A stretch of DNA of 64,000 nucleotides from Dactylosporangium sp. AC04546 (lineage in GTDB: Bacteria > Actinomycetota > Actinomycetes > Mycobacteriales > Micromonosporaceae). A program made the translations under genes and the position numbers. This document shows, in pieces, positions 1-64,000 of this stretch. The notes under the pieces were generated by a model that made no database searches, was not told the DNA's origin, and saw nothing but the letters and a program-made list of their open reading frames with translations. The stretch spans positions 186,001-250,000 of the forward strand of contig NZ_JAHYSG010000002.1 of assembly GCF_022095675.1 (NCBI RefSeq). Reading direction: 5' to 3'. Position 1 is the first letter of the stretch; each line of letters starts with the position of its first letter.

Positions 1-212
1 ACTACGGCCTCGGCCGCCCCGGTCACGGTGAGGTCGGCCGGGACGCGCAACGCGCCGCCCGGGATCCGGGCCGCCACCCCGGCCAGGGCGTCGGGTCGCC
101 GCGCGACCAGGGCAACCCGCGCCCCGGCCGTGGCCAACCGGAACGCGACGGCCGCCCCGATGCCGCTCGAGGCCCCGCTGACGACGGCGACGCTGCCACT
201 CAGGCTGCCCAT
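1..212 (-). CDS. Short-chain dehydrogenase/reductase, N-terminal part only (cut by window edge)
   Basis: Only the first 70 codons are inside the window. They give a Rossmann start with the cofactor motif SGASSGIG near residues 11-18 and an RR pair after strand 2 that suggests NADP preference. The family interconverts alcohols and ketones in the cytosol. The ATG at 212 lies 13 bases after the stop of the flavin monooxygenase gene, so it is most likely the next gene of the long minus-strand operon that starts at the P450 at 8233. The catalytic Ser-Tyr-Lys part is outside the window, so the family call is safe but the substrate is not. The first motif residue is Ser instead of the usual Thr. Confidence 0.8.
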   Translation of the reverse strand, partial: MGSLSGSVAVVSGASSGIGAAVAFRLATAGARVALVARRPDALAGVAARIPGGALRVPADLTVTGAAEAV

Positions 213-225
213 CACGACGGCGGGC

Positions 226-2046
226 TCAGCCCGCCAGCTCCTGCTTCTTGTCGACGTTGATCTGCGGGTCGATGATCCCCTCGTTCATCGCCTTGATCAG
301 CAGGGCGACGTGCTGCGAGTAGAACCGGGCCAGCCGCAGACCGGTGGCCATGAACCAGAGCTTCTGGTGGCCGGAGTGGCGCAGCGTCGTCCGCAGCTCG
401 CCGCGGTCGTCGACGTTCCACACCGTCGCCAACTGATCGGTCACCTCGTCGCCGACGACAGGTCGGACGACCTCGCGCATGTTGCTGTAGCCGGTGCAGA
501 ACACGACCACGTCGGCGGCCTCCTCGGTACCGTCGCGGTAGATCACACCGTGCGGGGTGAACCGTTCGATCTCGCCCGGCTGGATCCGGATGTCGCCGTC
601 GATGATGAGCTGGCAGTTGCCCTTGTCGATGTAGACGGCGCCGCCGCCACGGGTGGTCAGATGCGCCTGCCCGGCGTCGCCCGGCCCGAGCGTGGTGCGG
701 AAGCCGGCCTTCTCCATCCCGGCGATCAGATCGGCGTCGAGCTCGGCGATCCGACGGGTGACCGTCGGCGCGAGCTGCAGGCCGAGGGCCATCGGGTTGG
801 CCGCCGAGAGCAGGTCGGCGGTGGAGATCTCCGGGCCGTTCTCGTTGTACAGCGCGCCGAAGAGCAGCTTCAGCCCGTTGCGCTGAGAGAACACCAGCAC
901 CGGGCTGCGCTGCACCATCGTGATGGCGGCGGCCTCGTTCTCATAGGCGTCCTGGGCGATGTCGTGCGCGCTCGCCCCGGCCCCGACGACGACCACACGC
1001 TTCCCACGCACCGACTCCCCGCCGGGGTGCTCGCTGGAGTGGGCGATGGTCCCCTCGAACAGCTCCTCGCCCTCGACCTCGGGGCGATAGGGGATGCCGT
1101 CCTTGCCGGTGGCGAACACGAGATGCTGGGGGCGCAGGGTGCGACGCTCGCCGTCGTGGTCGAGCTCGACGCTCCAGCGGGCCTCGGCCTCGTCGTAGCT
1201 CGCGGACTGGACGGTGGTGCTGGTCCACAGGTCCAGGTCGAGGAGGTTGACGTATGCCTCCATCCAGTCGGCCAGCATCTCCTTGGGCGTGAACAGCGGC
1301 CACGTCTTCGGGTAGGGCAGGTACGGGAACTCGGTGGACCATTTGAAGTCGTGCAGCAGCAGGCCGTTGTAGCGCAGCCGCCAGTTGTCACCGGCGCGCG
1401 CGTAGCGGTCGACCAGGAGCGTCGGGACCCCGAGCTGGCCCAGCCGGGCGGCCAGGAACAGCCCGGAGTGGCCGGCTCCGACGATCAGGACGCTCGGGTC
1501 GGCGTCCCGGTACTGCCGTCGTTCGGCCCGCAGGTCGCTCAGCGACCGACGGGCGCCGGGAGTGGACGGCGAGTTGTTGGCCTCGCTGGCGGCGTCGTCG
1601 ACGGAGATCACCGGCTCGGGGAAGTCGCGCAGCCCCTCGAGGCTGGTCGAGACGACCCACGATCGCCACGCACCGTCCTCCTCGCGGACCAGGCGGATCA
1701 CGCCGCGGCCGACCGACGCGCGGGTGGCGAAGTGGTAGATCGCCTCGATGTAGCGGCCGTTGAAGGCGACCGGCCACGTCTCGTCCAGTCTCAGGTCGCC
1801 GAAGCCCGTCTCGTCCAGGGCGGTGGCGAGGTGCCCGACGATGTCGTCGGCGCCGTGCATGCCGACCAGGTCCCAGGTGAGCGCGTAGATGTCGCGCCAC
1901 CACGGGTCGGCCGACAGCAGTCCACGGACACCGGGGAGGTCGCGCTCGGTCAGGGCGCGCTCCAGTGTGGTCAGCCACTGCTCGGCCACGGCGCGATGGT
2001 CCACCTGCTCCCCGGTGACGGCCGGACCGGTCTCGAGCTGGGTCAT
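226..2046 (-). CDS. Flavin-containing monooxygenase with N-terminal NTF2/SnoaL-like domain
   Basis: A 606-residue FAD/NADPH oxygenase. Residues 15-145 look like an NTF2/SnoaL cone fold. From about residue 185 there is a flavin monooxygenase core with GAGHSG at 190-195 for FAD, a second GAGASA site at 355-360 for NADPH, and a late FCTGY motif typical of this class. Such enzymes oxygenate C, N or S atoms of small organic molecules. The ATG at 2046 was chosen because it overlaps the stop of the upstream VOC gene as ATGA. The open frame runs on upstream, but only into the other reading frame of that gene. It belongs to the P450-led operon. Whether it performs Baeyer-Villiger chemistry is unclear, since the usual FxGxxxHxxxWP fingerprint is not present in full. 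Confidence 0.88.
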   Translation of the reverse strand: MTQLETGPAVTGEQVDHRAVAEQWLTTLERALTERDLPGVRGLLSADPWWRDIYALTWDLVGMHGADDIVGHLATALDETGFGDLRLDETWPVAFNGRYIEAIYHFATRASVGRGVIRLVREEDGAWRSWVVSTSLEGLRDFPEPVISVDDAASEANNSPSTPGARRSLSDLRAERRQYRDADPSVLIVGAGHSGLFLAARLGQLGVPTLLVDRYARAGDNWRLRYNGLLLHDFKWSTEFPYLPYPKTWPLFTPKEMLADWMEAYVNLLDLDLWTSTTVQSASYDEAEARWSVELDHDGERRTLRPQHLVFATGKDGIPYRPEVEGEELFEGTIAHSSEHPGGESVRGKRVVVVGAGASAHDIAQDAYENEAAAITMVQRSPVLVFSQRNGLKLLFGALYNENGPEISTADLLSAANPMALGLQLAPTVTRRIAELDADLIAGMEKAGFRTTLGPGDAGQAHLTTRGGGAVYIDKGNCQLIIDGDIRIQPGEIERFTPHGVIYRDGTEEAADVVVFCTGYSNMREVVRPVVGDEVTDQLATVWNVDDRGELRTTLRHSGHQKLWFMATGLRLARFYSQHVALLIKAMNEGIIDPQINVDKKQELAG

Positions 2047-2579
2047 CGTCCCTCGTCCTCCTGGTTCAGCCGGGCGCGGAACCTGCGGACCACATCGGGC
2101 GACGGCAGCGCGATGAGCTCCACCTGAGTGCCGTCCGGGTCCTCGCAGAGGAAGAGCGTCACCGGGCCGTAGTTCTTGACGACGGTCGTGGTGGGCTCGG
2201 AATAGACCTCGTAACCCATCTGGACCAGCCGGGCGTGGATGACGCCGATGTGCTCGGCGTCGACCGGGAAGGACAGCTGGCCCATCCCGAAGTCGCCGGG
2301 GCGCTTGGGGCGCCCCTCGTCGTTCCGGGGCAGGTCCCACTTCACCAGCTCGAGCTGGCCCACCCGGGAGTCACCCTGCACGAACACCGTGGTTCCGGTC
2401 GTACCCTCGGGCAGCCGCATCAGCGCGGGCGTCAGGTCGCTGGTCGGCTTCTCCAGTGTCTTGCGCATACCGAGGCCTTCGACGTAGAAGCGCAGCGACG
2501 CCTCCAGATCGCGGACACCGATGGCAACGTGGTTGAGGCTGCGGACCCCGGCACGGGTCTGCTCGGTCACTGCGCTCAC
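2043..2579 (-). CDS. VOC superfamily protein (glyoxalase/extradiol dioxygenase fold)
   Basis: A 178-residue protein with paired beta-alpha-beta-beta-beta modules. His17 in the motif NHVAIGVRDLE and the late Glu in GTQVELI are at the usual metal-ligand positions. Family members include glyoxalases, methylmalonyl-CoA epimerases and ring-cleavage dioxygenases; the reaction here cannot be told. The GTG at 2579 was chosen over a farther upstream start because it forms a GTGA overlap with the stop of the crotonase gene. The stop overlaps the following monooxygenase start as ATGA, so three genes are translationally coupled. A second VOC protein (5142-5621) sits in the same operon, which suggests two related steps or a two-part enzyme. 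Confidence 0.85.
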   Translation of the reverse strand: MSAVTEQTRAGVRSLNHVAIGVRDLEASLRFYVEGLGMRKTLEKPTSDLTPALMRLPEGTTGTTVFVQGDSRVGQLELVKWDLPRNDEGRPKRPGDFGMGQLSFPVDAEHIGVIHARLVQMGYEVYSEPTTTVVKNYGPVTLFLCEDPDGTQVELIALPSPDVVRRFRARLNQEDEGR

Positions 2580-3433
2580 AGCACGAACCCCTCCTCCTTG
2601 AAGGGACCGTCGCGCCACTCGAGGGCGGCCTTCAGCCCGTCGCGCGCGGCCCTGGTCTGGAACTCGCCCGCCCCCGGCCGGAACGAACGCGCGATGGCGT
2701 ACCAGGGCACGACGCTCTGCAGCGCGGCTCGGAACCCCATCGCCTCGTAGCTCTGGTTGAGGCTGAGCTTGTTGGCGGCGAGCATCGCCGGGTGCAGTCG
2801 CGTCAGTGGCCGCAGCTCACGCATCACCTGCTCGTCCAGCTCCTCGGCCGGAAAGCTCTTGGCGATCCAGCCCAGCTCCTCGGCCCGCTTCCCGCTGATC
2901 GAATTGCCGGTCAGCTGCAGGTACTTGGCCTGGGCCATCGACATCTTCCAGGGGAAGTACTCGATGTCCGGGGTGGACTGGGCACGGGTGGGCGGATAGC
3001 CCATCACGCAGTCCTCGGCGGCGAACACGATGTCGCACATCGACATCAGCTCCGAGCCGCCCGCCAGCGCGTAACCGTGCACCTTGGCGACCACCGGCTT
3101 GAGCAGGTCCCAGATGGTCAGCCAGTCCCGCAGGCAGCTGCGGGGGAACTGGCCCGTCCAGGACTCGAACAGCGCGGAGGCGTTCCAGCCGTCGGGGCGC
3201 TCAGGACGCTCCTCACCACCCGCGTAGCTGTTCATGTCGTATCCGGCGCAGAAGGCCTTACCGGCTCCCTGGATGAGGACCACGGTGACGTCGTCGTCGG
3301 CCTCGGCCGCCTTCAAGGCGTGGATCACCTCGCGTCGCAGCGCCGGGCTCAGGGCGTTGCGCTTCTCCGGGCGGTTGAGGGTGATCGTCGCGATCCGGTC
3401 GGCGACGTCGTACAGGATGTTCTCGTAGTCCAC
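2576..3433 (-). CDS. Enoyl-CoA hydratase/isomerase family (crotonase) protein
   Basis: A 285-residue crotonase-fold protein. The first oxyanion-hole segment is FCAGYDMNSY and the second is ALAGGSELMSMCD, so the first catalytic Glu of classical hydratases is kept. At the position of the second Glu (usually PE) the sequence reads GYPPTR, so a simple syn-hydration is not assured; isomerase, ring-opening hydrolase or other crotonase chemistry is possible. It acts on CoA thioesters in the cytosol, probably those made by the CaiB transferase encoded 44 bases upstream. The GTG start at 3433 is the only sensible one before the conserved N-terminal strand. The stop overlaps the VOC gene start. Confidence 0.88.
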   Translation of the reverse strand: MDYENILYDVADRIATITLNRPEKRNALSPALRREVIHALKAAEADDDVTVVLIQGAGKAFCAGYDMNSYAGGEERPERPDGWNASALFESWTGQFPRSCLRDWLTIWDLLKPVVAKVHGYALAGGSELMSMCDIVFAAEDCVMGYPPTRAQSTPDIEYFPWKMSMAQAKYLQLTGNSISGKRAEELGWIAKSFPAEELDEQVMRELRPLTRLHPAMLAANKLSLNQSYEAMGFRAALQSVVPWYAIARSFRPGAGEFQTRAARDGLKAALEWRDGPFKEEGFVL

Positions 3434-3477
3434 GCTGACTCTGCTCTCTTCGTCGGGGTCCTGGGGCGGGCGGAGGG

Positions 3478-4596
3478 TCAGCCCACGGCGACCTGGTCGG
3501 CGCCCAGCGGCCGGGGTGGTGTGCGGATCGAACCGGGGGTCCGGCTCAAGCGGACCGGAACGCCCAGCATCCGCAGGCCGTCGAGCTCGGTGACCATGCC
3601 GCGGGCAGCGACGTCCTCGGCCTCGAGCACTTGCGGCAATGGCCGCACGAGCGTCGCGGGCACGCCCTCGGCGATCAGCGTCCGGGCCAGGTCGACATCC
3701 GGGTCGAGCGCGGCGATCAGCCGGGCCAGGACGGCATTGAGCTCGTGCCGGTGAGCCAGGCGGTCGGCGTTGCGGCGGAACTGCGGGTCGTCGGCGAGCT
3801 CTGGTGCGCCCAGGAAGCTGACCAGCGCGGCGAACTGCCGGTCGGTGCCCGCGGCCACGTAGACCTCGCCGGCCGGCGAGGGAAACGTCTCGCAGGGGGC
3901 GATGTTCGGGTGCGCGCTGCCGAGCCGGTGCGGTGGGGCGCCGGTCATGAAGTAGTTGGCCGCCACCGGGTGCAGCAGGCTCATCGCCCCGTCGACCAGG
4001 CTGATGTCGACCCGCTGGCCCCGCCCGGACTCCTCCCGCTCGTGCAGTGCCAGCAGGACGCCGGACAGGGCCAGCAGCCCGGTGGTCAGGTCCACCACCG
4101 GCATCGGGACCCGAAGCGGCGGACCGCCAGGCTCACCGTTGAGGTCCATGATCCCGGTGTAGGCCTGGATGACGGCGTCGTAGCCGGGCAGCCCGGCCAT
4201 CGGCCCGTCAGGATCGAACGCCGAGATCCGGCAGTGCACCATGCGTGGAAATCGCTCCGCCAGCATGTCCGGCGCCAAGCCCCAGCGGGTCATTGCCCCC
4301 GGCTTGAAGTTCTCGACCAGCACGTCGGCGTCGGCCAGGAGCCCGAGGACCAGTTCCCGTCCCTCGGAGGTGCCGAGGTCCGCCGCGAGGTGAACCTTGT
4401 TGCGGTTCAACCCGGCGTAGTAGGCGCTGACGCCGTCGGGCCGGGAGGGGCCCCAGGAGCGGGTGAGATCTCCGGTGACCGGCTCGACCTTGACCACGTC
4501 CGCGCCGTGGTCGCCGAGCAACTGGGCGCAGTAGGGGCCCGCCAGCACGCGCGAGAGGTCCACCACGCGGACACCGGCGAGCGCGCCCCTGCTCAC
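3478..4596 (-). CDS. CaiB/BaiF family CoA-transferase (class III)
   Basis: A 372-residue single-domain class III CoA-transferase that moves CoA between carboxylic acids. It opens with the family signature LAGVRVVDLSRVLAGPYC and carries LPGYDAVIQAYTG, whose Asp is the expected acyl-anhydride nucleophile. The GTG at 4596 overlaps the SnoaL stop as GTGA, and the frame upstream of it is not conserved sequence. Length matches the usual 370-400 residues. In the operon it lies between a SnoaL protein and a crotonase, so it probably activates an acid produced by P450/monooxygenase oxidation. Donor and acceptor acids are unknown. Confidence 0.9.
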   Translation of the reverse strand: MSRGALAGVRVVDLSRVLAGPYCAQLLGDHGADVVKVEPVTGDLTRSWGPSRPDGVSAYYAGLNRNKVHLAADLGTSEGRELVLGLLADADVLVENFKPGAMTRWGLAPDMLAERFPRMVHCRISAFDPDGPMAGLPGYDAVIQAYTGIMDLNGEPGGPPLRVPMPVVDLTTGLLALSGVLLALHEREESGRGQRVDISLVDGAMSLLHPVAANYFMTGAPPHRLGSAHPNIAPCETFPSPAGEVYVAAGTDRQFAALVSFLGAPELADDPQFRRNADRLAHRHELNAVLARLIAALDPDVDLARTLIAEGVPATLVRPLPQVLEAEDVAARGMVTELDGLRMLGVPVRLSRTPGSIRTPPRPLGADQVAVG

Positions 4597-5093
4597 TCCG
4601 CCGCCCGCAGGATCTCTTTGGCGTCGGGAGCGCCGGCCATCCGGCGCTTGCGCATCTGAATCTTCCAACGCCCGTCCTCACGGCGGAAGGCCCACTCGTT
4701 GAGGGAGGCGCTGAGCAACTTCAGGGTCGGGCCGTCCTGGTGGAAGATGAACGAGTAGCCGTTGGCCACTGCGTCGTCCCCGGTCACCCTCACCGCCAGG
4801 TTGTTGCCCTGGACGTGGAAGCTGCGGCCGTAGAAGCCGTTGTCGTGCTGCGCGGTGCGTTCACTCAGGAACCGGCGCATCTGAGCCAGGCCCTCCCAGC
4901 GGACGATCTCGTACGGGTCCTCGCCACGGCCGGAGGAGACGTCCATGACGCAGTCCTGCGTGAACAGACCGAAGTACTCCTCGTCGAGGGGCGCGTCGGC
5001 GTAGTAGCCGTAGCGGGCGAGAAGCTCGCGGATCTCCCGGTCGTCCTCGAGTTCGCGGAGCCGCGCCTCGAGCACCGCCAGCCTGTCCTCCAC
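4593..5093 (-). CDS. SnoaL/NTF2-like domain protein
   Basis: A 166-residue cone-fold protein with the pattern IRELLARYGYYADAPLDEE followed by FTQDCVMDVSSG, typical of SnoaL_4-type proteins found beside oxygenases and dehydratases. Such proteins act as isomerases, dehydratases or small hydrolases on polycyclic or alicyclic substrates. An Arg/Lys-rich stretch lies near the C-terminus. The GTG at 5093 is preceded by GGAGAGG. Its stop overlaps the CaiB start. The 48 bases upstream are AT-rich and hold a small palindrome, so a secondary promoter here is possible. The substrate is not predictable. Confidence 0.8.
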   Translation of the reverse strand: MEDRLAVLEARLRELEDDREIRELLARYGYYADAPLDEEYFGLFTQDCVMDVSSGRGEDPYEIVRWEGLAQMRRFLSERTAQHDNGFYGRSFHVQGNNLAVRVTGDDAVANGYSFIFHQDGPTLKLLSASLNEWAFRREDGRWKIQMRKRRMAGAPDAKEILRAAE

Positions 5094-5141
5094 CGGGAAC
5101 CACCTCTCCGAGTTAACTTCAACAAGACAGTAACACCACTG

Positions 5142-5621
5142 TTAAGCAGTGTGGACTCGCTGGTCGAACTGCAGAACGGTCCCGTCCGGGTCCTTCACGA
5201 ACATCGCGCGCATCCGCTGGTCCGCCGGCTCGCCGTAGCCGACGCCGACGGTGTCCTTGACCGACACGGGTTCATACCCGGCTGCGCGCAGCCGTTCGGC
5301 CAGGGCGGGGATGTCGTCCACCCAGAACCCGACGTGATGGATCCCGATGTGCTCCAGGGTGAGCGGCTGGTTGTCGGCCAGCTCGTCGGACTGGGAGATG
5401 GCCAGGAATACGCGGTCGCCGTACCCCTCCCCCTCGTTGCCCCCCATCCTCAGCATCACTTCACGACGGCGCGTCGAGCCGACGCCGGGGCCGTAGAGCG
5501 CGTCCGCCGGCGGCTCGTTGGTGGCGTCACGGATCACCGTCATCCCGAGCACGTCGCGGTAGAAGGCAAGCGACCGCTCGAGATCGCGGACACCGATGGC
5601 AATGTGCGAGGCAAGCTTCAT
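5142..5621 (-). CDS. VOC superfamily protein (glyoxalase/dioxygenase fold)
   Basis: A 159-residue VOC protein starting with SHIAIGVRDLERSLAFYRD, with the central EHIGIHHVGFWVDD and the late GTVLQFDQ. His6, the mid-chain His and a C-terminal acidic or Gln position look like a metal site, although the usual late Glu is replaced by Gln (VLQFDQ). The ATG at 5621 has a strong GGAGGAGC site eight bases upstream. It is ten bases after the PDR-type reductase gene. Compared with the VOC protein at 2043-2579 it is shorter and diverged, so they are paralogues with different roles or subunits. Confidence 0.85.
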   Translation of the reverse strand: MKLASHIAIGVRDLERSLAFYRDVLGMTVIRDATNEPPADALYGPGVGSTRRREVMLRMGGNEGEGYGDRVFLAISQSDELADNQPLTLEHIGIHHVGFWVDDIPALAERLRAAGYEPVSVKDTVGVGYGEPADQRMRAMFVKDPDGTVLQFDQRVHTA

Positions 5622-5631
5622 GGCGCTCCTC

Positions 5632-6582
5632 CTACAGATCGAGGACCAGCAGTGCGGTCCGCGACCGCGAGCAACAGATCATCATCGTGTCGTTGGCGGC
5701 CTTCTCGTCCTCGGTCAGCAGGGAGTCCCGGTGGTCGGGGACGCCGTCGAGGACGGTGGTCTCGCACGTGCCGCAGGTTCCCTCCCGGCACGAGGTCATG
5801 ATGTCGACGCCGGCCGCCTCGACCACCTCGGCGATGCTCTGGTCAGGGCCGACGTCGAGCGTGAGCCCTGAAGCGTCCAGGCGGACCCGAAACCCGGCGC
5901 GCTCCCCGTCCAGCGCCCCTTCGCGAGGTCGGAACCGTTCGACATGGAGGGCTCCGGGCGGCCAACCGGCGCACCGCGCCTCCACCGCGTCGATCAGCGC
6001 ACCGGGCCCGCAGCAGTAGACCTTGACGCCGTCGGCCGGTTCGCCGAGCAAGGTCTCCAGATCGATCAGCCCGAGCTGGTCCTCCGGCCACACCGTGACA
6101 CGGTCCCCGAGCCCGGCCAGGTCGTCGACGAAGGCCATCGAGGCCGCCCGACGCCCGCCGTAGACCAGGCGCCAGTCCGCGCCGACGGCGGCCAGTGCCC
6201 GCACCATCGGCAGCAGCGGGGTGATGCCGATCCCGCCTGCGATGAACAGATGCCGGGGGCTGGACTCGAGCGGGAACTCGTTGCGGGGACCGCGGACGGC
6301 CAAGGACGTGCCCTCGGCGACCTCGTCGTGCAGCCGCCGGGAGCCACCCCGGCTCCCGGGCTCCCGCAGCACCGCGATGGTCCAGGTCTTGTCGTCGGCC
6401 GGGTCGCCGCACAAGGAGTACTGGCGCTCGAGCCCCTCCCCGACGACGACGTCGATATGAGCGCCTGGCGCCCACTCCGGGAACGGCTCGCCGTCCTCCC
6501 GCACCAGGTCGAAGGCGGCAACCCCCTCGGCCACCCGGCGTACCCCATGGACCTTCACAGTGATTAGGTCCTGGTCTCTCAT
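5632..6582 (-). CDS. Phthalate-dioxygenase-reductase-type oxidoreductase (flavin, NAD(P), C-terminal [2Fe-2S])
   Basis: A 316-residue VanB/PDR-like electron-transfer protein. RQYSL at 53-57 is the flavin-binding motif, an AGGIGITPLL stretch belongs to the NAD(P) domain, and a plant-type [2Fe-2S] domain closes the protein with Cys265, Cys270, Cys273 and Cys303. It passes electrons from NAD(P)H to an oxygenase. The ATG at 6582 fits the family's usual start; sequence upstream belongs to the MFS relic. It lies just downstream of the P450 at 6998-8233, so that P450 is its likely partner. No Rieske oxygenase is present in the window, which strengthens that pairing. The alternative is a partner elsewhere in the genome. 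Confidence 0.9.
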   Translation of the reverse strand: MRDQDLITVKVHGVRRVAEGVAAFDLVREDGEPFPEWAPGAHIDVVVGEGLERQYSLCGDPADDKTWTIAVLREPGSRGGSRRLHDEVAEGTSLAVRGPRNEFPLESSPRHLFIAGGIGITPLLPMVRALAAVGADWRLVYGGRRAASMAFVDDLAGLGDRVTVWPEDQLGLIDLETLLGEPADGVKVYCCGPGALIDAVEARCAGWPPGALHVERFRPREGALDGERAGFRVRLDASGLTLDVGPDQSIAEVVEAAGVDIMTSCREGTCGTCETTVLDGVPDHRDSLLTEDEKAANDTMMICCSRSRTALLVLDL

Positions 6583-6595
6583 CACAAGAACAAGA

Positions 6596-6982
6596 CTAAT
6601 ACATAACTTGCCGTTTTGGGGCCGCCGCTTCCGCCGCGACCGTCCGGCCGGCGCCGAAGCCCGCCTTCGGGATGGCGTATGCCGCGATGTGGGCCAGGAG
6701 GAACACACCGGCGAGCACCACGAAGCCCACGGTGTAGCCCCGCACAGCCGGATAGCCGGTGGCCGTGAGATGACCGGTCACGATCACACCCATGACCGTG
6801 GCCCCGACCGCACCGCCGACCAGGCGGATATCCACCTGGAGCCGGGAGAGTACCGGCGTCACGAAGCACTGCTGCAAGGTGAAGGACCCGACGGCCAGGG
6901 CCAGCACCAGCCGAACCAGACGATCCGGGCCGCCGGGCACCGGCCCGGAGCCCTCGTCCACCGCTGTGGCCGGCGCACTCAC
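6596..6982 (-). pseudogene. MFS transporter remnant with internal deletion
   Basis: An open frame of 128 codons joins a typical first helix of a drug-exporter-type MFS protein (SFTLQQCFVTPVLSRLQVDI) directly to what looks like the last two helices (GGAVGATVMGVIVTGH and GFVVLAGVFLLAHIAAY). About 340 residues between them are missing. Only about three membrane segments remain, so it cannot be a working carrier. The frame is intact across the join, pointing to an in-frame deletion. It sits 15 bases after the P450 stop and 13 before the reductase start, so it is still transcribed with the operon. A full-length relative is at 41448-42917. A small new membrane protein is possible but unlikely. Confidence 0.75.
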
Positions 6983-6997
6983 CTGACCCCGGCTCCT

Positions 6998-8233
6998 TCA
7001 GTGCTTGGCGATCATCAGCCGCTCCGGCCCGCGGAACTGGTACTCGCGGCGGTAGCGGAACGGCCCGGCGACCCGCAGGTCCGGGTAGCGCTCGTACAGC
7101 ACCCGCAACCCGACCTCGATGTCCAGCCGGGCCAACCACTGCCCGAGGCAGGTGTGGATACCGAAGCCGAAGTCGAGCTGGTGCTGGGCGTCCTTGCGCG
7201 TGATGTCGAGGCGGTCGGGGTCGGCGAACCGGGCCGGATCGTGGTTGGCCGACGCGACCACCAGCCGCACGGTCTCCCCGGCCCGGACCGGGAACCCGGC
7301 GATCTCCTGGTCGCCCACCGCGACCCGGTGAACCCCGTGCGCCGACGGGCAGAACCGCAGGAACTCCTCGATCGCGGGGCGCAACAGGGCCGGGTCCTGC
7401 CGCAGCAGCGCTTTCTGGTCCGGGCGCTCGTCCAGCGCGATCACGGCGTTGGAGATCATGTCGTTGGCATTGCCGGTGGTGAGCATGACCGCGAACATCG
7501 CGACCAGCTCCGCGTCGGTCAGCGGGACCGTGCCCTCGAGGTCCTCGGCCACCAGGTTGCCGACCAGATCGTCACCGGCGCCGACGCCCCGGGCCCGCCG
7601 CTGCCGGATCAGCTCCAGGACGTAGGCCTCCAGACGCTGCGTGGCGTCGAACGCGGCGTCGAGGTTGTCGTAGTTGGTGCCCAGGCCGCGACGGATCTCC
7701 AGGGCCCACGAGCGGAAGGTCGCGATCTCGGCGTCGGGCACCTCGAGCATCGAGCAGACCACGAGGAACGGCAGCCGCCAGGACAGCGTGGACAGATCGA
7801 ACGGATCGTCACCGGAGGCGTCGATCTCGTCGCACAGGTCGTTGGCGATGGCGGTGGCACGCTCCCGCAGGTTGTCGATCGCCCGCCGGGAGAACGCCTG
7901 GCTGACGAACTTCCGCAGCCGCGTGTGGTTGGGCCGGTCGTTCTGGCCGATGTGGTTGACGTCGAGGCGGATCAGGTAGTCGTACTTCTCGACCTCGTCC
8001 GGCGCGAGCGACGCCCGGCGCTGCGTGACCCGGCTGCCGGTCCAGCGCTTGTTGGAGAAGCCGTCGGTGTTCCGGAACAGTTCCTTGACGTCGTCGTACC
8101 GGGTCACGACGACGGCCGGCCCGACCCGCAGGACCGGCGCGTGCTCCCGCAGGTCCGCGTAGAGCGTCCATGGGTCGCGCAGGAGCTCCTCATCAAGGCC
8201 ATAGAAGCGCTCGGCCCGCTCCGCCAGCTCCAA
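6998..8233 (-). CDS. Cytochrome P450 with non-canonical I-helix
   Basis: A 411-residue bacterial class I P450. The heme loop FGFGIHTCLGQ has the Cys ligand at residue 362 and an ExxR-like helix (EEFLRF) is visible. The I-helix reads LTTGNAND at 251-258, lacking the usual acid-Thr pair (AGxDT/AGHET) used for oxygen activation, so this enzyme may use peroxide, bind an unusual substrate, or protonate differently. The start is TTG at 8233, chosen because GGAGG lies six bases upstream; an ATG a little further up is out of frame. It is the first gene of a long operon and is followed by its probable PDR-type reductase. The substrate is unknown. Confidence 0.92.
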   Translation of the reverse strand: MELAERAERFYGLDEELLRDPWTLYADLREHAPVLRVGPAVVVTRYDDVKELFRNTDGFSNKRWTGSRVTQRRASLAPDEVEKYDYLIRLDVNHIGQNDRPNHTRLRKFVSQAFSRRAIDNLRERATAIANDLCDEIDASGDDPFDLSTLSWRLPFLVVCSMLEVPDAEIATFRSWALEIRRGLGTNYDNLDAAFDATQRLEAYVLELIRQRRARGVGAGDDLVGNLVAEDLEGTVPLTDAELVAMFAVMLTTGNANDMISNAVIALDERPDQKALLRQDPALLRPAIEEFLRFCPSAHGVHRVAVGDQEIAGFPVRAGETVRLVVASANHDPARFADPDRLDITRKDAQHQLDFGFGIHTCLGQWLARLDIEVGLRVLYERYPDLRVAGPFRYRREYQFRGPERLMIAKH

Positions 8234-8332
8234 TGCCGACCTCCATAAGCATCACAACTCTACTTGACCTCCACAGTAACATTATTGTAGCAAGCAAGGG
8301 AAACCACAGGACGAAACGAGGGGACGGTCGCC
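8234..8332. promoter_or_regulatory. Divergent promoter region of P450 operon and RdhA-like gene
   Basis: These 99 AT-rich bases separate the two start codons. They contain TTGACC at 8264-8269 and the element ATTATTGTAGCA at 8281-8292, which is repeated exactly, on the opposite strand, in another divergent promoter at 47285-47296. Twelve exact bases in two regulatory gaps suggest a shared operator or promoter core. No regulator gene is adjacent. Confidence 0.4.
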
Positions 8333-9670
8333 ATGGCGCCACGCTTCAACCGCAACGCCCTGCAGCTCAGGCTGCTGCGTTGGGGCCACGAGTTCGGCGA
8401 GCTGCTCTACCCGGTCGCCAGGAAGGCGCTCCCGTACCGCCCGAAGATGTGGTGGATCCCCCGGCTGCCGATCTGGGCGCATCGCCGCCGGACGCCGCAC
8501 ACGCGGCCCTGGACGACGCCGGTCCCCGCCCCGGCCGAGGCCCTGCGCACCGGCCCCGGCATCGAGCTGCTCCCTGAGCGCCAGCAGCAGGCGTTCGACG
8601 AGGTGCCGCTGCACGACTTCATCCGGCTGCACCCGGAGATGCGCGGACAGAACAGCCCCACCGGGCACATGTGGATCTCACTGCTGTCGACGTCGCCGCG
8701 TGTCCAGGGCGCGGCCCGGAAGCGGGCGAGGTCGAACCGTGAACCCGGCGCGACGGCGGCAGCCCAACCGGTCACGCCCGAGGAGCTGACCCGCGCCATG
8801 AAGCAGGAAGCGGCCCGGCTCGGGCTCTCGGGCGTCGGCGTCACCGCGTACGACATCAAGTGGAACTACGCCGAGTACCACGGCATGGGCGTCGGCGAGA
8901 CCATCATCGTCGGGATCATCGAGCAGAACTTCGACTCGACCCAGATGTCGCCGTCGCTGCGGGCCGAGAAGGCCGCCCTCTCGGCCTACGCCGGGCTGGA
9001 GGACCGCATGCGCCTGCTGGCCGAGTGGATCCGTGCGCAGGGCTACGCCGCGCGCCCCGAGGGCTTCGTCGGCGAGTCGATGGTGATCCCCTACGCCGTG
9101 GCCGCGGGCCTGGGGCAGCTCGGCCTCAACGGCCAGCTGCTGACACCGCACGCGGGCTCGCGCTGCCGGATCCACGTGATGTCGACCAACGCCCCGTTCG
9201 TGCACGATCAGCCGGTCGACTACGGCTTGGAGGGCGTCTGCAACGAGTGCCAGGTCTGCGTGCGCCGCTGCCCGGCGGGCGCGATCCCGGCCGTTCGCAA
9301 GGAGAGCCGCGGCGTCGTCAAGGCCAAGCTGAACACCAAGCGCTGCCTCCCGGTGATGGGCAAGACGGCCGGCTGCTCGGTGTGCATGAAGGTCTGCCCG
9401 GTGCAGCGCTTCGGGCTGCCCGCCGTCCTGGAGGAGTTCGACCGCAGCGGCAAGATCCTCGGCAAGGACACCGACGATCTCGAAGGCTTCGACTGGCCCC
9501 TGGACGGCAAGCACTACGGCCCGGGCGACCGTCCGCGGCTGCCGCTGGAGGTGTTCGAGACGCCGGGCTTCGACTTCGACCCGAACCGCAAGGAGCCGAT
9601 CGGCTGGGTGAGGCCCGGCGACAAGCCTGACGAGACCGACGGCGACCGCGTCGAGGCGCTGGGGTACTGA
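8333..9670 (+). CDS. RdhA/QueG-like corrinoid and iron-sulfur protein
   Basis: A 445-residue protein related to reductive dehalogenases and epoxyqueuosine reductase. The segment GLGQLGLNGQLLTP (259-272) followed by GSRCRIHVMST is the cobamide-binding core pattern of that superfamily. Two [4Fe-4S] sites follow: Cys303, 306, 309, 313 and Cys338, 348, 351, 355. There is no Tat signal or membrane anchor, so it should be cytosolic, unlike respiratory dehalogenases. The ATG at 8333 has GAGGGGA upstream. It is transcribed away from the P450 operon through a shared promoter, so it may serve the same pathway by a reductive step (dehalogenation, deoxygenation or C-C reduction). It is not tRNA-modifying QueG: the N-terminal 150 residues are unlike it. 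Reaction unknown. Confidence 0.75.
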   Translation: MAPRFNRNALQLRLLRWGHEFGELLYPVARKALPYRPKMWWIPRLPIWAHRRRTPHTRPWTTPVPAPAEALRTGPGIELLPERQQQAFDEVPLHDFIRLHPEMRGQNSPTGHMWISLLSTSPRVQGAARKRARSNREPGATAAAQPVTPEELTRAMKQEAARLGLSGVGVTAYDIKWNYAEYHGMGVGETIIVGIIEQNFDSTQMSPSLRAEKAALSAYAGLEDRMRLLAEWIRAQGYAARPEGFVGESMVIPYAVAAGLGQLGLNGQLLTPHAGSRCRIHVMSTNAPFVHDQPVDYGLEGVCNECQVCVRRCPAGAIPAVRKESRGVVKAKLNTKRCLPVMGKTAGCSVCMKVCPVQRFGLPAVLEEFDRSGKILGKDTDDLEGFDWPLDGKHYGPGDRPRLPLEVFETPGFDFDPNRKEPIGWVRPGDKPDETDGDRVEALGY

Positions 9671-9683
9671 GGGCGCCGTCGAT

Positions 9684-9726
9684 CACCGCCTTGCGGGTCA
9701 GGAGCCTGACTCCCAGCAAGGCGGTG
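9684..9726. terminator. Bidirectional hairpin terminator between convergent genes
   Basis: An 11-base arm CACCGCCTTGC (9684-9694) pairs perfectly with GCAAGGCGGTG (9716-9726), and inside it GTCAGG pairs with CCTGAC around an AG loop. It lies between the stop codons of the RdhA-like gene and the alcohol dehydrogenase, so it can serve both strands. Confidence 0.7.
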
Positions 9727-9744
9727 GTCGTCTCCCGCGCCGAT

Positions 9745-10845
9745 TCACAACTGGACGACGCCGCGCAGGTTCAGCCCGGCGTGCATGTCGGCGTAACCCT
9801 GGTTGATGTCCTCGAGCGTGTACCGGCGGGTGACCAGCTCGTCGAGGTTGAGCTTCCCGCGGCGGTAGAGCCCGAGCAGGACGCCGATGTCCCGGTGCAT
9901 GTTGACGCCGCCGTAGACGTTCCCCCGCAGCGTCTGCTGGGAGAGCGTGAAGCCGACGACAGACATCTCGATGGCGTCGGCCGCGCCCGGCGTCACCGCG
10001 GTGATGACGCCGCGACCGTCGAGGCCCACAGTGGTCATCATCTGGCCGACCAACGCGCTGCTGCCGACACCGACCGAGAGGATCGCGACGTCGGCGAGGT
10101 GTCCGTGGGTGAGCTCCTCGAGCAGTGCCTTCGCCGCAGGAATGTCGGCGACGGCGTGGGTGGCGCCGAAGGTCGCGGCCTGCTCGCGCTTGTAGGGGTT
10201 CGGGTCGACGGCCACAACGATGTCGGCGCCGGCCGTCCGCGCGCCCTGCAGCGAGTTCATCCCGACGCCACCGCACCCGATGACGACGACGTGCTCCCCC
10301 GGCCGCACGCCGGCCAGGTGAACGGCGGCACCCCACCCGGTGGTGACCGCGCAGCCCAGGAGGGCGGCGACGTCGAACGAGACGTCCTTGTCGATCGGGA
10401 CCAGGCTCTCCTGCGGCACCACGGTGTACTGGCTGAACGTGCCGAGTCCGCCCATGGCCGAGATCGGCCGGCCGTCCCGGCTGAACGGGGAGGGATAGGC
10501 CTTACCCGCCAATCGGCGGCGGGCGACATAGCAGAGCGCTGATCGGCCGTCGGCGCAGTAGCGACAATGGCCGCAGGGGAAGTTGAATGCCAGCACCACA
10601 TGGTCGCCGGCAGCGACACGGTCCACGCCGGGTCCGAGGGCCTCGACGACGCCGGCGCCTTCGTGCCCGCCGACAATCGGGAGACCGACCGGCGCATCGC
10701 CGGTGACGGCGTGGTCGTCGGAGTGGCACAGGCCGGTCGCCGCCAGCCTGATCAGTACCTGACCCGGTCCTGGGTCGGCCAGCTCGACCTCTTCGACCGA
10801 CCAGGGCGTCCCGACCTCCCACAGCACGGCGGCCTTCGTTCGCAC
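9745..10845 (-). CDS. NDMA-type zinc-dependent alcohol dehydrogenase
   Basis: A 366-residue medium-chain dehydrogenase. Catalytic zinc ligands are in GLCHSDDHAVTG and GGHEGAGVVE; the structural-zinc lobe is CGHCRYC with a later Cys. The nucleotide site is GCGGVGMNS. The C-terminal LRGNVYGGVNMHRD is characteristic of the actinobacterial Rxyl_3153/NDMA-dependent group, whose bound NAD is thought to be recycled through mycofactocin. The GTG at 10845 has GGGAGGTG upstream. It diverges from the ferredoxin/SDR pair. A close paralogue lies at 36649-37743 behind a P450 and a Baeyer-Villiger enzyme. Likely role: oxidising an alcohol made by a P450. Confidence 0.92.
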   Translation of the reverse strand: MRTKAAVLWEVGTPWSVEEVELADPGPGQVLIRLAATGLCHSDDHAVTGDAPVGLPIVGGHEGAGVVEALGPGVDRVAAGDHVVLAFNFPCGHCRYCADGRSALCYVARRRLAGKAYPSPFSRDGRPISAMGGLGTFSQYTVVPQESLVPIDKDVSFDVAALLGCAVTTGWGAAVHLAGVRPGEHVVVIGCGGVGMNSLQGARTAGADIVVAVDPNPYKREQAATFGATHAVADIPAAKALLEELTHGHLADVAILSVGVGSSALVGQMMTTVGLDGRGVITAVTPGAADAIEMSVVGFTLSQQTLRGNVYGGVNMHRDIGVLLGLYRRGKLNLDELVTRRYTLEDINQGYADMHAGLNLRGVVQL

Positions 10846-11003
10846 CCGTGATCACCTCCCGGCCGTCGTCTCTGACGGCACCCTCGTTCCTGTGGTGTTC
10901 TAGTTGTTGACTTATGGTGCCGTCGGGTACAACTGACGTCAATGGCGACGTGGTCGCCGTCGCATGCGCGGTGCACGGGCGCTACGAGTTGAGGAGATGC
11001 AGC
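10846..11003. promoter_or_regulatory. Divergent promoter region with inverted repeat
   Basis: The gap between the dehydrogenase and the ferredoxin holds a TTGAC-rich stretch and the inverted pair AGTTGT (10902-10907) and ACAACT (10929-10934) 21 bases apart. It is a candidate operator, but short arms make it uncertain. GAGGAG lies just before the ferredoxin ATG. Confidence 0.3.
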
Positions 11004-11219
11004 ATGAGGTTCGCCGTCGACCTGGACCGGTGCGAGAACCACGGCCAGTGCACGTTCGCCGCACCCAACCTGTTCGCCCTCGACGACGAAGGACAGCTCG
11101 CCTACCGCGGTGCGGCCTCGGAGGAGTACACCTCGGCCGAGCTCGACGGCGCCGACGAGGGCGCCGTCTCCTCGGCCGTCGACATGTGCCCGATGCAGGC
11201 GATCCGGCTGGTCGGCTGA
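11004..11219 (+). CDS. Small ferredoxin, [3Fe-4S]/[4Fe-4S] P450 partner type
   Basis: A 71-residue acidic ferredoxin. Cluster ligands are Cys10 and Cys16 in CENHGQC with His13 in the middle position, and Cys62 in MCPMQAI. This CxxHxxC...CP layout is typical of actinobacterial ferredoxins that reduce P450s. The ATG at 11004 is preceded by GAGGAG; the frame is open farther upstream but without a better start. The next gene, an SDR, begins on the base after its stop. It is the only ferredoxin in the window, and the matching NAD(P)H-dependent ferredoxin reductase is probably the one at 37805-38992, so it may serve more than one of the three P450s. Confidence 0.9.
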   Translation: MRFAVDLDRCENHGQCTFAAPNLFALDDEGQLAYRGAASEEYTSAELDGADEGAVSSAVDMCPMQAIRLVG

Positions 11220-11975
11220 GTGCGCCGGTTCGACGGGCGCGTCGTGCTGGTCACCGGCGCGACGAGCGGGCTCGGTGAGGCCGTGGCCTTGCGGCTGGCG
11301 TCGGAAGGGGCGCACCTGGTCCTGACCGGGCGTCGACGCGATCGCTGCGAGGCGGTCGCGGCGGCGGCACGCGAGCACGGGGTCGAGGCGCTGGCCGTCC
11401 CCGGGGACCTGGCCGATGCCGCGGTGCCGACGAGGCTGGTGGCGGCGGCCGTGGACCGCTGGGGGCGGCTCGACGGGGCGGTGAACAACGCGGGGGTGAG
11501 CCCGTCGCCGCAGCCGTCGTCGGGGTACGACGAGCAACTGTGGCTCTCGACGCTCGAGCTGAACCTCAACGCGGTGTTCCGGTGTCAGCGGGCGGAACTG
11601 GCGGTGATGGTGCCGGCCGGGCGGGGCGCCGTCGTGAACGTCGCGTCGTACACGAGCACGACGGTCCAGGCGGCCGGGGTGGCGTCGTACGCGGCGGCCA
11701 AGCACGGCGTCCTCGGGCTGACCCGGGCCGCGGCACGGGACCACGCCCGCGACGGCGTCCGCGTCAACGCGGTGGGACCGGGGCACATGCGCACGGCGAT
11801 GATCGACCGCCTCCTGGACGAGCCCGACAAGCAGGCGCGTCTGCTGGCCCGGATCCCGATGGGGCGGGTGGCCGAGCCGGCCGAGGTGGCCGGCGTCGTC
11901 GCGTTCCTGCTGTCGGACGACGCGTCGTTCGTGACCGGCCAGATCCTGGTGGCCGACGGTGGGCTCTCGATCTGA
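11220..11975 (+). CDS. Short-chain dehydrogenase/reductase (SDR, classical)
   Basis: A complete 251-residue classical SDR. Cofactor motif TGATSGLG at 12-19, NNAG near 89-92, catalytic Ser143, Tyr157 and Lys161 in SYAAAK, and a C-terminal VTGQILVADGG. A GRR triplet after strand 2 suggests NADP(H). The GTG start is at 11220, the base immediately after the ferredoxin stop codon, so translation is coupled. Its place beside a ferredoxin and opposite an alcohol dehydrogenase suggests oxidation of a hydroxyl introduced by a P450, or reduction of the resulting ketone. The substrate is not predictable. Confidence 0.9.
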   Translation: MRRFDGRVVLVTGATSGLGEAVALRLASEGAHLVLTGRRRDRCEAVAAAAREHGVEALAVPGDLADAAVPTRLVAAAVDRWGRLDGAVNNAGVSPSPQPSSGYDEQLWLSTLELNLNAVFRCQRAELAVMVPAGRGAVVNVASYTSTTVQAAGVASYAAAKHGVLGLTRAAARDHARDGVRVNAVGPGHMRTAMIDRLLDEPDKQARLLARIPMGRVAEPAEVAGVVAFLLSDDASFVTGQILVADGGLSI

Positions 11976-12020
11976 GCGGCGAGCGGGCTCTTCGGCCATT
12001 TGAGTGCCGTCCCACGCCAC

Positions 12021-12059
12021 GCCCCGGATGGGACCACAGGTGCGGGTCCCATCCGGGGC
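12021..12059. terminator. Strong bidirectional terminator hairpin
   Basis: GCCCCGGATGGGACC (12021-12035) pairs perfectly over 15 bases with 12045-12059 across a nine-base loop. It sits between the convergent SDR and LivF genes. Confidence 0.82.
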
Positions 12060-12087
12060 AGCCGGGCGAACCGGACGCGGCGCCGGA

Positions 12088-12845
12088 TCAGGCCGCACCC
12101 TCGCCGATGTACTTCTCGAACATGTTGCCCTGCAGCAGGCCGGCGGCGGCGCCGTCGTAGGCGATCTCGCCGCGCCGCAGGACGTAGGCGTGGTCGGCGA
12201 TGGCCAGTGTGCGCAGGGCGTACTGGTCGACCAGCAGGAGGGCGACGTCCTTCTCACGCAGCGTCTTGAGGAAGTCGAAGACCACGTCCACAATGATCGG
12301 CGCGAGGCCCAACGACGGCTCGTCGACGAGCACGAGCCTGGGATTGGCGACGTACGCCGCCGACAGCGCGAGCATCTGCTGCTCGCCGCCGGAGAGGGTG
12401 CCCGCCTTCTGCGTCAGGCGCTCTCCCAGCCGGGGGAAGACCGAGGCGGCGATCTCGATCGTCTCCTTGGGGCTGGAGGAGGTGGCCTGCATCAGCAGGT
12501 TCTCGCGCACCGTCAGGTTCCGGTAGACGCCGCGCCCCTCGGGGATGTGGCACATGCCGCCCTTGGCCCGGCGGGCGGCGGAAGACTTCGTGATGTCCAC
12601 CCCGTCGACGAGCACCTGGCCGCCGGTGGGTCGCATCAGCCCGGAGGCCACCCGCAGCGACGTGGTCTTGCCCGCGCCGTTGGGGCCGATCAGCGCGGTC
12701 ACCGAGCCGGGGACCACGCTCAGCGAGACGTCCCTGAGCACGATCGTGGTGCCGTAGCTGGCGTTGACGTTGCGCAGCTCCAGTGCCGGGGCCTGCGATG
12801 TGGGCGCGGCGGCGCCGTTCGCCCCGGCCCGGGTGAGCTGGTCGG

Positions 12846-12849
<4 letters not shown>
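12088..12849 (-). CDS. livF: LivF-type ABC transporter ATP-binding protein
   Basis: A 253-residue ATPase of the branched-chain amino acid/amide uptake family. Walker A is GPNGAGKTT, the signature LSGGEQQM is canonical, and Walker B is LVLVDEPSLGLAP. It works with the LivH-LivM-LivG fusion encoded upstream to energise uptake across the membrane. The ATG at 12849 overlaps that gene's stop as ATGA. In catabolic islands such transporters often import aromatic acids, amides or other carbon sources and not amino acids. The downstream boundary is the strong terminator at 12021-12059. No binding-protein gene is linked to it. Confidence 0.93.
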
Positions 12850-15560
<2,711 letters not shown>

Positions 15561-15683
15561 GGCTACCTCGGGTCAGGCGACGCATCGTCGCGGGCCGGAC
15601 GGCTGACGGCTCTAGTAATGTCCTAGCCAAGAATTAGCCGTCTTCTAATTATCCTGTAATCATGCTTGGACCCGGGCGTGACG
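15561..15683 (-). promoter_or_regulatory. AT-rich gap upstream of the liv genes, possible promoter
   Basis: The region between the split-barrel gene and livHMG contains an AT-rich core at about 15613-15665 with TAATTATCC-like stretches, unusual in this GC-rich window. It could give the transporter its own promoter within a longer esterase-crotonase operon. No clear hexamer pair is assigned. Confidence 0.3.
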
Positions 15684-16166
15684 TCAACCACTCCGGCGCG
15701 GTTTCGGCGCCGGGTTCTTGCGGAAGTCCCAGCTCACCAGCCGGGCGGGGCGCATCCGGAGCCAGGCGTGGCGGCCGTCGGCCACAAAGTCGGGCGTGCC
15801 GGAGTACTTCTCCGCGTAACGACGCTCGACGCCGGCGAGCTCCGGTCGCGGCTCGGACGTCCTGGGTACCTCCGAGGCCACCTCCACCGCACCGGACAGC
15901 TCGACGCCGCGCAGCTCGTCGAACTCCTCCCCGGCGTCGACGACCACGGAGACTCGAGGGTCCCGCTGCAGGTCGGCCCACCGCTGGCTGCGCAAGACGG
16001 AGTTCAGCCACAGGGCTGAGCCGTCCCAGACGAACCAGAGCGGCACCACGTGGGGGTGCCCGCCGGCGCTGATCGTGGCCACCCGGCAGACCCGCTCGGC
16101 GGCCAGGAAGGCGTCCACCTCGTCGGGGGTCATCGCGATCGACCGGCCGCGTCGCTGCTGCCTCAC
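15684..16166 (-). CDS. Pyridoxamine-5-phosphate-oxidase-like split-barrel protein (FMN or F420)
   Basis: A 160-residue split beta-barrel flavoprotein of the PPOX/F420 family. Typical features are RVATISAGGHPHVVPLWF at the start and a central WADLQRDPRVSVVVDAG. These proteins bind FMN, F420 or heme and carry out small redox steps. The GTG at 16166 was chosen because it forms a GTGA overlap with the crotonase stop; an internal ATG 11 codons later is the alternative. A second member is at 59370-59834. The transported or degraded compound of this operon is unknown. Confidence 0.82.
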   Translation of the reverse strand: MRQQRRGRSIAMTPDEVDAFLAAERVCRVATISAGGHPHVVPLWFVWDGSALWLNSVLRSQRWADLQRDPRVSVVVDAGEEFDELRGVELSGAVEVASEVPRTSEPRPELAGVERRYAEKYSGTPDFVADGRHAWLRMRPARLVSWDFRKNPAPKPRRSG

Positions 16167-16945
16167 CCGAGTACCGTCCTGCGGACGTCGTTGTCGGGGA
16201 CCCAGCGCGGGGCTCGGCGCTGGACGAAGGCGGCGTTGCCCTCGGTGCGGTCGTCCGAGCTCAGCAGTGTGGTCATCGCGGTGTGCGTGGCCGCCCAGCC
16301 GGCCTCGTCGCCGGCGGCCGCCAGCGCGTGCAGCCCGGTGAACAACTCGGCCACCGCCTCGGGCGCGCCGACACATGTGGCCAGGGCCAGGTCCAGCGCC
16401 ACGGCGAGCACGTCCTTCGTCTCGGTCAGCCGGTTCGCCAGCCCGAGCTGGTAGGCCCGCTCCGCCTCGAGTCTTCCGGCGGTGAGCATCAGCTCGACGG
16501 CGACGTTGCGCGGCAGCCGGTCCGGCGCCCGGAACAGGCCCCCGGCCGCGGGCACGCGCCCGCGTGTGGTCTCGGGCAGCGCAAACCAGGCGTCGCGGGC
16601 GGCCACCACCAGGTCGGCCGCGAGCACCAGCTCGAACCCGCCGCCCAGCGCCGGCCCGCCGACCGCGGCCACCAGTGGCTTGCGCCGCCGGCGGCGGATC
16701 ACGCCGTACATCCCGCCCCGTTCGGTGTGCGGCCCGGCACCCGTCCGCAGGTCGGTGCCGGCGCAGAAGAACGGCCCCTCGGCCGCGAGCACGCCGACCC
16801 GCAGCGCGGGGTCGTCGTCGAGCCGGTCGAACGCGACATCGAGGGCGAGGGTCATCTCGGCGTTCATCGCGTTGCGCTTCTCCGGGCGGTCCAGCGTGAC
16901 CAGCAGGACCGGGCCTCGCGTCTCGATCCGCACGAAGTCACTCAC
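16163..16945 (-). CDS. Enoyl-CoA hydratase (crotonase family)
   Basis: A 260-residue crotonase. FCAGTDLRTG gives the first oxyanion-hole region, GGGFELVLAADL holds the first catalytic Glu and FALPET the second, so both glutamates of a classical hydratase are present, unlike the crotonases at 2576 and 19931. It should hydrate 2-enoyl-CoA in beta-oxidation. The start GTG at 16945 begins the conserved strand VRIETRGPVLLVTLDRPEK. It lies 56 bases after the esterase gene and overlaps the split-barrel gene by four bases. Confidence 0.9.
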   Translation of the reverse strand: MSDFVRIETRGPVLLVTLDRPEKRNAMNAEMTLALDVAFDRLDDDPALRVGVLAAEGPFFCAGTDLRTGAGPHTERGGMYGVIRRRRRKPLVAAVGGPALGGGFELVLAADLVVAARDAWFALPETTRGRVPAAGGLFRAPDRLPRNVAVELMLTAGRLEAERAYQLGLANRLTETKDVLAVALDLALATCVGAPEAVAELFTGLHALAAAGDEAGWAATHTAMTTLLSSDDRTEGNAAFVQRRAPRWVPDNDVRRTVLG

Positions 16946-17001
16946 CGAACGCCTCGCTCCCAAGCCACCCGGACAGCCTCGCGTCGAGGACCAGCATCGC
17001 G

Positions 17002-18465
17002 TCAGAAGTCCCGGCCGGCCCAAGCCTCGCGGGCCTCCGCCCACGGATCGCGCACCGTCTCGCTCGGCGCCCCGAAGCGGCGGACCGTCCCGGCCACGCC
17101 GTGGACCGGCCACCCCGGGTCGCCGTCGCGGACGAAGGCCACCCAGGCGGCGTGTACCTCGTCGGCCACGGCCTGCGGGGCGTCGGTGCCACGCAGCTCG
17201 ATGCCCCAGGGATCGTCGAGGGTGTCGAAGACGAACGGGACCTCGAGGGTGTGGCAGGCGCCGACCCGACCGTCGTACGTCGAGGGCCGCCAGGCGAACT
17301 GGTAGGCGTACGTGCCCGACCGGCGCGCGGCGACGAGCCGCTCGGTGGGGGCGACGCAGAACCAGTCGGACTGGATCGCGACGAACAGCTCGGCCGGGCC
17401 GGCGTCCGGTCGCCGGGCACGGTAGGTCGCGATCATCGCGTCAGGGTCGGGGCAGATCCGCGAGGTGGTGGCCCGCAGGGCGTCCTCGGTCAGCTTGTCC
17501 CACATCCCGGTGGGGGCGACGAAGAGGCCGTACTCCTCGGCGTTGGCGCCGATCAGCAGGTCGACGTCGGCACACGCGCCGGCGGCTATGGCCGCGAAGG
17601 GATGCTCGGGGAGGATGTCGCCGTCGACGACCGGCTGGAAGGTCAGTCGCGTGAAGCCGGCGAACCGCGGGTCCTGGCCGGAGGTCAACCGGTTCATCAC
17701 GGCGTTGCTCGCCTCGTGCAGCCGGTCTTCCGGCACCGCGGCGATCGCCTCGGCCGTCGGCCCGGTCCCCAGCTCGCTGGCCAGCTCGGCCGCCACCAGC
17801 CGCGCCCGCTCGACGGTGTGGACGTGGTGGGCGGTGCCGCTCTGTGAGATCGCCCGGCGGAACAGCCCCTGGGCCCGCGGCACGGCCAGCAGCGTGCAGA
17901 CGGCCATCGCGCCCGCCGACTCCCCGGAGATCGTCACCCGGGCCGGGTCGCCCCCGAAGGCCGCGATCTCGGCCTGGACCCACTGCAGGGCGGCGACGAT
18001 GTCGAGCAGACCCCGGTTGGCGACGGCGTCCGGGAAGAACCCGAAACCCTCGGCGGCCAGGCGGTAGTTGATCGTCACCGCGACGACGCCGTCCCGGGCG
18101 AACGCCGTGCCGTCGAAGGCGGTGGTCGAGCCGGCTCCGGTGGCGAATCCACCGCCGTGCACGAAGACCAGGACGGGCGCCCGGCCCGCGACGTCGGGGG
18201 TCCAGACGTTCAGGTTCAGACCGTTGGGCCCGGGACGTCTCGGGTCCGGCAGGAGGGCGTCCATCACAGCCGATCGCTGCGGCGGGGTGGAGACCGTGGC
18301 GCCGTACCGCGTCGCGTCGGCGACGCCCTCGTGCGGCTCCGGCGGGCGGGGCGCCGCGAACCGTGCCTCGCCGATGGGGGCGGCCGCGTACGGGATCCCC
18401 TTGAAGGACCAGCCGCTGCTCGTCGGTGCGCCACGGAAGGTGCCCTGCCGGGTGGTCACATCCAC
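17002..18465 (-). CDS. Carboxylesterase type B family hydrolase
   Basis: A 487-residue alpha/beta hydrolase. The oxyanion motif HGGGF is at 103-107, the nucleophile Ser183 is in GESAGA, a Glu at about 310 in ANAEEYG is the acid and His405 in ACHTLEVPF the base. No signal peptide is visible, so it is cytosolic. It could open an ester or lactone made by a Baeyer-Villiger monooxygenase. The GTG at 18465 is preferred because GAGGAG is seven bases upstream; a TTG five codons earlier is part of that site. It leads the minus-strand set esterase, crotonase, split-barrel, liv and diverges from the HtaA gene. Confidence 0.9.
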   Translation of the reverse strand: MDVTTRQGTFRGAPTSSGWSFKGIPYAAAPIGEARFAAPRPPEPHEGVADATRYGATVSTPPQRSAVMDALLPDPRRPGPNGLNLNVWTPDVAGRAPVLVFVHGGGFATGAGSTTAFDGTAFARDGVVAVTINYRLAAEGFGFFPDAVANRGLLDIVAALQWVQAEIAAFGGDPARVTISGESAGAMAVCTLLAVPRAQGLFRRAISQSGTAHHVHTVERARLVAAELASELGTGPTAEAIAAVPEDRLHEASNAVMNRLTSGQDPRFAGFTRLTFQPVVDGDILPEHPFAAIAAGACADVDLLIGANAEEYGLFVAPTGMWDKLTEDALRATTSRICPDPDAMIATYRARRPDAGPAELFVAIQSDWFCVAPTERLVAARRSGTYAYQFAWRPSTYDGRVGACHTLEVPFVFDTLDDPWGIELRGTDAPQAVADEVHAAWVAFVRDGDPGWPVHGVAGTVRRFGAPSETVRDPWAEAREAWAGRDF

Positions 18466-18489
18466 TACTGCACTCCTCAACGAACTTCA

Positions 18490-18521
18490 ACTTGTGTTGT
18501 TATTATGCACCACCATCGCAG
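18490..18521 (+). repeat. Promoter/leader repeat, copy 1 (partner at 63342-63373)
   Basis: This 32-base stretch matches 63342-63373 at 28 of 32 positions. Both copies share ACTTGT, TTG, TATTATG and ACCATCGCAG in the same order and spacing. Here it lies 21 bases before the ATG of an HtaA-domain gene; the other lies 66 bases before an acyl-CoA ligase gene. TATTAT resembles a -10 box. Confidence 0.75.
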
Positions 18522-18542
18522 ACGCGCGGAAGGTCGTGCCCC

Positions 18543-19055
18543 ATGCCCTTGGACGAGGTATCCCGGACCCTGACCGCGCCCGGCGGAGCGTTCCCGCCGG
18601 CGCAGCTCGAGTGCCGCGAGCTGCGCTGGAGCGTCCGCACCAGCTTCTTCCGGTACCTCGCCGGGCTGCGCGACGGTCGCGCCTCGGTCTCCGGCGGCGC
18701 GGCCCTCACTGCGGACGACCCACAGCTCGTGGTCTACCCGGCCGACCCCGACCGAAGCGACGGCGGCGTACTGGCCTTCCGCGGCGACCTCCGGCTGGGC
18801 GGCCACGGCGGCCTGCTGTTCGTCCGCCTGGCGAACCCGCGGATCAGGCTCGGGACCCCGGCCGTCCTCTCGGTCGACGATCCGCTGACGGAGGACGGCA
18901 GCGGTCCACGGCTTGACCTGGTCACGCTGCGGTTGGCCGCCGACGACGAGGGCGGCTGGTCCGGCACCGACGTGCAGCTCACCGAGGCCGGCGTCGGGCT
19001 GTTCAACCACGTCTACGCCGCGGGCGACGCGTTCGATCCCCTGACCGTGCGCTGA
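18543..19055 (+). CDS. HtaA-domain protein without signal peptide, with ligase-like N-terminus
   Basis: A 170-residue single-domain protein. From residue 27 it follows the HtaA pattern: LRWSVRTSFFRYL, then a strand FRGDLRLGGHGGLLFVRL, and the end LFNHVYAAGDAFDPL. Tyr38, His88 and Tyr158 fall where the Corynebacterium HtaA domains carry their conserved heme-contacting Tyr/His/Tyr. Corynebacterial HtaA is exported and membrane-anchored, but this protein has no signal peptide or anchor and should be cytosolic. Residues 1-19 (MPLDEVSRTLTAPGGAFPP) do not belong to that domain and match the start of the acyl-CoA ligase at 63440. It lies alone between a divergent esterase and a convergent SDR. Heme handling, or an unknown role in catabolism, are both possible. 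A second copy is at 42989. Confidence 0.78.
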   Translation: MPLDEVSRTLTAPGGAFPPAQLECRELRWSVRTSFFRYLAGLRDGRASVSGGAALTADDPQLVVYPADPDRSDGGVLAFRGDLRLGGHGGLLFVRLANPRIRLGTPAVLSVDDPLTEDGSGPRLDLVTLRLAADDEGGWSGTDVQLTEAGVGLFNHVYAAGDAFDPLTVR

Positions 19056-19100
19056 CGGCAGCAATGATCGATGGCGTCGGGCCCGCGGTCGTCGCCCGTC

Positions 19101-19934
19101 TCAGGCCTTGCGCTCCGGCTCGGGTGAGCTGACGTTGAACAGCACGTGGTTACCTCCGTCGACGACGATCGACTCGCCGGTGACGTGCCCGGACAGCGGC
19201 GAGAGCAGGAACAGCAGCACACCGGCGATGTCCGACGGGTAGGCCAGCTTGCCCAGCGGCGTCTTGTCGATGTTGGCCTGCACGAGCTCAGGGGTCCAGC
19301 GCGGGTTGGCCTGCTGGCGCGGCGTCCGGATGGTGCCCGGCGCCACCGCGTTGACCCGGACCCCGAGCGGACCCAGCTCCACCGCTGACGTCCGGACCAA
19401 GGACATGAGTGCCGCCTTCATCGCCCCGTACGCGGCCAGCTTGGGCGAGCTGCCCAGCCCGGCCACCGACGCGACGAAGGCCATCGAGCCTCCGGTGCCG
19501 GTGCGCTCCCAGAACTTCGCGGCATAGCTGATCGCCAGGTACGCGTGCTTGAGCACGATGTCGACGTGGAACAGCCAGTCGTCGTCGGACAGGTCCTGGA
19601 CCTGCTTGTAGATCGACAGCCCGACGATGTCGACGACGCCGTCGAGGCGCCCGCACCGCTCGTCCACGAAGTCGAACAGGGCCGCCATCGAGTCACGGTC
19701 GGTGATGTCGCCCGTCCAGGCAATGCCGCCGACCTCGGCCGCCACCTTCTCGGCCCGCTCCTGGTCACGGTCGACGCACACCACTGTGGCGCCGAAGGCG
19801 CACAGCGCGTGCGCCGTCTGCCGCCCGATGCCGAAGCCGGCGCCCAGGACGACGTGCACCTGGCCGTCGAGCCGCATCAGGCTCGCGTAGTCGGGCGTCC
19901 AGTCGGCGTCCCGATCGGTCCACGACGCTGTCAT
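19101..19934 (-). CDS. Short-chain dehydrogenase/reductase (SDR)
   Basis: A 277-residue SDR with the cofactor motif GAGFGIG at 31-37, an acidic residue after strand 2 (VCVDRD) suggesting NAD, a Ser near 156, Tyr169 and Lys173 in the YGAMK box, and a C-terminal VTGESIVVDGG. A 24-residue N-terminal extension precedes the Rossmann fold. The ATG at 19934 overlaps the crotonase stop as ATGA. It is the last gene of the operon aldehyde dehydrogenase, cyclase-family hydrolase, crotonase, SDR, so it may oxidise a 3-hydroxyacyl-CoA made by the crotonase. Confidence 0.9.
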   Translation of the reverse strand: MTASWTDRDADWTPDYASLMRLDGQVHVVLGAGFGIGRQTAHALCAFGATVVCVDRDQERAEKVAAEVGGIAWTGDITDRDSMAALFDFVDERCGRLDGVVDIVGLSIYKQVQDLSDDDWLFHVDIVLKHAYLAISYAAKFWERTGTGGSMAFVASVAGLGSSPKLAAYGAMKAALMSLVRTSAVELGPLGVRVNAVAPGTIRTPRQQANPRWTPELVQANIDKTPLGKLAYPSDIAGVLLFLLSPLSGHVTGESIVVDGGNHVLFNVSSPEPERKA

Positions 19935-20845
19935 CGGGCCGCCTCCGCCGCCAGCGGGTCCTGGTCCGGCTTGGCCGATGCGGCCCCCTTGCGCCAGTCC
20001 ACAGCCCCGTCCTCGATCGTCGCGTGCGCCACCCGCCCGCCGTGGATCTCGGCCCAGTGCGCGTGGTTGATCTGATGCAGGCTGAAGCAGGCCTGGAGCG
20101 AGTTGTAGAAGCCCATGTTGTCCTGGGTCTGGTTGACCGCCTCCTTGATCATCAAGGCGGTCACGGTCGGCCGCTTGGCGATCTCGCGGGCGTACTGCAG
20201 GGTCCGCTCGACCAGCTCGCCGGCCGGGAAGATCTGGCTGACCATGCCGATCCGATGGGCCTCGTCGATGCTGACGCTCCCGCCGGTGAGCATCAGCTCC
20301 TTGGTCCGTCGCAGGCCGAACTCCCACGGGTGGGCGAAGTACTCGACACCGCACATGCCCAGCCGCGTGCCGACGGGGTCGGAGAACGTCGTGCCCTCGG
20401 CACCGACGATCAGGTCGCAGGACCACGCGAAGGTCAAGCCGGCCGCGTGGACAGGCCCCTGCACCGAACAGATGGTGATCTTGCGCAGGTTCCGCCACCG
20501 GAGCGAGTTCTGGTAGTAGTAGTGCCACTCCTGGACCATGCGCTTCTCGGCGCTGACCTTGGTGGCCCCGTTGAGCTGGAACGTCGGGTGCTGCTCGAGT
20601 CCCTCGGCCCGCTCCACCGCCCGCTCCGGCGTGCCCATGTCGTGGCCGGAGGAGAACGTCATGCCGTTGCCGGCGAGGATCACCACGCGCACCGTGTCGT
20701 CCGCCTCCGCCCGGAGCATCGCCTCGTCCAGCTCGACGAGCAGGCTGCGGCTCTGGGCGTTGCGGTAGCGCGGCCGGTTCAGCGTGATCCGGGCGATGGT
20801 CCCCTCGTCGAGCAGTTCGTAGGTGATGAACCGGTAGTCCGGCAT
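19931..20845 (-). CDS. Crotonase family protein lacking both hydratase glutamates
   Basis: A 304-residue crotonase-fold protein. The first oxyanion segment is FSSGHDMGT and the second is HAAGLTFAWSCDL, where the usual first Glu is Thr; the second Glu region reads FSDPVGTRLG. Both hydratase glutamates are thus absent, so another crotonase reaction is likely, for example isomerisation, C-C hydrolysis or decarboxylation. The ATG at 20845 has an excellent AGGAGG eight bases upstream; a GTG nine codons earlier overlaps the cyclase stop but lacks such a site. The SDR gene overlaps its end. The insertion EYFAHPWEFGLRR is shared in style with the 2576 crotonase. Confidence 0.86.
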   Translation of the reverse strand: MPDYRFITYELLDEGTIARITLNRPRYRNAQSRSLLVELDEAMLRAEADDTVRVVILAGNGMTFSSGHDMGTPERAVERAEGLEQHPTFQLNGATKVSAEKRMVQEWHYYYQNSLRWRNLRKITICSVQGPVHAAGLTFAWSCDLIVGAEGTTFSDPVGTRLGMCGVEYFAHPWEFGLRRTKELMLTGGSVSIDEAHRIGMVSQIFPAGELVERTLQYAREIAKRPTVTALMIKEAVNQTQDNMGFYNSLQACFSLHQINHAHWAEIHGGRVAHATIEDGAVDWRKGAASAKPDQDPLAAEAAR

Positions 20846-20868
20846 GGTGGTCCCTCCTGGGGGATCGG

Positions 20869-21855
20869 TCACTTGACGGCGATCGGGTTGAGCGGCGATC
20901 CGACCGCCCCCGTCACGGTGAGCGGCTGTGCGCTCAGGAAGAACTCGTAGACGCCGTCGGCAGCACAGTCCGCGGCCAGTTCCTCGAGGTCCCAGATCTC
21001 CCCGATCAGCACACCGGCGTTGACCAGGAAGATCACGTGCAGGGCGAACTTGGCCTCGGGCAGGGACTCGCTCGGCACGCTCTCCAGTCCCCAGGTGTCA
21101 CCCGCGACCGCGGCGATCTCCCGCGGCAGCAGGTAGTCGGCGCTGCTGACACCGAGGCCGGGCGCGGGACCGGCGGCGTAGTCGCCCCAGTGCTCCTGCC
21201 CCTCGGCCCTGCGCCGGCGCATGTGGCCGGTGCGGATCAGGACGATGTCGCCCGGGCCGATCTCGACGCCCTGGGCCTTCGCGCACGCCTCGAGGTCGAC
21301 GTCCTGGATGGCGTCGCCGGGCTCCAGCCAGTCGACGCCGTAGAACCGTGGGAAGTCGAGCAGGACGCCGCGGCCGACCACCCGGTCGGCCACCTGGGCG
21401 ATGCTGTTGTGGACCGCGCCTTGGCTGGTCACGCTCTCGGGACCGTGCCCGTTGTAGGTGACGCCGTCGTAGAAGACGTGGCAGAAGGCGTCCCACTGGG
21501 TGGCGCACTGCAACGGCATGTAGATGCCGTCGTCGGTGGACTGCATGCCGTGCCGGGCGTTCTCCCAGTCGGCCAGCAGGTCACCCCCGTGCTTGTACAT
21601 CTGGTGCTGAGGGTTCACACGCGCTGTCCGGGAGGGCATGGGTCCGTTGCGGTCGAGCGGGATGGCCAGGGAGAACGTCCTGCCCGTGCGCACCAGCGCG
21701 GCCGCCGCAGCCACCCGTTCGGCAGTGATGTGGTTGAGCGCGCCGGCCTCGTCGCCGGCCCCCCACCTGCCCCAGGTGCGGTAGTGCAGCGCAAGCGCGT
21801 CGAGCTCGGCCTTGGTGTACCGGCGACGGGGTGAGACGGTGCGACGGGTGCTGAT
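20869..21855 (-). CDS. Cyclase-family (kynurenine-formamidase-like) metal hydrolase, unusual start
   Basis: A protein of the cyclase/KynB-like family (PF04199 type), with ATQWDAFCHVF as metal-site motif and GVLLDFPRFYGVDWL. These hydrolases cleave amides, lactones or ring ketones. The first standard start (GTG at 21714) would remove the conserved TWGRWGAGDEAGALNHIT segment, which family members need, so translation must start earlier. In that frame there is no ATG, GTG or TTG, but ATC at 21855 lies seven bases after GAGGAG. I therefore give the longer gene (328 residues) with a possible ATC start. A mutated start codon is the alternative. It lies 103 bases after the aldehyde dehydrogenase and 23 before the crotonase. 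Confidence 0.72.
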   Translation of the reverse strand: MSTRRTVSPRRRYTKAELDALALHYRTWGRWGAGDEAGALNHITAERVAAAAALVRTGRTFSLAIPLDRNGPMPSRTARVNPQHQMYKHGGDLLADWENARHGMQSTDDGIYMPLQCATQWDAFCHVFYDGVTYNGHGPESVTSQGAVHNSIAQVADRVVGRGVLLDFPRFYGVDWLEPGDAIQDVDLEACAKAQGVEIGPGDIVLIRTGHMRRRRAEGQEHWGDYAAGPAPGLGVSSADYLLPREIAAVAGDTWGLESVPSESLPEAKFALHVIFLVNAGVLIGEIWDLEELAADCAADGVYEFFLSAQPLTVTGAVGSPLNPIAVK

Positions 21856-21958
21856 CGGAACGCTCCTCGGTGCGCAGGGACTGCTGCGGCAGTGGATCGG
21901 GTCGGCCCGCCCGGCCCGTCTCGTCGGTGAGCCGGGCGGGCCGGGGTTCAGGCGGGGT

Positions 21959-23353
21959 TCAGACGGGGAAGCCGTACGTCTTGAGGTTCGCGAACATGTC
22001 GATGCCGGTGCGGCCGCCCAGCTCGCGACCGACGCCGGAGCGCTTGGTGCCGCCGAACGGCGCCTCGGTCGGCGAGCCCAGGAAGGTGTTCACCCCGACG
22101 CCGCCGGTGTCGAGCCGGCCGGCCACCGCCAGCGCTTCCTCGGCCGCACCGAAGACAGCACCGCCGAGGCCGTAGGGGCTGTCGTTGGCGAGCCGCACCG
22201 CGGCCTCGGTGTCCGCCACCCGGTAGACCACGCCGAGCGGGCCGAACGCCTCCTCCCGGTAGAGCCGCATCTCCCGGGTGACGCCGGTGATCACCGCGGG
22301 CTTGAAGAACGACCCCGGCCCGTCGATCCTGCCGCCCTCCAGCAGTACCGTGGCGCCCTTGGCGACGGCGTCGTCAAGCTGCTCCTGCAGCAGGTCGGCC
22401 GCGGCCTGGCTGGACATCGGGCCGACGGTCACCGTCTCGTCGAACGGGTCGCCCACCACCTGAGCAGCGAATGCGGCGACGTACTTCTCGGTGAAGGCGT
22501 CGGCGACGCCCTCGGTGGCGATGACCCGCTTGGGCAGCGCGCACGCCTGCCCACCCAGCACGAGACGGCAGGTGGCGGCGGTGCCGGCGGCGAGGTCGAC
22601 GTCGGCCGAGTCCAGCACGATGAAGGCGTCGGAGCCGCCCAGCTCCAGGACCACCGGCTTGATGTGCCGGCTGGCCTGCTCGCCGACGGCCGAGCCCGCA
22701 CGGTCGGAGCCGGTGAGCGTGACCGCGCGGACACGGTCGTCGGCGATCAGCGTCGAAACCTGGTCGGTCGAGACCAGGATGGTCTGGTAGCAGCCCTCGG
22801 GGAAGCCGGCCTCACGGAAGATCTCGTCGAACATCAGCGTCGAGCCGGGGCAGATCTCGGCCGGCTTCACCATCACGGTGTTGCCGAGGATCAGGTTGGG
22901 GGCGGTGGCCCGCATCGCCTGGTAGAGCGGCGCGTTCCACGGCTCGATCCCGAGGACGACGCCGACCGGCTCGCGGCGCAGCACCAGCTTCGAGAAGCCG
23001 GCCGACTCGATCACCTCGTCGGCGAGCTGGGCCTCGCCGTGCTCGGCGTAGTAGCGGAACATGCTCACCGCACCGGCGCCCTCGCCCAGGGAGTACGGGA
23101 GGATCTTGCCCATCTCCAGCGTGGCCTGCCGGGCCAGCTCCGGGAGCCTGGCCTCGATCAGGTCGGCCACCCTGACGAACAGCGCGACGCGCTCGGCGAT
23201 CGGCACCTCCCGCCAGGTCAGATAGGCCTGGTGGGCCAGGGCCAGCTTGGCCTCCAGCTCATCGCCGCTCAGGAACGGGTACTCGCGCAGGGTCTCACCG
23301 GTGGCGGGGTTGTGCGTCCGGTACGTACGGGTCGTGGGGATCGTTGCGGTCAC
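21959..23353 (-). CDS. NAD(P)-dependent aldehyde dehydrogenase
   Basis: A 464-residue aldehyde dehydrogenase close to succinate-semialdehyde dehydrogenases. Catalytic Cys271 is in GGQACAL, the general base Glu237 in LELGGSDAF, and Lys163 in MVKPAE binds cofactor. It converts aldehydes to acids in the cytosol. The GTG at 23353 was chosen because AGGAGG lies six bases before it; an upstream GTG seven codons earlier would place that site inside the gene. It leads the minus-strand operon that continues with the cyclase-family hydrolase, crotonase and SDR, and diverges from the P450 at 23509. Confidence 0.92.
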   Translation of the reverse strand: MTATIPTTRTYRTHNPATGETLREYPFLSGDELEAKLALAHQAYLTWREVPIAERVALFVRVADLIEARLPELARQATLEMGKILPYSLGEGAGAVSMFRYYAEHGEAQLADEVIESAGFSKLVLRREPVGVVLGIEPWNAPLYQAMRATAPNLILGNTVMVKPAEICPGSTLMFDEIFREAGFPEGCYQTILVSTDQVSTLIADDRVRAVTLTGSDRAGSAVGEQASRHIKPVVLELGGSDAFIVLDSADVDLAAGTAATCRLVLGGQACALPKRVIATEGVADAFTEKYVAAFAAQVVGDPFDETVTVGPMSSQAAADLLQEQLDDAVAKGATVLLEGGRIDGPGSFFKPAVITGVTREMRLYREEAFGPLGVVYRVADTEAAVRLANDSPYGLGGAVFGAAEEALAVAGRLDTGGVGVNTFLGSPTEAPFGGTKRSGVGRELGGRTGIDMFANLKTYGFPV

Positions 23354-23411
23354 CGGAGTCCTCCTGGCGGGCACGTCGCTGTGATGGTCGAGGGCAGCTC
23401 TATTCGATGCA

Positions 23412-23454
23412 AACCATAATGCAGCCTTGCTCTTGCGGCCAGACCATGATGGTT
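23412..23454. promoter_or_regulatory. Inverted repeat in divergent promoter
   Basis: AACCATAATG (23412-23421) and CATGATGGTT (23445-23454) form an inverted repeat matching at nine of ten positions with 23 bases between. It is between the divergent aldehyde dehydrogenase and P450 starts, a normal place for a dimeric repressor site. Part of it resembles the TACCATAAYT element found at other promoters here. Confidence 0.42.
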
Positions 23455-23508
23455 ACAGGATAAGTAGAACCACAGTTGTGCGCGTCCGACCCGCCATCGA
23501 GGTGCCGC

Positions 23509-24726
23509 ATGGAGATCGACCTGCTCGACCCCGCCCACTACGTCGTGGGACAGCCCTACGAGCTCTACAAATGGCTGCGCGAGAACGACCCGGTGCACTG
23601 GCACGCGGAGCACGACGGCGGCCCCGGCTTCTACGCCCTCACCCGGTACGCGGACGTCAAGGCGCTGGAGACGGACTCGGACACCTATGGCAACGCCCCG
23701 ACCACGCTGATCAGCGACACGGCCGTACAGGGGGACGCGACCCACCAGCACCTGATCTTCTCCGACCCGCCGCACCACACCCCGCACCGCAGGCTGCTCA
23801 GCCCGGAGCTCAGCGTAATGGCGGTCCGGTCCCAGCAGGACGTGCTGGAAGGGCTGGTCAACGACATCATCGACCGCGTCATCGAGAAGGGGGAGTGCAA
23901 CTTCGTCGACGACATCGCGGGCCGGATGGCCAGCTTCGTCATGGCGGACCTGATCGGCCTCCCGCGCGAGCAGTCGCTGGTGATGTTCGACGCCGCGGCC
24001 ACCCTGGCCCGGGGCACCGATCCGTCCTACGGCATCGGTGCCGAGGCCATCTCGACGCTCTACTCCTGGGCCAGCGACGCCTACCGGGAGCGGGTGGCTG
24101 AGCCCCGCGAGGACATGCTGACGAAGATCGCCCACGCGGAGGTCCTGGACATCCCGTTCGACGAGCACCAGTTCCAGCTGGACTTCCAGCTGCTGGTCTC
24201 GGCCGGCAGCGACACCTCGCGCAACGTGCTCGCCACCGGCATGATCCGACTGTTCCAGCACCCCGAGGCGCACCGCGCACTCGTCGAGGACCCGTCGCTG
24301 GTGCCCCAGGCGGTGGAGGAGATGCTGCGGTTCGACCCGCCCATCGTGTTCCAGCGCCGCACCGCCACGCGCGACGCCGAGTTCGCCGGTGTCGCCGTGA
24401 CCAAGGGGACCAAGCTGGTCAGCTACTACGGCGCGGCCAACCGGGACCCGGAGATGTTCGCCGACCCGGACACCTTCGACATCCACCGTTCTCCCAACCC
24501 GCACCTCGCGTTCGGCGCCGGGCGGCACTTCTGCCTCGGCTCGCACCTGGCCCGGGCCGAACTGGTGACCATGTTCACGGCACTGGTCACGCGGCTGCCC
24601 GACCTGCGCCCGGCCGGCGAGGTGGCGTGGCACCAGCACCCGCAGACCCCCTCGGTGGTGGGGCCGTTCGAGATCCCGGTCCGTTTCACCCCGGGCGAGC
24701 GGGTCGGGGACACCGACCTCGCCTGA
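23509..24726 (+). CDS. Cytochrome P450
   Basis: A 405-residue class I P450 with a canonical I-helix AGSDTS at 232-237, the ExxR helix EEMLRF and the heme loop FGAGRHFCLGS with Cys342 as ligand. It needs a ferredoxin and ferredoxin reductase, likely those at 11004 and 37805. The ATG at 23509 has GAGGTG upstream; an in-frame start 11 codons earlier lacks a site. It leads a plus-strand operon of acyl-CoA dehydrogenases, a GMC oxidoreductase, a MaoC hydratase and a CitE-type lyase, which suggests hydroxylation of a side chain or ring that is then cut as a CoA ester. Confidence 0.93.
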   Translation: MEIDLLDPAHYVVGQPYELYKWLRENDPVHWHAEHDGGPGFYALTRYADVKALETDSDTYGNAPTTLISDTAVQGDATHQHLIFSDPPHHTPHRRLLSPELSVMAVRSQQDVLEGLVNDIIDRVIEKGECNFVDDIAGRMASFVMADLIGLPREQSLVMFDAAATLARGTDPSYGIGAEAISTLYSWASDAYRERVAEPREDMLTKIAHAEVLDIPFDEHQFQLDFQLLVSAGSDTSRNVLATGMIRLFQHPEAHRALVEDPSLVPQAVEEMLRFDPPIVFQRRTATRDAEFAGVAVTKGTKLVSYYGAANRDPEMFADPDTFDIHRSPNPHLAFGAGRHFCLGSHLARAELVTMFTALVTRLPDLRPAGEVAWHQHPQTPSVVGPFEIPVRFTPGERVGDTDLA

Positions 24727-24751
24727 ACCCAGCATATGATGCTCATGTTAT

Positions 24752-24770
24752 GTTGAAATAGTTCTTCAAC
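24752..24770. promoter_or_regulatory. Short palindrome between P450 and acyl-CoA dehydrogenase genes
   Basis: GTTGAA (24752-24757) and TTCAAC (24765-24770) are perfect inverted arms seven bases apart in a 72-base AT-rich gap. The half-site ACTTCAAC also occurs in the gaps before 5093, 18543 and 41448. It may be an internal operator or a weak promoter region. Confidence 0.33.
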
Positions 24771-24798
24771 GTCGCCCTTGTCGCTACCTAGGAGCCCG

Positions 24799-25995
24799 AT
24801 GACCGCATCGCCGGCGACCATGCCCGACGCCGAGCTGGTCGAGGCCACCGCCCGCCGGGTGGTGGCCGAGCACCCGCCCACCTCGACGCCGCTCCCGGAG
24901 CTGATGGGCGCCTGGTACGACGCCGGGCTGACCTGGGTGCACTTCCCGGTCGGGCTCGGCGGCCGGGACGCACCCCGCGCCCTGCAGCCGCTGGCCAACC
25001 GGGTGATGCGGGAGGCCGGCGGGCCCGAGCCCCGGACGGTGAACACCATCGGCTACGGCATCGTGGCCGGCACGATCCGCCGCTACGCGGACCGGGAGTT
25101 CGCCGCGCGCCGGCTGCGCCCGCTGGCCACCGGCGAGGAGAAGTGGTGCCAGCTGTTCAGCGAGCCGGGCGCCGGGTCCGACCTGGCCGGCCTGGCCACC
25201 CGTGCGGTCCGCCACGGCGACGGCTGGCAGGTGAACGGCCAGAAGGTCTGGAACAGCCTGGCCCACCTCTCCCGCTGGGCGATCCTGCTGGCCCGCACCG
25301 ATCCCGACGTGCCGAAGCACAAGGGCCTGACCTACTTCGTGGTCGACATGCGGTCTGCGGGAATCACCGTGCGGCCGCTGCGCCAGATCACCGGGCGGGC
25401 CGCGTTCAACGAGGTGTTCCTCGACAACGTGTTCATCCCTGACAGCCAGCGGTTCGGCGAGGTCGGTGACGGCTGGATCGTCGCCAACAGCACCCTCGGC
25501 GACGAACGGACCTCGCTCGGCGACCGCGTGGCGGCCCGCGGCAGCGGCGTGATCGCCGACGCCCTGGCCCTGTGGGCGGCTCACCCCGAGCGCCACGACC
25601 CGGTGCTGCGGGACCGGCTGGTCCGGCTCTGGGTCCGGGCGGAGACGCAGCGGCTGACCGGCGACCGGGCCCGGGTAGCGGCCAGCAAGGGGATGGTCGG
25701 TGCCGAGAGCGCGATCATCAAGCTGCTCAACTCCGAACTGACCCAGGCGGTCTACGAGTTCTGTCTGGAACTGCTCGGCCCCGAGGGCACCCTGATCGAC
25801 ACCTACTCGCTCGACGCTCCGGACGACGAGTCCGGCCCGGCCGCGATCCAGCGCAAGTACCTGCGTTCCCGCGCCACCACGCTCGAGGGCGGCACCTCGG
25901 AGATCATGCGCAACGTCATCGGCGAACGCGTCCTCAAGCTGCCGCAGGAACTGCGCGCCGACAAGGGCGTCGCCTGGAAGGACATCCCCCGATGA
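24799..25995 (+). CDS. Acyl-CoA dehydrogenase, subunit with catalytic Glu
   Basis: A 398-residue FAD acyl-CoA dehydrogenase. It has CQLFSEPGAGSDLAGL for substrate/FAD binding and a C-terminal LEGGTSEIMRN that carries the catalytic Glu. The ATG at 24799 follows GGAG. The following gene begins inside its stop as ATGA and encodes a second, shorter acyl-CoA dehydrogenase lacking that Glu; this pairing is typical of the heterotetrameric enzymes of steroid side-chain degradation (ChsE/FadE type). It probably makes a 2,3-double bond in a bulky acyl-CoA. Confidence 0.92.
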   Translation: MTASPATMPDAELVEATARRVVAEHPPTSTPLPELMGAWYDAGLTWVHFPVGLGGRDAPRALQPLANRVMREAGGPEPRTVNTIGYGIVAGTIRRYADREFAARRLRPLATGEEKWCQLFSEPGAGSDLAGLATRAVRHGDGWQVNGQKVWNSLAHLSRWAILLARTDPDVPKHKGLTYFVVDMRSAGITVRPLRQITGRAAFNEVFLDNVFIPDSQRFGEVGDGWIVANSTLGDERTSLGDRVAARGSGVIADALALWAAHPERHDPVLRDRLVRLWVRAETQRLTGDRARVAASKGMVGAESAIIKLLNSELTQAVYEFCLELLGPEGTLIDTYSLDAPDDESGPAAIQRKYLRSRATTLEGGTSEIMRNVIGERVLKLPQELRADKGVAWKDIPR

Positions 25996-27122
25996 CGCAG
26001 GAGTTCGAGTTCGACGACGAGATCGTCGAGCTGCGCTCGATGGTGCGCGAGTTCTGCGCCGAGGTCTCCCCCGAGGCCCGGGTCCGCGAGCACATGGAGT
26101 CCGAGCTCGGCCACGACCCGGCGCTCTGGCGCCGGCTGGGCACCGACATCGGCGTCCTCGGCCTGGCGGTCCCCGAGGCGTACGGCGGCGACGACGTCGG
26201 ACTGGTCGCCCAGGCCGTCGTCGTCGAGGAGCTCGGCGCGGCCCTGGTCTGCGGTCCGGTGCTCGGCACCCTCGCCCTGGCCATGCCGACGCTGGTGGCG
26301 CTGTCCGACGAGGACGCCAAGCGCGAGCTGCTGCCGCCGCTGTGCTCCGGCGAGCGCGTGGCCACGCTGGTCGCGCCGCTCGCCACCGGAGTCCTGGACG
26401 AGGATGCCGTCACCGTCGAGGCCACCGACAACGGCGGCTGGCGGCTCACCGGCAACGTGGCCCAGGTCCCCGACGGCGCCGCCGCCGACACACTGCTGGT
26501 GCTGGCCCGCACCTCAGCCGGCATGGCGCTGTTCGCCGTGGCGGGAGGCGCCGAGGGCCTGACCCGCACCGCCCTGACCACACTCGACCTCACGCGCCGG
26601 CAGGCCGCGGTCTCCTTCGCCGCGACGCCGGCACAGCTGCTGGCCTCCGGCACCGAGGCGGTCGGCGCCGTCGAGCGGGCCGCGCTGGTGGCCTCGGTGC
26701 TGCTGGCCGTCGAGTCGGTCGGCGGGTCGCAGCGGATGCTCGACGTCACCGTCGCGCACGTCAGCACGCGCAAGCAGTTCGGCCAGCCGGTCGGCGCGTT
26801 CCAGGCGGTCAAGCACCGCTGCGCGAACCTGCTGATCGCGGTCGAGGCCGCCCGGTCGGCGGCCTACCACGGCGCCTGGGCACTGCAGGACGGCAACGAC
26901 GACCCGCGGCTCGCGGCCGGACTGGCCAAGGCCGTGGCGAGCGAGTCCTACCAGGCGGTCAGCGCCGGGGCGATCCAACTCCACGGCGGCCTCGGCTTCA
27001 CCTGGGAGGGCTCGCCCCACCTGTACTTCAAGCGGGCCAGCACCAACGGTCTGACCCTGGGCACCGCCACGCAGCACCTCGACCGGGTCGCAGCCCTGAC
27101 CCTCGACGCAGTCCCGGCCTGA
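25992..27122 (+). CDS. Acyl-CoA dehydrogenase, partner subunit
   Basis: A 376-residue acyl-CoA dehydrogenase. The middle strand LTGNVAQVPDG, the FAD helix RKQFGQPVGAFQAVKHR and the end LHGGLGFTWEGSPHLYFKRA are conserved. At the usual catalytic Glu region it has TLGTATQHLDR instead, so it is probably the non-catalytic partner of the subunit encoded just upstream, sharing FAD sites across the interface as in known alpha2-beta2 enzymes. The ATG at 25992 overlaps the previous stop. A separate homotetramer using another Glu is an alternative. Confidence 0.9.
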   Translation: MTQEFEFDDEIVELRSMVREFCAEVSPEARVREHMESELGHDPALWRRLGTDIGVLGLAVPEAYGGDDVGLVAQAVVVEELGAALVCGPVLGTLALAMPTLVALSDEDAKRELLPPLCSGERVATLVAPLATGVLDEDAVTVEATDNGGWRLTGNVAQVPDGAAADTLLVLARTSAGMALFAVAGGAEGLTRTALTTLDLTRRQAAVSFAATPAQLLASGTEAVGAVERAALVASVLLAVESVGGSQRMLDVTVAHVSTRKQFGQPVGAFQAVKHRCANLLIAVEAARSAAYHGAWALQDGNDDPRLAAGLAKAVASESYQAVSAGAIQLHGGLGFTWEGSPHLYFKRASTNGLTLGTATQHLDRVAALTLDAVPA

Positions 27123-27135
27123 GTTCGGAGGAGCC

Positions 27136-28743
27136 ATGGAGTTCGACTACGTCATCATCGGCTCCGGCGCGGGCGGCTCGGTCCTGGCCGAGCGGATCTC
27201 CGCCGGGTCCCGAGCCACCGTTCTGGTGATCGAGGCAGGCGGGCACGACCGCAACCCGATGCACCTGGTGCCGAAGGGCTTCTTCTTCACGATGCACTCC
27301 GACCGCTACGCCAAGAGGTTCACCGCCGGGCCGTTCGGGCCCGAGAACGTCACCGACGCCTGGTGGCGCGGCCGTGTCGTCGGCGGGTCGACCACCATCA
27401 ACGGTCTGGTCTGGAACCGCGGCTGGGCCGGCGACTTCGACCGCCTGGTCGAGGAGGGGAACCCCGGCTGGGGCTGGGACACCTTCCTGGACGCCTACAA
27501 GCACCTGGAGTCCTTCCAGCTCGGCGCCTCCGACCTGCACGGTGGCAGCGGCCCGGTGAGCGTCGAGCTCACCGCACCGACCGAGCCGGTGTCCGAGGCG
27601 TTCATGGCCTCCTGCGCCGCGGCCGGAGTGCGGCGCGTGCTCGACATCAACGGCTCCGACGACGAGCGCACCGGCTACACGCAGTTCTCCACCAGGCGCG
27701 GGCTGCGCGTCACCGCCGCCAGCGCCTTCCTGCGGCCGGCGCTCAAACGCGGCAACGTCACGCTGGCCACAGCAACGGAGGTCGGGCGGATCCGCTTCGA
27801 CGGCACCCGCGCGGTCGGCGTACTCGCCCGGCACAAAGGGCAGCAGATCGAGATCCGGGCCCGTAAGGAGGTCCTGGTCTGCGGCGGCTCGCTGGACACC
27901 CCGACGCTCCTGGAGCGCTCCGGTGTCGGGCGGGCGGACGTGCTCGCGCGGGCCGGCGTGAAGCTCGTCGTGGACAGCCCGAACGTCGGCGAGAAGCTCA
28001 ACGAACACCGCGGACTGCGGTTCATGTACAGGATCCGGCCGGGCGCCGCCGGCGGGTTCAACCCGCTCGTGAACACCCGGGCCAAACGGATGTACCAGGG
28101 GGCGAAGTACCTGGTCCGCCGGGACGGGATCATCGCCGCCGGCTCGGCCACCTGCCTGGTCTACTTCAAGGCAGACCCCACGTCCGAGCGTCCGGACACC
28201 TGCGGCTTCTTCAATCCCCTCTCGATGAAGGGGAAGACGATGCACAACGACAAGCTCGCCGTCGACGACGAGCCGGGCCTGATGCTGGCCGCATACCCGC
28301 TTCGCCCGACCAGCCGCGGCCACATCCACATCACCGGCCCGGACCCCGGGGACCCGGTGGCGATCCAGCCCAACTTCCTCGACACCGAGGCGGACCGACG
28401 GATCCTGTCCAAGGTCGGCGGGCGCGTCCGCGAGCTGTTCGGCAGCGGCCCGGTGGCCGACCTGATCACCGAGGAGCGCATCCCCGGCCCCGGCGTTCGG
28501 ACGGAGGCCGACTTCGAGCAGGTCGGCCTGTTCCAGGGCGCCTCCGGCTACCACCCGCTGGGTAGCTGCGCGATGGGCCCGGGCTCCGACGACGTCGTCG
28601 ACGAGCGCTTGCGCGTGCGGGGCACGACCGGGCTGCGGGTGGTCGACGCGTCGGTGTTCCCGCACCAGCCCTCGGGCAACACCTCGGCACCGACCCAGGC
28701 GCTGGCCTGGCACGCGGCGTCGCTGATCCTGGAGGACGCGTGA
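27136..28743 (+). CDS. GMC-family FAD oxidoreductase
   Basis: A 535-residue glucose-methanol-choline type flavoenzyme. GSGAGG at 9-14 starts the FAD fold, GGSTTINGLVW is the second signature, and the active-site pair is His473 in YHPLGSCAMG and Asn515 in GNTSAPT. Such enzymes oxidise primary or secondary alcohols or sterol-like hydroxyls. The ATG at 27136 has GGAGGAGCC directly upstream, 13 bases after the dehydrogenase stop. The MaoC gene starts inside its stop codon. Likely role: oxidising a hydroxylated intermediate before C-C cleavage. Confidence 0.92.
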   Translation: MEFDYVIIGSGAGGSVLAERISAGSRATVLVIEAGGHDRNPMHLVPKGFFFTMHSDRYAKRFTAGPFGPENVTDAWWRGRVVGGSTTINGLVWNRGWAGDFDRLVEEGNPGWGWDTFLDAYKHLESFQLGASDLHGGSGPVSVELTAPTEPVSEAFMASCAAAGVRRVLDINGSDDERTGYTQFSTRRGLRVTAASAFLRPALKRGNVTLATATEVGRIRFDGTRAVGVLARHKGQQIEIRARKEVLVCGGSLDTPTLLERSGVGRADVLARAGVKLVVDSPNVGEKLNEHRGLRFMYRIRPGAAGGFNPLVNTRAKRMYQGAKYLVRRDGIIAAGSATCLVYFKADPTSERPDTCGFFNPLSMKGKTMHNDKLAVDDEPGLMLAAYPLRPTSRGHIHITGPDPGDPVAIQPNFLDTEADRRILSKVGGRVRELFGSGPVADLITEERIPGPGVRTEADFEQVGLFQGASGYHPLGSCAMGPGSDDVVDERLRVRGTTGLRVVDASVFPHQPSGNTSAPTQALAWHAASLILEDA

Positions 28744-29735
28744 CGGCGGTCCGCGGTCCCTACGCCGACGAGCTGCGGATCGGCCAGGTCTTCGACGACG
28801 CCCCGGCCCTCACGCTGACCGACGGCCTGGTCGCCGCGCACCGCGCGATCGTGGGGAACCGGCTGCGGATCAGCCTCGATCAGGGGCTGGCCGTGGCCGT
28901 GGCGGGCGTCCGCGCGCTGGCGCCGCCGGCCCTGGTGTGGGACGTCTCGATCGGGCAGTCCACCGCCGTGACGCAGCACGTCAAGGCCAACCTGTTCTAC
29001 CGGGGGCTGTGTTTCCGCCGGTTCCCCGCGGTGGGCGACACCCTGTCCACGGTGACCACGGTCGAGGGGCTGCGGGAGAATCGCCGGCGCGAGGGGCGAG
29101 CGCCCACCGGCGTCGCCGCTCTGCACATCGTCACCACCGACCAGGCCGGCCGTACGGTGCTCGACTACTGGCGCTGCGCGATGCTGCCGCTCTCCTCGGC
29201 CGACGCCCGGGTCGAGCGCCAGGACAACCTCGACGCCGTCGGGCGGACGCCGTCGCGCGCCGAGCTGGGCGCGCCCGTGGCCGGTTGGAAGCTGGCGGCC
29301 TTCCGCGCGCGCGTGCCGGGGCCGCACTTCGCCGACCTGGAACCCGGTGCGAGCTGGACGGTTGAGGGGTGCGACGTCGTCTCCAGCGCGCCCGAGCTGG
29401 CCCGGCTGACCGGCAACCTGGCTGCGGTGCACCACGACGCCGTGGCCGCCGGCGGGCAGCGGCTGGTCTACGGCGGGCACACCATCGCACTGGCGCTGCA
29501 TCAGGTGACGCGGGCGCTGCCGGCGCTGGTCGCCGTGACCGGCTGGGACGGCTGCGACCACGTCGGCCCGGTGCACGAGGACGACGCGCTCGCCGCCACG
29601 GTGTCCGTCACCGGCCTGGAGCCGCTCCCGGGCGGTGGCGGGCTGGCCGACCTGCGCTGCCTGGTGGACTCCCGCGGCCCCGGCGACGAGGTTCGGCCGG
29701 TGCTCGACTGGCGGTTCACCGCGGTGCTGGCGTGA
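28740..29735 (+). CDS. MaoC-type double hot-dog hydratase/dehydratase
   Basis: A 331-residue protein with two hot-dog halves. The first runs to about residue 160; the second has the HYA-like region reading LAAVHHDAVAA and GGHTIALAL. It resembles MaoC-family mesaconyl-CoA or beta-methylmalyl-CoA hydratases, which work next to CitE-type lyases. That exact partner follows here. The GTG at 28740 forms a GTGA overlap with the GMC stop, and its own stop overlaps the next start likewise. Inferred reaction: hydration of an unsaturated branched acyl-CoA to a hydroxyacyl-CoA for the lyase. Confidence 0.85.
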   Translation: MTAVRGPYADELRIGQVFDDAPALTLTDGLVAAHRAIVGNRLRISLDQGLAVAVAGVRALAPPALVWDVSIGQSTAVTQHVKANLFYRGLCFRRFPAVGDTLSTVTTVEGLRENRRREGRAPTGVAALHIVTTDQAGRTVLDYWRCAMLPLSSADARVERQDNLDAVGRTPSRAELGAPVAGWKLAAFRARVPGPHFADLEPGASWTVEGCDVVSSAPELARLTGNLAAVHHDAVAAGGQRLVYGGHTIALALHQVTRALPALVAVTGWDGCDHVGPVHEDDALAATVSVTGLEPLPGGGGLADLRCLVDSRGPGDEVRPVLDWRFTAVLA

Positions 29736-30523
29736 ACGCCGGCTCGGCCCGCAGCTTCCTGTTCGTGCCGGGCGACCGTCCGGAGCGGTTCGCCAAGGCC
29801 GCCGGGAGCGGGGCGGACGCCGTCGTGCTGGACCTGGAGGACGCCGTCGCGCCCGCGGTCAAGGCGGCAGCGCTGGAGCACGTCGTCGCGTGGCTGGGCG
29901 CGGGGAACGCCGCCGTCGTCCGCGTGAACGCCGCCGGGACTGCGACACACGACGCCGAGCTGGCCGCTCTGGCAGGCACCGGCGCCGTCGTCATGCTGCC
30001 CAAGACCGACTCGGCGGCCCAGGTCACCGCGGTCCGTGCACGCGTCGGCGAGGTACTGGCCCTGGTGGAGACGCCGCGGGGCGTGACCGCGGCCGACGAG
30101 ATCGCCGCCGCGGGTGTGGTCCGGCTGGCGCTCGGGACCGTCGACCTGGCTGCCGAGCTGGGCGTGGACCCGGCCTCGCCGCCGGCGTTCGCCTACAGCC
30201 GCGGCCGGCTGGTGATGGCCTCAGCCGCCGCGGGCCTGCCCGGCCCGGTCGACGGCGTCACCGTCCGCCTCGACGACCCGGCGGTGCTCGACGTCGACCT
30301 CGCCCACGCCCGGGAGCTGGGCCTGGGCGCCAAGCTGTGCATCCACCCCAAGCAGGTCGCCGCCGTCAACGCCGCGTTCTCGCCCTCGGCCGCCGAGCTG
30401 GCCTGGGCCGAGCGGATCGTCTTGGCGGCCGAGGCCTCGTCCTCGGGAGTTGTCGTCGTCGACGGCGCGATGGTCGACGCACCCGTGGTGACTCGGGCGC
30501 GTCGCATCCTCAGTCGCGCTTGA
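29732..30523 (+). CDS. HpcH/HpaI-CitE family CoA-ester lyase
   Basis: A 263-residue TIM-barrel lyase. RSFLFVPGDRPERF binds CoA, the metal ligands are in LDLEDAVAP, LVETPRGV and GTVDLAAELGVDP, and the C-terminal CIHPKQVAAVNAAFSP lid is present. It should cleave a malyl-CoA-like or citramalyl-CoA-like ester. The GTG start overlaps the MaoC stop. It ends the plus-strand operon begun by the P450 and is followed by a hairpin terminator. Confidence 0.9.
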   Translation: MNAGSARSFLFVPGDRPERFAKAAGSGADAVVLDLEDAVAPAVKAAALEHVVAWLGAGNAAVVRVNAAGTATHDAELAALAGTGAVVMLPKTDSAAQVTAVRARVGEVLALVETPRGVTAADEIAAAGVVRLALGTVDLAAELGVDPASPPAFAYSRGRLVMASAAAGLPGPVDGVTVRLDDPAVLDVDLAHARELGLGAKLCIHPKQVAAVNAAFSPSAAELAWAERIVLAAEASSSGVVVVDGAMVDAPVVTRARRILSRA

Positions 30524-30559
30524 CCTCGCCGGTGGTGCTCCACTCCTCGGCCTACATAG

Positions 30560-30593
30560 GAGCCCGGTCCCACCGGACGGCGGAACCGGGCTC
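30560..30593. terminator. Hairpin terminator between convergent lyase and CaiB genes
   Basis: GAGCCCGGT (30560-30568) pairs perfectly with ACCGGGCTC (30585-30593) across a 16-base GC-rich loop. It lies 37 bases after the lyase stop and 12 before the CaiB stop. Confidence 0.7.
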
Positions 30594-30604
30594 GGTCAGG
30601 GGGA

Positions 30605-33127
30605 TCAGACGGTGGCGATGGACTCCCGGGCGGCGTCGTTCCACCGCTGCGACGGAGCCTTGACGTCCGCTGCGGGCGCGTCGAGGCCGAACTCGGCCGC
30701 CACCACGGCGGTGTCGCCGCCCGGGATAGGCGCGCTGGCCGGGGCCAGCTCCGGGGCGGCCCCGAACTTCACGGCCGCGTCGGCCACCTCGATGCCCGTG
30801 GCAACGTCCGGGTCGGAAATCCGGATCCGCATTCCCCGGGCCACCGCCTGGGGGTGCGAGAAGGCCTCGTTGACCGAGAGCACCATGGCCCCCGGCAGCT
30901 TGAGCGAGAAGAACAGCGCCTCCCATTCGGCCGCCGAGCGCCTCAGGAAGCTCGGCTCGACCGCCGCGTAGAGGGCTTCCTCGTGCTCCCGCCGCAACGG
31001 CTCGGTGGCGAACCGGGGGTCGTCGATCCACTCGGCGTGGTCCGCCGCCTGGCAGAAGCGGGCCCAGAACTGCTGGGTGATGCAGATCGTGAACCAGCGG
31101 TCGTCGGCCGTGCGGAACACCCCGAACGGCAGCGAACCGCTGCCGCCCCGCCGCGGCTCGGGGAGGAACTCCTTGCCCACGGTGACCGCTTGCGGCGCCC
31201 GGTACGACAGCAGGGCCACCTGGGCGTCCAGCAGGCTGACGTCCAGGCGCTGGCCGTGCCCCCGCAGCGAGCGCAGCCGCAAGGCGCCCAACGTGCCCAG
31301 CGCGGCGAACAGCGCGCCGGTCAGGCCGCCGATCGGGTTGCCCCAGCGGATCGGGACGTCCGGGCTGGTGTGGTCGACGGTGATGCTCATGCCACCACCG
31401 AGTGCCTGAATCGCGTTGTCGAAGGCCGGGAAGGCGCTCCACGGGCCGGTGTGGCCGAACCCCGTGATCGAGGTCTGGATGAGCTGGTCGTTCTTGCTCT
31501 GCAGCGACTCGAAGTCCAGGCCGAGCCGGTGGAGCACCCCCGGCCGGTAGTTGTCGAGCATGACGTCGGCCCGGGAGGCCAGGCCGAACAGGAACTGGCG
31601 CCCCTCGGCGGTCTTCAGGTCGGCCACGACGCTGCGCTTGCCCCGGTTCAAGCCGGCCCGGAACGACGCCTCGCGGGTCACGTCCGGGTAGGGCTCCATC
31701 ACCTGGCCGAACGGCCGCTCGACGCGGATCACGTCGGCCCCCAGGTCGGCCAGGAGTTGGGCGGCGAAGCCCTTGCTGGGCTCGTCGCCGTTCAGCTCCA
31801 GGACGATCGTGCCCTCCAAGGCCCGCCCGACCTGACGGGAGCAGTCCACCTCGGCTTCCGGCGCCCAGCGCTCGACCAGCGGCACACCACCACGCTCGTC
31901 GCCGCAGTGGATCACGCCGGCTGCGGCGAGGCGCCCCAACTCCGCCGCGTCGAGTCCCAGCAGCGAGCTGAGCACCATCGCAGTGTCCGCCCCGGTCTGC
32001 CGTGGGGCCCGCCAGGTGGTGGAGTCGCTGAACTTGAGGGCGTCGCCCGCGACGGTGGCGGTACGGCCGAACTCGTCGGTGACCTCCACCGACATGCCGC
32101 GGGCCCGTACCTGCGGGTGCTTGAAGACGTCGGCGACCCGGGTGACCTTGCCGCACACGACGCCGGCGTCCATGAGGTGCTCCTGCCACCAGTCCGCGGT
32201 GCGGGTGCGGAACACCCCCTGCAGGAGCTCGACGAGCTCCTCACGGTGGGCGTGCCGCGCCGGCCCGGTGCTGAACCGATCGTCGGTCAGCAGGTCCGGC
32301 CGCTCCATGATCCGGGCCGCGGCCGGCCACATCCGCTGACTGATGCAGATCGCGACCCAGCCCTCGGCGCACTCGAAGTTGCCGAACGGCACGGTGCCCT
32401 GGCCACCCTCGAACGGCGACGGCAGCGGCTCCTGGCCGAAGCTCAGGGCCTGCGGCACCCGGTAGGTGTTGAGGGCGAGCATGACGTCGAGCATCGAGAC
32501 GTCGACGTGCTGGCCCGCCCCCGTCCGGTCGCGGTGGATCACCGCCGCGGTGACGCCGATCGCGCTGAAGACGCCGGCGAACAGGTCCCCGATCGGAATG
32601 CCCCAGCGCACCGGGGGGCGATCCGGGTCCAGCCGGGTGTAGTTCATCGTGCCGCACATGGCCTGCACGATCGGGTCGTACGCGGGCATCGTGGCCCATG
32701 GCCCGTCGCCGCCGAAGCCGGTCAACGAGCAGGTGATGATCGACGGGTTGAACGGCAGCAACGACTCCCGGTCGATCCCGAGCCGCTTGGTGACGCCGGG
32801 CCGGAAGTTGTCGACGACGACGTCCGCTTGCGCCACCAGCCGGTGGACCAGGTCGCGGCCCTCGCCGGTCTTCAGGTTCAGGCTCACCGAGTGCTTGTTG
32901 CGGGACAGGCCCCAGTTGAAGGCCTCGTCCTCGCTGAGTCGGGTCGGGTCGATCTCCGCCCTCGGCACGCCGTCCGGCAACGACTCGACGCGGATCACCT
33001 CCGCACCGAGATCGGCCAGCAGGAGCGAGCCGAAGGGACCGGAGACGACGCGGCACAGGTCGAGGACCCGCAGTCCGGAAAGAGGCGTGGACGGCCGGGT
33101 GTTCGGGACTTCCGATGGCACACTCAT
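30605..33127 (-). CDS. Double-domain CaiB/BaiF CoA-transferase
   Basis: An 840-residue protein made of two complete class III CoA-transferase domains (about 16-425 and 440-830). The first begins LSGLRVLDLCRVVSGPFG with Asp in PAYDPIVQAMCG; the second begins LEGTIVLELNGDEPSKGF with Asp in PAFDNAIQALGG. Both nucleophiles remain. Class III enzymes are normally dimers of identical chains wound around each other, so the fusion may be a covalent dimer. The ATG at 33127 has no clear ribosome site. It is alone on the minus strand between operons. Two more fusions occur, at 50521 and 57017. Confidence 0.9.
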   Translation of the reverse strand: MSVPSEVPNTRPSTPLSGLRVLDLCRVVSGPFGSLLLADLGAEVIRVESLPDGVPRAEIDPTRLSEDEAFNWGLSRNKHSVSLNLKTGEGRDLVHRLVAQADVVVDNFRPGVTKRLGIDRESLLPFNPSIITCSLTGFGGDGPWATMPAYDPIVQAMCGTMNYTRLDPDRPPVRWGIPIGDLFAGVFSAIGVTAAVIHRDRTGAGQHVDVSMLDVMLALNTYRVPQALSFGQEPLPSPFEGGQGTVPFGNFECAEGWVAICISQRMWPAAARIMERPDLLTDDRFSTGPARHAHREELVELLQGVFRTRTADWWQEHLMDAGVVCGKVTRVADVFKHPQVRARGMSVEVTDEFGRTATVAGDALKFSDSTTWRAPRQTGADTAMVLSSLLGLDAAELGRLAAAGVIHCGDERGGVPLVERWAPEAEVDCSRQVGRALEGTIVLELNGDEPSKGFAAQLLADLGADVIRVERPFGQVMEPYPDVTREASFRAGLNRGKRSVVADLKTAEGRQFLFGLASRADVMLDNYRPGVLHRLGLDFESLQSKNDQLIQTSITGFGHTGPWSAFPAFDNAIQALGGGMSITVDHTSPDVPIRWGNPIGGLTGALFAALGTLGALRLRSLRGHGQRLDVSLLDAQVALLSYRAPQAVTVGKEFLPEPRRGGSGSLPFGVFRTADDRWFTICITQQFWARFCQAADHAEWIDDPRFATEPLRREHEEALYAAVEPSFLRRSAAEWEALFFSLKLPGAMVLSVNEAFSHPQAVARGMRIRISDPDVATGIEVADAAVKFGAAPELAPASAPIPGGDTAVVAAEFGLDAPAADVKAPSQRWNDAARESIATV

Positions 33128-33317
33128 GATGAGAGGACGATAAGACGTTCCGAACTAAAACACAACTGCAAGCTTCTTTGCAGCATCATTAAGGCTCTGT
33201 AACGCTGACCAGCGAAGTTCCAGGTCACGGCGCGCCCCTAGCCCATTTGGCCGCCGACCTGCAGTGATCACCGTGACGAGTACTATGATGTTTCTCGCCC
33301 AGCGCCCGCCGACTCCG
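33128..33317. other. Intergenic sequence between CaiB and LuxR-type relic
   Basis: I see no gene here. It is AT-rich close to the CaiB start (promoter likely at about 33140-33185) and then neutral. A frame reading through it on the minus strand has no family resemblance apart from the relic that starts after 33317. Confidence 0.4.
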
Positions 33318-33462
33318 CCGTCGACCAGGGCCACGACCTGGCGCGCAAGGTGAAGTCCAGCTCGGCGAGGATCCGCTTGACGTGCGTGCCGAGCGTCCGC
33401 GGGATCTCCCAGCCGCTCCTGCCGGTGGCCAGCAGCTCTGCGATCAGATGACCTGTCGCACC
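33318..33462 (-). pseudogene. Remnant of a LuxR-type helix-turn-helix domain
   Basis: Read on the minus strand, this piece gives LIAELLATGRSGWEIPRTL and then THVKRILAELDFTLRA, followed after a one-base shift by QVVALVDG. That is the order of a LuxR C-terminal DNA-binding domain, but about eight residues of the recognition helix are missing, the frame is broken, and there is no upstream sensor part. It is a decayed regulator left in the gap before the P450 at 33577. No other regulator-like sequence was found in the window. Confidence 0.6.
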
Positions 33463-33576
33463 CGGCTCGACCGGCGGCCACTGACCCGTCTTTCGTCTTC
33501 TTGTCGTGTCGCGTGTTGTGCGTCACCATACTTACAATGCGGTTTGATCCACATTGGCAACACGATTGGGAGTCCG

Positions 33577-34824
33577 ATGACCGACCTCGCCCTGGACGAC
33601 CTGCGGGCCCGTTACCGACGTGACTACGACCCCTACGCCAACAGGTCCATCGACGAGCAGCTCGCCGAGCTGGCCGACCGCCGGACCGACAAGCCGGTCA
33701 GCTACTCCGCCCGCGGCAACGGCTGCTGGGTGCTGACCGACTACGACGACGTCTCCAATCTGCTGCGCCGCAACAACCGCGGTGTGGTCAGCTTCCCCAA
33801 CGAGCCCGACGGGCTGAATCTCTCCGGCGCGCGCAAGGCTCAGATCCCGATCGAACTCGACGGTCCCGAGCACCGTCAGGTCCGCCAGGTGCTCGACCCG
33901 CAGTTCGCCCCCAAGAAGGTCGCCGAGCTCGAGGACCACCTGCGCGAGCAGTGCAACCGCCTGATCGACGCCTTCATCGAGGACGGCAAGGTGGACTTCG
34001 TCAAGATGTTCGCGGTGCCGTTCCCGGGCGCGACCGTCCTGGCCATCATGGGTTGGCCGGGCGAGGACCTGGAAATGATGAACGGCTGGGCCGACGTCCT
34101 GCTGCACGGCGTCCCCGGGGGTACCGAGGAGGAGAACAACGCCGCCCGCGGCCGAACGCACCAGGAGTTCGCCGCCTACATGGCGGAGAAGATCCCGCAG
34201 TGGCGGGCCGCCCCTCGCAACGACGACGTCATGTCGGTCATGCTCGACGCCGAGATCGGCGGTCAGAAGCTCACCGACGACCAGCTCTTCGACTTCTCCG
34301 TACTGATGATGATGGCCGGTCTGGACACGGTGCAGAGCGTCCTGGCCCGCTGCGCGCGCTACTTCGCGCAGCGCCCGGACCAGTGGGACCGCATGTTTGA
34401 GGACGCGGAGCAGGTACCGGCCGCGGTGGAGGAGCTGCTGCGCTGGGCCACGCCGCCGGTACCGACCCGCACGATCACGGACGAGCACCTGGAGATCCGC
34501 GGCGTCAGGATTCCCAAGGGCGAGCGGGTGCACGCGCCGCTGGGCTCGGCCAACCGCGATCCGAAGTACTACCCCGACCCGGATGCGGTGATCTTCGACC
34601 GCCCGGCCAAGCCGCACCTGGCCTTCGGCGTCGGTACCCACCGATGCGTCGGACTGCACCTGGCCCGGCTCGAGCTGCGGATCGCGTTCGAAGAGCTGCA
34701 CCGGCGAATCCCCCGGTTCGAACTCGACCCCGACGCACCCGCGCCGCATGAGCACCTCGGTCTGGCCTGGGGCGTCAACGACGTCCACCTGCGCTTCGCT
34801 CCTGGTCCGCGGGAACTGTCGTGA
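33577..34824 (+). CDS. Cytochrome P450
   Basis: A 415-residue P450 with canonical I-helix AGLDT at 247-251, ExxR helix EELLRW and the heme loop FGVGTHRCVGL, Cys357 being the ligand. The ATG at 33577 has GGGAG upstream; the frame runs upstream but has no conserved residues. It precedes a Baeyer-Villiger monooxygenase and an NDMA-type alcohol dehydrogenase, a gene order that fits hydroxylation of an alicyclic ring, oxidation to a ketone, and lactone formation. A 183-base gap with its own promoter separates it from the monooxygenase. Confidence 0.93.
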   Translation: MTDLALDDLRARYRRDYDPYANRSIDEQLAELADRRTDKPVSYSARGNGCWVLTDYDDVSNLLRRNNRGVVSFPNEPDGLNLSGARKAQIPIELDGPEHRQVRQVLDPQFAPKKVAELEDHLREQCNRLIDAFIEDGKVDFVKMFAVPFPGATVLAIMGWPGEDLEMMNGWADVLLHGVPGGTEEENNAARGRTHQEFAAYMAEKIPQWRAAPRNDDVMSVMLDAEIGGQKLTDDQLFDFSVLMMMAGLDTVQSVLARCARYFAQRPDQWDRMFEDAEQVPAAVEELLRWATPPVPTRTITDEHLEIRGVRIPKGERVHAPLGSANRDPKYYPDPDAVIFDRPAKPHLAFGVGTHRCVGLHLARLELRIAFEELHRRIPRFELDPDAPAPHEHLGLAWGVNDVHLRFAPGPRELS

Positions 34825-34913
34825 GTGCCCCGGCCGGGAAGCCGATCCAGGACACCCGGGGGCGGCTGCGCCGGGACTGACCCCCATACGCGGACGTGCC
34901 GATGCAGACCCAA

Positions 34914-34942
34914 TTGGACGGCCTGGCGGTTCCTCTTATGCT
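34914..34942 (+). promoter_or_regulatory. Putative sigma-70-like promoter for Baeyer-Villiger gene
   Basis: TTGGAC (34914-34919) and TATGCT (34937-34942) are 17 bases apart, the best hexamer pair in the window. A direct repeat GATACC flanks the element TACCATAATT at 34945-34954 just downstream, which could be an operator. Confidence 0.45.
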
Positions 34943-35007
34943 GATACCATAATTGCGCGATACCAAGAACACTAAAGCAACATCGGTGCCAGTGCAGGAG
35001 GACCTTC

Positions 35008-36618
35008 GTGTCGAAGTCGCAGTCCGCCGTCACCACGCTGGATGCCCTGGTCGTGGGGGCCGGCATCTCCGGCATCTATCAGCTCTACACGCTCAACCAG
35101 CAGGGCGTGGACGTGCGGATGGTCGAAGCGGGTACCGGGGTGGGCGGCGTCTGGTTCTGGAACCGCTACCCCGGTGCTCGCTTCGACTCCGAGAGCTACA
35201 CCTACGGCTACTTCTTCTCCCCCGAACTGATCGAGGAATGGGACTGGAGCGAGGAGTACGCCGGCCAGCCGGAGACCGAGCGGTACCTCAACCACGTCGT
35301 GGACCGGTTCGACCTTCGCCGGTTGATCACCTTCGAACAGCGGGTGGTCTCGGCCGTGTGGGACAGCGAGGCCGCACGGTGGACGGTGACGACGTCCTCC
35401 GGTGACGTCTGGAGGCCCCGCCACCTCGTCACCGCGCTCGGGATCCTGTCCGCGCCGGCCTTCCCGAGCGCCCCGGGGTTGGCGGACTTCCGCGGCGAGT
35501 GGGCCCACACCGGGCTCTGGCCGGACGAGGGCATCGACTTCACCGGCAAGAAGGTGGCGGTGATCGGCACCGGCTCCAGCGGGGTCCAGATCGTCCCGCT
35601 GGTGGCCAGGGACGCCGAGCAGCTGGTCGTGTTCCAGCGCAGTCCCAACTGGTGCACGCCCATCAACAACTTCGCGATCACCCCGGAGCGGATGGCCGAC
35701 ATCCGCAGCCGGATCGGCGAGATCTGGGATGCCACCCAGCTGTCGCCGTCCGGCTCGATGCACCGGCCGATCATGGAGTCCTCGCTGGAGATGGCGGCCG
35801 ACCAGCGGCGGGCCCACTTCGACCGCCTCTACGACTCCCCCGGCCTGATCATGGCGCTGGGCAACTTCCGCGACGTGGCCCTGGACAAGCGGGCCAACGA
35901 CAACGTCACCGCCTACATCGCCGAGCGGATCCGGGCCCGGGTCCACGACCCCGAACTGGCGGAGCGACTGATCCCGAAGGACCACGGCTTCGGGCAGAAG
36001 CGGCCGCCGCTGGAGAACGGCTACTACGAGGTCTTCAACGAGCCCCACGTCTCGCTGGTCTCCACCGGCGAGGAACCGATCGTCCGGTTCACCGAGACCG
36101 GGATCGAGACCGTCCACGGTCACTACGACCTGGACGTCATCGTCTTCGCCACCGGCTTCGAGGCGGTGGTCGGCTCCTACAACCGCATCGACATCCGCGG
36201 GCGCGACGGCCTGGCCCTGCGCGACCACTGGGAGGCCGGCCCCCGCACCTATCTCGGCCTCACCGTGGCCGGCTTCCCCAACCTGTTCCTGGTCGGCGGA
36301 CCGCAGAGCGTCACCGGCGTAATCCCCCGGGCCACGGATTTCCAGGCCGACTGGGTGGCCGCCACGGTGGCCGGGATGCGGGAGCGCGGCGAGACCGTCG
36401 TGGAGCCTGCCGAGGCCGCCGAGGACGAGTGGATCGACCACGTCAACGCCGGGATCGTCGGCACGATGCAGGAGACCGCCGAGTCCTGGGCGTTCGGTTC
36501 CAACGTGCCGGGCCGCAAGCGCGCCTACCTGCTCTACGCCGGAGGTCTCCCGCAGTACCGCGAGCGGGTCAAGGCGGCCACCGCCGACGGCTACCGCGGC
36601 TTCAAGTTCTCATCCTGA
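35008..36618 (+). CDS. Type I Baeyer-Villiger monooxygenase
   Basis: A 536-residue FAD/NADPH monooxygenase that converts ketones to esters or lactones. GAGISG at 17-22 binds FAD, GTGSSG at 187-192 binds NADPH, and between them is the fingerprint FRGEWAHTGLWPD (161-173), matching FxGxxxHxxxWP. The catalytic Arg is probably in FQRSPNW. Length and motifs resemble cyclohexanone monooxygenase. The GTG at 35008 follows GGAGGA. It lies before an alcohol dehydrogenase with a 30-base gap, so the two are probably cotranscribed: alcohol to ketone to lactone. A close paralogue is at 47354-48934. Confidence 0.94.
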   Translation: MSKSQSAVTTLDALVVGAGISGIYQLYTLNQQGVDVRMVEAGTGVGGVWFWNRYPGARFDSESYTYGYFFSPELIEEWDWSEEYAGQPETERYLNHVVDRFDLRRLITFEQRVVSAVWDSEAARWTVTTSSGDVWRPRHLVTALGILSAPAFPSAPGLADFRGEWAHTGLWPDEGIDFTGKKVAVIGTGSSGVQIVPLVARDAEQLVVFQRSPNWCTPINNFAITPERMADIRSRIGEIWDATQLSPSGSMHRPIMESSLEMAADQRRAHFDRLYDSPGLIMALGNFRDVALDKRANDNVTAYIAERIRARVHDPELAERLIPKDHGFGQKRPPLENGYYEVFNEPHVSLVSTGEEPIVRFTETGIETVHGHYDLDVIVFATGFEAVVGSYNRIDIRGRDGLALRDHWEAGPRTYLGLTVAGFPNLFLVGGPQSVTGVIPRATDFQADWVAATVAGMRERGETVVEPAEAAEDEWIDHVNAGIVGTMQETAESWAFGSNVPGRKRAYLLYAGGLPQYRERVKAATADGYRGFKFSS

Positions 36619-36648
36619 TCCGGTCAACGACGAATGGAGAGGCACGAG

Positions 36649-37743
36649 ATGAGCACCAGGGCAGCGATCCTTTGGGGCATCGGGGAGCAGTGGAGCGTCG
36701 AGGACGTCGAGCTCGCGGAGCCCGGTTTCGGGCAGGTGCGGGTCAAGGTCCACGCGACCGGCCTCTGCCACTCCGACGACCACGCGGTCACCGGTGACAT
36801 GCCGACCCCGCTCCCCCTGGTCGGCGGGCACGAAGGTGCCGGCGTCGTGGAGGCGGTCGGGCCCGGCGTCACCCGCGTGGCGCCCGGCGACCACGTCGTC
36901 CTGATCTTCCAGCCGCCCTGCGGCTACTGCCGCAACTGCGCCCGCGGGCGGTCCAACCTGTGCCTCAACGCCTCGCTGCAGGACTACGGCGCCGCCAAGC
37001 CGTTCAAGGCCCGCGGCCAGGAGATCGCCGCCACCGGCGACCTGGGCACCTTCGCCGACGTAACAGTCGTCTCCGAGCGCTGTGTCGTGAAGATGGGCAA
37101 GGACATCCCGTTCAACGTGGCCTCCCTGCTCGGCTGTGCCGTCACCACCGGTTGGGGCGCGGCCGTCTACCTGGCTGAGGTCGAGCCCGGCGACAACGTC
37201 GTGGTGATCGGCAGCGGGGGCGTCGGCATCAACTCCGTGCAGGGCGCGAAGAACGCCGGCGCCAACCTCATCGTCGCGGTCGACACCGTCGAGCTGAAGC
37301 GCCAGAAGGCCCTCGAGTTCGGCGCCACCCACGCGGTCGCTTCGGTCGAGGAGGCCAGGGAACTGCTGGCCGAGAACACGAACGGCCGCATGGCTGACGC
37401 GGCGATCCTCTCGGTGGGCGTCGGCGACGCCAGCAAGCTGGGGCAGATCGTCGACCTCACCGGTCCGGCGGGCACCACGGTGGTCACGTCGGTCTCGCCG
37501 TTCGCCTCCACCACCGTCGAGCTCAACCTCGCGCTGTTCACGCTGAGCCAGAAGACCCTGCGCGGCAACGTCTACGGTGGCGTCCAGGTGCACCGGGACA
37601 TCCCGCTGCTGCTCGACCTCTACCGCCAGGGCCACCTGAAGCTCGACGAGCTGATCACCAGGACCTACACCCTGGACCAGATCAACGAGGGCTACGCCGA
37701 CATGCACGCGGGCAAGAACATCCGCGGCGTCATCGAGTTCTGA
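36649..37743 (+). CDS. NDMA-type zinc-dependent alcohol dehydrogenase
   Basis: A 364-residue medium-chain dehydrogenase and clear paralogue of that at 9745-10845. Zinc ligands are in GLCHSDDHAVTG and GGHEGAGVVE, the structural-zinc Cys set in CGYCRNC, and the nucleotide motif is GSGGVGINS. The end LRGNVYGGVQVHRD is the NDMA-dependent group mark. The ATG at 36649 is preferred over one five codons earlier because GGAGAGG lies in front of it. It follows the Baeyer-Villiger gene closely and ends at a strong hairpin. Confidence 0.93.
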   Translation: MSTRAAILWGIGEQWSVEDVELAEPGFGQVRVKVHATGLCHSDDHAVTGDMPTPLPLVGGHEGAGVVEAVGPGVTRVAPGDHVVLIFQPPCGYCRNCARGRSNLCLNASLQDYGAAKPFKARGQEIAATGDLGTFADVTVVSERCVVKMGKDIPFNVASLLGCAVTTGWGAAVYLAEVEPGDNVVVIGSGGVGINSVQGAKNAGANLIVAVDTVELKRQKALEFGATHAVASVEEARELLAENTNGRMADAAILSVGVGDASKLGQIVDLTGPAGTTVVTSVSPFASTTVELNLALFTLSQKTLRGNVYGGVQVHRDIPLLLDLYRQGHLKLDELITRTYTLDQINEGYADMHAGKNIRGVIEF

Positions 37744-37749
37744 GCCACA

Positions 37750-37797
37750 GCACGGGGACGAAGGGCCCGGCGGTGACCACCGGGCCCTGCTCCGTGC
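37750..37797. terminator. Nested hairpin terminator between convergent genes
   Basis: AGGGCCCGG (37762-37770) pairs with CCGGGCCCT (37780-37788), and outside it GCACGG (37750-37755) pairs with CCGTGC (37792-37797). It lies just after the dehydrogenase stop and before the ferredoxin-reductase stop. Confidence 0.72.
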
Positions 37798-37804
37798 GTT
37801 CGGT

Positions 37805-38992
37805 TCAGTGCGTGGGAGCGGCGGCCAGCTCGTCGGTGAGGTACTTCAGGTAGAAGCCCATCCGCTTCGGCAGGCCCAGGAGAAGGACGCCGACCAGCCG
37901 GCCGTCCCTCCGGTAGCCGATCGCGGCCTCACCGCGGAGCTCTCCTTCCAGCACCTCGACGTCGGTGGCCAGGGCGGGTTGGCCCAGGGCACGGATGCTC
38001 ACGGAGGCCTGATCGGACCAGAACGTGGGCACGGTGCCGAACGGCTTCTCAGCAGGACGGCCGGTGAGGTCGCCGACCAGTGCGGCCGCGGCGTACGAGC
38101 TGGTGTCGACGGCGACCTGCCAGTGCTCGATGCGCCGAGGCGTCGCGTCGTAGCACGCGTTGGGGAACCGCGCCACATCACCGGCGCCGACCGTGCCCTT
38201 CCGGCCGCCGAGCCGCAGGAACTCGTCGCAGACGACGCCATCGGCCAGGTCGAGTCCGTTCCCGGCGAGCCATTCGGTGGCCGGCTGCGACCCGATCGCT
38301 TCGACGACGACGTCGGCCTCGAGCCGGGTGCCGTCCGACAGCACGACGCCGCCCTCGTCGACCGAGGCGACGCCGGTGCCGAGATGGAAGTTCACACCGG
38401 CGGCGGCGTGCCGACGCCGCAGCTCCGCGCCGACGAGCGGCCCGAGCGCGGCGACCATGGGCAGCTCGTCGATCGCCACCACCGAGACGGCGCAGCCGCG
38501 GGAGAGCGCGGTACCCGCTACCTCGCAGCCGATGAACCCGGCACCGATCACGACCACCCGGGCGCCCGGACGCAGTCGTCCGGTGAGCGCCTGGGCATCG
38601 TCCAGCGTGCGCAGCACGGCCCTGGGGCCACTGAGGGATCCCGGCAGGCGCCGTGCGCGGACACCGGTGGCGGCCACCAGCCCCTGGTAACGAAGCACGG
38701 TCCCGTCGTCGAGGGTGACGCAGCACGCGTCGAGGTCGGAGGCGACCGCCCGACGTCCCAGCCGCCACCGCACAGGATGTCCGCAGTCGCGCCGGCGGAG
38801 TTCGACGCTGGCGTGGCCACCGCCCTCGAGCAGCAGTTTCTTCGACAGCGGCGGACGTGTGTACGGCAGGTGCACCTCGTCGCCGACGATGGTCACCAGA
38901 CCCTCCCACCCGTGACGGCGCAGCCCTTCAGCCGTGCGCAGGCCGGCCAGGCCGGCCCCGACCACGACGATTCCAGCGTCGTCGGCGACCAT
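37805..38992 (-). CDS. NAD(P)H-dependent ferredoxin reductase
   Basis: A 395-residue FAD enzyme of the putidaredoxin-reductase type. GAGLAG at 12-17 binds FAD, a second dinucleotide motif GAGFIG near 150 binds NAD(P)H, and the late GAGDVARFPN is the second FAD contact. It should feed electrons to the small ferredoxin (11004-11219) and so to the P450s. The ATG at 38992 is four bases after the stop of the acyl-CoA dehydrogenase, so it shares transcripts with beta-oxidation genes. No ferredoxin is next to it. Confidence 0.9.
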   Translation of the reverse strand: MVADDAGIVVVGAGLAGLRTAEGLRRHGWEGLVTIVGDEVHLPYTRPPLSKKLLLEGGGHASVELRRRDCGHPVRWRLGRRAVASDLDACCVTLDDGTVLRYQGLVAATGVRARRLPGSLSGPRAVLRTLDDAQALTGRLRPGARVVVIGAGFIGCEVAGTALSRGCAVSVVAIDELPMVAALGPLVGAELRRRHAAAGVNFHLGTGVASVDEGGVVLSDGTRLEADVVVEAIGSQPATEWLAGNGLDLADGVVCDEFLRLGGRKGTVGAGDVARFPNACYDATPRRIEHWQVAVDTSSYAAAALVGDLTGRPAEKPFGTVPTFWSDQASVSIRALGQPALATDVEVLEGELRGEAAIGYRRDGRLVGVLLLGLPKRMGFYLKYLTDELAAAPTH

Positions 38993-38996
38993 CGCC

Positions 38997-40160
38997 TCAG
39001 CCCTTTCGCGCCCGTGAGACCAGCTGGCCCACGATCACGTTGCGCTGGATTTCATTGGTGCCCTCGCCGACGATCATCAGGGGCGCGTCACGGAAGTAGC
39101 GCTCGACGTCGTACTCGGTCGAGTAGCCGTATCCGCCGTGCACGCGCACGGCGTCGAGGGCGATCTTCATCGCCGTCTCGGACGCGAACAGCTTGGCCAT
39201 CCCGGCCTCCATGTCGACCCGGCGGCCGGCGTCGAACTCACGCGCCGCGTAGAGCGTCAACTGACGCGCGGCCTCCAGGCTGGTGGCCATGTCGGCCAGC
39301 AGGTTCCCGACCGACTGGTGCTTCCAGATCGGCTTGCCGAAGGACTCGCGCGTCTGCGCATAGGACAGCGCATCCTCGTACGCCGCCCGACCGACACCGA
39401 GCGCCCGCGCCGCAACCTGCAACCGACCCGTCTCCAGGCCCTTCATCATCTGTGCGAACCCGAGGCCGGGCACGCCTCCCAGGATGTTGCTCAGCGGCGC
39501 CCGATAGTCGTCGAAGACCACCTCGCAGCTCTCGACGCCCTTGTAGCCGAGCTTGGGAAGGTCCCGCGAGACGGTCATCCCCTCCCCAGGCTCGACGAGC
39601 AGCACCGAGATGCCCTTCGAGGCCGGCTGCGCGGTCGGGTCGGTCTTGCACAGCAACGCGGTCAGCCCGGCCCGGCGGGCGTTGCTGATCCAGGTCTTGG
39701 CGCCGTTGACGCGGTACTCGCCGTCGACCTCCCTGGCGCTCGTCCGCAGGGCCTGGAGGTCGGATCCGCCGTGCGGTTCGGTGAGCGCCATCGTCGCTCG
39801 GACCTCCCCCGTGGCCAGGCGCGGGAGCCAGGTGTCCTGCTGCTCCTGCGTACCGAACTGGTTGAGGAGCTTGCAGACCACCGTGTGGCCGCCCATCGCG
39901 CCGGCCAGGCTCATCCAGCCACGGGCCAGCTCCTCGGTGACCAGGACGTAGCACTGCATGCTGACCGCGACGCCCCCGTACTCCTCGGGCACCGCGAGCC
40001 CGTAGACACCGAGCGCCTTCATCTGCTCGATCAGCGCCTCGGGGTAGACGTTGTCGTGCTCCAGCTGTTGCACCACCGGCTTGACCTGCTTGTCGACGAA
40101 GTCGGCGACGGTGCTGACGACGGCGCGCTCGTGCTCGTCGAGTGCTTCCAGGCGACCCAT
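38997..40160 (-). CDS. Acyl-CoA dehydrogenase
   Basis: A 387-residue acyl-CoA dehydrogenase with TMALTEPHGGSDLQAL, RESFGKPIWKHQSV and the C-terminal IVGEGTNEIQRN, whose Glu is the likely catalytic base. Unlike the pair at 24799-27122 it is of ordinary single-gene homotetramer type. The ATG at 40160 has AGGAGG upstream. It lies between a CaiB gene (29 bases before) and the ferredoxin reductase, and probably desaturates the CoA ester that the transferase makes. Confidence 0.92.
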   Translation of the reverse strand: MGRLEALDEHERAVVSTVADFVDKQVKPVVQQLEHDNVYPEALIEQMKALGVYGLAVPEEYGGVAVSMQCYVLVTEELARGWMSLAGAMGGHTVVCKLLNQFGTQEQQDTWLPRLATGEVRATMALTEPHGGSDLQALRTSAREVDGEYRVNGAKTWISNARRAGLTALLCKTDPTAQPASKGISVLLVEPGEGMTVSRDLPKLGYKGVESCEVVFDDYRAPLSNILGGVPGLGFAQMMKGLETGRLQVAARALGVGRAAYEDALSYAQTRESFGKPIWKHQSVGNLLADMATSLEAARQLTLYAAREFDAGRRVDMEAGMAKLFASETAMKIALDAVRVHGGYGYSTEYDVERYFRDAPLMIVGEGTNEIQRNVIVGQLVSRARKG

Positions 40161-40189
40161 GGGTCTGTTCTCCTCCTGACGGTGTCGGT

Positions 40190-41377
40190 TCAGACAACGC
40201 CGGCGCCGTGCAGGCGGGCGATCGCATCGGGGCCATGGCCGAGCTCGGCGAGCAGAGCGTCGGTGTGCTGGCCCAGGTCGGGCACGTTGCCCATCACCGG
40301 CTCGCTCCCGGCCAGCCCGATCGGGGGCAGCAGCGCCTGGAACTCCCCACCGGGAGCCTGCACCTTGCGCCACCGGTCCCGCTCCCGCAGCACCGGATGC
40401 TCCAGGAAGTCGGCGACCTGGTTGATCGGCGCGTTGGCGATACGCAGCTGGTCCAGGCTCTCGGCCGCCTCCTCGCTGGTGCGCCGGGCGAAGGCATCGG
40501 CGATGTACCCGTCGAGCTCGGCACGGTGCGCGACACGGTCGGCACCGGTGCGGAACCTGGGGTCATCGGCCAGCGCGGGATCGTCGAGGAACTGCGCGCA
40601 GAGCGCCCGCCACTCGACGTCGTTCTGGATCGAGAACAGGATCTCACGTCCGTCCATGGCCGTGTAGGCGCCGTACGGCGCGATGGTGGCGTGGTGCGTG
40701 CCGAGTCGGGGCGGCTGGGACCCGGTGTACCCCGTGTAGTAGGCCGGCTGGCTCATCCACTCGGCCAGCGAGTCGAACAGCGAGACCTCGACCGGCTGCA
40801 CCGTGCCGGTGGTAGCCCGGGCCAGCAGCGCCGTGAGAACGCCCGAGAAGGCGTACATCCCGGCCGCGATGTCAGCCACGGAAATGCCGACCCGTGCTCC
40901 CGAGTCCGGGACACCCGTGATCGAGACCAGGCCGGTCTGGCACTGCATGAGCAGGTCGTAGGCCTTTCGGTCGGCCCACGACCCGGTGCTTCCGTATCCG
41001 TTGACGGCGCAGCCGATCAATCTCGGATTGAGCGCGGCCAGTGCGTCGACGCCGAAGCCGAGCCGGTCCACCGCGCCCGGACCCAAATTGTGCACGAAGA
41101 CGTCAGCCCGGGTGAGCAGGTCCCGCAACACCTCGCGGCCCTCGGGAGCCTTGACGTCGAGGGTGAGTGACTCCTTGCCGCGGTTGAGCCAGACGAAGTA
41201 GCTGGACAGCCCGTGGACGGCTCGGTCATACCCGCGGGCGAAGTCGCCACCTCCGGGCCGTTCGATCTTGATCACCCGGGCGCCGAGATCGGCCAGCTGC
41301 CGTGTCGCGAACGGAGCCGCCACGGCTTGTTCCAGGCCGACTACGGTGACGCCAGCAAGCGGTCGGGTGTCGGGCAT
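40190..41377 (-). CDS. CaiB/BaiF family CoA-transferase (class III)
   Basis: A 395-residue single-domain class III CoA-transferase opening with LAGVTVVGLEQAVAAPF and holding the nucleophile Asp in RKAYDLLMQCQTG. It transfers CoA onto a carboxylic acid, probably the substrate of the acyl-CoA dehydrogenase downstream. Its start at 41377 faces the MFS gene across a short palindrome-bearing promoter. Its DNA-proximal position suggests it is the first gene of the three-gene minus-strand operon. Confidence 0.92.
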   Translation of the reverse strand: MPDTRPLAGVTVVGLEQAVAAPFATRQLADLGARVIKIERPGGGDFARGYDRAVHGLSSYFVWLNRGKESLTLDVKAPEGREVLRDLLTRADVFVHNLGPGAVDRLGFGVDALAALNPRLIGCAVNGYGSTGSWADRKAYDLLMQCQTGLVSITGVPDSGARVGISVADIAAGMYAFSGVLTALLARATTGTVQPVEVSLFDSLAEWMSQPAYYTGYTGSQPPRLGTHHATIAPYGAYTAMDGREILFSIQNDVEWRALCAQFLDDPALADDPRFRTGADRVAHRAELDGYIADAFARRTSEEAAESLDQLRIANAPINQVADFLEHPVLRERDRWRKVQAPGGEFQALLPPIGLAGSEPVMGNVPDLGQHTDALLAELGHGPDAIARLHGAGVV

Positions 41378-41387
41378 GACTGCTACG

Positions 41388-41420
41388 CTACATCACTGTT
41401 GTGGTCTTATTGTGGTGTAG
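41388..41420. promoter_or_regulatory. Inverted repeat in CaiB/MFS divergent promoter
   Basis: CTACATCAC (41388-41396) and GTGGTGTAG (41412-41420) are inverted arms with one mismatch, 15 bases apart. TTATTGTGG lies inside. The size fits a TetR-type operator controlling an exporter, but no regulator gene is adjacent. Confidence 0.45.
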
Positions 41421-41447
41421 TAGCTCACTTCAACTCTTGGAGGAGTC

Positions 41448-42917
41448 CTGCTCAGGACCACCGACCCACGGTCCCGCTCCCGTGCGGTCTTCCCTGTGCT
41501 CGCGCTCGTCGTGATCGCGGTGAACCTGCCGCAGTCTGTCGTCGTTCCCGTGCTGTCGGGACTGCAGTCCGACTACGGCACCGACCAGGTCACCGCGACC
41601 TGGCTGATCACCGGCTTCCTGCTCTCCTCAGGCGTGGCGACTCCCCTGCTCGGACGGCTCGGCGACAGCTACGGTCAACGCCGGATCCTCGCTGTGGTGC
41701 TCCTGGTGCTGGCGCTCGGCTGCCTCGGCTCCGCCCTGGCGCCCACCATCGGGTGGCAGATCGCCATGCGGGTCGTGCAGGGGATCAGCGGCGGCGCCGT
41801 TCCAGTCGCCTTCTCGGCGCTGCGGGCGGGAGTGCCCCCGGAGCGACTCAGCTACGCGGCGGCGGTCCTGGCGACGGTGGGTTCCATCGCGTTCTCGGTC
41901 GGGATCGTGCTGGCCGGCCCGATCCTGGTCGAGATGGGCCGGACGGCGCTGTTCCTCCTCCCGATGGGCCTGGCGATGGTCGCCCTGGTCGGCGTGCTGC
42001 TGGTGCTGCCACCGTCCGGTTCCCAAGCTCCTGGCAACGGCCGGTTCGGCGTCCTGCCGGTGGTCCTCTTCGCCGGCGCCCTGGTCTGCGCGTTGCTGGC
42101 GATCAGCCGGAGCAGCTTCCTGGGATGGACGTCCCCGATGGTTCTGGCCCTGGTCGGCGCAGCTCTCATCCTCGGCCTGGCCTGGTCCGCTCAGGAGCGG
42201 CGGGCGCGGGTGCCGTTCGTGGACCTGCGCATGATGCGCCTTCGAGGCGTCTGGACCGCGAACCTGGTGGCGTTCCTCGCCGGGGTCGGGCTGTTCGGGT
42301 GTGCGGCCGGGCTCCCACGGCTGATCCAGGCACCGCCGGACAGCGGCGTCGGGATCGGTGCGAGGCTCTCGGAGGTCGGCCTGCTGATGTCGCCCATCGC
42401 GCTCGCGGCGTTCCTCACCAGCCTGTGCACCGCTCGGCTCTACCGCCTGTTCTCCTCCCGTAGCCTGCTCGTTGCGGGTGGCCTGATCAGCAGCGCGTCG
42501 TTCGCCGCAGTGGCCGCCTGGAACGGCGAGTGGTGGATGATCGTCAGCTGGTGCGTCGTTCAGGGCATCGGCAACGGGCTGATCCTCTCCACTGTCGCGG
42601 CCGTGGTCGTGGCCTCGGTACCCGCTGGTCAGACCGGAGTGGCGAACGGCATGAACACGAACATCAGGACGCTCGGTGGCTCACTCGGGGCGGCCACCAC
42701 GGTAGCCATCCTGACGGCGTACGCGGGGCCGGCCGGTCTCGACGCGGTGGGTTACGTCGCCGTCTTCGTTGTGCTGGCGGCAGCCATGGCGCTCTCCGCC
42801 GGGGCGGCCCTGCTGATCCCCCACGACGGTGCTCAGACGCCCGGTCTGGAACCGGACCCGGTGGTCAGCGACGCCGGTCTGGCCGGGCCGACGACGACGC
42901 ACCCGGCGGCGGGGTGA
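41448..42917 (+). CDS. MFS transporter, drug-exporter (DHA2-like) type
   Basis: A membrane transporter of about 489 residues with 13-14 predicted helices; the first is LALVVIAVNLPQSVVVPVL, followed by the loop motif LLGRLGDSYGQRR of the major facilitator family. It probably exports or imports a pathway compound. The first standard start is GTG at 41496, but it falls at the very beginning of helix 1 and has no ribosome site. CTG at 41448 is in frame just after GGAGGAG, although only two bases away. The longer form adds a 16-residue basic N-terminus usual for this family. The relic at 6596-6982 belongs to the same family. Confidence 0.87.
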   Translation: MLRTTDPRSRSRAVFPVLALVVIAVNLPQSVVVPVLSGLQSDYGTDQVTATWLITGFLLSSGVATPLLGRLGDSYGQRRILAVVLLVLALGCLGSALAPTIGWQIAMRVVQGISGGAVPVAFSALRAGVPPERLSYAAAVLATVGSIAFSVGIVLAGPILVEMGRTALFLLPMGLAMVALVGVLLVLPPSGSQAPGNGRFGVLPVVLFAGALVCALLAISRSSFLGWTSPMVLALVGAALILGLAWSAQERRARVPFVDLRMMRLRGVWTANLVAFLAGVGLFGCAAGLPRLIQAPPDSGVGIGARLSEVGLLMSPIALAAFLTSLCTARLYRLFSSRSLLVAGGLISSASFAAVAAWNGEWWMIVSWCVVQGIGNGLILSTVAAVVVASVPAGQTGVANGMNTNIRTLGGSLGAATTVAILTAYAGPAGLDAVGYVAVFVVLAAAMALSAGAALLIPHDGAQTPGLEPDPVVSDAGLAGPTTTHPAAG

Positions 42918-42988
42918 TCCCGATGAGCCTTCCCGGGCCGTCAGTGGTCGTGCCAACATGGTAGCCGAACTCAATTAGGGGAGCATCC

Positions 42989-43492
42989 ATGGAAGCCGGC
43001 AAGGAAGAGCGTCAGGGGCTTGTGCACGGCCTGCGGTGGGGACTGAAGAAGTCCTTCGTGGACTACGTCCGCCGGATGCCCGACGGCAAGGGGTCGGTAG
43101 GTGACGGCGCGGCGCCGGTCGGGACCGGGGACCTCTTCTACGAGCACGACGCCGGCCGGAGCGGTGCCGGGGTGTGGGCATTCCGCGGCGACGTCCGGTT
43201 CAGTGGGCACTTCGGCATGCTGTTCGTCCGCGTCGCCAACCCCTGGCTGGAGATCGACGGGAGCAGCGCGGTGCTGAGCATCGAGGATCCGCAGGCTCGG
43301 GAGGGCGCACCGCGCGTCCCGCTGGTGACGGGAACGCTGCAGCGTCTCGGCGACCACGACGGCACCGAGATCTGGGGCAGCGACGACGTTGCGCTGACGG
43401 CCGAGGGCGTCGCGCTGTTCAACGACGTCTACGCCGAAGGTGAACCGTTCGAACCGCTGGTGGTCCAGCTCCCCCGGAGCCGGTCGAGCTGA
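42989..43492 (+). CDS. HtaA-domain protein without signal peptide
   Basis: A 167-residue single HtaA domain. It begins LRWGLKKSFVDYVRRM, has FRGDVRFSGHFGMLFVRV and ends LFNDVYAEGEPFEPL. Tyr26, His74 and Tyr148 match the Tyr/His/Tyr set of heme-binding HtaA domains. It lacks a signal peptide and membrane anchor, so it should be cytosolic. The ATG at 42989 has GGGGAG upstream. It sits 71 bases after an MFS transporter and 98 before a FAD monooxygenase. The protein is homologous to the one at 18543 but without the ligase-like leader. Possible roles are heme storage or delivery to P450s, heme sensing, or a new use of the fold. Confidence 0.8.
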   Translation: MEAGKEERQGLVHGLRWGLKKSFVDYVRRMPDGKGSVGDGAAPVGTGDLFYEHDAGRSGAGVWAFRGDVRFSGHFGMLFVRVANPWLEIDGSSAVLSIEDPQAREGAPRVPLVTGTLQRLGDHDGTEIWGSDDVALTAEGVALFNDVYAEGEPFEPLVVQLPRSRSS

Positions 43493-43590
43493 GTGAGGCC
43501 GCGTCCATGGACATGATCGACGCCCTGTCGCCTGTGATGCTCGCTTGTTATGCTCGAAGCGTTGTCGTTACCGAATAGCGGGAGCGTCCG

Positions 43591-44982
43591 ATGACTACTA
43601 GCGAGGGACCCCTTGGGCGCGCCCTGGTGATCGGCGGCAGCATCGCCGGCACCCTGGCCGCCGCCGCGGTGGCACCACACTTCGCCGAGGTGCTGCTGCT
43701 CGACCGGGACCAGCTGCCTGATGAACCCGTGTTCCGCAAGGGCGTGCCGCAGGGCGCCCACTTCCACGCCCTGCTGGCGGCCGGGCGGCAAGCGATGGAC
43801 GAGCTCCTGCCGGGCTTCTCCGAGCACGCCTTCGCGATGGGCGCGGCCCGGCTGGACTCCGCCGGGGACGTGATGCGGCTGGACCGCGTCGGCTGGTCCC
43901 CGCGCTTCACGTCCACGCTCGAGTTCCTCATGGCCAGCCGGCCGTTGATCGAGAAGGCGCTGCGGGACAAGGCGGACGCGCTGCCCGGAGTTCGTTACGA
44001 GTCCGGCGTCGAGGTCACCGGCCTGGTGGCGCGGGGCGGACGGGTCACCGGGGTCCGCACCAGGAACGGCCGTGAGGTCGGCGCCGATCTGGTCATCGAC
44101 GCCAGTGGCCGCTTCTCGCAGGCGGTGGAGTGGCTGAAGGAGCTGGGGTACCCGGCTCCGACCGAGGAGATCGTCAACGCCCACTGGGGCTACTCGTCGA
44201 CCTTCCTGCGGGTGCCCGAGAACTGGTCACCCGGCTTCCAGGCCCTGGCCGTCACGCCCTTCGGGGAGGGCGCACTGAGCGCCGCCTCGGCCTCCCGCGC
44301 GATGGCGATGTGGGTGGTGGAGGGCGAACGCCGCTGGATCCTCACGGTGCAGGGATCGGCCGGTGACCACCCGCCGCGCAAGGAGGCGGCGCTGCGCGAG
44401 TTCGTCTCCTCGATCGGGGTCCCCGAACTCGACAAGGCCCTGGCCGACGTGGAGTTTCCCGAACCCGTCTCGATGTGGCGCGACACCCGCAGCCGGCTCC
44501 GGGACTTCGCCGGGCAGCCGAACCGCCCCGAGGGCTTCCTGGTCGTGGGGGACGCCTGGATGGGCTTCAACCCGGTCTACGGCCAGGGCATGACCGCCGC
44601 CGCGCTCGAAGCTCGAGATCTTCGCGACGAGTTGAGCGCCCACCTGGGCGCGACCGCCGGCGACCTGACCGGGCTGCCGGCGCGCTTCTACGCGAAGGCC
44701 GACGCCCTGATCAAGTACTGCTGGAACAGCTCGAACACGCTCGACCACCGGATCCCGGGCGTCGAGTACACCGTGGACGGCGAAGCGCGCCAGGTCGACC
44801 CGAGCTCGTCGGACTTCTCCGACCGCCTCGCCGCGTACATGGCGCAGGACCCGGAGCGCTACATCCGATACCGGGAGACCACCCAGCTGCTGCGCAGTCC
44901 CGAGTGGCTGGGCAGCGACGAGGTCGTCTCCGCCGTCAGGGCGAACTGGGACGAGCTCGGTCAGGCCGTCGTCCCTCGCTGA
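43591..44982 (+). CDS. FAD-dependent monooxygenase/oxidoreductase (PHBH-like)
   Basis: A 463-residue single-component flavoprotein. GGSIAG at 15-20 starts the FAD fold and GDAWMGFNPVYGQGM is the second FAD motif, as in aromatic hydroxylases, squalene epoxidases and related enzymes. The ATG at 43591 is preceded by GGGAG. It follows the second HtaA gene and ends at a strong terminator. No heme or iron motif is seen. A hydroxylation, epoxidation or reduction of a hydrophobic ring compound is likely, but the substrate is unknown. Confidence 0.85.
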   Translation: MTTSEGPLGRALVIGGSIAGTLAAAAVAPHFAEVLLLDRDQLPDEPVFRKGVPQGAHFHALLAAGRQAMDELLPGFSEHAFAMGAARLDSAGDVMRLDRVGWSPRFTSTLEFLMASRPLIEKALRDKADALPGVRYESGVEVTGLVARGGRVTGVRTRNGREVGADLVIDASGRFSQAVEWLKELGYPAPTEEIVNAHWGYSSTFLRVPENWSPGFQALAVTPFGEGALSAASASRAMAMWVVEGERRWILTVQGSAGDHPPRKEAALREFVSSIGVPELDKALADVEFPEPVSMWRDTRSRLRDFAGQPNRPEGFLVVGDAWMGFNPVYGQGMTAAALEARDLRDELSAHLGATAGDLTGLPARFYAKADALIKYCWNSSNTLDHRIPGVEYTVDGEARQVDPSSSDFSDRLAAYMAQDPERYIRYRETTQLLRSPEWLGSDEVVSAVRANWDELGQAVVPR

Positions 44983-45012
44983 CCCTTTTTGTACTTCTGG
45001 TCTGGACGTGGC

Positions 45013-45043
45013 TGGGCGAGGACGACGATACCGTCCTCGCCCA
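45013..45043. terminator. Strong bidirectional terminator hairpin
   Basis: TGGGCGAGGACG (45013-45024) pairs perfectly with CGTCCTCGCCCA (45032-45043) around a seven-base loop. It is between the convergent FAD monooxygenase and alpha/beta hydrolase genes. Confidence 0.8.
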
Positions 45044-45097
45044 GTTCAGCTCGCTGCAGGAGTTCTCCGGCGTCCAGGCCCTCAGCGTCGCCTGGCC

Positions 45098-45916
45098 TCA
45101 AAGCCGGAGCCGGCGCGGAGCGGCCAGCTCCTCGATCGCTGCAGTGCACGCGTCGGGGTCGTCGAGCGGCACGTGGTGGAAGGCGCGCGGTACCCGCACC
45201 CGCGGCACTGCCGTCCGGAGCTTGCTCGCGACGTGGTCGACCACCTCCTCGTCGACCAGCTCACTGTGCTCGCCGTAGACGTAGCCGACGGGGCAGCGCA
45301 ACGACAGGAGGGCAGCCTCCACAATGTCGTCGGTGAAGAGCCGCCGAGTCTTGGGGTCGAGCTTCCAGCGCCAGCCCTGCTCGTCGTGCCGAAGACCGGC
45401 CCTCGCCACCCGCCGCAGGAGCGTGGGGTCGGCGACGGACCCCGCGGGACGCAGCCGGAAACTGCCCAGTGCCTCCTCTTCGCTGGCATACCAGCGCGGC
45501 AGACGGTTCGGAGGAGGCAGCCGGCGCAGTGGTATCCGGGTGTCGACGAGCACCAGGCGCAGGATCCGGTCAGGTACACGCGCCGCCGTACAGATCGCCA
45601 CAAGGCCACCCATGCTGTGTCCCACCAGTGTCGCCGGCCCGGCCGTCGTCGCGTCGAGGACTCCGATGATGTCGTCCGCCCAGGCCTCAGCGGCGTAGCT
45701 CCCTCGGTGGCCGCTGTCCCCGTGACCGCTGAGGTCCGGAACGATGACGTGGCGGCGGCGCGCGAGCCGTGGCGCTACTGCACTCCACCAGCCATGGTGC
45801 GCCGCGCCGCCGTGGACGAGGACGACCGGCTCCCCCTCCCGTGACCCCAGTTGCCGGAAGCGGATCGGGCACCCATCGACGATGACTGTCTCGATGGGTG
45901 CCGTGAACACGTCCAT
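45098..45916 (-). CDS. Alpha/beta hydrolase
   Basis: A 272-residue alpha/beta hydrolase with nucleophile Ser101 in GHSMGG, oxyanion region HGGAAHHGWW and a late His at about 248 in FHHVPLDD. The acid position reads GEHSELV, so the acid may be Glu. It could be an esterase, lactonase or C-C hydrolase. The start is ambiguous between GTG 45919 and ATG 45916; I prefer the ATG. It follows an amidohydrolase gene on the same strand by 54 bases, and two hydrolases in a row suggest ring-opening and further hydrolysis of a lactone from the Baeyer-Villiger enzyme encoded divergently at 47354. Confidence 0.88.
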   Translation of the reverse strand: MDVFTAPIETVIVDGCPIRFRQLGSREGEPVVLVHGGAAHHGWWSAVAPRLARRRHVIVPDLSGHGDSGHRGSYAAEAWADDIIGVLDATTAGPATLVGHSMGGLVAICTAARVPDRILRLVLVDTRIPLRRLPPPNRLPRWYASEEEALGSFRLRPAGSVADPTLLRRVARAGLRHDEQGWRWKLDPKTRRLFTDDIVEAALLSLRCPVGYVYGEHSELVDEEVVDHVASKLRTAVPRVRVPRAFHHVPLDDPDACTAAIEELAAPRRLRL

Positions 45917-45970
45917 CACATCCTGTCGCTCTCCGGTCCCGGCCAGGTCACCCCGACCGTCACCTGCGGG

Positions 45971-47203
45971 TCAGCCGTGGACCGCGGTGGTCGCCAGCCA
46001 CGACTCGGGCACGGGATGACGGAACAACCGCGAGGCCGTACGGTACGCCATGTTGATGGCGTCGTCCCCCGGCAGTGCGGAGAAGCGGTCGGACAGCAGC
46101 TTCTGCGTGTCGGGCCAGGTCGAGTCCGAGTGTGGGTAGTCCGTCTCGACCATGATGTGGTCGCTGCCGATCATCTTGTACGCGTCGAGGTTCGACGGAT
46201 TGTCGATCATGCAGAAGTAGAAGTGGTGCAGCAGCGTCTCGCTCGGACTGAGATCGGACTTCCACTCGCTGTGCAGCTGGGCGCCCGAGTGGTCCATCAT
46301 GTAGTCCAGCCGGTCGACCGCCATCGGGACCCAGCCGATCCCGCCCTCTGAGAGCGCCACCTTCAGGTTCGGGAACCGGGCCGGCACGCCGGAGAAGGTC
46401 CACTCGATGCCGGTGACCATCGACGAGGCCGGGAACAGCGCGGCCAGCGTGTAGTCGAGCTTCGGGTCGAGGTTCCGCTCCCGGTTCGGGAGGGGATCCA
46501 GCACCCAGCCGGCCGCGCCGAGGTGGATGCACACGACCGTCTGGGTCTCCTCGAGCGCCTCGAGCACCGGGTACCAGTACGGGTCACCGATGCGCGGAAG
46601 CCCGAGGTGCTGCGGCAGGTCTGGCAGTGTCGCGGCCTTGAAGCCGCGCTCGGCGTTCCTTCGGATGTCGGCGGCGGCGACCGCTGGATCGGTGACCCAG
46701 ACCAGCTGCATCGGGATGATCCGGCCCGGGTGGGTGCCGGCGAGGTACTCCAGATGCCAGTCGTTGTATGCGCGGAGCGTCGCCAGACCGAGCTCCCGGT
46801 CCTTGCTCATCGACAGGACGCGACCGGCGAAGCCGAAGACGCCGGAGGGGAAGCATGTGTGCGCGTAGACGCCGTCGATGTCCATGTCCGCCACGCGGGC
46901 ATTGATGTCCCACGAACCACGGCGCATCTCGTCGTCGCGCAACGGCGCCCGTGTCCAGCTGGACGGGTCGCGACCGGCGACGTTCTCCAGGCCACTCTCA
47001 GCAAGCAGGTTGCCCTCGTACGACCACCACTGGGCACCGGATGCGTCCTCGATCCGCGCCGGTGCCCGCTCCTGCAGGTGGCTCGGCAGGCGACCGTCGA
47101 ACAGGTCCGGCGGCTCGTGCAGATGGTCGTCGACGGAGATGACCGGGTAGACGCGCTCGCGCGGTTCCGGATCGGGCAGGAGCATGGGATCAGGTCGGCT
47201 CAT
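45971..47203 (-). CDS. Amidohydrolase-family (PF04909-like) metal-dependent hydrolase or decarboxylase
   Basis: A 410-residue TIM-barrel protein. The metal motif is VDDHLHEP near the N-terminus, a mid-chain His is in VVCIHLGA, and the late Asp is in ETDYPHSDST. This group contains both hydrolases and non-oxidative decarboxylases such as ACMSD- and gamma-resorcylate-type enzymes. The ATG at 47203 has GAGAGG upstream. It is followed by the alpha/beta hydrolase and diverges from the Baeyer-Villiger enzyme. A relative is at 62416-63279. Confidence 0.87.
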   Translation of the reverse strand: MSRPDPMLLPDPEPRERVYPVISVDDHLHEPPDLFDGRLPSHLQERAPARIEDASGAQWWSYEGNLLAESGLENVAGRDPSSWTRAPLRDDEMRRGSWDINARVADMDIDGVYAHTCFPSGVFGFAGRVLSMSKDRELGLATLRAYNDWHLEYLAGTHPGRIIPMQLVWVTDPAVAAADIRRNAERGFKAATLPDLPQHLGLPRIGDPYWYPVLEALEETQTVVCIHLGAAGWVLDPLPNRERNLDPKLDYTLAALFPASSMVTGIEWTFSGVPARFPNLKVALSEGGIGWVPMAVDRLDYMMDHSGAQLHSEWKSDLSPSETLLHHFYFCMIDNPSNLDAYKMIGSDHIMVETDYPHSDSTWPDTQKLLSDRFSALPGDDAINMAYRTASRLFRHPVPESWLATTAVHG

Positions 47204-47284
47204 TGCACACCTCTCAGCGTTCGGTGATCGCCGGGTCCTCGTCGGCTTCGCCAGCACAGCAGGGACACACCAATGTCCATAGCA

Positions 47285-47296
47285 TGCTACAATAAT
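47285..47296 (-). promoter_or_regulatory. Shared promoter element ATTATTGTAGCA, copy 2
   Basis: This 12-base element on the minus strand is identical to 8281-8292, and the next bases also agree at GC after one mismatch. It is in the AT-rich gap between the divergent amidohydrolase and Baeyer-Villiger genes. Function is unknown; a common operator or -10 core fits. Confidence 0.4.
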
Positions 47297-47353
47297 CATC
47301 TAACATAGTAGTGACAAGAAGCTCCATGCTTGGGGTCGGTGGAGGTCTGCCGG

Positions 47354-48934
47354 ATGTACGACGTGATCGTGGTTGGGGCAGGCATCAGCGGCATCTACCA
47401 GCTCTACCGGCTCCGGGAGGCCGGCCTGTCGGTATGCCTCTGCGAGGCCGGCTCCGGGGTGGGCGGCACCTGGTACTGGAACCGGTACCCGGGGGCTCGC
47501 TTCGACTCCGAGAGCTACAGCTACGGCTACTTCTTCTCCCGCGAGCTGTTCGAGGAGTGGCGCTGGAGCGAGGAGTTCGCCGCCCAGCCCGAGACCGAGC
47601 GCTACCTCAACCACGTCGTGGACCGGTTCGACCTGCGCCGCGACATCCACCTCGCGACGCGGATCACCGGGGCGGCGTACGACGAGGCCGACGCGGCCTG
47701 GCTCGTGACGACGGCGAACGGCGAACAGCTGCGGGCACGGTTCCTGGTGAGCGCCGTCGGCCTGCTCTCGGAGCCGTACCTGCCGGCGATCCCCGGGCTG
47801 GCGGACTTCGCCGGCGAGTGGCACCACACCGCGCGCTGGCCACACGAAGCCGTCGAGCTGAGCGGCCGGCGGGTCGCGGTGATCGGCACCGGATCGAGCG
47901 GCGTGCAGCTGATCCCGCACGCCGCCCGCGTCGCGGCCGAACTGGTGGTGTTCCAACGCACGGCCAACTGGTGCACACCGCTGAACAACCGGCCGCTGCC
48001 GGCGTCGCGGCACCAGGAGCTACGGCGGTCGTTCCACGACATCTACCGCGCCTGCCATGCGTCACCGGGCGGGTTCGTGCACCGGCCGCTGCCCCTGTCC
48101 GCGCTGGAGGTCGACCCCGGCGAGCGGCTGGCGCACTTCCAGCACCTCTACGACAGCCCGGGCCTGACCATGCTCCTGGCGAACTTCCGCGACATCACGA
48201 CCGACCAGAACGCCAACGCGGCGGTCACAGCGTTCCTGCGCGGGAAGATCCGCGACCGGGTGACCGACCCGGCCGTGGCCGAGCTGCTCATCCCCGACGA
48301 CCACACGTTCGGCATGAAGCGTCCGCCGCTGGAGGACGGCTACTACGAGGTGTTCAACCAGGCTCACGTCACGCTGGTACCGCTGGCACGCGAGCCGATC
48401 CAGGCCTTCACCCGGCACGGGATCGCGACGACGAACCGCACCTACCCGGTGGACGTCGCCGTCTTCGCGACCGGCTTCGACGCCGTGACCGGCGCCATCA
48501 CCCGAATCGACATCCGCGGGCGCGGGGGAGCGCGGCTCGCCCACCACTGGGCGGCCGGTCCGCGCACCCACCTCGGGCTGCAGAGTGCCGGCTTTCCCAA
48601 CCTGTTCTTCGTCGGCGGCCCGCAGAGCACCACCGGGAACATCCCGCGGGCCACCGAGATCCAGGTCGACTGGGTCACCGCGTGCCTGCGGCACATGGCC
48701 GAGCATGGTCGCCGGTGGGTGGAACCCACCGCCGCGGCCGAAGCGGCGTGGCTGAGCCACGTGTCCTCCACGGTCCGTGGCACCGCGCTGGAGCACGCGA
48801 CATCGTGGGCGTTCGGATCCAACATCCCCGGCAAGGCGCGGGCGTACCAACTGTATGCCGGCGGCATCCCCGCATACCGCGCGCACTGCGAGGCCGCCGT
48901 GGAGCGCGGCTACGAGGGGTTCACCTTCGGCTGA
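47354..48934 (+). CDS. Type I Baeyer-Villiger monooxygenase (paralogue of 35008)
   Basis: A 526-residue FAD/NADPH enzyme. GAGISG at 8-13, the fingerprint FAGEWHHTARWPH (152-164) and GTGSSG near 179 are all present. It is a close paralogue of the enzyme at 35008, sharing long blocks such as the region around RYPGARFDSESY. The ATG at 47354 has GGAGG eight bases upstream. It diverges from the amidohydrolase and overlaps the convergent DUF35 gene by 14 bases at its end. Presence of two copies suggests two ketone substrates or duplicated pathways. Confidence 0.94.
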   Translation: MYDVIVVGAGISGIYQLYRLREAGLSVCLCEAGSGVGGTWYWNRYPGARFDSESYSYGYFFSRELFEEWRWSEEFAAQPETERYLNHVVDRFDLRRDIHLATRITGAAYDEADAAWLVTTANGEQLRARFLVSAVGLLSEPYLPAIPGLADFAGEWHHTARWPHEAVELSGRRVAVIGTGSSGVQLIPHAARVAAELVVFQRTANWCTPLNNRPLPASRHQELRRSFHDIYRACHASPGGFVHRPLPLSALEVDPGERLAHFQHLYDSPGLTMLLANFRDITTDQNANAAVTAFLRGKIRDRVTDPAVAELLIPDDHTFGMKRPPLEDGYYEVFNQAHVTLVPLAREPIQAFTRHGIATTNRTYPVDVAVFATGFDAVTGAITRIDIRGRGGARLAHHWAAGPRTHLGLQSAGFPNLFFVGGPQSTTGNIPRATEIQVDWVTACLRHMAEHGRRWVEPTAAAEAAWLSHVSSTVRGTALEHATSWAFGSNIPGKARAYQLYAGGIPAYRAHCEAAVERGYEGFTFG

Positions 48935-49367
48935 GCGTCCCGCCGGCCCGGCCGGCACTTCCCGAGCCGCCGGACCCAGCCGGCCCGAAGACCGGCACGG
49001 CTGGATGGTCGCCCACGGCCTCGAACCTCGCCGTCACGGCGGCACCCACCGGGTCGTCGTCCGGGGCGAACCCGACCAGGGTGCTCAGCAACCGCACACC
49101 GCACGTCAGCTCGACCAGTGCGACGTTGTAGGGCAGGCGGTCCTTGAGGGCCGGCGAGTAGGCGCGGTGGTAGACCGCATAGGACCACACCGTGCCCGCC
49201 GGCTCCACCTCCTCCCAGCGGAATGCCCGGTCCAGGCACTCCGGGCAGACGCCGGCGGCCGGCCAGCGCACGTACGCACAGCGGTCGCACCGCTGGAACA
49301 CGAGCCGGCCCTCGGCCGCCCCGGACCAGAAGCGCGAGTCGTGCGGTACCTCGGGCGTGCCGTGCAT
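48921..49367 (-). CDS. DUF35/OB-fold zinc-ribbon acyl-CoA-binding partner protein
   Basis: A 148-residue protein with an N-terminal rubredoxin-like zinc ribbon (CDRC with CPEC) and an OB fold ending in YSPALKDRLPYNVALVELT. Such small proteins form complexes with SCP2-type thiolases and with Ltp2-type aldolases. The ATG at 49367 is two bases after the stop of that kind of gene, so a stoichiometric complex is likely. It ends inside the convergent Baeyer-Villiger gene with a 14-base overlap and no terminator between. Confidence 0.9.
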   Translation of the reverse strand: MHGTPEVPHDSRFWSGAAEGRLVFQRCDRCAYVRWPAAGVCPECLDRAFRWEEVEPAGTVWSYAVYHRAYSPALKDRLPYNVALVELTCGVRLLSTLVGFAPDDDPVGAAVTARFEAVGDHPAVPVFGPAGSGGSGSAGRAGGTLSRR

Positions 49368-49369
49368 GG

Positions 49370-50521
49370 TCAGGCCACCTCCGTACTCAGGATCGTGCTC
49401 GCGGCTTTCATGAAGCCGAACGTCGAGCAGTACTGCGCAGTGCGCAGCCCCTCGATCTGGCGTGGGCCGGCATCGCCGCGCAGCTGGCGGACCGCTTCGC
49501 ACAGATGCAGGAAGCCCCACATATAGGCCTCGGACAGCTGTCCGCCGTTGGTGTTGAGCGGCAGCTTTCCGCCGAACCCGACGTCGCCGCGGGCGAACGC
49601 CTCCCCGACGCCGCCGGCCTCGACGAAGCCGTAGTACTCGAGCATCTGCAGCACCCAGACGCTGGTCGGGTCCTGGATGTACAGGGCGTCGATGCCGTCC
49701 CGGCCGATGCCCGCGGCCGGGTACACACGCTCGGCCACCTGCCGGATCCAGGGACGCATCCACTGGTCGGCGTTCTGGCGGTCCCGCAGTCCGCTCTGCT
49801 GGGCGACGCCCATGACGTGGACCGGACGGTCGGTCAGCTCCCTGGCCCGGTCGGCCCGCGCGACGATCAGGCACGCGGCACCGTCGGAGATCATGCAGAC
49901 GTCCGGCCGGCGCAGGGGCGCGACCAGATACGGCATCTCCAGGTAGTCCTCGACCGTCAGCGGGTCGCGGAAGATGGCGAGCGGATTGTCGGCCGCGTAC
50001 GCCCGTTGCGACACCGCGATCCGTGCGAGGTCGGCCTCGGTCGTGCCGTACAGGTGCTGGTGCCGGCGGAAGGCCATCGCGGCCGGGCCGGCGACGTTGA
50101 GGAACCCGTAGACCGACGCCTCGTCCTGGCGCCCGAGCGGGTGGCTGAACCTGTTGCCGGCGCTGCGCTGGTTGGTGCCGTAGACGATCGCCACCACGCT
50201 CGCGAGCCCCGCGTCGATGACCGCACACGCCAGGTGCAGCGAGAAGTTGCAGGTTCCGTAGTCGAGCGTCGCGCTGTACGCCGGGTTCAGCCCGGCGAGC
50301 CGTCCGATCTCGGTGTCGATACCGAAGCCGCCGTACGACTTGCACGTGATCAGGCCGTCGATCGCCGACTTGTCGATGCCGGACTCCGCCAGGGTGATGC
50401 GCAGGCCCTCGACGGCGAGCTCGTCCGCGGAGAGGCCAGGGATGGTTCCCTGTGCCGAGTTCCCCGCGGCGACGATCGCGGTCCGGCCACGGATGGCGCC
50501 CCCGAGCGCCGCGCCGCCCAT
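49370..50521 (-). CDS. SCP2-thiolase-like protein, probably an Ltp2-type retro-aldolase
   Basis: A 383-residue thiolase-fold protein. It has LDYGTCNFSLHLACAV near the usual Cys region, but the C-terminal GHPxG loop of true thiolases reads GGQLSEAYMWG, placing Tyr333 where the active-site His would be. That Tyr substitution is the mark of Ltp2-like aldolases of steroid side-chain degradation. It is followed by the DUF35 gene, as aldolase Ltp2 partners with a DUF35 domain, and overlaps the upstream CaiB stop by one base. Likely reaction: retro-aldol removal of a small acyl-CoA. Plain beta-ketothiolysis is the alternative. Confidence 0.82.
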   Translation of the reverse strand: MGGAALGGAIRGRTAIVAAGNSAQGTIPGLSADELAVEGLRITLAESGIDKSAIDGLITCKSYGGFGIDTEIGRLAGLNPAYSATLDYGTCNFSLHLACAVIDAGLASVVAIVYGTNQRSAGNRFSHPLGRQDEASVYGFLNVAGPAAMAFRRHQHLYGTTEADLARIAVSQRAYAADNPLAIFRDPLTVEDYLEMPYLVAPLRRPDVCMISDGAACLIVARADRARELTDRPVHVMGVAQQSGLRDRQNADQWMRPWIRQVAERVYPAAGIGRDGIDALYIQDPTSVWVLQMLEYYGFVEAGGVGEAFARGDVGFGGKLPLNTNGGQLSEAYMWGFLHLCEAVRQLRGDAGPRQIEGLRTAQYCSTFGFMKAASTILSTEVA

Positions 50522-53085
50522 CAGATCGCTTCCTGCGCCGCGAGCTCGTCGACCTCGTCCGTGGAGAGACCGAGCAGCTCGGCGTACACCTCGTAGTTGT
50601 GCTCGCCGTACGTCGGTGCGCCCCGGCCGACCCGACCGCCCGCGTACTGCGGGGTGTCGCCCATCTTCACCGAGGGTGCGGCGACGGGCCAGTGGCCGAA
50701 GTTCGTCGCGTCGAGCTCGGTGAGCCACTCCAGTGCCGCCAGCTGCGGGTCGTTCTCGACCCGGTCCCTGGTCGTCTGCGCGACCCCGGCCGCGACGCCG
50801 ACGGCCTGCAGCCGTTCCATCAGGTCGAAGGGTTCTTCGCCGGTGGTCCACGACTCGACCAGCTTGTCCAGCGCGGAACGGTGCGCCTGGCGCGCTTCGA
50901 GCGTACGGAAGTCCGCGTGATCGAGCCATTCGGGATGGCCGGCCTCCTTGGCGAGGGCCACCCAGTCGTCGTCGCTCTGGCAGGTGATCGCGATCCAGCG
51001 GTCCTCACCCCTGGTGCGGTAGAGCCCCTCGGGTGCGGCCTGCCCGTACGGCGAGCGGTTGCCCGCGCGGCGCCACTCGCGGCCGTTGACCTGGAAGTCG
51101 AGCGTCGGGACGGCGGTCATGAACAGGCCCACCTCGCTCTGCGAGGCGTCGATGGCCTGGCCCTGCCCCGTGACGTCATGGTGGTACACCGCGCTCAGGA
51201 TCGCGAGCGCGAAACTGTAGGCGCCGAACCAGTCGAGGTAGGAGTAACCCCAGCCGGCCGGCGGGAACGGGTCGGGCAGGCCGCTCATCTCCGAGATGCC
51301 CGCGAAGGCCTGGGCGACGGGGCCGATCGTGCGGAACCGGCCGTACACGCCCTTCGTGCCCATCCCCGACTGCTTCGCGTAGATGATGTCGTGCTTGATC
51401 TTGCGTAGCTCGTCGTAGCCGAGCCCCCAGCTCTCCATCACGCCGGGCGAGAAGCCCTCGGCGACGACCGTGCTCTCGCCGACGAGCCGGCGCGCGAGCT
51501 CCAGGCCTTTGGGGTGCTTGACGTTGATCGAGATGCCACGCTTGCCGGGGTTCTTGTTGTTGTACTGCGCCCCGACCGGCCCGCCGAGGTCGGCGGGCCA
51601 GCGGGACGGCACCGGACCGGTCGCCTTCTCCCGCGCCTCGCGGCCACCGACCGGGGCGCCTCCCCGGCGCGGGTCGAGGTTCTTGTGCCACTCGACCTTG
51701 ATGACGTCCGCGCCGAGCGAGGCCAGGAAGCGGGTCGCGCCCGCCGACGCCAGCATCCAGGTGAAGTCGAGGATCCGTACGCCCTGCAGGGCCCATGGCA
51801 GCCCGTGCACGGAGCGCAGCTGCGGTCCGGTGGACGGCACGCGCTCGATCACCCGTGGGCGCACGCTCAGGCGCAGGTCCCGGTCCTGGTCCAGCCGCGG
51901 CGCGGGCCGGTGGGCGCCCCAGGCGGTCCCGGTCGCGACCCACTTGCTGGACGGGTAGCGCAGGGAACGGCCGAGATCGGCGTGCTCCACCTCGCCGTAC
52001 GTGCCGCGCTGGAGCCAGTGCTCGTCGTAGGCGTTCTCGTGCGGCTTGCGCACCGGGACCCACATCAGTCCGGCCTCCTGCGCCTCACGCCACGGCACGT
52101 CCTCGAAGAGGTAGCGCCGGATGGTGTGTTCGACCGCGTCCATGTTGCGGGCCGCGCCGCCCTCCATGCCCGGGAGCACGCGGGAGTCCTTCGTGCCGAC
52201 CTCGTCGCTGCCGTCGCTGACGTCGCCGCCGAGGCCGTACCGGTCGAGGAACGGCTTGAGGAGCTTGGCGTTGCGGGTCGAGGCGAGGATCCAGCGACCG
52301 TCCTTGGTCTGGAAGATCGACCGGTGCCGCGAGACCTCCGGCGCGGAGTGCCGGCAGGTCTGGCGGTGGAAGGGCGTCCGCAGGCACACCCAGGACATGA
52401 GGTCGCCCTCGGTGTTCTTCGCCACGGTCTCGTGGACAGCGCACGAGAGGTGCTGCCCGCGACCGGTACGCCGGCGCGCCATCAGGGCGGCGATGATGGT
52501 GAACGCCAGCTGCTCGCCGGCGACCGCGTAGGAGTGGTCGAGCTGGGCCGCGATCGGCGGCAGGTCGTAGCGGCCGGAGGGGTCCGGGTCGTAGCCGTTG
52601 TTCATGACCTGGCCGCCGAGTGCCAGGTGGACGAGGTCCGACGCCTTCCAGTCCTTGCGCGGGCCCTCCTCCCCGAACGGCGTCATGCGGGCGTACACGA
52701 GGTGAGCGTGGCGGCCGCGCAGTTCGGCACTGCCGAGGCCGCGCCCGTCGAGGTAGCCGAGGACGCTCGCGTCCAGGAGCACGTCGCTGCCGGCCACGAG
52801 ATCCTCGAAGGCCGCCCGGTCGTCGCCGGTGTCGAGGTCGAGAACGATCGACTTCTTGCCGCGGTTGTAGGCCCAGAAGTGCAGCGAACGCTCGGGATCT
52901 GGAACATCATCGACGAACGGTGCCATCCGGCGGCTGGTGCTGCCCGCCGGCGGCTCGACCTTGATCACCTCGGCGCCGAGTCCGCCGAGCACGAGCCCGC
53001 AGTACTCACCGATCCGGTCGCCGAACTCGACGATCCGGACGCCGGCGAGCGCCCCCGGCTTCAGGTTGTCTTCCGATGCGTCCAT
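50521..53085 (-). CDS. Double-domain CaiB/BaiF CoA-transferase, second domain altered
   Basis: An 854-residue protein with two CaiB-type domains (about 10-400 and 440-845). The first begins LAGVRIVEFGDRIGEYCG and keeps an Asp in WKASDLVHLALGG. The second begins LQGVRILDFTWMLASAG, but its nucleophile loop reads RTIGPVAQAFAG with Gly where Asp is expected, so only the first half may be catalytic. The ATG at 53085 is used; the ribosome site is weak. It lies in an operon with a flavin monooxygenase upstream and the Ltp2-like aldolase and DUF35 partner downstream, so it probably makes the CoA ester they act on. Confidence 0.88.
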   Translation of the reverse strand: MDASEDNLKPGALAGVRIVEFGDRIGEYCGLVLGGLGAEVIKVEPPAGSTSRRMAPFVDDVPDPERSLHFWAYNRGKKSIVLDLDTGDDRAAFEDLVAGSDVLLDASVLGYLDGRGLGSAELRGRHAHLVYARMTPFGEEGPRKDWKASDLVHLALGGQVMNNGYDPDPSGRYDLPPIAAQLDHSYAVAGEQLAFTIIAALMARRRTGRGQHLSCAVHETVAKNTEGDLMSWVCLRTPFHRQTCRHSAPEVSRHRSIFQTKDGRWILASTRNAKLLKPFLDRYGLGGDVSDGSDEVGTKDSRVLPGMEGGAARNMDAVEHTIRRYLFEDVPWREAQEAGLMWVPVRKPHENAYDEHWLQRGTYGEVEHADLGRSLRYPSSKWVATGTAWGAHRPAPRLDQDRDLRLSVRPRVIERVPSTGPQLRSVHGLPWALQGVRILDFTWMLASAGATRFLASLGADVIKVEWHKNLDPRRGGAPVGGREAREKATGPVPSRWPADLGGPVGAQYNNKNPGKRGISINVKHPKGLELARRLVGESTVVAEGFSPGVMESWGLGYDELRKIKHDIIYAKQSGMGTKGVYGRFRTIGPVAQAFAGISEMSGLPDPFPPAGWGYSYLDWFGAYSFALAILSAVYHHDVTGQGQAIDASQSEVGLFMTAVPTLDFQVNGREWRRAGNRSPYGQAAPEGLYRTRGEDRWIAITCQSDDDWVALAKEAGHPEWLDHADFRTLEARQAHRSALDKLVESWTTGEEPFDLMERLQAVGVAAGVAQTTRDRVENDPQLAALEWLTELDATNFGHWPVAAPSVKMGDTPQYAGGRVGRGAPTYGEHNYEVYAELLGLSTDEVDELAAQEAI

Positions 53086-53149
53086 CACGAACTCAGCTCT
53101 CTTCGGGGGGTCGGAACGGCGGGCGGCGTCGGTCAGCTGCACGACGCGT

Positions 53150-54628
53150 TCATGCCGGGTCGCCGGCCGAGGACTGGGCGAGCACGTCACCGCTGCGGGC
53201 GGGGTACCGGTCGAAGTGGGCCAGGTCGAGCGTGGCGTACTGGTCGACGTGCCGCTGCCGGGTGAACGGCCAGATGATCGGCGTCCCGCCCTGGTCGGTG
53301 TACCAGTTGTCGCAGAGGGAGTACGTCGTGTCCGGCAGGGCGGCCCGGACGGTGTCGCAGAACTCGCGAGTCGCCCGCTCCGTCGGCGCCAGTGCGTGCC
53401 GGTCCTCCGCGATGACGCGCAGCAGCCGGATCAGGAAGCCGACCTCGTCGCGCAGGCAGGTCGGGATCGCGATCGAGTTGACCGGCGCGAACGGGCCGTT
53501 GAGCAGGAAGAAGTTCGGCATGTGCGGCAACGCCACGCCCCGGTAGGAGTAGACGCCCTCGTTCCAGACCGACTCGACGGTCTTCCCGCCGGGTCCGACA
53601 ACGTTCATCGGACGCATGTAGGCGTGGGTGTCGAAACCGGTCGCGTAGACGATCACGTCGAGCTCGTGCAGCTTGCCGTCCTGGTCGACGATCCCCTCCG
53701 GCTGGACTCGCCCCACGCCGCCGAAGACAGGTTCGACGTTCGGGAGCTGGACCACCCGGTAGTAGTCGGGCGACTTCGGGATGCGTTTGCAGCCCAGCGG
53801 CTCCTTCGGGGTGAACTTCTCCCGAAGTGCCGGGTCCGGGATCTCCTCGCGCAGCGAACGGAGGAACCGCTCGTTCATCTCCTCGCGCTCGCGACCGGGC
53901 ACGAGGCGCCAGGTCTCCGAACCGTCGGTCGTCAGCCGCAGCCGGGCCATGCGCCGGTCCCAGTAGCCGGCGAGGGCCGGGACGCGCAGCAGCAGCCGCT
54001 CGATCGCCGAGATCTTCGGGTTCTCCTTGATCTGGATCCACTGCGGCGTGCGGATGAAGTGCTTGACGTCGTGGCCACGCTTGCCGAGCTCGCTCACGAT
54101 CTGGATGCCGCTCGACCCGGTACCGACCACACCGATCCGCTTACCGTCGAGTTCGACGGCGTGGTTCCATTCCGAGGAGTGGAAGCTCGCGCCGGCGAAG
54201 GTGTCGGTGCCGGGGAACGCCGGGCGCTTGGGGACGTGCAGGAACCCGGTGGCGGCGACGACGACGTCGAAGTCCTCGGTGCCACCGTCGTGGGTCAGGG
54301 TCCAGGCGCCGTCATTCCAGGTCGCGGCTCGGACCTCGGTGTTGAACCGGATGTTCGGCTGGATGCCGCGCTCGCGGGCGAACCCGACGAGGTACCGGCG
54401 GATCTCCTCCCCCGGCGCGTAGCGCTTCGACCAGGAGTTCCTGCGCGCGAACGGGAACTCGTAGCTGCGGGTGATGACGTCGACGTGCAGGCCCGGGTAC
54501 GTGTTGTCGTGCCAGGTGCCGCCGACGGCCGCGCGTTTCTCGAAGATCCGGTATGGGATGCCGGCCTCGGCGAGGTGGTGGGCGAGAAACAGCCCCGACA
54601 TGCCCGCGCCAATGATGCCGACTCTCAC
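53150..54628 (-). CDS. Flavin-containing monooxygenase, Baeyer-Villiger-like
   Basis: A 492-residue FAD/NADPH oxygenase. GAGMSG at 7-12 binds FAD, GTGSSG near 166 binds NADPH, and between them FAGASFHSSEWNH (144-156) is close to the Baeyer-Villiger fingerprint but has Asn in place of the Pro/Asp after Trp. It therefore belongs near the Baeyer-Villiger/hydroxyacetophenone monooxygenase group, but its chemistry is uncertain. The GTG at 54628 has GGAGGT seven bases upstream. It leads the minus-strand operon with the CaiB fusion and the Ltp2/DUF35 pair. Confidence 0.9.
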   Translation of the reverse strand: MRVGIIGAGMSGLFLAHHLAEAGIPYRIFEKRAAVGGTWHDNTYPGLHVDVITRSYEFPFARRNSWSKRYAPGEEIRRYLVGFARERGIQPNIRFNTEVRAATWNDGAWTLTHDGGTEDFDVVVAATGFLHVPKRPAFPGTDTFAGASFHSSEWNHAVELDGKRIGVVGTGSSGIQIVSELGKRGHDVKHFIRTPQWIQIKENPKISAIERLLLRVPALAGYWDRRMARLRLTTDGSETWRLVPGREREEMNERFLRSLREEIPDPALREKFTPKEPLGCKRIPKSPDYYRVVQLPNVEPVFGGVGRVQPEGIVDQDGKLHELDVIVYATGFDTHAYMRPMNVVGPGGKTVESVWNEGVYSYRGVALPHMPNFFLLNGPFAPVNSIAIPTCLRDEVGFLIRLLRVIAEDRHALAPTERATREFCDTVRAALPDTTYSLCDNWYTDQGGTPIIWPFTRQRHVDQYATLDLAHFDRYPARSGDVLAQSSAGDPA

Positions 54629-54842
54629 CGGACGACCTCCGCTCCACCACAACGGTTCTCAACCATAGTTCTACCATAACTTGACGACCGCCCAACGGTC
54701 CTCCGGCGGCGGGATCCGAGACGAACTTCATTGCGCAGCCGGCGACCGCACCCCGCACCCGCACGCCGCTGCGACCGGGCGGCCGGCAGTGCATTCCTGG
54801 TCATCATTGCATGACAACTGAAGCATCGTTAGCGTGTACCTC
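54629..54842. promoter_or_regulatory. Divergent promoter region, monooxygenase operon and SnoaL gene
   Basis: A 214-base gap. It holds the TACCATAACT element and, near the SnoaL start, the short inverted pair GTCAT (54800-54804) and ATGAC (54811-54815). No small gene is supported. The SnoaL ATG lacks a clear ribosome site. Confidence 0.35.
54672..54681 (+). promoter_or_regulatory. TACCATAAYT promoter element (copy before monooxygenase operon)
   Basis: TACCATAACT here matches TACCATAATT at 34945-34954 and 56908-56917. Each copy lies in the gap before an oxygenase or CaiB gene. In this gap a second ACCATA (from 54662) makes a direct repeat 11 bases away. Confidence 0.33.
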
Positions 54843-55391
54843 ATGAGTGATCAGGCATGGACTCCCGACCCGCTGCGAGTGCGGGAGCTGATCGATCGGC
54901 AGGACATCCTCGACTGCCTCCTGCGCTACACCCGCGGCGTCGACCGTCTCGACGAGGACCTGCTGCGCTCGGCGTACCACCCCGACGCGATCGACGACCA
55001 CGGCATCTTCCGGGGCGGGGTCGAGGAGTTCATCCGGTGGGCGTTCGACGGCCACCGCAGGAACCACCACGGCGAGCAGCACTACGTCACCAACCACACC
55101 TGCGAGATCGACGGCGACGTCGCGCACACCGAGACCTACTTCGTCATGGTCGGGCAGAACACGGCGGGCACGCCGGTGACCCTGCACGGCGGCCGCTACA
55201 TCGACCAGTTCGAGCGGCGCGACGGCACGTGGCGGATCGCCCACCGGGTGTCGATGCTCGAGTGGGTCGGCGGTGTCACCGAGCCCGATCTGGCACCGGT
55301 GGACCGCAAGCGCAACGGCACGATCGCACGCGACCGCACCGACACCTCCTACGATCGGCCGCTGCTCACCGAGGCCCGCCGCGAGGCCTGA
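54843..55391 (+). CDS. SnoaL/NTF2-like domain protein
   Basis: A 182-residue cone-fold protein with CLLRYTRGVDRLDEDLLRS and HPDAIDDHG near the N-terminus and HRRNHHGEQHYVTNH in the middle, typical of SnoaL_4 proteins adjacent to oxidative catabolism. Acid/His pairs could serve as an isomerase or dehydratase centre. The ATG at 54843 lacks a good ribosome site, so a leaderless message is possible; a GTG three codons earlier is the alternative. It stands alone between divergent and convergent genes. A paralogue is at 4593-5093. Confidence 0.82.
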   Translation: MSDQAWTPDPLRVRELIDRQDILDCLLRYTRGVDRLDEDLLRSAYHPDAIDDHGIFRGGVEEFIRWAFDGHRRNHHGEQHYVTNHTCEIDGDVAHTETYFVMVGQNTAGTPVTLHGGRYIDQFERRDGTWRIAHRVSMLEWVGGVTEPDLAPVDRKRNGTIARDRTDTSYDRPLLTEARREA

Positions 55392-55418
55392 CCGCGCGCC
55401 GTCGCGAGGCCGCGGTCA
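55389..55418. terminator. Hairpin spanning both stop codons of convergent genes
   Basis: TGACCGCG (55389-55396) pairs with CGCGGTCA (55411-55418) across a 14-base loop. The arms include the stop codons of the SnoaL and aldehyde dehydrogenase genes, an economical bidirectional terminator. Confidence 0.5.
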
Positions 55419-56831
55419 CCGGGTGCTGACCACCGTCGTCTTGAGCTGGGTGTAGTACAGCAGCGACTCGAAGCCCTTCTCGCGCCCGATACCGCTCGAC
55501 TTGTACCCGCCGAACGGCGTCTCGATGCCGGTGCGGCCGCCGTTCACGATCACCTGGCCCGCGTCGAGGCGGGACGCGACCCGCAGCGCACGCGCGGAGT
55601 CCGCCGTCCACACGCTCGCCACGAGGCCGTACTCCGAGTCGTTCGCCAGCTCGACGGCCTCCGCCTCGGTCTCGAAGGGGGTCACCGCGAGGACCGGGCC
55701 GAAGACCTCTTCGCGGAAGATCCGCATGTCGCGGGTGACGTCCGCGTAGACGGTCGGCTCGACGTACCGGCCGGCCGCGAGTTCCCCCGTCACGGCGCGG
55801 CCGCCCGTGACCACGCGGGCTCCCTCGTCCTTGGCGACCTCGAAGTAGTCGACCACCTTCTCGAACTGGGCCTCGGTCGTCATGGGGGCCAGCCGTTCGC
55901 CCGGCGTGCGCGCGGCCATCGCCTCGCCGACACGGGCCAGGACCGCGTCGTACACGTCGGTCTGGACGAGCAGCCGGCTGAGCGCCGCGCACTGCTGGCC
56001 GGCGCCGGTGCAGATGGTGAGCGCGCTGTCGACGACGCGGTCGAGATCGGCGTCGGCGAACACCACGTTCGCGGACTTGCCGCCGAGTTCCAGGATGGTC
56101 GGGACCAGCCGCCGGGCGGCCGCCTCGGCCACGGAGCGGCCGGTCACCACCGACCCGGTGAAGGCCACCAGCCGAACGCCGGGGTGGTCGACCAGGGCCT
56201 TGCCCGCCTCGGTACCGGTGCCGAGCACGACGTTGACCACGCCCGGCGGGACACCGACCTCCTCGCAGAGCCGGGCGAGCATGACGGTGGTGCTGGACGT
56301 GAACTCCGACGGCTTCACCACCACGGTGTTGCCGGCCGCCAGGGCCGCGGCCATGCCGCGCGCGGCCTGGGTCAGCGGTCCGTTCCACGGTGTGATCATG
56401 CCGACGACGCCGTACGGCTCGCGACTGGTGAAGGCGTGGTCGCCCGCGCCGAGGTTGATCGTTTCGCCGAAGAGAGCGCGCACGACGCCGCCGTAGTACT
56501 CGAAGTAGTCGGCCGCGACGTGCAGTCCGCCGCGCATCTCCGCCACGAGCTTCCCGGTCTCCTCGACCTCGACCGCGACGAACTCCTCCGCGCGGTCGCG
56601 CAGCCGCCGGGCCACCTCGGCGAGCAGCCGGCCGCGCTGCACGGGCGCCCGGTCCGCCCAGTCACGCGCCGCGGACCTCGCCGCCGCGACGGCCAGGGCA
56701 ACGTGCTCGCGGCCGCCGAGCGTCACCCGCGCCACCGGTCTGCGGTCGAGCGGGCCCTCGACAAGGAGCGTCTCCTGAGCGTCCCGCGGGATCGACGTTC
56801 CCGAGATCCAGTGATCGAGCTCGCGCACCAT
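55416..56831 (-). CDS. NAD-dependent aldehyde dehydrogenase
   Basis: A 471-residue aldehyde dehydrogenase. Catalytic Cys281 is in GAGQQCAAL, base Glu248 in LELGGKSAN, and Lys173 in VVKPSE contacts the cofactor. The ATG at 56831 has GGAGG seven bases upstream; an upstream start four codons earlier is inside that site. It diverges from the CaiB fusion gene at 57017 across an AT-rich gap. Its paralogue at 21959-23353 has another active-site surrounding, so a different aldehyde is expected. Confidence 0.93.
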   Translation of the reverse strand: MVRELDHWISGTSIPRDAQETLLVEGPLDRRPVARVTLGGREHVALAVAAARSAARDWADRAPVQRGRLLAEVARRLRDRAEEFVAVEVEETGKLVAEMRGGLHVAADYFEYYGGVVRALFGETINLGAGDHAFTSREPYGVVGMITPWNGPLTQAARGMAAALAAGNTVVVKPSEFTSSTTVMLARLCEEVGVPPGVVNVVLGTGTEAGKALVDHPGVRLVAFTGSVVTGRSVAEAAARRLVPTILELGGKSANVVFADADLDRVVDSALTICTGAGQQCAALSRLLVQTDVYDAVLARVGEAMAARTPGERLAPMTTEAQFEKVVDYFEVAKDEGARVVTGGRAVTGELAAGRYVEPTVYADVTRDMRIFREEVFGPVLAVTPFETEAEAVELANDSEYGLVASVWTADSARALRVASRLDAGQVIVNGGRTGIETPFGGYKSSGIGREKGFESLLYYTQLKTTVVSTR

Positions 56832-57016
56832 GCCTGCCTCCAAAGACCGGTTCCGGGCGGCCCCGCCAGGGCCCGCCAGGGCCCCAAACGATCATGCAAT
56901 CGACCACTACCATAATTAGAGCAGTGCTGACGGCGCCCATCTTTGATATAACACCATTGGAGGCGCGATCCCCAAAGCGCCCGCACAAGAGCAACGCTCG
57001 CCGGAACGGAGACCAG
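56832..57016. promoter_or_regulatory. Divergent promoter region with TACCATAATT element
   Basis: The gap between the aldehyde dehydrogenase and CaiB-fusion starts contains TACCATAATT at 56908-56917 and an AT-rich stretch near 56940-56960 (TTTGATATAAC). A possible promoter for the plus-strand operon lies here. The open frame that runs through it has no conserved sequence. Confidence 0.35.
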
Positions 57017-59290
57017 GTGGACCAGCAGACCGAACGGCCGGCCCTCGACTCCGTCCGCGTCCTGGACGCCAGCACGGGCATCGCCGGCCCGGTGGCGGCC
57101 ATGCTGCTCGGGGACTTCGGCGCGCAGGTCATCCGCGTCCAGGAGCCCGGCGACTGGGCGGACGAGCTGCCCGGCGCGGTCGTGTGGCACCGCAACAAGA
57201 CGATCGTCCCGCAAGCCGAGGCGGCCGGGCTGGTCGCGTCGGCCGACGTCGTGCTGACATCCGACGCCGCGACGGCCGAGGCGATCGGTCTGAGCCTGCG
57301 GCACGAGCCGCCGGCCGGGCTCGTCCACCTGTATCTGCCGGACTGGCACGAGGAACTCGACCTCGACCCGCTGACGCGGGACCGGATGGTGGCGGCCGAC
57401 TACGGTGTGGCGCGACGGCAGACGTCGTTCAGCGGCGGGCCGATCGACTCGGTCTACCCGTTCCTCTCCTACATGCACGGAGCCTGGGGCGCGGCCTGCG
57501 GGATCGCCGCCCTGGTCGAGCGCGCCCGCGCCGGGCACGGCCAGCGGGTCGTCGTCGACGCGCTGCACGGCACCATGGTCGCCGCGATCACCACGATGAT
57601 GGTGAGCCCGACCGAGCCGCTGCCGTCGACCACCGTCGGGCCGGGAGGGCCGAACCCGACGTTCGGCACGTACCGCTGCGCCGACGACGAGTGGCTGTTC
57701 CTCGGCGCACTGGGCTCGAAGTTCCAGGACATCGCCTTCGGGCTGCTCGGCACGGCCGACATCCTGGACGACCCCCGGATCGCCGGCGTCCGCGAGCAGC
57801 TCTACGCACCGGGCAACCGCGACTGGGTGCGGGCCCGCCTGACCGAGGCATTCCTGCTGAAGCCGCGCGCGCAATGGCTCACGGCGCTCGCGGACGCCGG
57901 CTGCCCGGCGAGCCCGGTGGGCGACCGCGACGACTGGCTCGACCATCCCCAGGTCGCCGCGCTCGGGCAGCGGATGGAGCTCGACGACCCGGTGGTCGGA
58001 CCGAGCGTCACCGTCGGTGTGCCGGTCGACCTTTCCCGTGGTGCCCGGCCGGTACACCGGGCTCGCACGTTCGCGTCGAGCGCGGCGTGGCAGGAGCGGC
58101 CGGGCGACGAGACGCCTCCCGCGCAGGCGACGGCGACCTCCGGGGGCGGACCGCTCGGCGGGCTCCGCGTGCTCGACCTGGGCACGGTCCTGGCAGGCCC
58201 CTACTCCGGCATGCTGCTGGCCGCGCTCGGCGCCGACGTCGTCAAGGTCGAGACCGTCAAGGGCGACGAACTGCGAGTGCGCGGCTACGGCATCGCCCGC
58301 GGCCAGCGCGGCCTGGGGATCGACCTGCGCGACCCACAGGGGTACGACGCGTTCCTGCGACTGGTAGGCGCCAGCGACGTGGTGCTCGACAACTACCGGC
58401 CCGGCGTGCTGGAGCGGCTCCGCCTCGACGACGCGACGCTGCGGCGGGCGAAGCCGGACATCGTCACCACGTCGATCACGGGATACGGCGACAGCGGCCC
58501 GCTCGGCGGGCACCCGGGCTACGATCCGGTCGTCCAGGCCCTCGCCGGGATCATGCGGGGGCAGGGAGGCCAGGCCGAGCCGGTGTTCTCGACCCTGGCG
58601 ATCAACGACGTGACGGTCGCCTGCCTCGCCGCCCTCGGTACCTGCGCGGCGCTCTACCAGCGCGCGGTGGGGCGGGGCGGCCAGCACGTCTCGTCGTCCC
58701 TGGCGACCGCGGCCACCTTCATGCAGAGCGGCGAGCTGGTCCGGTACGCCGGGCGCCCGCCGGCCGAGACCGGCGGCCGCGACCACCCCGGGCCCTCGGC
58801 ACTGTCGCGCTTCTACCGCTGCGCGGACGGCTGGGTACGCATCCACCTCCGCTCGGCACAGGACGCCGTTGCCGCCGGGCTGATCGGCGACGCCGCGGCG
58901 CCGGACGATGAGCTGGCGGCGCGGCTCGAAAGGGTCCTGGGCGGGCTGACCCAGGACCGGGTTCGCGAGCTGGCCGCGTCCGCCGGCGGGGTGGCGACGC
59001 GCGCCCGCGACTACCGCGACCTCGTCTCCGACCCGCTCACGCATGCCGGCGGCCACATCTGCGAGCTGGTCTGGCCGGACGGCAACTCGACCTTCCTGCC
59101 GCATGAGCTCGCGACGTTCAGCCGGCGCCGCCGGCCCGACATCATGACCGCGACCGGCCACGGGGAGTACAGCCGGGAGATCCTGACCGCGGCCGGCCTG
59201 GACCGCGAGGAGATCGAGCAGCTGATCTCCTCGGGTGCGGTCGTGGTCGGCGAGCCGATGTACTCCGTCGTCGGCGTCGGCTACCGCTGA
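57017..59290 (+). CDS. Double-domain CaiB/BaiF CoA-transferase, N-terminal half diverged
   Basis: A 757-residue protein. The C-terminal half (about 375-750) is a normal class III CoA-transferase, opening with LGGLRVLDLGTVLAGPYSG and keeping Asp in PGYDPVVQALAG. The N-terminal half (about 10-365) is shorter and poorly conserved: the adenine-binding RNK region and the nucleophile loop (AADYGVARRQTS) are odd, so it may be a structural partner only. The GTG at 57017 has GGAGA upstream; the frame before it has no conserved sequence. It leads an operon with a split-barrel protein, metallo-beta-lactamase-fold hydrolase and AMP ligase. Confidence 0.87.
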   Translation: MDQQTERPALDSVRVLDASTGIAGPVAAMLLGDFGAQVIRVQEPGDWADELPGAVVWHRNKTIVPQAEAAGLVASADVVLTSDAATAEAIGLSLRHEPPAGLVHLYLPDWHEELDLDPLTRDRMVAADYGVARRQTSFSGGPIDSVYPFLSYMHGAWGAACGIAALVERARAGHGQRVVVDALHGTMVAAITTMMVSPTEPLPSTTVGPGGPNPTFGTYRCADDEWLFLGALGSKFQDIAFGLLGTADILDDPRIAGVREQLYAPGNRDWVRARLTEAFLLKPRAQWLTALADAGCPASPVGDRDDWLDHPQVAALGQRMELDDPVVGPSVTVGVPVDLSRGARPVHRARTFASSAAWQERPGDETPPAQATATSGGGPLGGLRVLDLGTVLAGPYSGMLLAALGADVVKVETVKGDELRVRGYGIARGQRGLGIDLRDPQGYDAFLRLVGASDVVLDNYRPGVLERLRLDDATLRRAKPDIVTTSITGYGDSGPLGGHPGYDPVVQALAGIMRGQGGQAEPVFSTLAINDVTVACLAALGTCAALYQRAVGRGGQHVSSSLATAATFMQSGELVRYAGRPPAETGGRDHPGPSALSRFYRCADGWVRIHLRSAQDAVAAGLIGDAAAPDDELAARLERVLGGLTQDRVRELAASAGGVATRARDYRDLVSDPLTHAGGHICELVWPDGNSTFLPHELATFSRRRRPDIMTATGHGEYSREILTAAGLDREEIEQLISSGAVVVGEPMYSVVGVGYR

Positions 59291-59369
59291 GCGGCGGCGG
59301 GCGGGGTGGCAATGGGGCTTCGCCGCCTCTCCCGGCGAACAGTGGGCACGAAGAAAGGCGGGAGCCGCA

Positions 59370-59834
59370 GTGTCGCGACGTGACCAGATCCGAATGACGG
59401 CGGAAGAGGCCTACGCCTTCCTGGAGTCGCAGCGCTTCGGCGTGCTCGGCACGGTCGGACCCGACGGGGCACCACACATGGTCAACGTCGGCTACCTCGT
59501 CGATGACCGGAGCATCGTGGTCACGTCCTTCGCGGCCGCGCAGAAGGTCAAGAACCTCGAGCGCGCAGCGGTCGCGACGTTCCTCGTCGAGATCCCCTGG
59601 CCGTACGATCAGATCCAGGGCGTCATGCTCACGGGAAACACCAGGATCGTGTCCGATGTGGACACCGTGGTCGACGTCACCACGCGGATGCGGGCGAAGC
59701 ACGCCGAGATGAGCGACCACCAAGGCACGCCGGAGATCGACATCGCGCGCCACGCCCCCAGGCGGGTCGCTGTCTACATCGAGCCGGTCCGCCTCCGCAG
59801 CTGGGACCACCGCCGCCTCGACGGGGTGTACTGA
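59370..59834 (+). CDS. Pyridoxamine-5-phosphate-oxidase-like split-barrel protein
   Basis: A 154-residue split-barrel protein with LESQRFGVLGTVGPDGAPH at the start and NLERAAVATFLVEIPW in the middle, typical of FMN/F420-binding PPOX relatives. It is homologous to 15684-16166. The GTG at 59370 is preceded by GGGAG; an internal ATG eight codons later is possible. It lies 79 bases after the CaiB fusion and six bases before the metallo-beta-lactamase-fold gene. Confidence 0.83.
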   Translation: MSRRDQIRMTAEEAYAFLESQRFGVLGTVGPDGAPHMVNVGYLVDDRSIVVTSFAAAQKVKNLERAAVATFLVEIPWPYDQIQGVMLTGNTRIVSDVDTVVDVTTRMRAKHAEMSDHQGTPEIDIARHAPRRVAVYIEPVRLRSWDHRRLDGVY

Positions 59835-59840
59835 GGCACC

Positions 59841-60899
59841 GTGACAACCACAGCAGAGCGTCAGTCCTGGTACCGCAACGGTCCCGAGCAGGTCGCCCCG
59901 ACGGTCTTCAGGATCCCGATGCCGGTGGGTGTCAAGGAGCTGCACGCGGTCAATGTCTACGTCCTACGGGACAGCGACGGTGCCGTCGACCTCATCGACG
60001 CGGGGGACGCGAGCAGGGTCGACGTCGCCACGTTCGACGATGCGCTGCGCGGGATCGACTCCCGTGTCGACGACGTACGTCGAGTGCTCGTGACACACGT
60101 GCATCCCGACCACTACACCCTGGCGCCGCCGATCCGGAGCCGTTCGCACGCCACGGTGCATCTGGGCAGCGGCGAACAGGAGAACGTCCGGCAGCTCAAC
60201 CGGCTGCTGCGCGGTGAGCGGGAGGTGCAGATCGTCGCCGACCTCGAACGGGTCGGCGCCACCGCCCTTGCCGAGGAGCTCGACCCGTCGCGGCTCACCA
60301 TGTCCCGGCGCGGCGACGTCCTCGAGGAGCCGGACGTATGGACCGTCGACGGTGCTGAGATCCGCGCCGGGCAGGGCGTCGTGACCGCGATCGCCACACC
60401 GGGGCACACCCGTGGACACCTCGTCTACCACGAGCGGGCGCAGGGCCTCCACTTCAGCGGCGATCACGTGCTCCCGCACATCACGCCGTCCATCGGGTTC
60501 GAGTCCGCGCCCGTGAGCACCGCGCTCGGCGACTACCTCGACTCCCTGGGTCGCATGCTCACGCTGCCTGACGGCATGCTGCTGCCGGCTCATGGACCGA
60601 CCTCAGCCTCGCTGCATGCCCGCACGCGCGAGCTGATCGAGCATCATGAGGTCCGTCTGGCCGACACCCTCGACGCGGTACGGGACCGCGGCTCCACCCC
60701 GTTCGAGGTCGCCCGCCGGCTCACCTGGACGAACCACGACCGGCCCTTCCGCGACCTGGACCCGTGGCACCGGTTCCTCGCCTCGGCGGAGACCGCCGCC
60801 CATCTCGAGGTGCTCGTCCGCCGAGGGCTCCTCGAACGCGCCCCCGGCCGCGGTGGCGCAGACGTGTACCGACCAGCCGGAGGCGCCCATGTGGCTTGA
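59841..60899 (+). CDS. Metallo-beta-lactamase-fold hydrolase
   Basis: A 352-residue binuclear metal hydrolase with HVHPDH at 86-91, later TPGHTRGH and the bridging Asp in FSGDHVL. A C-terminal part (about 270-345) looks like a winged-helix domain, as in LACTB2-like hydrolases. It may cleave a thioester or lactone. The GTG at 59841 is six bases after the preceding stop. The AMP-ligase gene begins inside its last codons. A thioesterase next to a ligase could recycle CoA or edit wrong acyl-CoAs. Confidence 0.88.
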   Translation: MTTTAERQSWYRNGPEQVAPTVFRIPMPVGVKELHAVNVYVLRDSDGAVDLIDAGDASRVDVATFDDALRGIDSRVDDVRRVLVTHVHPDHYTLAPPIRSRSHATVHLGSGEQENVRQLNRLLRGEREVQIVADLERVGATALAEELDPSRLTMSRRGDVLEEPDVWTVDGAEIRAGQGVVTAIATPGHTRGHLVYHERAQGLHFSGDHVLPHITPSIGFESAPVSTALGDYLDSLGRMLTLPDGMLLPAHGPTSASLHARTRELIEHHEVRLADTLDAVRDRGSTPFEVARRLTWTNHDRPFRDLDPWHRFLASAETAAHLEVLVRRGLLERAPGRGGADVYRPAGGAHVA

Positions 60900-62421
60900 C
60901 CGCGACAGCGCTGTGCTGCGCACCGTCATCGAGCGCAACGCCGTCGAGCGCCCCAGCCGGCCTGTCATCGAATTCGACACCGGCGAGACCTGGACGAGCG
61001 TCCAGGTGATGACGGAGGCGTACCGGGCCGCCAACGTCCTGGCGTCGCACGGCATCCGACAGGGCGGCCGGGTCGGCGTCATGCTGCCGAACGGGCCGGA
61101 CTTCGTGCGGTCCTGGTTGGGCGCCCGCTGCCTGGGGGCCGCCATCATGCCCATGAACCCGGCGCTCAAGGGCCGGATGCTCGTCCACCCCCTGGGTCTG
61201 GCCGAGCCGGACGTGGTGGTGACCACGCCCGACCAGATGACCGCCCTCCGCGAGGAGTTCCACCCCTACCGCAAGCTCGACGCCGCCGCTCTGCGCGAGG
61301 GAGCTGCTGAGGAACCGCCGTTACGGCGACCGATCGAGGTCGCCGACCCGGAGGTGATCCTGATGACCTCCGGAACGACCGGGCCTTCCAAGGTCTGGTC
61401 ATCCACGGTCATGCAGGCGTCCACCACGGGGGCGTACGTCCGCGACGGGAACCTGACCGGGGAGGATCGGTTCCTGATCGACCTTCCCCTGTTTCACACA
61501 GCCGGTCTGGGAGTCACGGCGGGATGCATGCGCTCGGGCACCGTCGCGGTCATGCGCGCCCGCCCCTCCCTGTCCCGGTACTTCGAGATCGCGCGAGAGC
61601 TGGACGTGACCGCGGGCTTCCTCGTCGGGTCGATGTCCGCGAAGCTGCTCGCCACGCCGGAGACACCGGACGACCGCCGGCACCGCATGCGGGTCATGGT
61701 CGCCGCGCCGCTGCCGCCGGACCTGCCCAGGTTCGTCGAGCGGTTCGGCATCCCCCGGATCCTCACCTCCTTCGGCAGCACCGAGACCGGTGGGCCCATC
61801 GGGTCCGGCGCCGACACGAGACTGCCCACCCCTGGCTCCGCCGGGCGAGCGCGCCCCGGCTACGGCGACTACAAGCTGGTGGACGGCGACGGTGCGGAGG
61901 TCTCCGACGGTGCGGTCGGTGAGCTGCTGCTGCGACCATCACACCCCGCGGTGTTCGAGGGACACTACCTCAAGGACCCCGACGCCACCGCCCAGGCCTG
62001 GGAGGGCGGCTGGTTCCACACGGGCGACCTCTTCCGCAGGAACGCCGACGGGGAGTACTTCTGGGCCGGCCGGGACCGCGACACGATTCGCCGTCGCGGC
62101 GAGAACATCTCGAGCTTCGAGGTCGAGCGTGAGGTGCTCCTCGAGCCCGGGGTTTCCTCGGTCGCGTGCGTCGGTGTCGAGGCTGACGACGACGTGGGCG
62201 TCGAGGTCAAGGTCTTCATCCTTGCGGCCCCGGGCGTCACGAGCATCGACTTCGAGACGATGGCGAGCAGTCTCGCCCGGCGCATGCCGCACTACATGGT
62301 GCCGCGCTACTTCGAGCTGGTGGACGAGATGCCGGTGACGGCGACCCAGAAGGTGACCAAGCACGTCCTGCGGGAACGCGGCAACAGTCACCGGACCTGG
62401 GACCGCAGGTCCCGCTCATGA
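60889..62421 (+). CDS. Acyl-CoA synthetase/AMP-dependent ligase (CaiC-like)
   Basis: A 510-residue adenylate-forming enzyme that activates an acid with ATP and CoA. The P-loop is MTSGTTGPSKVW, where the usual final Gly is Val. The A5 region reads SFGSTETGG, the hinge WAGRDRDTIRRRGENIS, and a late Lys in VTATQKVTKHV is the catalytic A10 residue. The ATG at 60889 has GGAGG seven bases upstream and overlaps the preceding gene by 11 bases. It ends inside the convergent amidohydrolase gene by six bases. Substrate unknown. Confidence 0.9.
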   Translation: MWLDRDSAVLRTVIERNAVERPSRPVIEFDTGETWTSVQVMTEAYRAANVLASHGIRQGGRVGVMLPNGPDFVRSWLGARCLGAAIMPMNPALKGRMLVHPLGLAEPDVVVTTPDQMTALREEFHPYRKLDAAALREGAAEEPPLRRPIEVADPEVILMTSGTTGPSKVWSSTVMQASTTGAYVRDGNLTGEDRFLIDLPLFHTAGLGVTAGCMRSGTVAVMRARPSLSRYFEIARELDVTAGFLVGSMSAKLLATPETPDDRRHRMRVMVAAPLPPDLPRFVERFGIPRILTSFGSTETGGPIGSGADTRLPTPGSAGRARPGYGDYKLVDGDGAEVSDGAVGELLLRPSHPAVFEGHYLKDPDATAQAWEGGWFHTGDLFRRNADGEYFWAGRDRDTIRRRGENISSFEVEREVLLEPGVSSVACVGVEADDDVGVEVKVFILAAPGVTSIDFETMASSLARRMPHYMVPRYFELVDEMPVTATQKVTKHVLRERGNSHRTWDRRSRS

Positions 62422-63279
62422 GGCGGTACCGCCGCCGAGCACCTCGGGCCAGCCGATCCAGGCCGCGAGCGCCCGGCCGGCAACCAGGGCCCGCTCTTCG
62501 TGGTCGAGCCGGGGCAGGTGGTTGACGAACACGTCGACGAGCTGCGGGTACGGCACCGGGAGGCGGGAGAGATCGGAGCCGAAGAAGACGCGCTCGGGGC
62601 CGAACGCTTCGACGAGCCGGTAGACCGCTTCCGCGATCGAGGGGAAGGGGTACGTCTCGCGCACGAAGCAGGGCAGGGCCGAGACCTTGACGGCGATGCC
62701 GGGATGCCTGGCCAGCGCCAGCAGCGGCTTGACCGCCTCCGGCAGCGGCAGCTCGTCGCTGTCGACGGCCGCGTGGTCGACGGTGACCTTGAGCCCCGGG
62801 AAGTCCTCCGCCAGCCGCTGGTACAGGGCGTACCGCCCCGGGGCATAGACACAGATCGGGATACCGCAGGCCTGGGCTGTCGCGAAGAAGCCGCTGTCGA
62901 CCGCGTCGGCGACCATGCTGTCGACGTCTCCGCGATTGAGCGACAGCCGGATCGCACGCATCCCTTCGACCTCGCGCCAGTGCGCGAGTTGCTCCACCTC
63001 GGCAGGGTCGGACGCGGGGAAGCGGCAGATCCCGCCGAAGCGGGCCGGTTGCGCCGCCGCCGTCTCGAGCACGTAGTCGTTGCGGGAACCCTCCCACGTC
63101 GGGCCCAGGATCAGGGCGCCCGAAACGCCGGCCGCATCCATGCGGCGCAGGACCTCCGGCACCTCGAGGGGTTCGGCACGCTGGGGTTCGATCGCGTCGG
63201 CGGGCCACGGCCGCTCGGGCGTGGAGGCCTTCCAGACGTGGATCTGTGCATCGACGACGATCAGGTCCGATGAACCCAC
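62416..63279 (-). CDS. Amidohydrolase-family (PF04909-like) hydrolase
   Basis: A 287-residue TIM-barrel protein of the amidohydrolase_2 group. The metal site uses DAQIHVW at the start, TVDHAAVD in the middle and FFGSDLSRL at the end. It may hydrolyse a lactone (as 2-pyrone-4,6-dicarboxylate lactonases do) or decarboxylate an acid. The GTG at 63279 has GAGGAG upstream. It diverges from the partial AMP ligase at 63440 and overlaps the convergent ligase gene by six bases. Confidence 0.87.
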   Translation of the reverse strand: MGSSDLIVVDAQIHVWKASTPERPWPADAIEPQRAEPLEVPEVLRRMDAAGVSGALILGPTWEGSRNDYVLETAAAQPARFGGICRFPASDPAEVEQLAHWREVEGMRAIRLSLNRGDVDSMVADAVDSGFFATAQACGIPICVYAPGRYALYQRLAEDFPGLKVTVDHAAVDSDELPLPEAVKPLLALARHPGIAVKVSALPCFVRETYPFPSIAEAVYRLVEAFGPERVFFGSDLSRLPVPYPQLVDVFVNHLPRLDHEERALVAGRALAAWIGWPEVLGGGTAS

Positions 63280-63341
63280 GGCGCGCCACTCCTCTCGTCA
63301 CGTCCACGGCTCGCCTGTGAGGCGGTCCGCAGCGAGGTTGA

Positions 63342-63373
63342 ACTTGTCTTGCTATTATGGAACACCATCGCAG
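63342..63373 (+). repeat. Promoter/leader repeat, copy 2 (partner at 18490-18521)
   Basis: 28 of 32 bases equal the copy before the HtaA gene. It is 66 bases before the ATG of the partial acyl-CoA ligase. TATTATGG may be a -10 box. Confidence 0.75.
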
Positions 63374-63439
63374 CGCTCAAGCACAGAGCCGCGCGACTTC
63401 TCACGTTTCGTGAGCACACGACGAAAGGTACGAGCGCTC

Positions 63440-64000
63440 ATGCCCCTGGACGAGACGTCCCGGCTCCGCATCCTGACCGCTCCGGGCGGCCCCTTTCCCC
63501 TCACCGAACGGGTCGTCGACGGCGTCCGGCTCGAGATGTTCGACCGTGACCCGAGGACGATGCGCGATGCGTTCCTCGCCACGCTCGCGCACGGGGACCG
63601 GCCGGCGGTCGTGTACGGAGACGAACGCTGGACCTACGCGGAGCAGTGGGACATCGTGGTCGCCCTGGCCCACGCGCTGCGTGACGATCTCGGGGTCGTC
63701 AAGGGCGACCATGTCGGCATCGCCATGCGGAACTACCCGGAGTTCGTCTTCGCGTTCTGGGCCCTGGAGCTGCTCGGCGCCGTGGTGGTCCCGTTCAACG
63801 GCTGGCTGAGGACCCCTGAGCTCGCGGATCTCGTCGCGGAGGCCAGGCCGACCGTGCTCTTCGCGGACCGCGAGCGCATCGCGCTCCTGCGGGACGTGGA
63901 CCTCGCCGCAAGCGGTGTCCGCCGCGTCGTCGGAGTCCGTTGCGCAGCGAACGATGGTTCGTTCGTGGATTTCGCGGACCTGCTCACGGGGGCCGGCGCG
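63440..64000 (+). CDS. Acyl-CoA synthetase/AMP-dependent ligase, N-terminal part (cut by window edge)
   Basis: The first 187 codons of an adenylate-forming ligase, open to the window end. Visible are the AMP-ligase start (RPAVVYGDERWTYAEQWD) and GDHVGIAMRNYPEFVFAFWA with FNGWLRTPEL of the N-terminal domain. The ATP P-loop is outside. The first 21 residues (MPLDETSRLRILTAPGGPFP) match the leader of the HtaA protein at 18543, and the upstream DNA matches too. Its start has AAAGG upstream. Role: CoA activation of a carboxylic acid. Confidence 0.85.
   Translation, partial: MPLDETSRLRILTAPGGPFPLTERVVDGVRLEMFDRDPRTMRDAFLATLAHGDRPAVVYGDERWTYAEQWDIVVALAHALRDDLGVVKGDHVGIAMRNYPEFVFAFWALELLGAVVVPFNGWLRTPELADLVAEARPTVLFADRERIALLRDVDLAASGVRRVVGVRCAANDGSFVDFADLLTGAGA

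Follow-up and report, generated by a model that had tools for sequence, protein, structure and literature searches.

A stand-alone HtaA gene in Dactylosporangium sp. AC04546 that very probably arose by deletion of most of an acyl-CoA ligase gene

A deletion between co-oriented neighbouring genes removes the 3' part of the first gene together with the start of the next one, leaving a single frame under the control of the first gene. The locus described here resembles the usual deletion fusion in that it appears to have lost the 3' end of a first gene, encoding an acyl-CoA ligase, and the start of a second, encoding an HtaA domain; it differs from deletion fusions in general by keeping only ~23 residues of the first protein, and would hence amount to the second gene with a new start and not to a two-domain protein. 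Its nearest counterparts are the ligase-HtaA gene pairs of Streptomyces shenzhenensis and Pseudofrankia asymbiotica, which have in common with it the locus, the gene order, the upstream box and the HtaA gene, but which retain an intact ligase and an HtaA gene with a start codon of its own. The nearest described proteins are HtaA (6jsa) and HtaB (6jsb) of C. glutamicum, and HtaA and ChtA of C. diphtheriae, with which the new protein shares the fold and the pocket residues (S...Y, GH, Y). It differs from them in being a single short domain encoded in a catabolic cluster, the relatives' copy lying beside a CoA-ligase gene, and not in an hmu/hta heme-uptake locus. For the CR1 domain of C. diphtheriae HtaA, a 2025 paper (PMC12494546) describes an axial Tyr49 with Ser45, a helper His107 following Gly106, and Tyr197; in ChtA, according to the same paper, a Tyr replaces the helper His.

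The window, i.e. the whole stretch of DNA that was analysed, comprises 64,000 nucleotides (positions 186,001 to 250,000 of contig NZ_JAHYSG010000002.1, assembly GCF_022095675.1). It holds a catabolic cluster with genes for P450s, acyl-CoA dehydrogenases, enoyl-CoA hydratases, flavin monooxygenases and CoA transferases, several of these names having been read from start sequences and not from a family search. The features needed below are the following, L035 being the S. shenzhenensis locus and L036 that of P. asymbiotica:

16938..16997, minus strand: putative amidohydrolase remnant, 19 codons in frame, MLVLDARLSGWLGSEAFGE; its ends match L035 3912-4757 (minus strand)
17002..18459, minus strand: carboxylesterase gene, oriented divergently to the start of the ligase and located at the same place in both relatives
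18489..18521, plus strand: upstream box of the fusion gene, core TTGTGTTGTTATTATG, apparently inherited from the deleted ligase gene
18543-19055, plus strand: fusion ORF, 170 aa
18543..18610, plus strand: ligase remnant, start codon and ~23 codons, aligned to L035 6302-6375
18611..18617, plus strand: putative deletion junction, where ~1.64 kb (L035 6376-8019) are absent and the own start codon of HtaA is replaced
18618..19055, plus strand: HtaA domain (PF04213), the C-terminal 145 residues, probably once a separate gene behind the ligase
62416..63279, minus strand: amidohydrolase 2, a 68% identical paralogue of the amidohydrolase deemed deleted
63341..63373, plus strand: upstream box of ligase 2 (a paralogue), homologous to the box of the fusion gene
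63440..64000, continuing ~1.15 kb beyond the window end, plus strand: ligase 2, with 72% identity to the type of ligase that was lost

The 18543 ORF, which starts with MPLDEVSRTLTAPGGAFP, matches the PF04213 profile over residues 26-169 (3e-18, 67.4 bits against a gathering cut-off of 24). This was the sole family found in it; no AMP-binding domain was detected, the ligase remnant corresponding to a segment that precedes this domain. Ligase 2 starts with MPLDETSRLRILTAPGGPFP. An earlier note on this DNA had pointed to a start common to both proteins (MPLDE..SR..LTAPGG), to unrelated domains behind it, and to the agreement of 18490-18521 with 63342-63373 at 28 of 32 bases. The common start is real, the two proteins do continue into a PF04213 HtaA domain (18543) and an AMP-binding enzyme (63440), and a recount of the bases gave exactly the same figure; the segment, placed at 18490..18602, had been drawn a little too short, its ligase-derived part running to ~18610. 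In the HtaA frame, possible starts are an ATG at codon 1 and a TTG at codon 3, followed by none until a GTG at codon 63, and the sole ATG before the HtaA domain is that of the ligase. Position 18543 is not the only conceivable start, because two further non-ATG codons, TTG 18492 and GTG 18426, lie in frame upstream. We infer that the fusion gene uses the start codon and the promoter of the ligase.

A scan of species genomes yielded two close HtaA relatives, those of S. shenzhenensis and P. asymbiotica, and the intact pair was compared base by base in these two public loci. Over 14 kb (13028-27053), the window aligns to L035 in three blocks of 94-95% identity, and L036 matches most of this segment at ~80-88%. 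Only two gene-sized gaps separate the window from L035, a ligase gap between 18610 and 18616 and an amidohydrolase gap at ~16980, the remaining indels listed being all ≤11 bases. In both relatives, a complete ligase gene stands behind the upstream box; it begins MPLDE(V/A)SRLRILTAPGGAFP (MPLDEVSRLRILTAPGGAFP in L035, behind a like box) and has HtaA after it in the same orientation. The ligase stop and HtaA are spaced by 4 bases in L035 and ~12 in L036, and the own start of HtaA lies just before ELRW, as an ATG in L035 and apparently as a GTG in L036. L035 6302-6375, to which the remnant aligns with a 6-base in-frame gap, is the beginning of the intact 569-aa ligase, and the segment absent from the window extends from ~codon 25 of this ligase to its stop codon and also takes in the HtaA start codon, the remaining sequence being joined at 18611-18615. 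By arithmetic on coordinates, the ligase and HtaA frames of L035 are offset by one base, so that the deletion would have put HtaA into the ligase frame. L036 carries both the ligase and the amidohydrolase genes, and since this more distant relative has the intact state, the state of the window is derived. The start codon of the carboxylesterase is uncertain (18459 or 18480).

The amidohydrolase gene, intact in both relatives and encoding 281 residues in L035, is reduced in the window to its first six and last dozen or so codons, 262 codons (786 bases) below the L035 gene. Neither missing segment is present elsewhere in the assembly: the best match to the L035 ligase is ligase 2 (72%), followed by proteins at 37-38%, and the best match to the deleted amidohydrolase is amidohydrolase 2 (68%), followed by one at 37%, a search confined in both cases to what the assembly contains. 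These paralogues adjoin each other at 62.4-65.2 kb, ~45 kb from the fusion. By comparison, the relatives' genomes have one ligase of the L035 type each (at 100% and 82%, the next matches being at 38% and 42%) and one amidohydrolase match each at E≤1e-20. Among 397 genomes sampled from the window's order, in which no more than three candidates each were scored so that misses are no proof of absence, a ligase at E≤1e-150 was found in the own genome and one other (55%). Among the matches listed, the closest to ligase 2 is a Dactylosporangium protein (98%), and separate acquisition of the ligase 2 cluster would fit. Because a paralogous amidohydrolase-ligase pair resides in the same cluster, both losses were probably tolerated through redundancy. 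Two more paralogous pairs occur in the window, 35008-36618/47339-48934 (60%) and 9745-10845/36634-37743 (61%), suggesting that modules of this cluster may have been repeatedly duplicated or merged.

An AlphaFold2 model of the fusion, built on 32 sequences, has a mean pLDDT of 88.3, with residues 1-20 poorly ordered (52, 57), residues 21-40 at 83 and ten-residue means of 92-97 from residue 41 on. Foldseek returned 15 PDB chains at E≤0.001, all of them HtaA, HtaB or ChtA entries, the best being C. glutamicum HtaA 6jsa (E 9.3e-8, probability 1.00), and the HtaA part is predicted to adopt the CR-type beta-sandwich fold. Residues S34, Y38, G87, H88 and Y158 are invariant in the 32 rows of the HtaA alignment, which includes 31 of the 32 homologues (P0031 was left out). 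Their correspondence to the pocket residues was judged by alignment, not superposition, and their roles are taken from PMC12494546. By model and alignment, the protein appears to have kept both the HtaA fold and the residues of the heme pocket. Inspection by eye revealed neither a signal nor a membrane segment in the window HtaA.

Taken together, these comparisons indicate that the 170-aa ORF is, with high confidence, a fusion gene made by deletion. The ancestor would have carried the upstream box, the acyl-CoA ligase and HtaA, divergent from the carboxylesterase, both genes being intact with collinear flanks in the two relatives. In the window lineage, the loss of ~1.64 kb shown by the comparison would then have left the ligase upstream region and first codons joined in frame to HtaA, and a second in-frame deletion would have removed the amidohydrolase; short shared stretches are present near the deletion junctions. 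HtaA would most likely persist as a putatively cytosolic protein of the heme-binding type, with a floppy N-terminal extension of ~25 residues. The mechanism is ordinary, the record of gene loss unusually clear. With the states before and after both on record, this case illustrates that a short foreign leader on a protein may be the footprint of gene loss, not of domain shuffling.

The earlier note had read the locus otherwise, as a recombination that put HtaA under ligase control, with the 63440 ligase as the source of the leader. The two leaders and their boxes are truly similar, and both lie on one contig in like orientation, which would suit a copying of the promoter and start of that ligase ahead of an HtaA gene. 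Such copying is nevertheless extremely improbable. The leader coding bases match the ligase of L035 at 62 of 68 positions and that of L036 at 59 of 68, whereas its alignment to the 63440 ligase has 48 matches over 65 bases; when the upstream region is included (133 nt), these figures become 119/131, 113/133 and 100/132, respectively. In addition, the leader occupies the position where synteny puts the local ligase, the esterase and upstream region being collinear in L035 and L036, and the intact ligase-HtaA loci of both relatives already speak against copying. Since HtaA is already the next gene behind the ligase, in like orientation, in these two relatives, the event did not bring it behind the ligase promoter. 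What holds of the earlier reading is that HtaA bears foreign ligase sequence, namely the upstream box, the start codon and ~23 codons; judged by sequence, their donor is the local ligase gene, since deleted. Nor does the segment appear ancestral to HtaA proteins: the motif LT.....FP (first 70 residues) is found in 79 of 120 ligase homologues, the best 120 of 6893 matches, vs 0 of 32 HtaA homologues, and LDE.[ST]RLR.LT.P.G.FP in 19/120 vs 0/32. It is likewise very unlikely that the ligase is present in the organism and was dropped from the contig by an assembly or sequencing artefact. The assembly consists of 348 contigs with 11.5% estimated contamination (six same-genus genomes are also estimated at 4-10%), but it contains no L035-type ligase elsewhere, and the paralogue, at 72% identity, is too diverged for easy collapse. 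Moreover, the leader has its own substitutions in addition to its in-frame gap, and it is not one gene but two distinct ones that are missing, both with in-frame joins.

The deletion itself is compatible with two fates of the fusion gene, and it is possible, though on balance doubtful, that the fusion is a decaying pseudogene which lost its purpose with the ligase and stayed in frame by accident, the chance of this being 1 in 3. The HtaA part acquired 1 synonymous and 4 replacement changes on the window branch, vs 7 and 5 on the L035 branch (3 ambiguous), counts too small to show constraint or absence of constraint; with such a ratio on the window branch, the gene could be decaying since the fusion and need not be under purifying selection. 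In the same direction, the pairwise dN/dS of HtaA between window and L035 is 0.41 (0.29 between L035 and L036), vs 0.08-0.38 for nine further genes from this locus in the window-L035 comparison. Against decay, the frame is open, the fold is modelled well from residue 41 on, the upstream box and start codon are kept, and none of the four polarised replacements falls on one of the five pocket residues.

The pattern of the upstream box (26 fixed bases in 32, ≤3 mismatches) occurs at only two sites in the 13.0 Mb assembly, where the reversed-pattern control gave 0 matches, and its 19-base core (≤3 mismatches) is present in two copies in the window, compared to a mean of 0.00 over 100 shuffles. No genome-wide regulon under this box was detected, the assembly having just these two copies at ≤3 mismatches. 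The box may act as a promoter or an operator. In S. shenzhenensis, an inverted repeat GTGTTG-N8-CAACAC (L035 6254-6273) is perfect and lies over a TATTAT box; its half-sites match at 5/6 in the window and at 4/6 upstream of ligase 2. The best inverted repeat found in L036 has another offset. Because of these imperfections and of the different offset, the repeat is at best a guess at an operator, a candidate site for a regulator.

HtaA relatives are thinly spread. At E≤0.001 they were detected in 37 of 299 related genomes, mostly as weak matches to longer proteins, and at E≤1e-12 in 8 of 394 genomes sampled from the class, own genome included (at most 10 candidates scored per genome, so that misses are no proof of absence). 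Of the 32 HtaA matches, 19 are on contigs >2.3 kb, and 10 are on a contig whose size exactly equals that of one of the first 30 listed ligase matches; this suggests that ligase and HtaA often travel together, though not necessarily side by side. The more distant HtaA relatives (15 loci) have varied neighbours. A ligase of the L035 type was found near HtaA (~1.5 kb each side) at 2 of 18 loci tested, L061 and L069; with matching contig number and coordinates, both seem to represent the Pseudofrankia locus once more. Plasmid pJCM13574 of Mycolicibacterium madagascariense carries a related cluster in which an annotated HtaA gene lies behind an acyl-CoA dehydrogenase gene, ~11 kb from the ligase of that cluster. 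Clusters of this kind thus contain HtaA repeatedly, and not always in the same gene order. No plasmid was found to house the locus itself: 58 plasmid records match 18001-21000 but none over 80% of that stretch.

In two genomes HtaA lies directly behind the ligase, and in the related plasmid cluster it has another place; these occurrences point to stand-alone HtaA proteins as a group associated with catabolic clusters that contain a CoA ligase. Among the titles listed in searches of the literature, none deals with such a link. More speculatively, the stand-alone HtaA could be a working part of CoA-dependent catabolism, kept by selection through the captured promoter and start of its partner, and sharing its operator with ligase 2, a proposal that we regard as rather unlikely as a whole. 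If true, HtaA could be, for example, a cytosolic heme handler for the P450s of the pathway or a ligand-binding partner of the ligase, and would still be under one ancestral operator with the replacement ligase 45 kb away.

The HtaA of the pJCM13574 cluster (L071 17770-18297) reads VAYGG where the window protein has GGHGG, apparently with a Tyr for the helper His. The window itself contains a second stand-alone HtaA gene (42989-43492, plus strand; 46-49% identical), downstream of a gene that looks transporter-like by eye, and at another HtaA locus (L007) a large ORF with a transporter-like start lies beside HtaA.
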